This document shows, piece by piece, positions 1-38,055 of a stretch of DNA of 38,055 bases. The number at the start of each line of letters is the position of its first letter. The stretch's first letter is position 1. The notes beneath the pieces are model-generated. The model was not told the DNA's origin and made no database searches. It saw only the letters and a program-made list of their open reading frames with translations. The translations under genes were made by a program, and so were the position numbers. The stretch is from Verrucomicrobiia bacterium (GTDB lineage Bacteria > Verrucomicrobiota > Verrucomicrobiia > Verrucomicrobiales > DEV007), in the NCBI GenBank assembly GCA_020439925.1, contig JAGRPC010000057.1:1-38055 (forward strand). The letters run 5' to 3'.

Positions 1-1576
1 TGCCGGTGCCCTTGAACTCCTGGAAAATCGCCTCGTCCGCCTTGCTGTTGGTCTGCACGAGCGCCGTGGCAATGATGGTGAGCGAGCCGGCCTCCCGGGT
101 ATTACGTGCCGCCGCAAAGATTCGGCGAGGAACTTCCAGCGCCCCGACGATGAGACCGCCGCTCGCGGTGCCGCGTTTTCCTCCACCTCGCATCTGGCTG
201 TTGAAGGCGCGGGCCAGGCGAGTGATCGAATCCATGAGCATCACGACGTGACGCCCACTTTCGACGAGACGCTTGGCACGTTCGATCGCGAGAAGGGCGA
301 TGCGGGTGTGGTCTTTCGCTTCGGAGTCGTTGGAACTGGAGAACACTTCGACATCCGGAAACGTCCGCTCGAAATCGGTCACTTCTTCGGGCCTTTCATC
401 GACAAGAAGGACCATGAGGTGGATCTCTTCATCGTAGTTCTTGAGGAGACCTTCGGCGATATGATGAAGAAAGGTCGTTTTGCCCGTTCGCGGAGGGGCA
501 ACGATGAGGCCGCGCTGGCCCCGGCCGATAGGCGCAACCAGATCGATGACCCGCGTTGTGAGCCGGGCCGGATCGGTTTCAAGGGTAAGCTTCTTGTTGG
601 GATTGATCGCAGTCAGTTCCTCGAAATAGGGGAGACGCGCGCATTCCTCTGGCGGGCGGTCGTTGATGGAGAGAATCTCCGTCAATTGAGGGCCGCGCAA
701 TCCCTGCTTGGAGACGCACCGGACCATGTGCCCGTCACGGAGACCGAAAATACGCACCACCTCCGGGGTGATGAAGACATCCTTCGGCGACTGCTGGAAT
801 CCCCGGATGCGCTCGCGCAGGAAGCCGAAACCCTTGGGGGAGATCTCGACAATGCCCTCCGACTCAACTGCCGGTGAGGATTCGAGCAACTCGGCTTCGC
901 GGGCACGCTCCTTTTCGCGGCGCTCGAGATAGCGCTGCTTGCGGGTCTTGAAGACCCTGGGCTCTCCGTTTTCGCCCTCGGTGGTGCCGTTCTCATCCTC
1001 TCCCTCCGGAAGGTCGGCAAAGGACTCATCCGATTCGTCACGGTCATGACCTTGGGCATAACCCTCGGAGTAATTCTCGCGCTCGCGGTTCTCTCCATTT
1101 TGATCACGCGGCCCCTTGCGGCGGCGACGCCGGGAATTGCGTTTCCGCCCCGAGCCTTCGGATCGATTCGCGGATTCGTGAGAAAAGGTTTCTCCTGCCG
1201 TGTGATTCCGAGTTTTTTCCTCCAGTCCTTGGCTCCTTCCTGAGATGCCTTCGGGTTCAGCTTCGGAAGCAGCCAGCGAAACGGGTGCCGATTCGGTCGG
1301 TGAAGGAATTGCAATTGAAGGAGAAGCCGTGGCAGATGCCGTTTCCGACACCGGCATTTCGGATTTGGGAAGGGGCGGATGAGTTGCGGAGGTGGATGAA
1401 ACGGCCTCGGAAGAGCCGATTTCTTCTGACGCGCTCGCAACCCGCTTCTTTGCCGAAGACACAGTTGTTTTCCTTTGAGCCCTCTTTCGCGATACCGGAG
1501 CCTCCGACTCGCCATGCGCAGATTGAGATGGCGCTTCAAAATTGCCGGTCTCTTCGAGAAATTCAGATTCGCTCAT
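1..1576 (-). CDS. rho: Transcription termination factor Rho, 3' end cut by window edge
   Basis: Rho is a hexameric RNA-dependent ATPase/helicase that ends transcription. The reading frame starts at the ATG at 1576 and stays open to base 1, giving 525 visible residues. Residues 1-240 are a low-complexity extension, first Ser/Ala/Thr/Pro-rich, then Arg-rich (about 144-155) and Asp/Glu/Asn/Gly-rich (about 157-207). A cold-shock-like RNA-binding domain follows (about 241-305, core PKGFGFLR, VFITPEVVR). The ATPase begins with IGRGQRGLIVAPPRTGKT, placing the Walker A lysine at 366; LVDERPEEVTDFER and LLAIERAKRLVESGR come next, and the last visible residues are FQEFKGTG. By comparison with E. coli Rho (419 residues) about 75 C-terminal residues lie outside the window. 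No Shine-Dalgarno precedes the ATG. The family call is secure; long N-terminal extensions are known in Rho of several phyla. Confidence 0.97.
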   Translation of the reverse strand, partial: MSESEFLEETGNFEAPSQSAHGESEAPVSRKRAQRKTTVSSAKKRVASASEEIGSSEAVSSTSATHPPLPKSEMPVSETASATASPSIAIPSPTESAPVSLAASEAEPEGISGRSQGLEEKTRNHTAGETFSHESANRSEGSGRKRNSRRRRRKGPRDQNGENRERENYSEGYAQGHDRDESDESFADLPEGEDENGTTEGENGEPRVFKTRKQRYLERREKERAREAELLESSPAVESEGIVEISPKGFGFLRERIRGFQQSPKDVFITPEVVRIFGLRDGHMVRCVSKQGLRGPQLTEILSINDRPPEECARLPYFEELTAINPNKKLTLETDPARLTTRVIDLVAPIGRGQRGLIVAPPRTGKTTFLHHIAEGLLKNYDEEIHLMVLLVDERPEEVTDFERTFPDVEVFSSSNDSEAKDHTRIALLAIERAKRLVESGRHVVMLMDSITRLARAFNSQMRGGGKRGTASGGLIVGALEVPRRIFAAARNTREAGSLTIIATALVQTNSKADEAIFQEFKGTG

Positions 1577-1965
1577 GAACAGGAGAGAGGAAAGCGGGGG
1601 GCTGAGAGGGAAATTCGCGCTTGAAGCCGTGATTCAGGCGGCAATGCCTTCGAGGCTTTTCGTTTCGAAATCACGGCTGCATCCATGACTCCTTGGAGCA
1701 AGGTGCATGGGAACGAGCCGATGAGGCTGGGAAATTCACGACTGAAAATAATGAAAATTTTTGAAATTCGACAAAAGACGAACTTCAAGAATGAGACCGA
1801 AGTGGCGTCGCGAGTAGCAACGGGGCCGGCCGTCCCTTAATCCGAAGGAGAGAAATGCGCCCGGCGGGGTGAAAAAGGGCGCCGCGGACTCCCTATCTGA
1901 AAGCGTTCAGGGACATCGAAGTCTCTCCCGTTCCGCGCTTTCGCGCAAGTCTTTTTTTAGTTCCC
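1577..1965. other. Intergenic region between panB and rho
   Basis: This 389-base gap lies downstream of panB and upstream of rho, both on the minus strand. I see no convincing gene in it. It should hold the rho promoter and 5' leader; an AT-rich stretch at about 1741-1780 is the best place. On the plus strand a 4-bp GCGC/GCGC hairpin near 1937-1948 is followed by a run of seven T (about 1952-1958), but the stem is too weak to call a terminator, and no plus-strand gene would use it. Confidence 0.6.
1745..1774 (-). promoter_or_regulatory. Possible rho promoter
   Basis: Read on the minus strand, TTGTCG (1769-1774) and TATTTT (1745-1750) are separated by 18 bases inside an AT-rich patch, about 170 bases upstream of the rho start. 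Matches to the sigma-70 consensus are partial, so this is only a candidate. Confidence 0.25.
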
Positions 1966-2739
1966 CTAAGCATCTACCTTGTCACTATCCACCACCTCTT
2001 CCCGGTAAGCGTCGAGGGATTTCCGGATCACTTCTGCCACATTGCCGTGAACCTTGGCGAAGGGAGGAACAAACCAGGGGAAGGCCCCAATGACATCGTG
2101 GAGGACCCTCACCTGACCATCGCAACCCTTTCCGGAACCGATTCCGATGGTCGGTATCCGGAGAGATCGGGTCATCTCCGTAGCCACACGTGCCACCATG
2201 CTCTCGAGAACAACAGCGAAGGCACCTGCCTCCTCGAGAGCCAGACCAGCCTCGAGCAGTTCTTTGGCTTCCGCCGCGACTCGTCCTTTCTTCCTATAGC
2301 CACCTTCTTCGCGGACTCTCTGGGGCAGCATTCCGAGGTGGGCGCAAAGCGGAATGCCTGAATCGACGATCTTCCGGACCTTGGCGACTTGTTCGATGCC
2401 ACCCTCAAGTTTCACCGCGTCTGCCCCGGCTTCGATGAGCCTGCGAGAACTGTCGATCGCCTCGTCGGGATCCCTGTAGGTATCGATGGGGAGGTCGGCA
2501 ACCAGGACGGCCTTTTGCACTCCTCTACGGACTATCCTGGTGTGATAAACCATCTGATCAAGGGTCACTGAGGTGGTGTCTTCACAACCGGCCACCATCA
2601 TGCCAAGGGAATCGCCCACCAGGATCAACTGAATTCCTGCTTCGTCGCACAGCCGTCCTCCCGGGTAATCGTAGGCAGTGATGGCGGTGATCGGCGCTTT
2701 AAGCCGGTTTGAAAGAGGGTGCGGAGGGAAGGTTTTCAT
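1966..2739 (-). CDS. panB: 3-methyl-2-oxobutanoate hydroxymethyltransferase (PanB)
   Basis: PanB transfers a hydroxymethyl group from 5,10-methylenetetrahydrofolate to 2-oxoisovalerate to make ketopantoate, the first committed step to pantothenate and CoA, in the cytoplasm. The 257 residues cover the whole TIM-barrel family (E. coli 264). Visible signatures are ITAYDYPGG, LVGDSLGM, VADLP, VKLEGG, AHLGMLPQ and GIGSGKGCDGQ. Family metal ligands map to Asp43, Asp82 and Glu112, and the catalytic glutamate to Glu179 in VVLESM. The ATG at 2739 gives a normal N-terminus but has no clear Shine-Dalgarno. No panC or panD is adjacent; the gene appears to be transcribed alone from an AT-rich promoter region about 80 bases upstream. 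The assignment is secure. Confidence 0.96.
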   Translation of the reverse strand: MKTFPPHPLSNRLKAPITAITAYDYPGGRLCDEAGIQLILVGDSLGMMVAGCEDTTSVTLDQMVYHTRIVRRGVQKAVLVADLPIDTYRDPDEAIDSSRRLIEAGADAVKLEGGIEQVAKVRKIVDSGIPLCAHLGMLPQRVREEGGYRKKGRVAAEAKELLEAGLALEEAGAFAVVLESMVARVATEMTRSLRIPTIGIGSGKGCDGQVRVLHDVIGAFPWFVPPFAKVHGNVAEVIRKSLDAYREEVVDSDKVDA

Positions 2740-2791
2740 GGCTGCTAAACCTGGAAAGCAGGGTAGGGGAGGAAATAAAATCTCAAGAAAG

Positions 2792-2821
2792 ATTATGAAA
2801 ATATTGACTAATTATGAAAAT
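2792..2821. repeat. Short direct repeat upstream of panB
   Basis: The 11-base word ATTATGAAAAT occurs at 2792-2802 and again at 2811-2821, start points 19 bases apart (roughly two helical turns). It lies just downstream of the candidate panB -10 box, in the leader. The position would fit a repressor binding site, but the AT-rich composition makes a chance repeat possible. Confidence 0.35.
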
Positions 2822-2825
2822 TATA
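2820..2825 (-). promoter_or_regulatory. Candidate -10 box for panB
   Basis: A perfect TATAAT on the minus strand lies about 80 bases upstream of the panB ATG, inside an AT-rich region that contrasts with the GC-rich surroundings. The -35 region is weak: TGTTTG at 17 bases spacing is the best match. Confidence 0.45.
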
Positions 2826-3045
2826 TAAACTTCCTCCTAACACAAACACTCGCTTCCAACCGCCGCCTCCGAAGTTTCCTCTGTCTCCGCCAGCCCTTCA
2901 AGTCCTGCCGATCCCGTTTCCGCAGAACCTGGACAACTTGGAGAAGTCTGAAGAAACCGGATGTCGGTAGGAAGAACAGACAAACAGATGGTAAACGACA
3001 CAACAAGAAGGCTGGAGTTTTATCCAGTCCGGCAAAGCCTCTTCG

Positions 3046-3099
3046 AAAACCGGATTCCCGCAATCGGAATTTGGGAAAAGGGGGCGGGATTCCGGTTTC
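3046..3099. repeat. Imperfect inverted repeat in panB-rsmI gap
   Basis: The arm AAAACCGGATTCCCGC (3046-3061) is nearly the reverse complement of GCGGGATTCCGGTTTC (3084-3099), with one mismatch and about 22 bases between. No T-run follows on either strand, so it is not a standard terminator. It could be a structured RNA element, a relic of a mobile palindromic repeat, or chance. Confidence 0.4.
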
Positions 3100-3283
3100 A
3101 ACAACGGTATGACAAGAGCAAACGTCCCACTTCGGACCGTCCCACTCCCCGTCGACGTCAACGAAACCTTTCTCTGCCGGACCGGGGTATCTCTCCCTCG
3201 CCGCTTCCTCAACAAGATGCGGTAGCGCCCTTTTGACGTGTCACGAGAACGACTTTGTCCGCAAGGACATTGGTGAAGAGATG

Positions 3284-3324
3284 AAAAGCGGGGGCGGAAC
3301 CGGGCTGGTTCCGCCCCCAGCTTT
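3284..3324 (-). terminator. Intrinsic terminator after rsmI
   Basis: A perfect 12-bp stem (GGGGGCGGAACC at 3290-3301 pairing with GGTTCCGCCCCC at 3307-3318) with a 5-base loop begins a few bases beyond the rsmI stop codon. On the minus strand it is followed by GCTTTTC, a short T-run. AAAGC/GCTTT can extend the stem with one bulge. It closes the bamD-like/lptE-like/rsmI transcription unit. Confidence 0.8.
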
Positions 3325-4038
3325 CTATTCACTCGAAGCCTGATCTCTTCCGGCCCCCCTGATGAGGAGGGTTATCTCTCCCTTTGCAGGATTCTCGGAA
3401 AAATAGGCGGACAATTCACCGGCGGCTCCTCGATGATAGGTCTCGAACCGTTTTGTCAGTTCCCTGGCCACACAGACTTCACGATCCGGGGCTAGTTCGC
3501 GGATAGCCTCGAGCGTCTTGAGGAGGCGATGAGGGGACTCGTAGAAAATCGAGGTCTCGCGCCGGACCAGAGCTTCGCGAACTTCACGGGCGCGCCGGCC
3601 GGACTTCACCGGCAGAAATCCGCCGAAATAGAAGGCATCGCTGGGAAGTCCCGAACCTGCCAGAGCGGTCACTACGGCACAGGGGCCGGGCAGGGCTTCC
3701 ACCCTCAATCCCGATTCCAGGGCGGCATTGACAAGACGGTATCCCGGATCCGAGATGCCCGGGGTTCCGGCATCGGAGAGGTAGACAAGCCGCAAGCCCG
3801 CCGCGACACGACTCACGAGGTCAGGGACACGATGCCGCTCATTGTGTTCGTGGAGAGAGACCAGCTCCTTGTCGCGAATTCCGAGGTGTTCGAGAAGTTT
3901 CCGCGAATGTCGGGTGTCTTCGCAGGCCACAAGATCGGCCTCCCGGATCGCCTCGGCCGCACGGAATGTGATGTCCCCAAGATTACCGATCGGAGTGGCG
4001 ACCAGTTGAACGATTGCGTGGGATGGAGAGGAGTTCAC
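3325..4038 (-). CDS. rsmI: 16S rRNA (cytidine-1402-2'-O)-methyltransferase (RsmI)
   Basis: RsmI uses S-adenosylmethionine to 2'-O-methylate C1402 in the decoding centre of 16S rRNA. The 237 residues show the tetrapyrrole-methylase-fold signatures of this family: VATPIGNLGDIT near the N-terminus, ACEDTRHSRKLLEHLGI, YLSDAGTPGISDPGYRLV, ALPGPCAVVTALAGSGLP, and FYESPHRLLKTL. It is shorter than E. coli RsmI (286 residues) and ends just after the catalytic fold (KGEITLLIRG), lacking the usual C-terminal extension. The start is GTG at 4038, supported by AAGGAG seven bases upstream. The lptE-like gene ends 38 bases upstream, so the two are probably co-transcribed. The assignment is secure. Confidence 0.95.
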   Translation of the reverse strand: MNSSPSHAIVQLVATPIGNLGDITFRAAEAIREADLVACEDTRHSRKLLEHLGIRDKELVSLHEHNERHRVPDLVSRVAAGLRLVYLSDAGTPGISDPGYRLVNAALESGLRVEALPGPCAVVTALAGSGLPSDAFYFGGFLPVKSGRRAREVREALVRRETSIFYESPHRLLKTLEAIRELAPDREVCVARELTKRFETYHRGAAGELSAYFSENPAKGEITLLIRGAGRDQASSE

Positions 4039-4045
4039 GACACGG

Positions 4046-4051
4046 CTCCTT
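4046..4051 (-). promoter_or_regulatory. Shine-Dalgarno of rsmI
   Basis: AAGGAG on the minus strand, seven bases before the GTG at 4038. It fixes the non-ATG start of rsmI and is one of the few clear ribosome binding sites in the window. Confidence 0.75.
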
Positions 4052-4076
4052 CTCGGAAAAACTCGGCTTTATTACC

Positions 4077-4700
4077 TCACCAACCGTTGGCAAGCTGGGA
4101 AACGATTTTGTCGGCCGCATCCTGGGCGGCCACCGAAAAGGCGTTGCGCTCTCCCACTTGATAACTGGCGTCCACGAACTGGATCGTTTCTCCCACCACG
4201 AGACCTTGCCGGGCTCCATAGACAAACGAATCGTCCGACTTTCCATCCGGTCCCTCGGAAACGTTGTCCGATTCGTCATCGCTACCATCCCCATCCTCGT
4301 CATATCCTCGTTTGCCGATACGGGCTCCCGTGACCGGGTCCTCAAGATGGAATTCCACGTAAATGAACAGACTGAGTTCACGTGAACGGAGCGTATCTGT
4401 GCGCACGGCTCGAAGCTGACGTTTCCGAATCTCGCGAATCGTCCCCACGAGGACGGCATCGCAATTGTTTCGGGTCGCAACCTTGAAAGTTCCATCTGAC
4501 TGCAATCCAGCGAGGACGGCATTCGTCACCAAACTGGAGAGTCGGGGCTCCAGTGTAAGGTTCCGGAAAGGGGGGACGTGGATCTTTTCGATGCCCATGT
4601 AGGTGCCGGGCTTGACTTCGCCAAGCCGGTAGCCCGCGCATCCGGATAAAAACAAACCGGCAAAGAGAGCGAGGGGTAAAAACGAAATCCGAAACTTCAT
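4077..4700 (-). CDS. LptE-like outer-membrane lipoprotein with acidic insertion
   Basis: The 207-residue protein starts with a lipoprotein signal peptide (MKFRISFLPLALFAGLFLSG, lipobox LSGC, Cys21), followed by AGYRLG, the opening typical of LptE. LptE plugs the LptD translocon that inserts lipopolysaccharide into the outer membrane. IHVPPFRNLT, LSSLVTNAVLAGLQSDG, ADAVLVG-like and the C-terminal helix AAQDAADKIVSQLANGW fit the LptE/LptE-like family. Residues 133-157 form an unusual acidic insertion (YDEDGDGSDDESD and following), resembling Asp-rich calcium-binding loops. The gene sits between a bamD-like gene and rsmI, on the same strand. An envelope role is inferred from family and lipobox. 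No LptD is in the window, so the specific LptE label is likely rather than certain. Confidence 0.8.
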   Translation of the reverse strand: MKFRISFLPLALFAGLFLSGCAGYRLGEVKPGTYMGIEKIHVPPFRNLTLEPRLSSLVTNAVLAGLQSDGTFKVATRNNCDAVLVGTIREIRKRQLRAVRTDTLRSRELSLFIYVEFHLEDPVTGARIGKRGYDEDGDGSDDESDNVSEGPDGKSDDSFVYGARQGLVVGETIQFVDASYQVGERNAFSVAAQDAADKIVSQLANGW

Positions 4701-4797
4701 GGAGGAGCGGCACCAGACAAGTTCCCGAAACTAGGCGGGTTTGCCGGAAAAAACAAGCCGGAAGAGACGATGCCTTTTCCCGTGGAGACGGGACCGG

Positions 4798-5934
4798 TTA
4801 GTTCGCCGGTGGAGGCGAGGGAATCTCTGCGATACCTGAACTGCCCGCATTTGAGGGAGCCGATGCTTCGGCTGGAAGCGGGACAACGGAATCATTCGAT
4901 GTGCGCATTTCCACCTTATCCCTCTTGAGCGGGTTCGGACCGAACATCCCCGCCTTCTTCTCGACCGAATTTGCCTGACCGTCGAGAATGGCCAGTCGCT
5001 CCCGGGCTTTGGATGCCCAGGAAGTATTGGGGTTTTTCACCACCTCCCGGAAGTAAACCCGCGCGGAATCAGGTTTGCCGCTCTTCTCATAGAACATTCC
5101 CGTGTTGTAGAGTTTCTCCATTGAGCGCTCTTCAATAGTCTGAAGGTCGGATTTTACTTCCGCGGCGCGCTGATCCTGCGGATTCTGATTCACAAAATCC
5201 AGCCCGGCTTCGACCTGAGCCCGATCTTTGACGGGGCTGTTCGACTTTTCCGCGGTAACGCCTCGGAGTTTGAAGATCTGGTATTGAGCTTCCTTGGCAG
5301 TCTCAGTTTCCGGATACTTGTCGACGACCTTCTGAAAGGAAGCAATTGCCGGGTCCATCTCCCCGATTTCGGTTTTCACGTAACCGATCGCAAGGAGCGA
5401 TTTCGGTGCATATTCGGTGAAGGGGGCGCTTTCGCTGATCTGCTCGAACATTTCCACCAACTTCGACGGCTGGATCGGCGCTCCGATACCCAAAAGCCCT
5501 TTTTTTTCGCTTTTCCGATAGCCTTCCGCAATTTCGTATTGGTGCCGCACCGCCTCGTTGAAATTCGGTGAATTCCGATGATTCGTGATGAGTTCCTGAT
5601 ATTCCTCAAAGGCTTTGCGACCGTCACCTTCGGCCTCGAGCATACGAGCGTAACCGAATTTGGCTTCACCACCGGCATTGGTGCGGGGATAAGAATTGCT
5701 GATATTCTTGTAGGCATCCCGAGCCTGGCGCTTTTTACCGGCATTTTCGTATCCCTGTGCCTTTCCGAGCATCTCCGTGGCCTTGGCTTCCTGGGATCCA
5801 AGTTGCTCCGCGCTCAACACCTTCTTGTCCTCGGTCTTTTTGAACAAACCTCCGAGAAAGGCATGTGATGGCTGAAGCAAGGAAGAAAACGCCAGGGTTC
5901 CGGCTAAGAGACTTCGAGTAAAGCGATGGGTCAT
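4798..5934 (-). CDS. Exported TPR protein, BamD-like
   Basis: I take the ATG at 5934, because it puts a signal peptide (MTHRFTRSLLAGTLAFSSLL, likely cut after SHA) at the N-terminus; an in-frame TTG at 5961 would add nine polar residues. The 378 residues hold several tetratricopeptide-like helix pairs, for example GKKRQARDAYKNISNSYPRT, GDGRKAFEEYQELITNHRNS, GEMDPAIASFQKVVDKYPET and GKPDSARVYFREVVKNPN. This spacing and the YP/NP ends resemble BamD/YbgF-type proteins of outer-membrane assembly. There is no lipobox cysteine, so unlike classical BamD it would be periplasmic. The C-terminus is Pro/Ser/Ala-rich. It precedes lptE-like and rsmI with an 97-base gap. Export and TPR fold are well supported; the BamD role is inference. 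Confidence 0.75.
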   Translation of the reverse strand: MTHRFTRSLLAGTLAFSSLLQPSHAFLGGLFKKTEDKKVLSAEQLGSQEAKATEMLGKAQGYENAGKKRQARDAYKNISNSYPRTNAGGEAKFGYARMLEAEGDGRKAFEEYQELITNHRNSPNFNEAVRHQYEIAEGYRKSEKKGLLGIGAPIQPSKLVEMFEQISESAPFTEYAPKSLLAIGYVKTEIGEMDPAIASFQKVVDKYPETETAKEAQYQIFKLRGVTAEKSNSPVKDRAQVEAGLDFVNQNPQDQRAAEVKSDLQTIEERSMEKLYNTGMFYEKSGKPDSARVYFREVVKNPNTSWASKARERLAILDGQANSVEKKAGMFGPNPLKRDKVEMRTSNDSVVPLPAEASAPSNAGSSGIAEIPSPPPAN

Positions 5935-6298
5935 TTGAACTTGGGGGCGTTGATGCGGCAACCTAAACGAATCCGGTTTTCCTTCAAACGCGGATTCCCG
6001 GTTGGTCGGGTTCCGAAGAGGCGGAGATGACGGATTCAGCAGCTTAACGATTCAGATCTGCTGACTGACGCGGGACCGGAACATTCCATGTGGAACACAG
6101 CCGGGCGTGCCAATCACGTTTCTGGAACGCTACAGAAGGCCAGATTCTTAGATTCCGCACATCGCCTCACACCGAGGTCGGCCTGCTTATAACTTCCTAC
6201 AATATATGTAATGTAAAACGGGACAATATCCCTTGGGCCTGCCGAGCCGTCCCGGCTTCCCATCTCTTTTTCCCATCTCCCATTGAGAATCTGTGGGC
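5935..6298. other. Intergenic region upstream of the BamD-like gene
   Basis: The gap between the BamD-like gene and the cytochrome c peroxidase gene contains no convincing coding sequence. An AT-rich patch (about 6185-6230) is the most likely place for the promoter of the BamD-like/lptE-like/rsmI unit; minus-strand TTGTCC and TATTGT 16 bases apart are visible there, a weak match only. Confidence 0.5.
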
Positions 6299-6330
6299 GC
6301 AAAAAAGCCCCGGAAATCTTCCGGGGCTTT
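6299..6330 (-). terminator. Intrinsic terminator after cytochrome c peroxidase gene
   Basis: A perfect 12-bp stem, AAAGCCCCGGAA (6304-6315) and TTCCGGGGCTTT (6319-6330), with a 3-base loop. On the minus strand it runs into TTTTTT (6306-6301). It begins about 33 bases past the stop at 6364. This is the clearest terminator in the window. Confidence 0.9.
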
Positions 6331-6363
6331 CTAATGAAAACTCGAGAAGTAGAGTTCTGCGGC

Positions 6364-7383
6364 TCAACCCTTGGGCGTATCCGGTCCGTCTTCGGGAAGT
6401 TCCGGCTTCTTGATGTAAGCCTCGTCAACACTACCCTTCAGGGATCCGAGGAAAGCCACGATGGCATTGGTGTCTTCGCTGGAAAGCGTCCGACCGAGCT
6501 GGAACTCCGCCATCTTGTTTACCATTTCTTCCAGGCTGGCGATCGATCCGTCGTGGAGATACGGTCCTGTCTCAGTGATGTTCCGCAAGCTGGGCACCTT
6601 GAAAAAATACTTGTCTACATCATTCTTGGTGTGCTCATAGCGGCCAAGATCCTTGGTCGGCCACTCTTTCACCAAGCCGAGTTTCTGGAAGAGGTGCCCC
6701 CCTACTCCCATTCCGTTGTGACAAACGGTGCAACCCGTTGTCACAAAGAGATTAAGACCTTGTTTTTCCACATCGGAAAGAGCAGTGTCGTCTCCCTTTA
6801 GAAACGCGTCGAATCGGGATGGGGTCATCAATTTGCGCTCGAATGCTCCAATTGCCTTACCGACATTCTCATAAGTAAGTGGGTTTTTCTCCTCCGGAAA
6901 GGCTTTTGCGAAAGCCTCCACATAGCCGGGAATCGATTTCAAGACATTGAGCACATAGGCTTCGTCAGGCATCCCCATTTCAATGGGATTCAACACCGGG
7001 CCTACAGCTTGGGCCTCCACGTCGGCTGCGCGGCCGTCCCAGAACTGGGCAATATGGATGGCGGCGTTGTAGACCGTCGGGGCAGACCTTCCCCCGGTCT
7101 GTTCGTGAATTCCGGTTGAAACCGGCTTGCCATCATCTCCAAAACTAGCCAGATCGTGGCAGGAATTGCAGGAAACGGTTCGGTTCTTCGAGAGACGCGT
7201 TTCGTAGTAGAGCATGCGTCCCAGGTTGATTTTGGCCTCCGTCAGAGGATTGGCGGGGTTTTCCGCGACTTCCAGGATCGGCTGGAACATCCCGAGAAGG
7301 GCGCGATTGACTTCAGTCTGGGCGAAAGCAGGGCTTCCGGCGGCCAGACCCATGGCGAGGAGGATAAGGATACGACGTTTCAT
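6364..7383 (-). CDS. Di-heme cytochrome c peroxidase / MauG family protein
   Basis: The ATG at 7383 gives a signal peptide (MKRRILILLAMGLAAGSPAF, cut after AFA), so the protein works in the periplasm; an upstream in-frame start at 7464 would bury it. The 339 residues carry two c-type heme sites, CNSCH (72-76) and CTVCH (218-222). Family motifs include LGRMLYYETRLSKNRTVSC, GGRSAPTVYNAA, QFWDGRAADVEAQA, NPIEMG, and the C-terminal VPSLRNITETGPYLHDG followed by LEEMVNKMAEFQLG, where Met291 is the likely axial heme ligand. Family members reduce hydrogen peroxide with electrons from small cytochromes, or oxidise protein partners (MauG). No mau genes are near, so peroxidase is more likely. It is divergent from the membrane-protein gene at 7515 and ends in a strong terminator. 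Confidence 0.93.
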   Translation of the reverse strand: MKRRILILLAMGLAAGSPAFAQTEVNRALLGMFQPILEVAENPANPLTEAKINLGRMLYYETRLSKNRTVSCNSCHDLASFGDDGKPVSTGIHEQTGGRSAPTVYNAAIHIAQFWDGRAADVEAQAVGPVLNPIEMGMPDEAYVLNVLKSIPGYVEAFAKAFPEEKNPLTYENVGKAIGAFERKLMTPSRFDAFLKGDDTALSDVEKQGLNLFVTTGCTVCHNGMGVGGHLFQKLGLVKEWPTKDLGRYEHTKNDVDKYFFKVPSLRNITETGPYLHDGSIASLEEMVNKMAEFQLGRTLSSEDTNAIVAFLGSLKGSVDEAYIKKPELPEDGPDTPKG

Positions 7384-7514
7384 GCGGTGGTAGATTTGAC
7401 CCTGTTTACGTTCGAACAGAACAAAACGACGTCTATTTTTCGCAAATCCTCGCCGCTTCAGCAATCATTTTGCCCCAATGTAACGGGATCGCGCCTCGTT
7501 GCGTCTACTTCGTG

Positions 7515-8711
7515 ATGCCTTCAATGCCGACTTCGACAGACGTCCCTCTTTCCTCCGCCTATGCAGGTGAAGTCGGGACAGAAATCGTCGAACAGCCAGG
7601 AAACCCGGGGCACGAGAATCTCCCGCGTCGGATTGGTCGTGTTTTTGATGCCCTGCTTGGCTTTCTAACTCTCGTGCCGTTCCTGGCCGTGATCTCGGCG
7701 GTGCCCCTTCTGAACCTGTTCAGCCTCGGGTATCTTCTCGAATCCTCGGCCCGTGTCGCCCGCAGCGGCAGGCTTCGCGATGGTTTTATCGGGTATCGGG
7801 GGTTTTCGGCGATCGGCAAGGCGCTTCTCTGCCTCTGGATTGCTTGGCTCCCCCTGCGTATCGTTTACAGCTATTGGCAGGATGCCGAGCTGATCACTCC
7901 GGGCAGCCCTAACTCTCGAGCGTTACGATTGGCCCTGATCGTTCTTTCCCTTCTCTTTTTCATCCATGTCACGTGGGCTCTCATTCGTGGGGGCAAACTG
8001 CGTCATTTCCTCTGGCCGGCTCCTTTCCGCCTGCTTCGCTGGCTGGGATCCGACTGGAATGTTGGTCCAGTGATCGAAAGACTGCGGTCATACGTAAAGG
8101 CATTGCGGCTAGGCCATTTTTTCCGGCTTGGCGCAGGTGGCTTTGCCGGTGCCGCCATGTGGCTCGCGCTGCCCGTCCTGGTTCTTTTTGCCTCGGCTCA
8201 GGTTCCCCAGCCCGGGCTTTCCTTTCTCGGCTCCTTTCTCGGGAGCGTCCTTCTGGGACTGGTGGTCATGTATCTGCCGTTTCTGCAGACCCGGTATGCC
8301 ATAACCACAAGATTCCGCGCATTTCGAGAATTTCGTTCTGCTCGTGAAGCCTTTCGCCGTGCACCTCTCGCCTTCTGGACGGCTCTGTCTGCCACACTGC
8401 TTTTTGCCCTCCCACTCTATCTTTTGAAAATTGAACTCACTCCGGACGAGATTGCCTGGCTTCCCAATATCGTGTTCGTCCTCTTCATCTTTCCAGCTCG
8501 CCTTCTGCTTGGCTGGGCCATGGCGCGGGCTGATCGCCGCGAAAGCGCTCGGTCTTGGGTCTGGCGATGGCTCGCCCGACTGGGCGCTCTCCCGGTGGTG
8601 GCGATCTATGTCTTTATCGTATGGCTCAGCCAGTATCTCAGCTGGCATGGCAGTTTCGGACTTGCCGAGCAACACGCGTTTCTGGTTCCTGCGCCCCTTC
8701 TGGGACTGTAA
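7515..8711 (+). CDS. Polytopic membrane protein of unknown function
   Basis: I do not recognise a named family. The 398-residue protein (ATG at 7515; ATG at 7524 is equally possible, and an upstream in-frame start at 7470 seems too early) has a soluble N-terminus of about 35 residues, then about eight hydrophobic segments, for example LLGFLTLVPFLAVISAVPLL, LRLALIVLSLLFFIHVTWAL, MWLALPVLVLFASAQV, LGSVLLGLVVMYLPFL, FWTALSATLLFALPLYLL and LPVVAIYVFIVWLSQYL. Cytoplasmic loops are Arg-rich (RFRAFREFRSAREAFRRA). The FRSAREAFRRAP loop and overall pattern resemble DUF4013-type proteins, but this is only a suggestion. It stands alone: divergent from the cytochrome gene and convergent with the DUF167 gene. 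Confidence 0.8.
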   Translation: MPSMPTSTDVPLSSAYAGEVGTEIVEQPGNPGHENLPRRIGRVFDALLGFLTLVPFLAVISAVPLLNLFSLGYLLESSARVARSGRLRDGFIGYRGFSAIGKALLCLWIAWLPLRIVYSYWQDAELITPGSPNSRALRLALIVLSLLFFIHVTWALIRGGKLRHFLWPAPFRLLRWLGSDWNVGPVIERLRSYVKALRLGHFFRLGAGGFAGAAMWLALPVLVLFASAQVPQPGLSFLGSFLGSVLLGLVVMYLPFLQTRYAITTRFRAFREFRSAREAFRRAPLAFWTALSATLLFALPLYLLKIELTPDEIAWLPNIVFVLFIFPARLLLGWAMARADRRESARSWVWRWLARLGALPVVAIYVFIVWLSQYLSWHGSFGLAEQHAFLVPAPLLGL

Positions 8712-8724
8712 CGCGCGGGAGGTC

Positions 8725-8955
8725 TCAATCCGAGACGATCTCAACCACTTTAAGGCGTCCTGAAGCACCGGTCCGAATGCGCACCTGGCTCTTGCGAACG
8801 TCGAAATGCCTGGCCACCAGTGAAATCAGCGCCGTGTTGGCCCTGCCGTCCACCGGAGGAGCCTTGATCCGGGCAATCCAATTGCCGTCTTCCTGCTCAT
8901 CTAAGGTCTCGTCGCGGGAATTCGGCTTCACGCGGACTTCGATGCGCCGACTCAT
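8725..8955 (-). CDS. DUF167 (YggU-like) small protein
   Basis: The 76 residues match the DUF167/UPF0235 family in length and signature: RVKPNSRDE near the N-terminus, APPVDGRANTALI in the middle, and VRIRTGASGRLKVVEI at the end. The family is a small alpha/beta fold of unknown biochemical role. GGAG lies about six bases before the ATG, a plausible ribosome binding site. It follows the NagB-PIG-L fusion gene by 23 bases on the same strand, so the two probably share a transcript, though a functional link is not evident. Confidence 0.88.
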   Translation of the reverse strand: MSRRIEVRVKPNSRDETLDEQEDGNWIARIKAPPVDGRANTALISLVARHFDVRKSQVRIRTGASGRLKVVEIVSD

Positions 8956-8978
8956 GGAATCTCCGGGAGGATTTTGGA

Positions 8979-10913
8979 TCAGGGCGCCTTCCAGAGCTTG
9001 AAGGATTCGATCCCTTCGTACTCGGCCATCCCGAGAGAATCATAGACAGCGGCATTCTCGCGATTGCGCGCGGCCGCATTGAGATCGTCCTCATTCAGGG
9101 ACATGAAACGGCGCAGGGCTTCAGTCTTTTCTTCGAGCTGGTCTGGACTCATGGGGACTGCCATATCGATTTCGTGCGCCTCGAGAGGTCGATCCCGTCC
9201 ACGATAGAGCCAGACCTTGCAGTCGTTTCGGAAACCTGCACCGTAAGCCATTGCCCATGCCTCCGCGAACGCTCGAAAGGCAATGGCCTGGGGAGAACTC
9301 GGATCGCTTGCATCCCCGGTGGCGAAGACACTGTGCGGTTGGAAATCAGCCAAAACGTCCCGAACTCCTTCCGCATCTGCGGTTTCAAACCGAAATCGGC
9401 GATATCTGCCAGATTCGTAAAAAGGCAGGTCAAGAAACTGGGAATCATGATATCGCAGTCTACAAACGGAAGCTGCATCCCGGGCTTCACCGCGGAGGAT
9501 GAGAGCCTTGAGCTTACGAACGAAGTCGGGGTCGATTCCAAATTCCCCTTTCGCATCGATGGCCTCGACAATGGAGCGGGCATAGGAAGTCTGACTCTCC
9601 CACTCTGGTGAATGGCTCGACTCGGCCATTTCCAACACGACACGGGCAAAATTCAAGGCCGCTCCGTCCGCCACCCGAAGGTTCCCTGAGGTTTGAAAGA
9701 CCAGCCTCACCTCGTGGCCTTGCTCACGAAGCCGGGTCAGAGTTCCTCCCATCCCGATAAAGGCGTCAGTGGGCTCGGGACTGAAAACAACGACTCGTTT
9801 CGGGAACGGCTGGGATCGTTCGGGACGCCGGGAATCATCCACGCCAGGTTTTCCTCCGGGCCAACCGGTGATGGTGTGCTGAACCCGGTTGAAAATATCG
9901 ATATTCACTTCGTAGGCCGCTTCAGACGTGGACGCCAAGAGGCCTTCGGCGCCATTTTCGTTGTAATCTTCGTCGACAAGCTTCAGAACGGGCTTCTCGA
10001 GCTTTCGAGCCATCCAGACGACGGCCCGCTTCTTCATCGGAGCATCCCATTCGACCGGACCGACGAGCCAGGGAAAACGAAAACGGGTCAGGTAGGAAGC
10101 GGCTGCCTGATCGACCAGGAACGTGGCATTCGGGTGAGTCTGGAGGAAGCTGGCGGATACCTGGTCCGTTACTTTCCCCTCCACGGCCTCGCGTACGATG
10201 CCCGCCTTGTTTGCCCCCCAAGCCATGAGAACAAGCCTTTTCGCCTCGAGTATGGTCCCTACCCCCATCGTAATCGCCGACCGGGGCACATTGGCAACCC
10301 CCATGAAGTCGGCTGCAGCATCCTGTCGGGTGACGCGGTCGAGGGTGATCATTCGGGTCGCGGAATCGATGGCCGATCCGGGTTCGTTGAATCCGATATG
10401 ACCGGTTCTTCCGATTCCGAGAATCTGAAGATCCAACCCTCCAGCCTCGGCGATCCGGTGCTCGTAGTCGCGGCAATGATCGTAGACGGCCTCCATCGGA
10501 ACGGTGCCGTCCGGCAAATGGATGCGGTCTGGAGAGAGGTCTACGTGATCGAAGAGCTGGTCGCTCATGAAGCGGTAGTAGCTCTCGGGGTGGTCGCGAG
10601 CCAGGCCGTAATATTCGTCAAGATTGAAAGTGATGACGTCGCGAAAGCTGAGCCCCTCATCCCGGTGCAGCCGGATCAACTCGCGATAAAAGGGAACGGG
10701 AGTCGAACCCGTGGCGAGCCCGAGCACGGTAAGCTTGCCGGAGGCACTGCGTTCGCGGATGAGTGCAGCCACCTCGCCGGCCAGTGCTGCCGAAGCGCTC
10801 GCCGAATCCGGATGCACGAGGGTGCGCACCTTCTCAAAGCGTTCTCGCTGGTTGGTCTGCTTCTGACCTGCTGCTTCGAGAATCTGGAGTGGCGGCGTCG
10901 TGGGAGTGCTCAT
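8979..10913 (-). CDS. NagB-like deaminase fused to degenerate PIG-L domain
   Basis: This 644-residue protein joins two domains. Residues about 25-310 are a glucosamine-6-phosphate deaminase/isomerase fold: LATGSTPVPFYRELIRLH, FNLDEYYGL, LGIGRTGHIGFNEPGS, ITMGVGTILEAKRLVLMAWG. NagB converts glucosamine-6-phosphate to fructose-6-phosphate and ammonia. The usual GADGH catalytic stretch reads GRTGH, so the aspartate is Thr, which I believe is typical of the long two-domain form known from Bacteroidota. Residues about 372-640 align with PIG-L/LmbE deacetylases (VVVFSP, GMGGTLTRLREQGHEV, FLDLPFYESGRYR, FATGDASDP, EIDMAVPMSPDQL). The zinc motif HPDD is EPTD here (380-383), and DPHGTH is DPSSPQ, so the C-terminal domain is probably not a hydrolase. 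ATG at 10913 has no Shine-Dalgarno. Likely role: amino-sugar catabolism; exact reaction uncertain. Confidence 0.88.
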   Translation of the reverse strand: MSTPTTPPLQILEAAGQKQTNQRERFEKVRTLVHPDSASASAALAGEVAALIRERSASGKLTVLGLATGSTPVPFYRELIRLHRDEGLSFRDVITFNLDEYYGLARDHPESYYRFMSDQLFDHVDLSPDRIHLPDGTVPMEAVYDHCRDYEHRIAEAGGLDLQILGIGRTGHIGFNEPGSAIDSATRMITLDRVTRQDAAADFMGVANVPRSAITMGVGTILEAKRLVLMAWGANKAGIVREAVEGKVTDQVSASFLQTHPNATFLVDQAAASYLTRFRFPWLVGPVEWDAPMKKRAVVWMARKLEKPVLKLVDEDYNENGAEGLLASTSEAAYEVNIDIFNRVQHTITGWPGGKPGVDDSRRPERSQPFPKRVVVFSPEPTDAFIGMGGTLTRLREQGHEVRLVFQTSGNLRVADGAALNFARVVLEMAESSHSPEWESQTSYARSIVEAIDAKGEFGIDPDFVRKLKALILRGEARDAASVCRLRYHDSQFLDLPFYESGRYRRFRFETADAEGVRDVLADFQPHSVFATGDASDPSSPQAIAFRAFAEAWAMAYGAGFRNDCKVWLYRGRDRPLEAHEIDMAVPMSPDQLEEKTEALRRFMSLNEDDLNAAARNRENAAVYDSLGMAEYEGIESFKLWKAP

Positions 10914-11044
10914 TTAGGGGAGCATAATGCTGGAGCGTAGCGGATGAGGTGTCAACGAGAGTGAATTGACGGGATGCGGGTTCCTTTGAAGATTGTCCGG
11001 CAAAATCCCCCTCCCCACGAAAAAGCGTCCACCTCCAATCGGAC

Positions 11045-11680
11045 ATGCTCAACAACGCACCTGATCGCCCGCCCGGGACTCCCAACGAATGGGGAGTCCT
11101 TGTCATCATTTCGTTCTTTTTCGCGCTCTTCCTCGTGGTCGATCTTGCCCGGGAGTTTTCTATCCAGAAGCTGAGCGTGCCCTTCTTTCTCGTTTCCTGG
11201 GTGGTATTGCTCGTCGTTCATGAATTCGGACACGCGCTGGTCGCTCGCGCCCTGGGATGGCGGGTGGAAAAGGTATCGATCGGGACAGGGAGAGTGCGCG
11301 CCGAGTATCGGCTTCTGGGACTGCCGGTTGAATTCCGCACCCTTCCGCTGTCGGGTTATGTCGTGCCAAGGCCCCTCGATCTTCGACTTCCCCGGGTGAA
11401 ACACTTCCTGATTTACGCTGCAGGCCCCGGGGTGGAATTGCTCTCCGTTGCCCTGTGGGTAGTAATTCTTGGAACCGATCGGCTTCTCGCCGCATCAGCC
11501 GCCCCCGCCATCCTCGCGATTCAGTCGTATTGCGTTGCCGCGCTCTTTGGATCCATCTTCAACCTCATCCCCCTCTCCCATACTTCGGGAAACGGTATTG
11601 CGTGGTCGGACGGACTTGGCATGATCCATTGTTGGGGAATCCCTGACGAGGAATACCGGCGGATGCGAGACGAAAAGTAA
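11045..11680 (+). CDS. Small M50-type (site-2 protease-like) membrane metalloprotease
   Basis: The 211 residues are mostly hydrophobic. A segment at 45-58 leads into HEFGH (59-63), the zinc-binding HExxH motif of M50 proteases, followed by ALVARALGWRVEKVSIG, PLSGYV, and a second pair of segments with AAGPGVELLSVALWVVIL. The third zinc ligand motif is represented by FNLIPL at 172-177 with Asp189 in SDG; the spacing is longer than the usual NxxPxPxxDG. There is no PDZ domain. M50 enzymes cleave substrates within the membrane. It lies between the divergent nagB-like gene and the convergent MoxR operon, so no neighbour suggests a substrate. The family is well supported; activity is inferred. Confidence 0.85.
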   Translation: MLNNAPDRPPGTPNEWGVLVIISFFFALFLVVDLAREFSIQKLSVPFFLVSWVVLLVVHEFGHALVARALGWRVEKVSIGTGRVRAEYRLLGLPVEFRTLPLSGYVVPRPLDLRLPRVKHFLIYAAGPGVELLSVALWVVILGTDRLLAASAAPAILAIQSYCVAALFGSIFNLIPLSHTSGNGIAWSDGLGMIHCWGIPDEEYRRMRDEK

Positions 11681-11699
11681 ACCCTGTTGGCTCGGCGGC

Positions 11700-14312
11700 T
11701 CAACCCTGTTGCCGGATCCGAAGGAGATCGAGAACACCAAGAACGTTTTCCCATCTCCGAATACACAGATCGACAAGGAGGAGCCCGAGAAAAGCCATCA
11801 TCAGGTAGGGCCACAATTCGACATAGCGTGAGACGTTCTCCCCGGTGAGTAGAGGGGGAGATTCGGCCGACTCAAGGTAGGTTCCGCCGGTGAGCGCACA
11901 GGCTTCACGGAGCAGGCTGTCGTTGACCTGCCCTGTGGCGACCTCGCTCGAGGGATTGTGAACGTAACCTGCGGAGACGATCTGAGATCCCGATCGGGCT
12001 CGCACAAGGTAAACCCCCGGGTCGGCGGGGCGGAAACGCGAGGCATACCACCCCGGCCCCTCCTGAGCCAACGGGAGGGTCGCAATGGTTTTCATCCCCG
12101 CGCCGAGAGCGTTGGCCGGCACGTGAAAGATATCAGCCTCGACCTCGGCACCGTCCCGCCGTGTCGCCGCATCTTCGGCGAGGTCAACGGCAATTTTCAC
12201 CTCGGAGCCGACTTCCTCGAGGCGAAGGTCCATGTAAAGCCCTTGCGGAGCCCGGGCGGTTTCTCTCAGGATCTGTGACCAGATGCGGCTGTATCCTTCC
12301 CAGTCGGAGACCCAGAGGGCGGCCCATCGAGATTTGCAATCGGAGGTAAAGGCCGTCACCTTCCCCAGTCCGAAACGCCATTGGGCGAGCAGCGGGTCTC
12401 CAGTATCGGTCACGAGCGGCACCTGGGCCGTGGCTTTCCGGTTTGTCTTCACATAACCGAGAAGCGGAGGGGCGACCCCATCCTCCCAGTCACGGAGCAT
12501 GGGGTGTTTTTCGACCAGATGCGGTTCAAAGGCTTCCTCCCGGATCATGCGCCCGGTGTGGGTAAGCGTGTCCTGGGTGAAGATGCGGACGATCGAATTG
12601 GGGTCCATTGTCACGTAACTCTGACCACCTCCAGCCGCGGCGATGGACTGCAGAAGCCCGACCTGTGCCCCGGCGCCGACCGCAACTGTCGAGATGGTGA
12701 TCCCTTCCGCGTGGCATTGCGAAGCCAGGGCCTGGTAACCTTCGCCGGAACTCTGGCCGTCGGTCAGCACGATCATGTGTTTGATCTTCGACTTCACCCG
12801 GTTCAGTTCCTCGCGAGCCTTGACCATTCCGGGATAAATGTTTGTCCCTCCGCCGGATCCAATCAAAGCTACCTGGCTGGCTATCGTGCTCGTGGAGGTG
12901 ACTTTCGTCATGGGAACGATCTCGTGAACCTGGGAATCGAATGCATAGACCCCGATGAAGTCCTTGTTCGAGAGAAGTTCCGCACTGGCGATGGCCGCCG
13001 ACTTGCAGATCTCGATCTTTTGACCGGCCATGGAGCCGGATCGGTCGATGACCAGGGCAAGTGCCGAAGACTGCAGTTCCTCCTGATCCGGGGCACGCAG
13101 CTTTACGGGGAGCACTTCCTCGATCGGAGTGCGGTAGTATCCCCCCACACCAAAGGAATTCATGCCGCCTATCATCACAAACCCGCCACCCAGCTTTTCG
13201 ACAAAATCCCGCATCGCCGTCATGCGGGCTTCGCCGAGTCGGTGGGCCGGAATATCCGAAAGGATAATGCCATCGTAGCCGGCAAGTTCCTGAAGCGAAT
13301 CCGGAATCCCCTCTGGAGTTCTCACATCGAGCCGGATCCCTTCCTCATTCATCGCGCCGGCGAGATAACGGGACTCTCCCTCCTCCCCTTCCACGTAAAG
13401 GAAGAGCGGCTTCCCTCTCACATCGACGATCGCCAGAGCCTCGTTGTTCTCCGGAATGGCGTCCCGTCCCTCAAATCCTTCGATGACGGCCTGGTAGTTG
13501 TAGATGTTTCGCTTCTCAGGAACGCGGGAAAACCGATGGTTCAACACTTCGCCTGCCGTCACGGTGAGATCGGTCGAATCGACCTCGACACCGTTTTCAA
13601 AAAGACGGAGCCTCCCGGGGCCTGAGAGGGAGCTTTCCACGGTGGCCTCCAGGTCGAGACTGGCCCCTTCGTTGAGACGAGATTGCGAGGGAATCAACCG
13701 GGTGACACGCACATCTGGCTGGATTTTCCCGGACACGCCGAGCGCGTGGATGCGAATGTTGGAGACTGCCGCCTCTTTCGCCGCCTCCATGAGGGATCCT
13801 TCGGTCTCAACCCCGTCCCCTACAAGAATCAGATGGCGACTCGAACCTGCCGGAAACAGGCCGCGTGCGAGTTGCACACCACGTTCAAAATTCGAAGATG
13901 CGCCGATCGCCCCCATCAAGGTCTCGCGAACTTCCGGCTTGGGCAGAGGCTCGCGGCTTCCCGGATTCTGAAGGATGCGCCCTTCACTGCCAACTGCGAC
14001 AAACCCGATCGTTGCGGTCTCTCCGATTCCTTTTCGTAAGGCTTCGGCTGCCTCATAAACCGAACGCAGTCCCTCAGGCCCCTGGCTGCGGCTGTGATCC
14101 AGCAGAAAGAGGACACTCTGGTCCCTGCTGGTCATGAGGCGGGCCGGTGAGGCGATAGATAGAATGACAAGGATCAACAGAAAGGATCGCACCAGGAGTA
14201 ACAGCCGGCGGCGTGCGCCCCCCATGGGATGGGTGGAGCGCGCGTCAAACCAGACCAGCAGCGCGAGCGCTGGCAGAACAAGGAAAAGGGCTTTTGGATA
14301 CAACCAGTCCAT
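11700..14312 (-). CDS. Membrane protein with two VWA domains and GATase1-like core
   Basis: Last gene of the eight-gene MoxR operon. The 870 residues begin with two membrane segments (about 7-22 and 38-58). A first VWA domain (about 67-200) has DHSRS at 72-76 and Asp166. After a beta-rich linker comes a class I glutamine amidotransferase-like fold (about 300-410; GGGFVMIGGMNSFGVGGY), without an obvious catalytic cysteine nucleophile. A second VWA domain (about 416-600) has an intact MIDAS motif DRSGSM starting at Asp423 and VLTDGQSS. A C-terminal membrane segment (LWPYLMMAFLGLLLVDLCI) follows. This arrangement is common in Planctomycetes/Verrucomicrobia. Its start is nine bases after the BatA-like gene. 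Likely inner-membrane, with both VWA domains exposed outside the cytoplasm; partner unknown. Confidence 0.88.
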   Translation of the reverse strand: MDWLYPKALFLVLPALALLVWFDARSTHPMGGARRRLLLLVRSFLLILVILSIASPARLMTSRDQSVLFLLDHSRSQGPEGLRSVYEAAEALRKGIGETATIGFVAVGSEGRILQNPGSREPLPKPEVRETLMGAIGASSNFERGVQLARGLFPAGSSRHLILVGDGVETEGSLMEAAKEAAVSNIRIHALGVSGKIQPDVRVTRLIPSQSRLNEGASLDLEATVESSLSGPGRLRLFENGVEVDSTDLTVTAGEVLNHRFSRVPEKRNIYNYQAVIEGFEGRDAIPENNEALAIVDVRGKPLFLYVEGEEGESRYLAGAMNEEGIRLDVRTPEGIPDSLQELAGYDGIILSDIPAHRLGEARMTAMRDFVEKLGGGFVMIGGMNSFGVGGYYRTPIEEVLPVKLRAPDQEELQSSALALVIDRSGSMAGQKIEICKSAAIASAELLSNKDFIGVYAFDSQVHEIVPMTKVTSTSTIASQVALIGSGGGTNIYPGMVKAREELNRVKSKIKHMIVLTDGQSSGEGYQALASQCHAEGITISTVAVGAGAQVGLLQSIAAAGGGQSYVTMDPNSIVRIFTQDTLTHTGRMIREEAFEPHLVEKHPMLRDWEDGVAPPLLGYVKTNRKATAQVPLVTDTGDPLLAQWRFGLGKVTAFTSDCKSRWAALWVSDWEGYSRIWSQILRETARAPQGLYMDLRLEEVGSEVKIAVDLAEDAATRRDGAEVEADIFHVPANALGAGMKTIATLPLAQEGPGWYASRFRPADPGVYLVRARSGSQIVSAGYVHNPSSEVATGQVNDSLLREACALTGGTYLESAESPPLLTGENVSRYVELWPYLMMAFLGLLLVDLCIRRWENVLGVLDLLRIRQQG

Positions 14313-14321
14313 TCCGGATTC

Positions 14322-16289
14322 TCAGTAAACAGCGTGCCGGTGAAAGAGCCAGCTTTCCAGGAGCAGCAGCACCGCCACCCCGCAAAGCAGCCAAAGCTTG
14401 AGATTTCCCGCAAAGCGGTTGGTCACGGCAAAATAGTCGGCTTCTCCTGCCAGTTCACTTCTGAGTGACTCCAGATCGGACTCCTCCGCCGAAAGCAAAT
14501 GCGAAGCCCCGCGAAGTCCGCTATCGGTTTCCCAAACGCCAATTCGGTCCATCTCAATCAAGCCGGATTTCAGGGGAACATTCGTGCGTCGCGATCCCCT
14601 CCCCTGATTCTCGGTCCAGGTCAGGGAACTTCCGGTGACCGGCGCCAGTTCGCCCGATCGGTAAAGTTTTGACTGATCTTCCGCATTTTCCTGGTCGACG
14701 CACCAGTAAAGGGCATTCCCCACGAGAATCGGAAAGGAAGCCGTCAGAGGCAGCCTCTCCGAGAGGCCAGGCGAAAATCCCATTACGACGACGCGACTGC
14801 CACCAACTTCTCCTGCAGAAAGGATGGGGTCCGGTCCTGCAAACCAAAGGGGATCAAGCGATCCCCGTCCGTCAAAGAGGGACGTCTGTGTGATCGCCAT
14901 GCGGGAACTGCTGACCCGGAACAGGACGGGATGTTCACCATTTCCGGTCCGCACGGCATCGTAGGGAACCGGCGCCGCCAATCGCTTGACCGTCAGCATC
15001 CCGACATGATCAGGAGGATTCAGCACGATTGCAGGGGTATCTGTCGGCCACTCTTCAGGAAGCCATCCATCGAAGATCACGGCGTCGACCCGGGTCTTGA
15101 GCGGCCAGGCAGAAGGGTTGCCCTTCAGCAATTCGAAACTCCCCGATTCCTGCATCGAAGTAAGAGCGAATCGGGTGTAGGGGTCCTCCGTTTCATCCGG
15201 CCGAATCCAGGCGGCCAGAATTGGCCGGATTTCAGGAAGGGGGAGCATCACTTCATCATCGAGAGGGAAGTCGTCGCCATCCGCATCGAGGGAAATACGA
15301 AGCAGTTGATCGCGTGAGCCGTTGATGCGGAGTGTCAAGGTGCTCTGCGACCCTGGATTCAGATCAAGCTCCCGCAACTGACTCGGGATTCCCCCCACGG
15401 CAAGACGCAGGCGGGCTTTGACAGGCTCCGGCGCATCGTGATTCAGGGCGATCCTCACAAACACGTCATAACGGGCATATTCGAGAGGTACCCCTCGAAG
15501 TTGTACGGCAGTGATCCCCGCATTGCTCACCTTGGGGAGGGCGAGATTGAGTTCGTGGACTTTCGTGACGGTGTCTGTCGATTGCTCCTGCACCTGCAAC
15601 TCGGGCGAGCTGCTCGCGATTACCTCAGAACCTCCCCCATCGCTCTCGGCGGCATTCGCGTCGACCTCGCCTGCCCGATCTTCCGAATCCCCGCCCGTGA
15701 TAAGGCGGTCACTGAGATGCCAGATAGCGGTGGGAGGCTCAAGGGATGCGATCATCTGCGCCGTTTCCATCGCCGCATCGGCTCGCCCGGCAATGGGACG
15801 GATGACGACCGTATCAAGTCGTGAAAGAAGTTCTCGCCGTTTCAGGGTGCGAGGCTGGACGACCTCTGGACGCTGGTCGTAGGCGATGAGGGCGATGCCG
15901 ACTTCATCAGGCACCTTGGTAAGGCGCTCCCTAATAACACGCTTAGCTGCCTCCAGTCGACTCTCGCCAATCTCATCCATGACTCCCATGGAAGCGGAGC
16001 GATCCAGAAGAATCACGACCGTGCGATAACGATCGGCATCGTCCTGTCGCACGATCAGTCCGGAAAGCACGAAGACCGCCACGACAAGAAGGAGCAGGGT
16101 CAGGAGAAACGAAAGCCATCGTTTGAGGCGTCGCAACCACGCGGACTCCTGGTGCTCCTTGGCGAGGGTTTTGAAAAAGACGAGAGTAGAAACGCGAACC
16201 TTTTTCGATCGCCTTCGAACCAGGTAGAGAAGCACCGGAATGAGGGCAAGCAACAAGAGCCAAAGCGAACCTGGACTGAGGAACTCCAT
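14322..16289 (-). CDS. BatA-type VWA membrane protein
   Basis: The N-terminus, MEFLSPGSLWLLLLALIPVL then LYLVRRRSKKVRVSTLVFF, is the BatA (aerotolerance regulator N-terminal) signature: a membrane segment followed by a basic stretch and a second segment at about 60-80. A VWA domain follows with DRSASMG at 96-102 (MIDAS D-x-S-x-S intact) and ALIAYDQRPEVVQP. The rest of the 655 residues is beta-rich, with an acidic low-complexity patch at about 205-230, and ends in a membrane segment LWLLCGVAVLLLLESWLF. In Bat operons such proteins sit with MoxR and DUF58, as here. ATG at 16289 is 12 bases after the DUF58 stop codon; no Shine-Dalgarno is seen. Confidence 0.88.
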   Translation of the reverse strand: MEFLSPGSLWLLLLALIPVLLYLVRRRSKKVRVSTLVFFKTLAKEHQESAWLRRLKRWLSFLLTLLLLVVAVFVLSGLIVRQDDADRYRTVVILLDRSASMGVMDEIGESRLEAAKRVIRERLTKVPDEVGIALIAYDQRPEVVQPRTLKRRELLSRLDTVVIRPIAGRADAAMETAQMIASLEPPTAIWHLSDRLITGGDSEDRAGEVDANAAESDGGGSEVIASSSPELQVQEQSTDTVTKVHELNLALPKVSNAGITAVQLRGVPLEYARYDVFVRIALNHDAPEPVKARLRLAVGGIPSQLRELDLNPGSQSTLTLRINGSRDQLLRISLDADGDDFPLDDEVMLPLPEIRPILAAWIRPDETEDPYTRFALTSMQESGSFELLKGNPSAWPLKTRVDAVIFDGWLPEEWPTDTPAIVLNPPDHVGMLTVKRLAAPVPYDAVRTGNGEHPVLFRVSSSRMAITQTSLFDGRGSLDPLWFAGPDPILSAGEVGGSRVVVMGFSPGLSERLPLTASFPILVGNALYWCVDQENAEDQSKLYRSGELAPVTGSSLTWTENQGRGSRRTNVPLKSGLIEMDRIGVWETDSGLRGASHLLSAEESDLESLRSELAGEADYFAVTNRFAGNLKLWLLCGVAVLLLLESWLFHRHAVY

Positions 16290-16301
16290 GCAAGGGCTGA
16301 A

Positions 16302-17222
16302 TCAGGCGTTCCCGGCGAGCGCCGAGCCACGGGAAAGCAATTCAAGGAAGAGTTCGTCGAACGGAAAATCGGTGCGCCATCGCTGGTAATCGATCTGGCG
16401 GGCCTGGCAGGTTTTTTCGATGTCCTCGAGAAACAGGCGAAACCGCTGTTCATAGCGTTCACGGTCACCGGGGGTGAACCAGAGACGGCGGTATTCCTGG
16501 GTCTCGACATCGAACAATTCGATTTCACCCTCGACGTCGGGTTTTTCCTCCCACGGATGATAGACCTGGATGAAGTGGATCTCACCAGGCCACGCGCTGG
16601 CATGACGGATTGCTTCCCTCGCCTCGTCGATGTCCCGACCATAAAAGTCGGATATCACGAAGATGATCCCGTAGCGTCGCCGTCCGGGCTGGAATTCTTC
16701 GAAGCAACGATCGAGGTTGGTGAGCCCCCCGTAGGAAAGGTCGCGTGCGAAGTCAAGGACTCGCTGGAGACTCCCCTGCCCTTTCAAAGGAGGCGGGGGC
16801 GGGGCCAGACTCTCGCTGATGGCATGAAGACTGACACGGTGATGCCCGACCAGTCCCATGTATGCGAGCGCCACTGCCAGTTTCAAACTCGTGAGTCGTT
16901 TCTCGGGAAAAGGTTCCACCATGGAAGCGCTCGTATCGATGACGATATGGACGTGAAATTCCTGGATCTCCTCGTAAAGCCGAATGAAGAGCCGATCGAG
17001 CCGGGCATAAAGCCTCCAGTCGATGGAACGAAAATCGTCTCTTGGGGTGTAATGACGGAAGTCCTTGAATTCCCTCGTAAACCCCGTCGCCGGAGTCGCC
17101 TGGAGACCCTTCCGTCGGAGCTGTTTCCTTTTACGCAATCGCAGGAACAGCGCCCGTAGACGGTCGAGAAACTCGGCGTCGAACAGGTCTTCACGGGTGG
17201 AAGTGTTGCTGGAGGCGGACAT
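16302..17222 (-). CDS. DUF58 domain protein of MoxR system
   Basis: DUF58 proteins are VWA-like partners of MoxR ATPases. The family signature is nearly ideal: FTREFKDFRHYTPRDDFRSI, DWRLYARLDRLFIRLYEEIQ, then a VWA core VIDTSASMVEP with the MIDAS residues D96, S98 and S100. ISDFYGRD and the C-terminal domain complete the 306 residues. There is no membrane segment, so this copy is cytoplasmic. I take the ATG at 17222, which leaves 19 bases to the upstream gene; a GTG at 17276 would overlap that gene by 35 bases. It lies between the TPR-propeller gene and the BatA-like gene in a tight operon. Confidence 0.93.
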   Translation of the reverse strand: MSASSNTSTREDLFDAEFLDRLRALFLRLRKRKQLRRKGLQATPATGFTREFKDFRHYTPRDDFRSIDWRLYARLDRLFIRLYEEIQEFHVHIVIDTSASMVEPFPEKRLTSLKLAVALAYMGLVGHHRVSLHAISESLAPPPPPLKGQGSLQRVLDFARDLSYGGLTNLDRCFEEFQPGRRRYGIIFVISDFYGRDIDEAREAIRHASAWPGEIHFIQVYHPWEEKPDVEGEIELFDVETQEYRRLWFTPGDRERYEQRFRLFLEDIEKTCQARQIDYQRWRTDFPFDELFLELLSRGSALAGNA

Positions 17223-17241
17223 GAAACAAAGCAGCTTGGCT

Positions 17242-20200
17242 TCAACGGAGATCGGGAGCCGGAGGAAGGGGCTCACCCTCCACCGAAGAACTCAGACAAA
17301 CGACGAGGCGCTTCCCGAAAAGGGTGGTGAATTGCTCCCCCCAGAGGAGGTCGGAAACCGGAACAACGGTTCCTGGAGAATGGAGGCGGTTTCGCAACAC
17401 TCTACCCTGCCATACGAGACTCCCTCCACTGACGGACCCCGGGACCGGGGTTGAAGTATCCTGAGGCGGGAGGCCTTCACCGGGAAACCCGGCCAGATAT
17501 TCAGAAACGGCTTCTGGAAGACGTGTCTGGCCGATCACCTGCCCGTTCAGACCATTGACGAGCTTTATCGAACCCATGCCTCGAACTAGAATCAGGTTTC
17601 CCGATAGGGTCACCCGGATTGCTTCGGGGTTACCAAGATCGTGGAGGGAAAGACGGGTCACGCGATCGCTGGTAAAATCAGAATGTACCAGACTGCTGCC
17701 ATCGAGGAACCAGGCGTGATTCCTGATTCGCCCGAGAAACGCACCCGATGCCTTCAATTCCCGAGAAGCGACCGGAAGATGACTCGAAATTCGCCGAACC
17801 CTGTCCCCCTGCATGAGCCAAAGCGTATTGGGGGACAGCACACCGAGAGCGGGTGTGTTTTCCGCAAGGCGGGTCTTTGTCCAATGCTGGCCAGGCGTGA
17901 CCAGTGATGCAGGGCTTTCCAGGAAAGACTCCGCGAACCAGGGTGTCCCACTGGGGGCGGAAAGAAAATCGTAAACTGCTGCGGAGGTGGTAAGCGTTCC
18001 GTTGGGAAAAACGACGGCTTCTTCCGCAGGCACGGGCAGGTGGGCAGCCTCAATGGGCTCTGAAGACCCTGCCTCCTCTCCCTCGCGAAAGGGGCGAAGA
18101 ACCAGCGGGAAAGTGGCAGATGGTTCCTCTCCCAGTCGCCAAACGATGCGACCAGTATCGAGATCGACGATAACGGAATTGCGATCATAAACGAAAGCGA
18201 TTCGCCCCGAAACACTCAATCCTGCGTGCAGAGGCGGGATCGATTTCTGATGAATCGAACTCTTGTCCCCGTCACCACCGGTGGGAAGACTCCATGCGAG
18301 CTTTCCTGAGTCCGGAAGCAAGGCGTGGAGCGTTCCCGATTTCCGATCAAGCGCGACAAGATGTTCGGAACCGAGCGCCAGGCGAATGGACGGAGTTTCT
18401 TCTCCCTTGTCCGACGCCGATTCGGTGCGCTCACGATCACCCCCGAGAACGGCACTCCAGAGGAGGGTTCCTTCAGCAATCGAGAATGCTACAACTTCCT
18501 CTCTTCGGGCCAGAAAGAATCGATCCCCGGAAACGATGAGATCGGGGGGAAATTCGATCTCGGAGGCGGACAATCCCGAATTTGTCCCGAGCGTGGCCGG
18601 CTGAGGTGCCTCCGAAAAGGCGCGCGGTGCGGCACGGCTCCGAGGCCCATCGAGTTGCAACGGAGCTTTCCATTGCAATTTTCCCGATTCCGCCTCCAGC
18701 ACCCAAAGGTTGCTGGCGTCGTCGAGCAAGACCACGTGGCTCTCGTTACGCCCCATTCGAAGTACGGTGGAATCTTCGGGAAGCTCGAATGCCCAGAGCA
18801 GCTCGGCTCGGGTCATGAGAGATTCGGGTCGACTCACATCGTCTCCGAGAGAGGTCTCGGAAGAACTTGCCGCGAGCCAACCCGCAGCCTCTTCAACCAA
18901 AAGACGGAGCCCGTCGGGAAACTCAATCGAGGAGAGTTTCTGGTCGTTGGCGCGTTCCTGAAAACGGCTGAGGGCTTCACCAGCCTCGGTTTTCTGACCG
19001 AGTGCGGTGAGCACGTAGGCCCGCATCCATTCGATCCAGAGAGGCGAGTCTTCAGGAATCTCGTGCTCAGCCGAGGCGAGAAGCGGAAGGATATCCCCGA
19101 GCCGACTGCTGCCGTCGCGCAGCACCACGGCGATCGACCGCCAATACGAGGCACTCAAATGCGCATCGAGAGACCGATTCGACAGCTCACGAAGCGCTCC
19201 CGCACCTTCGCCGCTCCGGAGGGACCTGAGAAGGGTGCGCAGCGTAGATTCCTGTCCAAGTATCACGAGCATCGAGAGACGCTGCTCCCAACTGAGAAGA
19301 TCGCCCGGTTCAAGTCGGGTGATGGTAGCCAATGCGGTCTCGGCCTCCCGGAAGAATCCATAAGCGGTGAGAATCTCGACGGATTCACGCAAAAGGGCGG
19401 TGTCGTCCACTTCGGAAAGGTCGATCTGAGGGATCAGCCCCTGTGAGAGATCAACCCGCTGGCTCCTGTGATAGACGACAACCCGCCTCAAATCGTAATT
19501 GGCACGATGAGCCGGATCCTCGGAAGCAAGAAGTCGCAACTGCTCCTCAGTCTCCGGGGCGGCGGCAGGATCAGCCTCGATTACGGAGACCAGCACACGA
19601 CGAAGGCGCAATCTCAAGGCGGGGTCAAGATCCGACAGGCCCAATTGTTTGCGGATTCCCTCGGCCACGCGACCGGAAAGGAACTGTCTCTTGCCGGTTT
19701 CGCAGAGGATCAGAAAGCGTTCCACCTTATCGCTCGACCAGGCAGTTTCGTCGAACTGGTACCTGTTCAGTTCGGAGTCAAAGAACCCTGGAAGCGTTTC
19801 AAGCTGGCGGTGGGCGGAAACGGCGGCTTCCAACCAGCTCTGATAACGAGGCGGCGTGTCGGCCAAATCTCTGAAGGCGCCAATCTGAAGCGTAGCTCCC
19901 TGCGTGTCCCCCAGGCGTCCCAGAATCTCGATGAGCATCAATCCAAGTTCGAATTTTTTCGGATCGACCGCCAATTTGCCCTCAACAATGACGCGAGCTG
20001 CCCCGGCATGCTGGTTTTCAAGAAGATATCCCGCAAGATCCAGTACGTTCTCCACCTCAGCTTCCTCCGGGGTGAGCAATCTCACCAGTTCCCCCACATC
20101 GCCGGCTCGCCCCTCGGACACATAAATCTCTACAAGCTCCCGGGAAACGTCGAGCCTGCTCGGATGATTTCGAACGTAGCGTTCCAGATACGTCGCAGCC

Positions 20201-21489
20201 GCATCGATCCGCTTGATACCTCGCAGGTATCTCTGCAAATCGAGAATGCGCGCTGAGGCATCGTCGGGAGCCAGCCCGGCTACCACAGTCTTGAAATCCT
20301 GCTCTGCGTCGGCGTCTCGTCCAAGGGCGTATTGAGCCTTCACGAGTCGGAACCACAGGTCAAGACGGGAGGGATCGCTTTCCACCCTCGAGCCAAGGAA
20401 GTCTGCATACCTCTCCAGATTGCCGGAAGCCTCGAGGGCGTCAACCGTTCGGGTTTCAAGCAGAGAAGATTTGGGAAGACGGGTAGAGGATTCGATAAGT
20501 ACCGTGAGAGCCTCTTCCCGACGTTCTGTTGCAACCAGAGCTTCCGCATAATCGAGAGCCGAGGATTCTCGATCCGGAAAATCGTGATAGGTCTTTTCGA
20601 GGGTAGCAAGAAGTGCCGCCCTTTCCTCAGGCGAGGCCACCACTTCGAGTCGCAAACTCAGAATCTCGCGTCGCCTCCAGTGATCGGTGGCAAGGCGAGC
20701 GAGAAGTCCATCGAGGACTTTCCCCGCACTGTCTTTCTCTCCCGTTTCGTTGAGCGCTTTCGCAGTCAGAATCGCAATCTCCACGGCAGTCTCGGGATCC
20801 GGTTTCGCCGCTTCCGCCCGCTTCAACGCGGGAATACTGGCAGCCCAAAAGCGATAGCGCTGCATCAGGCGGGCCAGATCCAGCAGATCGTCCAGTCCGA
20901 GATCGGGTGGCGCGAGGAGCTTTGCAAAATGAGATTCGGCTAGCGCCCGCGCGGCGTCTCCCTCGGAAAGTTTGAGCAGTTGATCCAGCCATTCGTTGCG
21001 CCGCGCCGGGTTTCCCTCGAGATCGATGGCTCGGGAAAGCGCCTCGAGAGAGCGCGGATCCCCCCTCTCCTCGAGGAAGCGGAACAGCACGAACTGAAGG
21101 GGAGCATAATCCGGGTGGAGGGGGACAGATGAGGCGATCACTTCATCCGCCCCGGCCTTGTCGATGCGCCGAAGTAGACGGATGAGAACCGTTTTCGCTC
21201 CAGCATCGTCGGGATACTGCTCGACGTGACTACGATACAGTCCGATCAGTTCATCAGCACGCTCGGCGCCGACATAAAGGCTGACGAGTGAGTCGAGAGG
21301 CCCATCAAGCAAGGGGTCATAGTGAAGTGCGGTCCGATAACGCAGCGATTCCTCAGCAAACCTCTCTTCGTTGAGTGGCTCCGCTCCGGGGGTCTGAGCC
21401 CGGGAATCCGTGACCAAGAAAAAGACACATCCAGAGAGAAGGATGAGTGCCATCCTTGCAAAAGTCTGGAATGCCAAAGGCAAGGGCAT
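17242..21489 (-). CDS. Giant exported TPR and PQQ-type propeller protein
   Basis: At 1415 residues this is the largest protein here. The ATG at 21489 is chosen because a strong GGGGGGAGGA lies eight bases upstream; the longer frame from a TTG would contain that site. The N-terminus has a signal peptide (FARMALILLSGCVFFLVTDS, likely cut after RAQ); LLSGC is lipobox-like, so a lipoprotein cannot be excluded. Residues about 45-860 are helical repeats of TPR type (for example YVSEGRAGDVGELVRLL, TAYGFFREAETALATITRLE). From about 895 to the end, repeated blade-like strands occur: LLWAFELP, VLEAESGKLQWK, AFSIAEGTLLWS, LLPDSGKLAWSLP and VDLDTGRIVWRLG, the D-x-x-x-G-x-x-W pattern of PQQ-type beta-propellers. 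It sits between moxR and DUF58. Likely a periplasmic scaffold; no enzymatic motif is seen. Confidence 0.85.
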   Translation of the reverse strand: MPLPLAFQTFARMALILLSGCVFFLVTDSRAQTPGAEPLNEERFAEESLRYRTALHYDPLLDGPLDSLVSLYVGAERADELIGLYRSHVEQYPDDAGAKTVLIRLLRRIDKAGADEVIASSVPLHPDYAPLQFVLFRFLEERGDPRSLEALSRAIDLEGNPARRNEWLDQLLKLSEGDAARALAESHFAKLLAPPDLGLDDLLDLARLMQRYRFWAASIPALKRAEAAKPDPETAVEIAILTAKALNETGEKDSAGKVLDGLLARLATDHWRRREILSLRLEVVASPEERAALLATLEKTYHDFPDRESSALDYAEALVATERREEALTVLIESSTRLPKSSLLETRTVDALEASGNLERYADFLGSRVESDPSRLDLWFRLVKAQYALGRDADAEQDFKTVVAGLAPDDASARILDLQRYLRGIKRIDAAATYLERYVRNHPSRLDVSRELVEIYVSEGRAGDVGELVRLLTPEEAEVENVLDLAGYLLENQHAGAARVIVEGKLAVDPKKFELGLMLIEILGRLGDTQGATLQIGAFRDLADTPPRYQSWLEAAVSAHRQLETLPGFFDSELNRYQFDETAWSSDKVERFLILCETGKRQFLSGRVAEGIRKQLGLSDLDPALRLRLRRVLVSVIEADPAAAPETEEQLRLLASEDPAHRANYDLRRVVVYHRSQRVDLSQGLIPQIDLSEVDDTALLRESVEILTAYGFFREAETALATITRLEPGDLLSWEQRLSMLVILGQESTLRTLLRSLRSGEGAGALRELSNRSLDAHLSASYWRSIAVVLRDGSSRLGDILPLLASAEHEIPEDSPLWIEWMRAYVLTALGQKTEAGEALSRFQERANDQKLSSIEFPDGLRLLVEEAAGWLAASSSETSLGDDVSRPESLMTRAELLWAFELPEDSTVLRMGRNESHVVLLDDASNLWVLEAESGKLQWKAPLQLDGPRSRAAPRAFSEAPQPATLGTNSGLSASEIEFPPDLIVSGDRFFLARREEVVAFSIAEGTLLWSAVLGGDRERTESASDKGEETPSIRLALGSEHLVALDRKSGTLHALLPDSGKLAWSLPTGGDGDKSSIHQKSIPPLHAGLSVSGRIAFVYDRNSVIVDLDTGRIVWRLGEEPSATFPLVLRPFREGEEAGSSEPIEAAHLPVPAEEAVVFPNGTLTTSAAVYDFLSAPSGTPWFAESFLESPASLVTPGQHWTKTRLAENTPALGVLSPNTLWLMQGDRVRRISSHLPVASRELKASGAFLGRIRNHAWFLDGSSLVHSDFTSDRVTRLSLHDLGNPEAIRVTLSGNLILVRGMGSIKLVNGLNGQVIGQTRLPEAVSEYLAGFPGEGLPPQDTSTPVPGSVSGGSLVWQGRVLRNRLHSPGTVVPVSDLLWGEQFTTLFGKRLVVCLSSSVEGEPLPPAPDLR

Positions 21490-21497
21490 ATTTCTTG

Positions 21498-21507
21498 TCC
21501 TCCCCCC
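21498..21507 (-). promoter_or_regulatory. Strong Shine-Dalgarno before the TPR-propeller gene
   Basis: GGGGGGAGGA on the minus strand, eight bases before the ATG at 21489. It overlaps the last bases after the moxR stop codon, so translation of the two genes is likely coupled. It decides the start of the downstream gene. Confidence 0.8.
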
Positions 21508-21509
21508 TC

Positions 21510-22514
21510 TCAAACCGACACCGCGTTTGAAACCGTCTCAATGACCTCCGAGACGATCGCATCGATATCCCGGGATTCCGCTTCGCCTTGGAAATTGAGA
21601 ATCACCCGGTGCCGCAGCGCCGGCAAAGCGACCCGACGAATGTCGTCGGTCGAAACCGCCGTCCTTCCGTCGAGTGCGCAATGGATTTTTGCTCCCCGAA
21701 TGAGTGATTGCATGCCTCGCGGGCTGGCGCCGTAGCTGACATAGCGATTTACCTGGTCCGTCGCTCCCTCGTCCCCCGGATGAGTGGCGAGGACGATGCG
21801 AGCCGCGAACTCGTTGACGTGCTCCGCTACAGGAACCTCGGCTACCACCTTTTGAAATTCGATCAGTTCGTCGCCTCCGAGCACCTGGTTCAGATCGGGA
21901 AGATCAAACGAGGACGTGCGTCGCGAAATCTCCATGAGAGTGGCGCGATCCGGAAACGGCACCCGCAATTTGAATAGAAAGCGATCCGCCTGGGCCTCAG
22001 GAAGCGGATAGGTTCCTTCCATCTCCATGGGGTTCTGTGTGGCCATCACAAAAAACGGCTTGGGAAGCGGCATGGTTTCCCCTCCTGCCGTCACCCCGCC
22101 TTCCTGCATCACTTCCAACAGCGCTGCCTGAGTTTTTGGGGTGGCACGGTTCACTTCGTCAACCAGAACGAGGTTGGCGAACACAGGGCCCTTTTCGAAA
22201 TGCATGACCCGGCGACCTTCCTCGTTCTCGTTGACGATATGCGTGCCCAAGATGTCAGCAGGCATGAGGTCGGGCGTGCACTGGATTCGCCCGGGTGTCA
22301 GCCCCAGAACACTCGAAAGAGTCTGTACCAGAAAGGTTTTACCCAGCCCCGGCACCCCTTCCAACAGAACGTGGCCCCTACCGAAAACGGCCACCAATGT
22401 GTCGGTCAGCAGTTCGTCGTACCCGACGATCGCTTTTTGAATCTCCCGCTTGAGATCGTGAAACCTATGTTTAAACCGGTCGAGGTCGCGGCCAAGTTCT
22501 TCGTTGTTTCTCAT
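21510..22514 (-). CDS. MoxR-family AAA+ ATPase
   Basis: The 334 residues (ATG at 22514; the frame extends upstream to 22655 but that part is unlike the family and overlaps the upstream gene) carry every MoxR hallmark: Walker A GVPGLGKT (53-60), the family stretch RIQCTPDLMPADILGT, Walker B LVLVDEVNRA (115-124), TQAALLEVMQEGGVT, sensor 1 FFVMATQNPMEMEGTYPLPE, AQADRFLFKL, and a lid domain with ASPRGMQSLIRGAK. MoxR ATPases act as chaperones that assemble or activate protein complexes together with VWA proteins. Downstream genes encode three VWA-fold proteins, fitting this. The start is 49 bases after the stop of the upstream membrane-protein gene. The assignment is secure; the client is unknown. 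Confidence 0.97.
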   Translation of the reverse strand: MRNNEELGRDLDRFKHRFHDLKREIQKAIVGYDELLTDTLVAVFGRGHVLLEGVPGLGKTFLVQTLSSVLGLTPGRIQCTPDLMPADILGTHIVNENEEGRRVMHFEKGPVFANLVLVDEVNRATPKTQAALLEVMQEGGVTAGGETMPLPKPFFVMATQNPMEMEGTYPLPEAQADRFLFKLRVPFPDRATLMEISRRTSSFDLPDLNQVLGGDELIEFQKVVAEVPVAEHVNEFAARIVLATHPGDEGATDQVNRYVSYGASPRGMQSLIRGAKIHCALDGRTAVSTDDIRRVALPALRHRVILNFQGEAESRDIDAIVSEVIETVSNAVSV

Positions 22515-22563
22515 AAAATGCCGTCGGAAGTAATTCTTCTTTTCATTTGGACCGGAACGTCGG

Positions 22564-24519
22564 TCATTCAGAATCCGTCTTTTCGAACTGAGCTCGCAAG
22601 GCAGAAAAATAGCGCAGCACCTGCTGTTTTCGTGACAAAGGTAAGGACTGCTCATCCAGAGCCTGCTCTTCTACTTCGAGAAATTCAGTGAGGACTTCCT
22701 GCTTGGAACGAGTCGTCGTCTCAGCTCTGACTTCGCCCTCAACACTGCGAATGGAAGACTCACCTTCCCGTCCCCTCTGCGCGATGACTTCCGCATCTCC
22801 CTTGGCCTTTATGAGCTCGGAGGGGGAGTCCACCAACTCGGCCGTCCCCGTTCCTGCCTGGTCGCCTCCCTGACCCGATTGCGATGATGCGCCGTTTCCT
22901 AGCGCAAGTCCGGCACCCGGCGCCGATTGGCCCGGATCCATTCCCGGAATTGGAGCGGAAAGCATCCCCCCTTTGTCCTTACCCTCTCGGCTTTGGTCGC
23001 TGGCCCCCAGACCGGAGCCAGATTGATCTCCCGAGGGCTTTTCTCCGGGAACCGGGGCACTGAAGGTTTGCTCTCCCTTTGAGTTTTGATCTCCCCCTTC
23101 GCCCTTTCCTGGTTCCGAACCGGGAACCGGAACCTTTTCTCCAGAGGCGTCCCCCGTCTGGGCCTGCGACTGACCCTGTTCCTGTTTTGTGCCGGATTCA
23201 CCGATGGCCAACTCCTGAATTCCAGGTAGAGCCCCGGGAGCGGACGGAGAAGCTCCGCTGTCGAGGGATTGCAGACCCTCAGGACTCCCCTCGCCGGAGG
23301 CGGCGGTTTGTGCCTCCTCCTCCATCTTCCGCAGCTCGCTACCGCTGATTTCACCTCCTGCTTCCCGAAGGGAGGCGGCCAATTCCTCGAGTTTTTCTCT
23401 CGCCTCCTCGCGAGCGGCAAGCTCCTGAAAGTGTTTGGCGAGCTCTTCAAATTCCCTTGCCGCCGGCTTCACCTGAGCATCAAGAAGCTTACGTGATGCG
23501 TTTCCAATGCGTTCCCCTACGGGCCGACCACGGTCGTTCTCCGTAGCATGCCCCATGATGCTTTCCATGGCCAGGGTGTGCCGTTCCTGCGTTTCACTCG
23601 TAATTCCGTCGTCGGCAAGAACCGACTGTATTCGAGTGGCCTCTCCCGCAGCCCCTTCGGCTACTTTGTCTTTGATAAACATTGACAGATCGGCGGTGTC
23701 GGGATGTCTTGCCATCTCTTCCAACATTTCGGGAGAAGCCCACTCATTTGAGGAGAGGCCAAGCTTCTCCGCCAGTTTCTCAGCCGCGCGTGCTCGCTCC
23801 TCCAGAGATTCGAGCAGCTCCCCAGCAGTAAGTCCTTCCGCCTTGGCAAGATCTTCAGCCATGGCATCCACTTGTGCGCCGAGGTCTTCAAGTTCCTTCC
23901 TTTCTTCCTCGGAGAGCGATCGCAGTTCTTTTAAACGCGCGGCTTCCCGTTCCAATTCTCCCGACTGGAGAGCGGCAGCTTCGCGCATCTCGCCGGTAAG
24001 TTCGAGATCAAAACTGTCAGGGACGGGACGAAGCCATCCCGTGAAAGAAAGTGCGACCGCCAGAAGAGGGAGCAACCAGCCCCAACCCATTGCGGGGGCA
24101 GGAAAGATTGTCTTCACCTGTGCCTGCGCATTAGAAAGTAGAGCGCCGGCACGTTGCAGGTGAAGTTGTTCCGCCTCTGTCGGATTGCTCTGGTTAAGAA
24201 ACTCCCATGCCGAAGAGAAGCAATCTTTCCAGCCTCCGGCTCGATCGAGCAGATAGAGGGCACTTCGGGGCAAGGGGCGCCTCACGAGGGCGATAACGAA
24301 AAGGAAAACCAGCCAGAGCACGAGCATTCCCGAGGCGACAACCCACTCGCCCGCCTGCCATCCTGCGAATCGGCGCAAGGAGACTACGGCCAAGGCGGTA
24401 GCGACAGCTGCCATCACCTGGCTCTTGCGGAGTGAATCGATGAATTGGATCAGGGCAAACCGACGGCGCACCGCAGACGCAGTCTCAAGATAGTCGGAAG
24501 GTTGGAGCGCAGAGTTCAA
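22564..24519 (-). CDS. Membrane-anchored coiled-coil and low-complexity protein
   Basis: The 651 residues have three membrane segments (about 35-48, 59-79 and 146-163), then a long charged coiled coil (about 175-255; KELRSLSEEERKELEDLGAQ) and further helical stretches to about 405. Residues 405-565 are Gly/Ser/Gln-rich and hold three copies of a P-[VI]-P-G-x-x-P motif (464, 489, 523). The C-terminal end LSRKQQVLRYFSALRAQFE is like the end of DUF4175-type proteins in MoxR operons of Planctomycetes and Verrucomicrobia. The start is a TTG at 24519 without a Shine-Dalgarno; a five-codon ATG frame overlaps it and could couple translation. It lies 38 bases after the upstream paralog gene. I infer an inner-membrane protein with its long tail in the periplasm. 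Confidence 0.8.
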   Translation of the reverse strand: MNSALQPSDYLETASAVRRRFALIQFIDSLRKSQVMAAVATALAVVSLRRFAGWQAGEWVVASGMLVLWLVFLFVIALVRRPLPRSALYLLDRAGGWKDCFSSAWEFLNQSNPTEAEQLHLQRAGALLSNAQAQVKTIFPAPAMGWGWLLPLLAVALSFTGWLRPVPDSFDLELTGEMREAAALQSGELEREAARLKELRSLSEEERKELEDLGAQVDAMAEDLAKAEGLTAGELLESLEERARAAEKLAEKLGLSSNEWASPEMLEEMARHPDTADLSMFIKDKVAEGAAGEATRIQSVLADDGITSETQERHTLAMESIMGHATENDRGRPVGERIGNASRKLLDAQVKPAAREFEELAKHFQELAAREEAREKLEELAASLREAGGEISGSELRKMEEEAQTAASGEGSPEGLQSLDSGASPSAPGALPGIQELAIGESGTKQEQGQSQAQTGDASGEKVPVPGSEPGKGEGGDQNSKGEQTFSAPVPGEKPSGDQSGSGLGASDQSREGKDKGGMLSAPIPGMDPGQSAPGAGLALGNGASSQSGQGGDQAGTGTAELVDSPSELIKAKGDAEVIAQRGREGESSIRSVEGEVRAETTTRSKQEVLTEFLEVEEQALDEQSLPLSRKQQVLRYFSALRAQFEKTDSE

Positions 24520-24557
24520 GGAGAAACCATTGAAGGCGGTTGCCGGATACGTGTCGC

Positions 24558-26660
24558 TCAGTTGAGTCCGGCAAGGACCCGCTCGAGCCTGCGTGTAATC
24601 TCCGGATCACCTGTCACGCCAAGCTCACGCTGGAGCACGGGGCGCGCAAGGTAGCCAAATGCGCCGAGTTCCCGTGTGGCGGATTCTCGCGTTTTCCAGT
24701 CCGGGGATCCCAGTCTGAGTATGAGGGCCTCGATTTTGGACAAGGTTTCGGCCGAGAGAGCGGGCGGGGCCAATTCAAGACCGGCAAGATCACTCAAGGG
24801 AATCTGCCAGGTGCGCCCCGCCACTTGAACCGCGACCAGATCCAAAGCAAAGGTTCCCGAGATGACTCCGCCATCCCATCGCTCGAAACTGAAGGACGGT
24901 GGAGCGAGTGCCGGCATCGTCGCCGTTTCCGATCCTCCTTCCAGCCGTGTGACCCGCCGCAGTTCGGTAATCGGGACCTCCAGCAAAACTCCTTCACTGA
25001 TGACAGGCAAGGTCGTGTGACTGAGGAATCCGATCAGTCGTTGCTCGGCTTGAAGGCGGATCAGTGCTCCCGATTCCGGGGTGTCTGGAATCGGGCGGTC
25101 AACCAGGGAGGCCGGAGTAAGCACGTGACGAAGACGGTCCTGAGGCAACAAAACTTCGCCCAAGTCGGTTCCGGTGACCTTTATGGATTCCGTAGCAAAC
25201 AGACCGGTGCATTTCGTGCCGTCTTTGAGTTCAGCACTCCACCCCAGCCCGGATACATCCGGGCGCAACCAGAGAAGAGAATCGAGAGACAGCGGCAGGC
25301 GTCCCCACGGAGTGATAAGAACCAGATCAATGGATTCCGGTGAAAGAATGCGAATACGATCCCCGTCGTGAGTTTCAATCATGGCGAGGGTTTCAACGGG
25401 CCACCCCTCTTGTTCGCTCCTGCCAGACGAGATTAGCCAGTCCAGGGTTTCGGGCGAGAGTTCCAGTATACTGCCATCCACCGGTCGAAATCCGAAATCG
25501 GGAATCGAAACCGTACCTGAAAAGACTTGTCCATCACGAAGGAAAAGCCGTGACTTTCCATCGGCACGCCTCTTTCCGCCTTGAATGGCCGAAATGGTCT
25601 CCATGGGAAATTCCGCCAAACCATACGGCGATGCCAAGGCGACAGAGCCACCTTCAATCTTGCCCGGCAGGCGGGTGTTCTCCCCGATCATGAGAAGGTC
25701 GGTTGCGGGTGCCGGAGGAATGGGAATCGAATTCCGCCACTGCTGAAAAACTGATTTTGCCGAGATTCCAGCTGGCTCCGGCGCATTGATAACCAGATCC
25801 TTCCAATCCGGGGCAAAGGTCCCTCGCAACCCTGCCAGGGCAAAAGGTCGGCTCAATTCGAGCATGGTTCGACGGTCGAAATTCTGGGGAATCACGACCT
25901 GGGAGACATGATGGACCACCGCACGTGTCTCTCCAGGCGCCAGATCGAGTCGATACCGGAAAGTCAGGCCATATCGATTCTGAGAGGATATGGATGGCTT
26001 TTCCACTGACGCCGGATCGGCAAGGGTAAACAGAAAGGCCCGCGAAGATTGGGACGCTCCCGGCATCACGATCACTCCGGATTCTGTCTCGGAGAGGAGC
26101 AGTGGCTCGGAACGTCCCCGGTCGCTGAGGAAGGTCTTGAAGTTACCGGAAAAATTGGTGACGAGCCCCACCGAAACCGTAACCGATTCAGCGGCACCGT
26201 TGTAAAAGAGCTCTGCATAACGCAAACCACCGGGTTCATCGATCAGCCGGATGCGTCTCTGTACCCGGAGTCCCGGTAAAGAATCCAAGGGCATACCCTG
26301 GAGGACAAGCTCCTTCCCGTCAGGGGTCATCATTGGCTGATAGGGGGTGAACTTTTCTTCATTCACCAGAAGGGCGAGACCGCTGTTCACCATGGTGCTG
26401 CCGATTCGCCCGATATTGCCTCCCGCTTCTACACTCCAGGAACTTCCTCCTCGGTCTGTCCAGATGCCAAAGGCGGCGGGGACCAGCCGGGGGTCGGCCC
26501 GGTCAGCACGCCATTCTGCCTGTTGACCCGGATTTTCCAGCTTAGCCGTTTCCTGAGCACAGATCCAGGAACTGGCGCACAGGAGAATGACTTGGATTCC
26601 GCCCTTTCCGAGCAGATACCACAAGGATCGCGGGATAGACTTGGCGATTGAAGACTTCAC
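24558..26660 (-). CDS. Exported beta-rich protein, second of a paralogous pair
   Basis: I do not recognise the family. The 700 residues start with GTG at 26660, whose GTGA overlaps the upstream stop codon by four bases. A signal peptide (GGIQVILLCASSWICA, cut before QETAK) predicts export. Residues about 60-310 form a beta-rich domain (SGLALLVNEEKFTPYQP, VQRRIRLIDEPGGLRYAELF, YRLDLAPGETRAVVHHVSQ). From about 325 come repeated units with DG-x-x-x-x-G strands and short loops (LMIGENTRLPGKIEGGSVAL, LRDGQVFSGTVS, LKDGTKCTGLF, RWDGGVISGTFAL). The last 60 residues look like one HEAT-type helical repeat (LGSPDWKTRESATRELGAFG). It is a clear paralog of the protein encoded upstream (26657-28636). Its place in the MoxR operon suggests a periplasmic client or partner; function unknown. 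Confidence 0.8.
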   Translation of the reverse strand: MKSSIAKSIPRSLWYLLGKGGIQVILLCASSWICAQETAKLENPGQQAEWRADRADPRLVPAAFGIWTDRGGSSWSVEAGGNIGRIGSTMVNSGLALLVNEEKFTPYQPMMTPDGKELVLQGMPLDSLPGLRVQRRIRLIDEPGGLRYAELFYNGAAESVTVSVGLVTNFSGNFKTFLSDRGRSEPLLLSETESGVIVMPGASQSSRAFLFTLADPASVEKPSISSQNRYGLTFRYRLDLAPGETRAVVHHVSQVVIPQNFDRRTMLELSRPFALAGLRGTFAPDWKDLVINAPEPAGISAKSVFQQWRNSIPIPPAPATDLLMIGENTRLPGKIEGGSVALASPYGLAEFPMETISAIQGGKRRADGKSRLFLRDGQVFSGTVSIPDFGFRPVDGSILELSPETLDWLISSGRSEQEGWPVETLAMIETHDGDRIRILSPESIDLVLITPWGRLPLSLDSLLWLRPDVSGLGWSAELKDGTKCTGLFATESIKVTGTDLGEVLLPQDRLRHVLTPASLVDRPIPDTPESGALIRLQAEQRLIGFLSHTTLPVISEGVLLEVPITELRRVTRLEGGSETATMPALAPPSFSFERWDGGVISGTFALDLVAVQVAGRTWQIPLSDLAGLELAPPALSAETLSKIEALILRLGSPDWKTRESATRELGAFGYLARPVLQRELGVTGDPEITRRLERVLAGLN

Positions 26661-28636
26661 TGGCTGACGGGTTTGCGGTAGGCCATGACCCGGTCGGTGG
26701 GAAACTCGAGTTTTCGACCTGAGGCTTCTAACACTAAATAGGGTGCGGGAATTTCGACGTACAGCTCTTCGCCTCCAGTCAATTCGACTTTAAAAAGGTT
26801 GGGAGTCTGCGAGTCGCCGGAGCGCTGCAAACGCTCGATGCGGGTGGTATCGATTTTCACCAGACTGCTTCCGTCGCGAAACCCCAGCGAACTATCTGCC
26901 AGCGAACCGGCGAACGCCTGTTTGCCCTTCAGCAACAAGCCGGATGCAGGGCCAGTCCCAGGGGGGATCTCGTTGAAATCGACCCATTCGGGTCCGGAGA
27001 CCGTTTCGATGAGAGGGCTGCTGTTGACTCTCCAGATTCGCTTGATCTGGGCGGCGGACAATTCAATCGAGCCTCCGCCTGACAGCGGTAAAGTCATTGC
27101 TCCCGGGGTAAGGATGATGGGGTAAGTCGACCCGTCCTTGCGGAGGACACGCCACCCGGGCGACCGGCTGGTGCGTCGGGAAAGGTCGCTCACATCGTCC
27201 CAGTTCACCGACTCTTCTCCTCCAGGGCCAAACCAGCGAATTACCGATTCCTGGCCGGGCTCGACAGCCAACACCGCACCTCCTGAAGTCTGCAGGAAAT
27301 GAGTGGCTCCCGCCGGAGCGGATCCGTCTTCTGCAGTCGATTTGAGGAGAAGCACATTCAGCACTGAAAGATCGATGGGTTCGAATACGGGTGAACTCCC
27401 TGCAACCGAGGTATTGCTCCAGGAAAGCTCTCCTTCGGAAAGGTTCCCGACAAGCACCCTGCCATCCTGGAGGAACCACTGAGGAACAAACCCCTGCCCT
27501 GCTCCTCCTCTTATCGCTGCAAGTGAAGACAAAGGTACTTTCACAAGACCGGATACCGAAGTTGCTAGTTGAATGGCCCCCTCCCGCTTGAGTTCCCCCG
27601 GGAGTTGGCTGTTTGGTCCGAGCCACAGCAAATCGCTGTTCTGGCGGCGGAACCCTAATGAATCCGTAAAGGCCTGCAGCGCAGCAAGGGTTCTAAGGCG
27701 CGCTGGCGAGCCGATTTCTGGAGCGAAGGCGGAGGACACAAGATTGACAACTCTTTGTTGAACTTCGCTGGGGAGACCCGAGTCGATCCATTGCCCCCCC
27801 TGAAGAAATGGGGTTAACGCTTCAACATCTTGAGAAACGTCCGGAAGATTGCGCTGAAGGATCCAGTGAACCAGATGTTTGCTTTCACCCGAATTCAATT
27901 CGAATTCATAAAGGAAGACGAGTTCGCGAGAATTGGCCGAAGCCTTAAGCTGAGGTCTCAGACCTCCTTTTTCGCTCCCAAAGAGGAAAAATGTATCGTG
28001 CCTTCCCTCGGTTGGGCTGAAATGCACGCCGAGACTGACATCAGTGGGGCGGAGCGTGAGCGCAGGCTCCGTTCCAAGCACGGCACCGCCGGTGCCATGA
28101 AGACTTTGCCAGGCAAAGGGATAAGTGGTTCGCAAGACCACCGAAAGCTTGCGTGGGGTGTTCCCCGTGTTTACAAACGAATCCAACACCCTCACCCCCG
28201 AACGACGGGTGTCGAACCAGAAATCACGGGAAATCGTGTAAGCACCCCGCTGCTCGTTCAGGACCACATCGATCTTCGAGGCACCCAGTCCCGGTTCCCT
28301 CATACTCCCTGAACCAGGCGCAAAGGGCTCGCCGTCGACGATGAGGTTCAATCCCGACTGCAAGTACTGTGTTTCACCGGAAATCAGCGCACCATTGTCG
28401 AGAGCCTGCCAGAGAAATCCGGCCGCGTCCTGAATCTGGAAAAAGCGTTCGGGCAGTTCGGACAAGGAAACAGGGGAAATCTCCCTGGAGGCAGTTCCGG
28501 CATCTTGGGTGATCCCTCCCGAAGATCCAGCCAGAACCGCGACGCAGAGTCGGAAAAACGTCAGAAAACGGGTATCTGGAGGCAGGCGAAACACGATTTG
28601 AAGAATGTAACGATTCTTAGTCGCTTGGAAACTCAA
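26657..28636 (-). CDS. Exported beta-rich protein, first of a paralogous pair
   Basis: First gene of the MoxR operon; no known family recognised. The 659-residue frame starts at TTG 28636 with GAAGG a few bases upstream; a GTG at codon 15 is an alternative. Either way a hydrophobic segment (FFRLCVAVLAGSSGG) gives a signal peptide. Residues about 70-300 match the downstream paralog: SGLNLIVDGEPFAPGSG, ISRDFWFDTRRSGVRVLDSF, YEFELNSGESKHLVHWILQ. Then LLWLGPNSQLPGELKREG, FLQDGRVLVGNLSEGELSW and LLKGKQAFAGSLADSSLGF continue as the repeated DG-strand units. It lacks the C-terminal HEAT-like repeat of its neighbour. Stop codon overlaps the next start by four bases. No cysteine pairs or catalytic motifs stand out, so a structural or binding role is more likely than an enzyme. 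Confidence 0.78.
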   Translation of the reverse strand: MSFQATKNRYILQIVFRLPPDTRFLTFFRLCVAVLAGSSGGITQDAGTASREISPVSLSELPERFFQIQDAAGFLWQALDNGALISGETQYLQSGLNLIVDGEPFAPGSGSMREPGLGASKIDVVLNEQRGAYTISRDFWFDTRRSGVRVLDSFVNTGNTPRKLSVVLRTTYPFAWQSLHGTGGAVLGTEPALTLRPTDVSLGVHFSPTEGRHDTFFLFGSEKGGLRPQLKASANSRELVFLYEFELNSGESKHLVHWILQRNLPDVSQDVEALTPFLQGGQWIDSGLPSEVQQRVVNLVSSAFAPEIGSPARLRTLAALQAFTDSLGFRRQNSDLLWLGPNSQLPGELKREGAIQLATSVSGLVKVPLSSLAAIRGGAGQGFVPQWFLQDGRVLVGNLSEGELSWSNTSVAGSSPVFEPIDLSVLNVLLLKSTAEDGSAPAGATHFLQTSGGAVLAVEPGQESVIRWFGPGGEESVNWDDVSDLSRRTSRSPGWRVLRKDGSTYPIILTPGAMTLPLSGGGSIELSAAQIKRIWRVNSSPLIETVSGPEWVDFNEIPPGTGPASGLLLKGKQAFAGSLADSSLGFRDGSSLVKIDTTRIERLQRSGDSQTPNLFKVELTGGEELYVEIPAPYLVLEASGRKLEFPTDRVMAYRKPVSQ

Positions 28637-28693
28637 AATTCCTTCGCTTTATCTTGAAAACCCGCGCCATTGCGCAGACTTCGCCTGTTTTTT

Positions 28694-28735
28694 ACGTTTG
28701 AAACGTTTGTTCTTGAGACCCAATATTGGTTTAAA
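28694..28735. promoter_or_regulatory. Divergent promoter region with two palindromes
   Basis: The gap between the MoxR operon (minus) and the Fe-S gene pair (plus) contains a perfect inverted repeat ACGTTTGAAACGT (28694-28706), directly followed by a candidate plus-strand promoter: TTGTTC (28707-28712), 17 bases, TTTAAA (28730-28735). A second perfect palindrome CCAATATTGG (28720-28729) sits in the spacer. Such placement fits operators of a transcription factor. The -35 box is weak, so the promoter itself is tentative. Confidence 0.4.
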
Positions 28736-28754
28736 TCTTCTCCCTCCTTTCTCC

Positions 28755-29117
28755 GTGAGCGAATCCGCTTCAAAAATCCTCTATTGCCGCTGTGCGTTTG
28801 CCCAAGCCATCCCGGAGGGAACCAAAAACGCCGTCCTTGAGAAGTTGTGTGATTCGGGTCTCACCTTCGAAAGTGTTTCCGATCTTTGCGAAATGACGGC
28901 CCGGAAGGATCCCAGGCTCGCGGCGATTCTGGAAGGAGACGCATCCGTTCGCATCGTTGCTTGTTATCCCCGTGCGGTTCGATGGCTTTTCCATCACTCG
29001 GGTTCGCCTTTGCCTGAGGGCGATCGAGTCGAAGTGTTGAACATGCGGGAGAGCAGTGCCGACGAAATTGTCGAACGCCTTTTTGAAGATTCGCCATCTC
29101 AAGTTTCCACCTCATGA
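28755..29117 (+). CDS. Small cysteine-containing protein, HdrA N-terminus-like
   Basis: With the GTG at 28755 the protein has 120 residues; a TTG at 28698 would add 19 residues lying over the candidate promoter. Cysteines occur as YCRC (11, 13), at 32, at 45 (SDLCEM) and at 70 in VRIVACYPRAVRWLF. The order CxC, then DLC, then an AC-x-PR motif resembles the N-terminal region of HdrA-type heterodisulfide reductase subunits (CxCG, C, VVAACSPR). I see this by eye only. There is no signal peptide. The stop overlaps the ATG of the next gene (ATGA), a ferredoxin-like protein, so the two very likely work together in electron transfer in the cytoplasm. The gene is solid; its function is inference. Confidence 0.7.
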   Translation: MSESASKILYCRCAFAQAIPEGTKNAVLEKLCDSGLTFESVSDLCEMTARKDPRLAAILEGDASVRIVACYPRAVRWLFHHSGSPLPEGDRVEVLNMRESSADEIVERLFEDSPSQVSTS

Positions 29118-29992
29118 AAAACGAGATCCATCCCGTGCAGGTGATTCTTTACGAAGCTGGCGGAGCCTCGCCCTGGTCATCCGATTGTCGTCATTCCGTC
29201 ACCGCCTCTCTCCTGGATCAAGGCTATTCCGTTCTTCGAATCGCCGATTCGCCGGGGCGGTCTGCGGCTTTACACGGATCGGAAGAATATGCGGTGATCA
29301 TTCTGGGACAATTCACCGGCCCCACTCCGGAAATCGTCGACGAAGCAGGATCCCTGCGCATCACGACCCGGGACACTTCGGGCCTCGACGCCGAGGAGAT
29401 TCTTTCCCTTGTTTCCGTCGCAAGGAGCGAAATGGAAGCCCCCTTGAATCAACCCGGTCTTTCGGGAGCCTGGAAGCCCTGGTTCCCGGTCATCGACTAC
29501 GACCGCTGCACAAATTGCATGCAGTGCCTCAGTTTCTGTCTTTTCGACGTCTACGGTGTGGACAAGGAGAAGCGCATCCAGGTCCAGAACAACGACAACT
29601 GCAAGACCAATTGCCCAGCCTGTTCCCGGGTTTGCCCCGAGGTTGCGATCATGTTTCCGAAGTACTCGGCGGGCCCCATCAACGGTGAGGCGGTCCGGCA
29701 GGAAGATGTCGCACGCGAGAGCATGAAGATCGACATCTCGAGCCTTCTTGGAGGAAATATCTACTCGAGTCTCCGCGATCGGAGCGAAAAGGCGAAATCC
29801 CGTTTTTCCAAGGAACGCAGCCCGGACAAGGCCCTCGATGAACGGAAACGATGCTTGACTCAACTCCAGCAGTCAGGACTCATTCCGGCTGAAGTCCTCG
29901 CCAGTCTCGATCTTGCCTCCCTCCCCTCGCCCGAGGAGATCCAGCGCAAGGCGCGTGAACTCGCAGCCTTGCGGGAAGCCGAGGCCCGCTGA
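29114..29992 (+). CDS. Di-cluster 4Fe-4S ferredoxin-like protein
   Basis: The 292 residues divide into three parts. Residues 1-120 form an alpha/beta domain that I do not recognise (VQVILYEAGG, YAVIILGQFTG). Residues 128-180 hold two cysteine clusters: C132-x2-C135-x2-C138-x3-C142 (RCTNCMQCLSFC) and C163-x3-C167-x2-C170-x3-C174 (CKTNCPACSRVCP). They should bind two 4Fe-4S clusters, the second with a one-residue longer first spacing. Residues 200-292 are charged and helical. There is no signal peptide or membrane segment, so it is cytoplasmic. The start overlaps the end of the HdrA-like small gene by four bases. An electron-carrier role is well supported; the electron donor and acceptor are not visible. 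Confidence 0.88.
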   Translation: MKNEIHPVQVILYEAGGASPWSSDCRHSVTASLLDQGYSVLRIADSPGRSAALHGSEEYAVIILGQFTGPTPEIVDEAGSLRITTRDTSGLDAEEILSLVSVARSEMEAPLNQPGLSGAWKPWFPVIDYDRCTNCMQCLSFCLFDVYGVDKEKRIQVQNNDNCKTNCPACSRVCPEVAIMFPKYSAGPINGEAVRQEDVARESMKIDISSLLGGNIYSSLRDRSEKAKSRFSKERSPDKALDERKRCLTQLQQSGLIPAEVLASLDLASLPSPEEIQRKARELAALREAEAR

Positions 29993-30069
29993 GCTCTTTC
30001 CCGTTACCTTGCTGCAGAGGGTCAGGTGCCCGAACCAACCCTGTCAGGCGGGGTCGGGATCACACTTCC

Positions 30070-30819
30070 CTACTTGTCGAGGGTCATGCGCGTGCTGGAG
30101 ACGATCGTTCCGCCGCTGAGCCCGGTCAGGGTTTCGATCCGCATCTCGTCAACCATCCAGATGTCGTCGAACTTCTTTCCACTGAGCACCTCGAAGCGGC
30201 GTATGGGACGGCCGCCCTTGTCATTGCCGATCATCTTCATCATCCCTCCGCTCATCTTGTCGATCCAGACATCAACGCTCGAGTAGGATCCCGCCCCGTC
30301 GGGGTTCCGGATCGAAAGGAGAATGCAATCCCGCCCTTTCAGTTTGTCCTGCCGGACGATGCGTGCGCTCGGCCAGTAAAGAAAACGCATCGAAAGGTCG
30401 TCGTAGGTGATGTCGGTCCCGCGAACTTTCTCCCCATATTTCGCCGGCGGCACGGGCTTCATCTCTCCTCCCCCAATGCCCTCGTAGAGGCCAAACTTCT
30501 GGTTCTGAGTATCGAGGTAGATGACTTGGGCTGGATCATTGAAGACAAAACGGATCGAATCCGGCTTCAAACTCATGAGAAAGGGCACCTTCTTGGTGAT
30601 CCCCATCCGGAGAGCCCCGGTAAAATCACGATTGTAAAGCGTGTAACTGAACCGGACCAACTTCAGCACCTCATCGGCCGTCATCTCCTCGATCGATTTC
30701 CCGGCAAAGGCGGGCGGATCGTTCGACGGCGGCACTTCTTTACCTTCTTCCTGAGCCAGGAGGATGGGGGCGAAGGCGCTGCACAGGAGGAGCCGGAGGA
30801 AGTAACTGCGAAAATTCAT
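30070..30819 (-). CDS. LolA-like outer-membrane lipoprotein-sorting protein
   Basis: The ATG at 30819 gives a signal peptide (MNFRSYFLRLLLCSAFAPIL, cut after LLA), so I prefer it to the in-frame start at 30873. The 249 residues have the LolA/LolB-like half-barrel pattern: SIEEMTADEVLKLVR (helix after the signal), alternating strands, GKDCILL-like KGRDCILLSIRNPD, VDVWIDKMSGGMMKMIGND and IRRFEVLSGKKFDDIWMVDE. This is the exported family annotated as outer membrane lipoprotein-sorting proteins, distinct from classical LolA. It would bind a lipid or lipidated protein in the periplasm. No Lol transporter or RND gene is next to it, which is unusual for the family. The gene appears to be transcribed alone, convergent with the ferredoxin gene. 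Confidence 0.8.
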   Translation of the reverse strand: MNFRSYFLRLLLCSAFAPILLAQEEGKEVPPSNDPPAFAGKSIEEMTADEVLKLVRFSYTLYNRDFTGALRMGITKKVPFLMSLKPDSIRFVFNDPAQVIYLDTQNQKFGLYEGIGGGEMKPVPPAKYGEKVRGTDITYDDLSMRFLYWPSARIVRQDKLKGRDCILLSIRNPDGAGSYSSVDVWIDKMSGGMMKMIGNDKGGRPIRRFEVLSGKKFDDIWMVDEMRIETLTGLSGGTIVSSTRMTLDK

Positions 30820-30935
30820 CGTCAAAAAGGGGTTGCTGGTCTCCCGGGAGAGACGGGCAAGGACAAAATACATGCGAAAAACCTTTTGGAAACCCTAAGG
30901 ATTCGAGGAAAAGAGGGAACGCAGAATAAGGATCT

Positions 30936-31214
30936 TCAGATCCATTCAGCGTTCTTGCGTTCGTAGAAAGAGATTTCCTCCTCGGTCATTTCCCGGCAGA
31001 AAATCACCCGGTAGCGCTTGCCGTCGGTCCAGAATACGGAAAAAAGGAAGCGATTGTTGATCGTTTTTCCCAAATTGAAATAACGCGCTTCACTGCCGCT
31101 GGCATCAGACTCCGGGAGGAGCCGAATCGAAAATGGATCTTCAAAGACTTCCTCGACTTCACGCGGCGATATCTTTTTCAGGTCGAAGTGGCAATCAATC
31201 CAGTCGAAATCCAT
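30936..31214 (-). CDS. BrnT-like (DUF497) protein without a BrnA partner
   Basis: With the ATG at 31214 the protein has 92 residues, the usual BrnT size. The order of motifs follows BrnT: FDW near the start, SPREVEEVFEDP, ARYFNLGKTINNRFLFSVFW, RYRVIFCREMTEEEISFYER. BrnT is an RNase toxin of the RelE-like fold, normally encoded directly upstream of its antitoxin BrnA. No antitoxin-like frame lies in the 116 bases to the next gene downstream, nor upstream. The typical KHGVSFEE segment is altered to LKKISPREV. It could be an orphan or domesticated toxin, or a DUF497 protein with another role. An alternative GTG start at 31244 adds ten residues. Confidence 0.7.
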   Translation of the reverse strand: MDFDWIDCHFDLKKISPREVEEVFEDPFSIRLLPESDASGSEARYFNLGKTINNRFLFSVFWTDGKRYRVIFCREMTEEEISFYERKNAEWI

Positions 31215-31337
31215 GGTAGGCGGAGCGGACGGTCGGGAAAGCACGCCGGTCAGCGCCTCTCAGGTTGGAAACTAGAGATTCGCGGCTGGAAATCAACGCA
31301 TGAAACAGGCCATTTGGTCGTTTCTTGAAATGGGTCT

Positions 31338-31387
31338 TGAATTTTCATAAATTTCAGCTTTGATGACAATTAAGAGAGGGATAATTG
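31338..31387 (+). promoter_or_regulatory. Possible promoter/operator of small lipoprotein gene
   Basis: An AT-rich stretch holds an imperfect palindrome TGAATTTTCATAAATTTCA (31338-31356, 14 of 19 positions symmetric), followed by TTGATG (31360-31365) and TAATTG (31382-31387) 16 bases apart. The gene starts at 31403. The consensus match is modest and the leader would be very short. Confidence 0.25.
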
Positions 31388-31402
31388 CTTCCCTGCCTTC
31401 CC

Positions 31403-31930
31403 ATGCGCGCCGCAGCCATCCTTCTGGTATCCCTGACAGCCGCTTCCTGTCAGGTGAAGCCCTATGCTCCGCCTCCTCGATTGGCAGAGGTTGAAAGCGT
31501 CGAGGTAGTGGTCGGCGACTTTTCGGGACGCCCCGAAGTCACTGCCATAATCAAAGGTCGCCTTTCTACTTCTGCCGCCCAACTGGTGGATCCTCGTCAA
31601 TCCCGCGTTGAACGATCCCTGGTGCTCGAAGTGCTCGAGCAGACTCCACGCGGCGCCACCCTACTCCCGGACCTCGCTCTTTCCCCCGAGTTCGAAACAC
31701 GGATCCCCGTTGAGATCCTCGGCCTGGAGCCCGGTCCTTGCCTGCTTTTTGTCAACGGCATCGCCACTAGTTTCGAAATTCCGACGATTAGAGCCGAGCA
31801 GGTTGGAGTGGTTACCCACAGCCGGTCCGCCGTGACGCTTGTTGACGAGTTTATCCCCATCGAGGACACCATTCCCCTAGGCACGGAAGTGCGAGTAGAT
31901 TCCCCCTCGGGTGGTGGTGGAGGGAATTGA
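31403..31930 (+). CDS. Small lipoprotein of unknown function
   Basis: The ATG at 31403 opens a lipoprotein signal peptide (MRAAAILLVSLTAASC, lipobox AASC), giving 175 residues; a TTG at 31385 would add six. After the lipidation site a Pro-rich linker (KPYAPPPRLAEV) leads to a beta-rich domain (VEVVVGDFSGRPEVTAIIKG, VERSLVLEVLEQTPRGA, IRAEQVGVVTHSRSAV) and a Gly-rich end (PSGGGGGN). I recognise no family. It is followed 78 bases later by a thioredoxin-like gene on the same strand, and the two may share a transcript. Envelope location is well supported; function is unknown. Confidence 0.72.
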   Translation: MRAAAILLVSLTAASCQVKPYAPPPRLAEVESVEVVVGDFSGRPEVTAIIKGRLSTSAAQLVDPRQSRVERSLVLEVLEQTPRGATLLPDLALSPEFETRIPVEILGLEPGPCLLFVNGIATSFEIPTIRAEQVGVVTHSRSAVTLVDEFIPIEDTIPLGTEVRVDSPSGGGGGN

Positions 31931-32008
31931 CAGAAAAAGACGCAAGCTTTTGCGCAGAATTCGTCCAAGTTGGTGCGGGATCGCTGAAATCTCCCGTTTC
32001 CACCAACG

Positions 32009-32872
32009 ATGAAAAACTCCATTCTTTCCCTCACCCTTGCCGTCATTCTGACTTCGCCCGTCTTTGCCGAAACCGCCGCCGAAATCGCCTCCGGATTCGA
32101 CCAGCAAAAGATCGCAGCCCTTCAAGCGTATCTGGAGAAGAATCCGGAAGCCACCGACAAGGATGAAGCCCTGTCGATGCTCGTGGGGGCTCACCTCGGG
32201 CTTGGAGATTTTGCTCCGGTTCCCGATCTTCTTTCAAAGCGCTATGAAGCTCAGGACAAGGGGGGGCAAGCCAATCTTGGCGTCATCGTCAACGAGATCG
32301 TTCGTCCTTTCATCGAATCCAGCATTGCTTCAAATCAGCGCGACAAGGCCAAGGCCTTCATCACTCGTGTGAAAACCGACCTGGCAGACCATCCCCAGGG
32401 TGGGCAAGTTTCCCAGTTCCTCGACCAGATCGGCGGCGAGCTTTTTCTTCCGGGCGTTGGCGACGAAATGAAGATCGCCTTTACCGACCTGAAGGGCCAT
32501 GAAATCGATCTCTCCAAAATGAGCGACAAGGTCGTTCTCGTTGATTTCTGGGCTACCTGGTGCGGCCCCTGTGTGGCCGAGATGCCCAATGTCATTGCCG
32601 CTTACGAAAAGTACAAGGACAAGGGATTCGAGGTCATCGGTATCTCCCTCGACGAAGACAAAGGCGCCGTCGAAAAGTTTGTTTCGGACCGGGGCGTAAC
32701 CTGGCCTCAGTATTTCGACGGGAAAGGCTGGGAAAACGAACTTGCCCAGCGTTTCGGCATCGGCAGTATCCCCGCGACGTTCCTCGTCGGAAAGGGAGGC
32801 AAGATCGTTGCTTCAAACCTTCGTGGACCAGCCTTGGAGGAAGCTATCGAAAAGGCGCTCGGGAGCGAGTGA
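32009..32872 (+). CDS. Periplasmic TlpA/ResA-like thioredoxin with helical N-terminal domain
   Basis: The 287 residues begin with a signal peptide (MKNSILSLTLAVILTSPVFA). Residues 21-145 are a helical domain reminiscent of TPR helices (KIAALQAYLEKNPEATDKDE). Residues about 150-287 are a TlpA/ResA/AhpC-type thioredoxin: LVDFWATWCGPCVAEMP with the CxxC at 185-188, FEVIGISLDED, and the cis-proline loop GSIPATFLVGKGGKI. Such proteins reduce disulfides in the periplasm, often in cytochrome c maturation, which would suit a cell making the di-heme peroxidase encoded earlier; that link is inference. No ccm/res gene is adjacent. No Shine-Dalgarno precedes the ATG. Confidence 0.92.
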   Translation: MKNSILSLTLAVILTSPVFAETAAEIASGFDQQKIAALQAYLEKNPEATDKDEALSMLVGAHLGLGDFAPVPDLLSKRYEAQDKGGQANLGVIVNEIVRPFIESSIASNQRDKAKAFITRVKTDLADHPQGGQVSQFLDQIGGELFLPGVGDEMKIAFTDLKGHEIDLSKMSDKVVLVDFWATWCGPCVAEMPNVIAAYEKYKDKGFEVIGISLDEDKGAVEKFVSDRGVTWPQYFDGKGWENELAQRFGIGSIPATFLVGKGGKIVASNLRGPALEEAIEKALGSE

Positions 32873-32998
32873 GCCCGAGGCGTCGATATACCGTCAATCG
32901 CTTGCAGGTATTCGGCGCCAAAAGCGGAAAGGCTCTCCAGCAGGCCACTTTCCAGTTTCCCCATCGGCAATTCCTGCGATAATGGCGGGCTTTTCCCC

Positions 32999-33808
32999 AT
33001 GTCCTCAGAGAACCGCATTGATCAACGATTCGCCGCGCTGAAAGAAGCCGGAAAGCCGGCCTTTGTCGCCTATGTCTGTGCGGGCGACCCCGATATGGAT
33101 CGTTCGCTCGAGATCCTCTTCGCCCTTGAACGTGCCGGAGCGGACATTATCGAATTGGGAGTCCCTTTCTCGGATCCAATGGCCGACGGCATCGTCAATC
33201 AAATGGCCGCCCATCGAGCTCTTGTTGCTGGAGCCACGACGCACAAGGTCCTCGAACTTGTGCATCGCTTCAGAGAGCGTTCCGAGACGCCGATCGTCCT
33301 CTTCACCTACCTGAATCCCATTTACACCTACGGTTTTGCCCAGTTCCACGAAGATGCGGCCACGGCCGGGGCCGATGGAGTCCTCCTTCTCGATCTTCCT
33401 CCTGACGAGGCGATCCTCAACAGGGAACTCACCGAAAACGGTTCCTTGAGACATATCCGACTGATTGCTCCCACGACTCCGGCCGAACGCATTCCCAAGC
33501 TTGCGGCCGCTGCCGAGGGCTTCATTTATTATGTCTCGCGAGAGGGAGTGACAGGAGCCCAGACCTCACTGGCCGAGGGCATCGCCGAAAATGTTGCCGC
33601 GATTCAGGCTCACACAGACGTTCCCGTGGCCGTGGGGTTCGGCATTTCCACCCCGGCCCAGGCGGCCGAGGTAGGGAGATCGGCCAATGGGGTCGTGGTC
33701 GGAAGCGCCATCGTGCGGATCATCGAGGAATACGGGGCCGAGCAGCATGTTGCTGACCGGGTGGAGGCTTTTGTCAAACCGCTTGTCGATGCCGCCAAGT
33801 CAGTCTAA
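32999..33808 (+). CDS. trpA: Tryptophan synthase alpha subunit (TrpA)
   Basis: TrpA cleaves indole-3-glycerol phosphate to indole and glyceraldehyde-3-phosphate, passing indole to TrpB. The 269 residues match the family over the full length: FVAYVCAGDPD, IIELGVPFSDPMADG with catalytic Glu52 and Asp63, LFTYLNPIYTYGF, GVLLLDLPPDE, LIAPTTPAERI, YYVSREGVTGAQ, and the phosphate-binding VAVGFGISTPAQA and GVVVGSAIV. The usual ADGPVIQ is ADGIVNQ here. No trpB or other trp gene is next to it; it stands before the dap genes. A 126-base gap separates it from the thioredoxin gene, and a small hairpin at its stop codon may end its transcript. Confidence 0.97.
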   Translation: MSSENRIDQRFAALKEAGKPAFVAYVCAGDPDMDRSLEILFALERAGADIIELGVPFSDPMADGIVNQMAAHRALVAGATTHKVLELVHRFRERSETPIVLFTYLNPIYTYGFAQFHEDAATAGADGVLLLDLPPDEAILNRELTENGSLRHIRLIAPTTPAERIPKLAAAAEGFIYYVSREGVTGAQTSLAEGIAENVAAIQAHTDVPVAVGFGISTPAQAAEVGRSANGVVVGSAIVRIIEEYGAEQHVADRVEAFVKPLVDAAKSV

Positions 33809-33830
33809 CCTGACTCCCTTTTTCCCTTTT
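33798..33830 (+). terminator. Possible weak terminator after trpA
   Basis: AGTCAG (33798-33803) and CTGACT (33810-33815) form a 6-bp stem whose 6-base loop contains the trpA stop codon, followed by CCCTTTTTCCCTTTT. The stem is short and the T-runs are broken, so partial read-through into dapF is likely. Confidence 0.4.
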
Positions 33831-33846
33831 GCTTCCTTATTCCGCC

Positions 33847-34659
33847 ATGGTCCGATTCTGGAAAATGAACGGTGCCGGTAACGACTTCGTCGTCCTCGAC
33901 AACCGCGACAACTCTCTTTCCCTTTCCGGCGAGCAGATTGCCCGTCTTTGCCAGCGCCAGCGTGGCATCGGGGCGGATGGTCTCCTGGCCGTCGAGCCAG
34001 CTCAAAACGGCGCGGATTTTCGGATGCGCTACTACAACGCCGACGGCGGAGAAGCGGAAATGTGCGGCAACGGCGCAAGGTGTTTTGCCCGCTTCGTGAA
34101 CCTTCTTGAAGGAGGTCGCCTCCAAAGGACCACCTTCGAAACCATGGCGGGGGTCATCGAGGCCGAATTCCTTGACGATCAAGTGCGCATTCAACTGAGC
34201 ACTCCCCACGGATTGAAACTCAACGAGGATCTCGATCTTGACGGGGTCCCGCACATCGTTCACTCCCTCAATACCGGAGTTCCTCATGCGGTAGTTTTTG
34301 TGGACGACCTCGACACCGTCGAGGTCCGCCGCTTTGGGGCGGCGATGCGATATCATTCCCATTTCGCACCCAAGGGGACCAATGCAAATTTCGTTCAGAT
34401 CCTCGAGCCCGGTAACATTGCCATCCGCACCTACGAAAGGGGTGTCGAGGACGAGACGCTTGCCTGCGGCACGGGAATGGTTGCCTGCGCTCTCATTCAT
34501 CACGAACTGAACGGCTCCCCCTCGCCCATTCGAGTTCGAGTGGCCGGGGGCGACACGCTTGAAATCGGGTTTACCGAAACCGGTCCCGGTCAATACTCCG
34601 GGGTTACCCTTCTTGGGCCTGCCGATTTCACCTTTGCGGGGACGCTTGAGACGCTTTAA
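33847..34659 (+). CDS. dapF: Diaminopimelate epimerase (DapF)
   Basis: DapF converts LL-diaminopimelate to meso-diaminopimelate for peptidoglycan and lysine. From the ATG at 33847 (a TTG six codons upstream is less likely) it has 270 residues. The two catalytic cysteines are in YYNADGGEAEMCGNGARC (Cys73) and LACGTGMVAC (Cys207), the standard proton donor/acceptor pair. Other signatures are MNGAGNDFVVLDNRD, RQRGIGADGLL, NTGVPHAVVFVDD, GTNANFVQ and IRTYERGVEDETLACGTG. It begins a dapF-dapA-dapB-folK run with short gaps (41 and 30 bases, then zero), almost certainly one operon. No Shine-Dalgarno is seen. The assignment is secure. Confidence 0.97.
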   Translation: MVRFWKMNGAGNDFVVLDNRDNSLSLSGEQIARLCQRQRGIGADGLLAVEPAQNGADFRMRYYNADGGEAEMCGNGARCFARFVNLLEGGRLQRTTFETMAGVIEAEFLDDQVRIQLSTPHGLKLNEDLDLDGVPHIVHSLNTGVPHAVVFVDDLDTVEVRRFGAAMRYHSHFAPKGTNANFVQILEPGNIAIRTYERGVEDETLACGTGMVACALIHHELNGSPSPIRVRVAGGDTLEIGFTETGPGQYSGVTLLGPADFTFAGTLETL

Positions 34660-34700
34660 CCTGCCCTTTTCTGCAAATTTAAGCTACACCCGTTTCCGTC

Positions 34701-35582
34701 ATGTTTGAAGGAGCCCACACCGCCCTTGTCACCCCCTTCAACGAGAAGGGAATGATCGACCCCGACGCTTTCCGGGCAATCATCGATCGTCAGTTTGATG
34801 CCGGCATCAAGGGAGTCGTTCCCGTTGGCACCACGGGAGAGTCATCGACCCTTTCCACCGAGGAACACCAGTTGGTCATCGAGATGACCGTGAAACAGAC
34901 GAGAAAACGCGGGCTTGTGATTGCCGGAACGGGATCAAACTCGACCCGCGAAGCCATCGACCTTACCCAGGCCGCCGAGAAGGCCGGAGCCGATGCGGCC
35001 CTTCTGGTCACCCCTTATTACAATAAACCTTCGCAGGAAGGCCTCTACCAGCATTACAAGGCGATCGCCCTTTCCACCGATCTGCCGCTGATGCTCTATT
35101 CCATCCCGGGAAGATGTCACATCCAGATCGATGTCGACACCTGTGTCCGGCTCGCCTCCGACTGCCCGAATATCAGGGCCATCAAGGAGGCGGGAGGTGT
35201 CACCGAACGTGTCCGTCAGCTTCGTGCTGCCCTCCCCGAAACCTTCGAGATCCTCTCGGGGGACGATGCTCTGACCGTCGATTTCATGAAGGAAGGTGCC
35301 GTTGGGGTTGTCTCCGTTGCCGGCAATCTCATCCCCAAGGCCATGGCCGATCTCACCAAAGCGATGCTTGAGGGCAGAACCGGCGAGGCAGAGGCCATTC
35401 ATGCGACCTATGCGCCCCTCTTCAACGCTTTCCTCAAGCTGGACACCAATCCGGTTCCGATCAAGGCTGCACTCGGCCTTGCCGGGGTCTGCCTACCGAA
35501 GCTTCGTCTTCCCATGGTGGAAATGAGCAACGAAAAGGTCGCCGAACTTCGTTCGATTCTCTCCGCACTGGGGCTGATCTGA
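34701..35582 (+). CDS. dapA: 4-hydroxy-tetrahydrodipicolinate synthase (DapA)
   Basis: DapA condenses pyruvate with aspartate semialdehyde, the first committed step of the diaminopimelate/lysine branch. The 293 residues (E. coli 292) show the full TIM-barrel set: ALVTPFNEKGMID, PVGTTGESSTLS, VIAGTGSNSTREAI, LLVTPYYNKPSQEGLYQHYK, the catalytic Tyr133 in LMLYSIPGR, and the Schiff-base Lys162 in RAIKEAGG. LSGDDALT and GAVGVVSVAGNLIP close the barrel. It lies 41 bases after dapF and 30 before dapB. Secure. Confidence 0.98.
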   Translation: MFEGAHTALVTPFNEKGMIDPDAFRAIIDRQFDAGIKGVVPVGTTGESSTLSTEEHQLVIEMTVKQTRKRGLVIAGTGSNSTREAIDLTQAAEKAGADAALLVTPYYNKPSQEGLYQHYKAIALSTDLPLMLYSIPGRCHIQIDVDTCVRLASDCPNIRAIKEAGGVTERVRQLRAALPETFEILSGDDALTVDFMKEGAVGVVSVAGNLIPKAMADLTKAMLEGRTGEAEAIHATYAPLFNAFLKLDTNPVPIKAALGLAGVCLPKLRLPMVEMSNEKVAELRSILSALGLI

Positions 35583-35612
35583 TCGCTACCCGCAATCACC
35601 TACTTTCGGATC

Positions 35613-36353
35613 ATGTTGAACATTCTTGTCACCGGATTCCGCGGCCGCATGGGGCAGGCCGTTGCCACTGCGATCGGAGAAGACGATGGAGCTCGTGTTG
35701 CCGCCGGGATAGATCTCGGTGATTCGCTCGAGGAAGCCCTCGCCAAGAGTGAAATCGCGATCGATTTCACGCTTCCGACCTTCACCAACGAGTTGATAGA
35801 AAGTTGTGTCGCGTCTGGCATTCCCCTCGTGATGGGCACGACCGGCCACGATGATGACCAGCTCAAGTTGATCAGCAAGGCCGCCGAAGAGATTCCGATC
35901 GTCCACGCCCCCAATTACTCGGTCGGTGTGAACACGCTTTTCTGGCTCACCCGCCGCACCGCGGAGATCCTCGGGGAGGATTTTGACCTTGAGGTGGTCG
36001 AAATGCACCATCGCCACAAGCAGGACTCCCCCAGCGGTACCGCCAGACGCCTCGCCGAAATCCTGACGGCCGTGCGCGGCTTGTCTTACGACGAGGATTG
36101 CCGACACGGACGGTTCGGTGATGTAGGGGCCCGCACCAACCGGGAAGTCGGCGTCCACGCGATTCGCGGGGGTGATGTCGTAGGGGACCATACGGTCATC
36201 TACGCCGGAAACGGTGAGCGCGTCGAACTCACTCACAAAGCGTCCAGCCGCCTCACCTTTGCCAAGGGAGCCGTTCGAGCTGCGAAATGGATCAAATCCG
36301 AGGGACTTGGAAAAGGGCTTTTCGACATGCAGGACGTTCTCGGTCTGAAGTGA
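35613..36353 (+). CDS. dapB: 4-hydroxy-tetrahydrodipicolinate reductase (DapB)
   Basis: DapB reduces the DapA product with NAD(P)H. The 246 residues start with the dinucleotide-binding loop ILVTGFRGRMGQAV, then IDFTLP, GTTGHD, VHAPNYSVGVN, and the catalytic EMHHRHKQDSPSGTA (130-144). The C-terminus has REVGVHAIRGGDVVGDHTVI and the final GLFDMQDVLGL typical of the family. It is somewhat shorter than E. coli DapB (273), as in many bacteria. The stop codon is immediately followed by the folK ATG with no bases between, so translation is likely coupled. Confidence 0.97.
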   Translation: MLNILVTGFRGRMGQAVATAIGEDDGARVAAGIDLGDSLEEALAKSEIAIDFTLPTFTNELIESCVASGIPLVMGTTGHDDDQLKLISKAAEEIPIVHAPNYSVGVNTLFWLTRRTAEILGEDFDLEVVEMHHRHKQDSPSGTARRLAEILTAVRGLSYDEDCRHGRFGDVGARTNREVGVHAIRGGDVVGDHTVIYAGNGERVELTHKASSRLTFAKGAVRAAKWIKSEGLGKGLFDMQDVLGLK

Positions 36354-36836
36354 ATGGCCCGGGTCGGGATCAGCCTGGGTTCGAATCTTGGTGACCGAGC
36401 GTCGAATCTCCGCTCGGCTGTTGAAGGGCTGGAACCAATTCGTAGCTCCCCCCACCTGTTGCTTTCGCCTGTCTTCGAAACCGACCCGGTTGACTGCCCG
36501 CCAGGTTCAGGGCCGTTTCTCAATGCGGTCGTGGAAATCGAGACGGGTCTCTCACCGCTTGCCCTCCTCGAAGCGACCCAGGACCTTGAACGCAATCTGG
36601 GCAGACCGGGAGTTCGCGAAGTGAATGCTCCCCGCACCATCGATCTCGACCTGCTCTACTACGACGATCTTGTCCTGGAAGCGCCCGGGCTGATCCTGCC
36701 GCATCCCCGGATGTTCGAAAGAGCTTTTGTTCTGAAGCCACTGGCAAGCATCCGGCCAGACCTCGTCCCGGTCGACAAACTCGGCAAAACTACCGACACG
36801 GGAGTCCATGTGACCCGGTTTTCACTCGTTCCATAA
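36354..36836 (+). CDS. folK: 2-amino-4-hydroxy-6-hydroxymethyldihydropteridine pyrophosphokinase (FolK)
   Basis: FolK transfers pyrophosphate from ATP to 6-hydroxymethyl-7,8-dihydropterin in folate synthesis. The 160 residues match the family: VGISLGSNLGDRASNL at the N-terminus, SPVFETDPVDCPPGSGPFLN, the signature NAPRTIDLDLLYYDDLVL with the metal-binding aspartates, and LILPHPRMFERAFVLKPLA. The last 20 residues (KTTDTGVHVTRFSLVP) are less conserved. The start directly abuts the dapB stop. It converges with the aminotransferase gene, ending four bases from its stop codon. Confidence 0.96.
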   Translation: MARVGISLGSNLGDRASNLRSAVEGLEPIRSSPHLLLSPVFETDPVDCPPGSGPFLNAVVEIETGLSPLALLEATQDLERNLGRPGVREVNAPRTIDLDLLYYDDLVLEAPGLILPHPRMFERAFVLKPLASIRPDLVPVDKLGKTTDTGVHVTRFSLVP

Positions 36837-36840
36837 CCCA

Positions 36841-38055
36841 TCAGGTCAGCCGCGCAAACCCCGAATGTTTTATCGGGCCTCCGATACCTTCGACGACTTT
36901 CTCACGGGAAAGCGCTTCGGCCATCTCGGCAAAGGTTTCATCGAGGGCGGCCAGATACGAAGTGACATGCCATGACTCGTGCGCGAGCATCGCATTGAAG
37001 CCTCCGGCAGCGAGGAATCCGCGCTTCAGCATTCTTGAAGTCATCAGGGTGAGAAGAGCGGCAGCTTGGGGATGATCGAAGCTCAGGAGCGCCATTTCGG
37101 GGCGCCCGCCCACCTGCACAGGCAGGCCATGCTTTTCGCCGAGAGATTGCCAACCTGACCTAACCAGGCCTCCGATGGTCGCGAGATGGCCCGGGACATC
37201 GAGTGAGCGCAGTTTCCGAACGCAGGCAAGGGCTGCCGCTGGACCGACCCCCTCCGTCCAGAAGGTGCTCGAGATAAAAGACCGCTGTGCTCCCTCCATC
37301 GCTTCCTTTTTCCCGATCACTGCGCCAATCGGGAAGCCATTTCCGAGGGCCTTTGCAAAGACGGCAAGATCCGGCGCAACGCCGAACTTCAGGTGCGCTC
37401 CACCGAGACAGAGACGCCATCCGATGGAAATTTCATCGAAGATCAAAACGATTCCGTGACGCTCGCAACGCTCCCTGATTCCCTCGAGAAACCCGGGATC
37501 AGGATCGGCATGGCGCGAAGGCTCCATCACGATTGCGGCGAGTTCTCGTGAGTTGCTTGCGAGAATCGTGTCAAGTTCGTCGAGTTGGTTGTAGCGGAAG
37601 GTCAGGGTGTGTCCGGACAGCCCCTTCGGCACCCCGGCCGGATCGAGACCGGGGAGAAGGTGGCCGTTCAATCCATCCGTTCCTGAAAGGTTCGCCGCCA
37701 GATACCAGTCGTGCCAGCCGTGGTAACCACAGAGCGCGACCTTGTCCCTTCCCGTCGAGGCACGGGCAATACGCACCGCGACCGCCATGGTCTCTCCCCC
37801 GCTCCGGGTGAAGCGGGCCTGTTGTGCCCATCGATGGATATCCAGCAATTCACGGGCGAGTTCGACCTCGTCGTAGGTCTGCAATGTGGACATCGAACCC
37901 AGACCTACCCGCCGCATCACGGCGGCATTCACGTCCGGGTCTGCATATCCCAGGATCGTCGAAAGAATTCCGCCAAGACTCATGTCGACATACTTGCGCC
38001 CGCTCATGTCGATCACCTCGCAGCCTCTCGCTTCCCGGTAGTAGGCGGGCCATTG
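36841..38055 (-). CDS. Class III PLP-dependent aminotransferase (GSA-aminomutase-like), 5' end cut
   Basis: The frame is open to the right window edge, so the N-terminus is missing; 404 residues are visible. Motifs of the class III fold are clear: SGRKYVDMSLGGILSTILGY, RSGGETMAVAVRIARASTGRD (substrate/cofactor loop), CGYHGWHDWY, IVMEPSRH, IVLIFDEISIGWRL with the PLP-binding aspartate, and VFAKALGNGFPIGAVIG with the Schiff-base lysine. It is closest in look to glutamate-1-semialdehyde aminomutase relatives rather than to ornithine or GABA transaminases. Such GSA-like enzymes also occur in surface-sugar biosynthesis, so haem synthesis (HemL) should not be assumed. Genes beyond the right edge would decide. 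Class assignment is secure, substrate open. Confidence 0.9.
   Translation of the reverse strand, partial: QWPAYYREARGCEVIDMSGRKYVDMSLGGILSTILGYADPDVNAAVMRRVGLGSMSTLQTYDEVELARELLDIHRWAQQARFTRSGGETMAVAVRIARASTGRDKVALCGYHGWHDWYLAANLSGTDGLNGHLLPGLDPAGVPKGLSGHTLTFRYNQLDELDTILASNSRELAAIVMEPSRHADPDPGFLEGIRERCERHGIVLIFDEISIGWRLCLGGAHLKFGVAPDLAVFAKALGNGFPIGAVIGKKEAMEGAQRSFISSTFWTEGVGPAAALACVRKLRSLDVPGHLATIGGLVRSGWQSLGEKHGLPVQVGGRPEMALLSFDHPQAAALLTLMTSRMLKRGFLAAGGFNAMLAHESWHVTSYLAALDETFAEMAEALSREKVVEGIGGPIKHSGFARLT

Follow-up and report, generated by a model that had tools for sequence, protein, structure and literature searches.

The two-domain gene and its surroundings

The window, that is, the whole stretch of 38,055 nt that was analysed, contains on its minus strand, at positions 8979-10913, a gene with an ATG start that encodes a protein of 644 aa in which a NagB (glucosamine-6-phosphate deaminase) half is joined to a PIG-L half. 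Two-domain proteins of this kind, the 'long version' of NagB, were already known in 2006, if not earlier (PMC1484493). The window protein belongs to the corresponding family, PRK02122: the NCBIfam model NF002557 matches it over its full length (residues 15-642) with 761.5 bits (E 5.9e-229), above the curated cut-off of 384. It shares domain order, length and linker with the family and is about 47% identical to the Cytophagales forms.

Pfam recognises Glucosamine_iso at residues 36-258 and PIG-L at residues 376-537. The NagB half (residues ~25-275; 10089-10841, minus strand) scores 260.8 bits with the equivalog model TIGR00502, whose cut-off is 236.9, and the PIG-L/LmbE-fold half (residues 373-644; 8982-9797, minus strand) scores 34.8 bits with PF02585, whose gathering cut-off is 28.2. 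The connecting region between them (residues ~276-372; 9798-10088, minus strand) is typical of the two-domain family. It includes the stretches LKLVDEDYNE and TITGWPGGKP, and most of its conserved columns are identical in both clades of the family described below. These strongly conserved blocks (LKL.DEDYNE and QHTITGWPGGKP) are covered by no Pfam model. On the opposite strand, positions 7470-8711 (+) encode a hydrophobic protein of 413 aa without a Pfam match, which adjoins the fusion gene in close relatives as well (53-62% identity).

Loss of the metal site within a probably retained fold

In the LmbE-like superfamily the active site is defined by the motif HXD1D2 and a further His, where H, D2 and H hold the metal and D1 acts as general base (PMC4101496). 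The corresponding positions of the window protein are E380, T382 (D1), D383 (D2) and Q542. EPTD replaces HPDD at residues 380-383 (9765-9776, minus strand), which changes the first zinc ligand from His to Glu and the general base from Asp to Thr, and DPSSPQ replaces DPHGTH at residues 537-542 (9288-9305, minus strand), which changes the third ligand from His to Gln. The general base has been lost together with two of the three zinc ligands, both His, and D383 is the sole remaining ligand. The window protein therefore lacks the catalytic residue set of the PIG-L/LmbE-like zinc de-N-acetylases, and its PIG-L half is predicted to bind no zinc and to have no deacetylase activity. The preliminary description of this DNA had reported these two replacements, and every motif that it named lies where it was placed. 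Its statement that both metal motifs are lost holds for the first ligand, the general base and the third ligand, but not for D2, since D383 is retained. It had also described the rest of the domain as preserved, in agreement with the PF02585 score, which still exceeds the cut-off, and with the flanking motifs VVVFSP (residues 374-379), GMGGT (387-391), FLDLPFYE (493-500) and MAVPMSP (584-590). The same genome encodes other PIG-L proteins with canonical motifs, AHPDD with HPDH in one (L014, G000:C581) and AHPDD with HPGH in another (L015, C455).

Structure modelling of the PIG-L half (residues 367-644; pLDDT 61, pTM 0.60) gave 42 matches in the PDB at E <= 0.001, nearly all of them LmbE-fold deacetylases. 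The best was the diacetylchitobiose deacetylase 3we7 (E 3e-8), and the best PDB sequence matches are likewise diacetylchitobiose deacetylases. Together with the PF02585 score, these matches of a model with pLDDT 61 place the domain in the PIG-L/LmbE-like superfamily, and the LmbE fold is very probably retained in the metal-less half. The likeness to the zinc de-N-acetylases of this superfamily (diacetylchitobiose deacetylase, MshB, BshB, PIG-L) extends to the fold and to the strand and loop sequences that flank the active site. In contrast, HXD1D2 and the further His are reduced to D2 only, and other pocket residues are replaced. The full-length model was built from only 12 close sequences and reached pLDDT 49; at these values for the full length and the domain, side chains, the distance between E380 and R505 and the geometry of the pocket are beyond measurement.

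Distribution and origin of the metal-less form

Homologues were collected by searching NF002557 against 289 genomes of the phylum set, 387 of the order set and 384 of the class set, together with Bacteroidota plasmids. The searches returned 153 distinct homologues, nearly all full length, of which 128 have EPxD-type motifs ((E/D)PxD) and 22 the complete zinc set. The first ligand position is occupied by Glu in 127 homologues, Asp in 1, His in 23, Arg in 1 and Leu in 1. Thirteen loci in Verrucomicrobiota assemblies, 72-86% identical to the window protein, show EP(A/T)D and DPS(S/T)xQ wherever they include this part of the protein. The window's genome is fragmented into 607 contigs, which might suggest that the change is confined to this genome or is an artefact of sequencing or assembly, but the same state recurs in all close relatives, which are independent assemblies, and in the remaining EPxD sequences (128 in total), so that this explanation carries a negligible probability.

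The EPxD type spans 14 family-level groups of the class Verrucomicrobiia, with the domain at full length. Bacteroidota have intact HPDD/DPHGTH motifs, as do some Verrucomicrobiia (L017-L024, L056, L159-L161, L163 and L177), and the two forms coexist in some genomes, such as G075, which encodes a zinc form (L022) and an EPSDD form (L057). Three Verrucomicrobiia members inside the zinc clade, L174 (RPDD/DPHGTC), L176 (LPDD) and L178 (HPGD), show separate and different damage to the metal motifs.

A maximum-likelihood tree built from 86 representatives places every EPxD sequence on one side of a single branch (SH-aLRT 99 for the full protein). The grouping is recovered from the NagB half and linker alone (SH-aLRT 96) and under a mixture model with a thinned set from which long branches and both motif regions had been removed (SH-aLRT 100). 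Because the zinc form is shared by the outgroup, Bacteroidota, and the Verrucomicrobiia sister clade, the simplest reading is a loss within an ancestrally zinc-binding fusion. As reconstructed from these trees, the loss of the metal site is a single, ancient event in the ancestor of the Verrucomicrobiia EPxD clade, which represents a large, old clade carrying an LmbE-fold pseudo-deacetylase. The alternatives of sequencing error and recent decay raised in the preliminary description both fail: independent close relatives lack HPDD as well, and the loss is one and ancient. The check that it proposed, of which lineages keep HPDD, had a divided outcome, in that the loss is a trait of one clade but not of the whole family, other two-domain forms having retained the motif. 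Among the open-access papers searched, we found none on the metal-less clade and none on another pseudo-deacetylase clade of the LmbE fold.

The standalone NagB of the Akkermansia type was considered as a possible product of shedding the dead domain. This was rejected, since the tree of the NagB half groups it with the zinc clade, outside the EPxD sequences.

Selection and residues gained in the PIG-L half

EPxD pairs have a median dN/dS of 0.090 in the PIG-L half, compared with 0.058 in NagB and 0.045 in the linker. These values, from Nei-Gojobori counting on pairs of at least 80% identity, are rough because synonymous sites are near saturation; a calculation over all pairs was dropped, since in GC-rich genomes synonymous sites suffer from saturation or bias. 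Within the EPxD clade, the share of columns with at least 95% identity is 15% in PIG-L and 41% in NagB. Judged from these substitution patterns, the degenerate half is constrained by purifying selection, less tightly than the NagB half. A useless deacetylase surviving as a slowly eroding relic would account for the far smaller share of highly conserved PIG-L columns and for the very divergent members L154, L157 and L180. However, a dN/dS far below 1, full-length domains in members from 14 family groups and the new invariant residues described below make such a relic very improbable. The preliminary description had preferred a function to decay, and this preference is upheld by the one ancient loss, the purifying selection and the clade-specific gains. 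As for the divergent sequences, L157, L180 (in genomes G441 and G432) and L154 are fast-evolving EPxD members with PIG-L halves of the type ASEPGMEC..., and are candidates for further loss of function.

Positions that are invariant in the zinc clade are kept by the EPxD clade to a very different extent in the two halves, 69 of 71 in NagB and 41 of 73 in PIG-L. The PIG-L positions that were lost are rich in residues of active-site type and include H380, D382, H403, H492, D534, H539, H542, W574 and W577. At the same time, new residues became fixed. E380 is found in 127 of the 128 EPxD members, the remaining one having Asp, and R505 in 127 of 127. The latter belongs to GRYRRF (residues 502-507; 9393-9410, minus strand), a motif gained in the metal-less clade: a GRYRxF loop is present in 121 of the 128 EPxD sequences vs none of the 23 His-bearing homologues. 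S540 is conserved in 95% of the EPxD clade vs Gly in 100% of the zinc clade, and these are not the only invariants particular to EPxD. E380 and R505 are fixed jointly in no clade but EPxD, which suggests that the metal may have given way to a new binding site or to an ion pair.

Another possibility is that the PIG-L half has kept or gained chemistry, either at an altered carboxylate metal site formed by E380, D383 and water or other ligands or through a different, metal-free reaction. The near-invariant Glu at the first ligand position and the Asp at the second in 119 of the 128 EPxD members (118 of the 127 with Glu) would provide two correctly placed carboxylates. Contrary to this, the third position carries no conserved ligand, being mostly Q, S, A or P, the general base Asp persists in only 2 members of the Glu group (n = 127), and the further pocket residues of the zinc clade (H403, H492, H539, D534, W574 and W577) are lost, so that retained or new chemistry appears unlikely.

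A NagB half with intact catalytic residues

The catalytic residues Asp72, His143 and Glu148 of E. coli NagB correspond to D99, H172 and E177 of the window protein, a likeness shared with the B. subtilis enzyme, and the D/H/E set is intact in 128 of 128 EPxD members. In 25 of the 26 EPxD genomes checked, the fusion, which scores above or marginally below the cut-off of TIGR00502, is the sole strong NagB; in G290 it scores 235.8, just short of 236.9, and the EPxD genome G018 encodes another strong NagB besides the fusion. The window's genome has no second strong NagB and a separate nagA (244.9 bits). The conserved residues, and indirectly the place of the fusion as sole strong NagB, suggest that the NagB half of the window protein is an active deaminase.

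Its regulation may be different from that of the model enzyme. GlcNAc6P activates E. coli NagB at an allosteric site that includes Lys160 (PMC4008608). Apart from the PIG-L fusion, the window protein differs from the E. coli and B. subtilis enzymes at this position, where it has I189, and all 151 sequences compared have I, V or L. The lack of a Lys160 equivalent in the family suggests that GlcNAc6P control of the E. coli type is probably altered or absent.

Genomic neighbourhoods and a proposed role of the predicted pseudo-deacetylase

The EPxD neighbourhoods examined share neither a sugar context nor a conserved arrangement of genes that points to a substrate, and synteny was confined to the genus. 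Several zinc forms, on the other side of the family, adjoin genes for chitin or amino-sugar use (GH20, GH18, a sugar transporter, ROK/LacI regulators and nagA), and the Parabacteroides fusion is adjoined by two nagA genes. The idea that the PIG-L half replaces NagA was rejected for want of complementarity: nagA-like genes, called at E <= 1e-40 with a model that also catches other amidohydrolases, are present in 24 of 36 EPxD genomes vs 6 of 11 genomes with the zinc form only.

We infer that a non-catalytic role on the deaminase, through ligand binding or through assembly, is the best reading of the metal-less half, and the data do not firmly separate the two. The regulatory or sugar-binding role suggested in the preliminary description is a candidate, with a purely structural role as its rival. 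The dead domain could be a scaffold only, one that helps the NagB half to fold or to form oligomers and binds no ligand. This would be compatible with the intermediate constraint (dN/dS 0.09), with the loss of most polar active-site residues alongside the retention of many other positions invariant in the family, and with the conservation of the linker and of the C-terminal segment in both clades. The weaker constraint on PIG-L than on NagB, which counts against a ligand-binding or regulatory role, also fits a structural one. Yet E380, R505, the GRYRxF loop and S540, which are clade-specific and lie within the loops of the former active site or close to them, exceed what a bare scaffold needs, and the standalone NagB of other bacteria functions without a PIG-L domain. 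A pure scaffold is a serious possibility, held with limited confidence.

The reading that we tentatively prefer, at somewhat less than even confidence, is that of an active NagB fused to an ancient pseudo-deacetylase, a non-catalytic module that would most likely bind an amino-sugar metabolite or an acetylated relative and modulate the deaminase half. The PIG-L domain of the original fusion would have depended on zinc. A single ancestor of the EPxD clade would have replaced the first zinc ligand with Glu and lost both the general base and the third ligand, after which the degenerate domain may have been retained as a non-catalytic module. Speculatively, the remodelled pocket, lined by the invariant E380 and R505, the GRYRxF loop and S540, would bind the ligand, E380 and R505 may form an ion pair where the metal used to sit, and the ligand-bound pocket would modulate the deaminase half within the enzyme assembly.

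The opposite loss in Bacteroidales

The Bacteroidales members of the family, from Bacteroides (L051, gene at 1408-3399), Parabacteroides (L052, 1474-3459), Prevotella (L055), Phocaeicola (L197) and a gut record (L199), have the architecture of the window protein and, like it, one disabled half, but it is the opposite one. Their HPDDD and DPHGTH motifs are intact, whereas NagB Asp72 is changed to Tyr and His143 to Asn wherever the site was read. These two substitutions suggest that the NagB half should be dead in these proteins, and their annotation as deaminases is probably wrong. Both halves are intact in Cytophagales and in some Verrucomicrobiia. The best reading of this distribution is that a bifunctional fusion may have shed one activity or the other in different lineages; among open-access papers, no report of such reciprocal loss was found.

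A bolder version of this scheme, which we consider rather doubtful, is that one fusion of an N-acetyl-sugar deacetylase and a deaminase gave rise to two opposite half-dead enzymes. In the Verrucomicrobiia a Glu-Arg pair would have replaced the zinc site and turned the domain into a sensor that controls the deaminase, and in the Bacteroidales a dead deaminase would partner a live deacetylase. Databases name all members 'glucosamine-6-phosphate deaminase', which would be wrong or incomplete in opposite directions for the two groups, the Verrucomicrobiia EPxD proteins being deaminase-like without deacetylase and the Bacteroidales proteins deacetylase-like without deaminase. The three states, with both halves live, only NagB or only PIG-L, form a natural series for testing what each domain does.

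The set of viral contigs searched contained no relatives of the two-domain protein. A Bacteroidales-like two-domain NagB gene is present in two records named 'Bacteriophage sp.' (L198 and L199; MT835912.1 and MT836045.1, UNVERIFIED, from human faeces), which are probably bacterial DNA.
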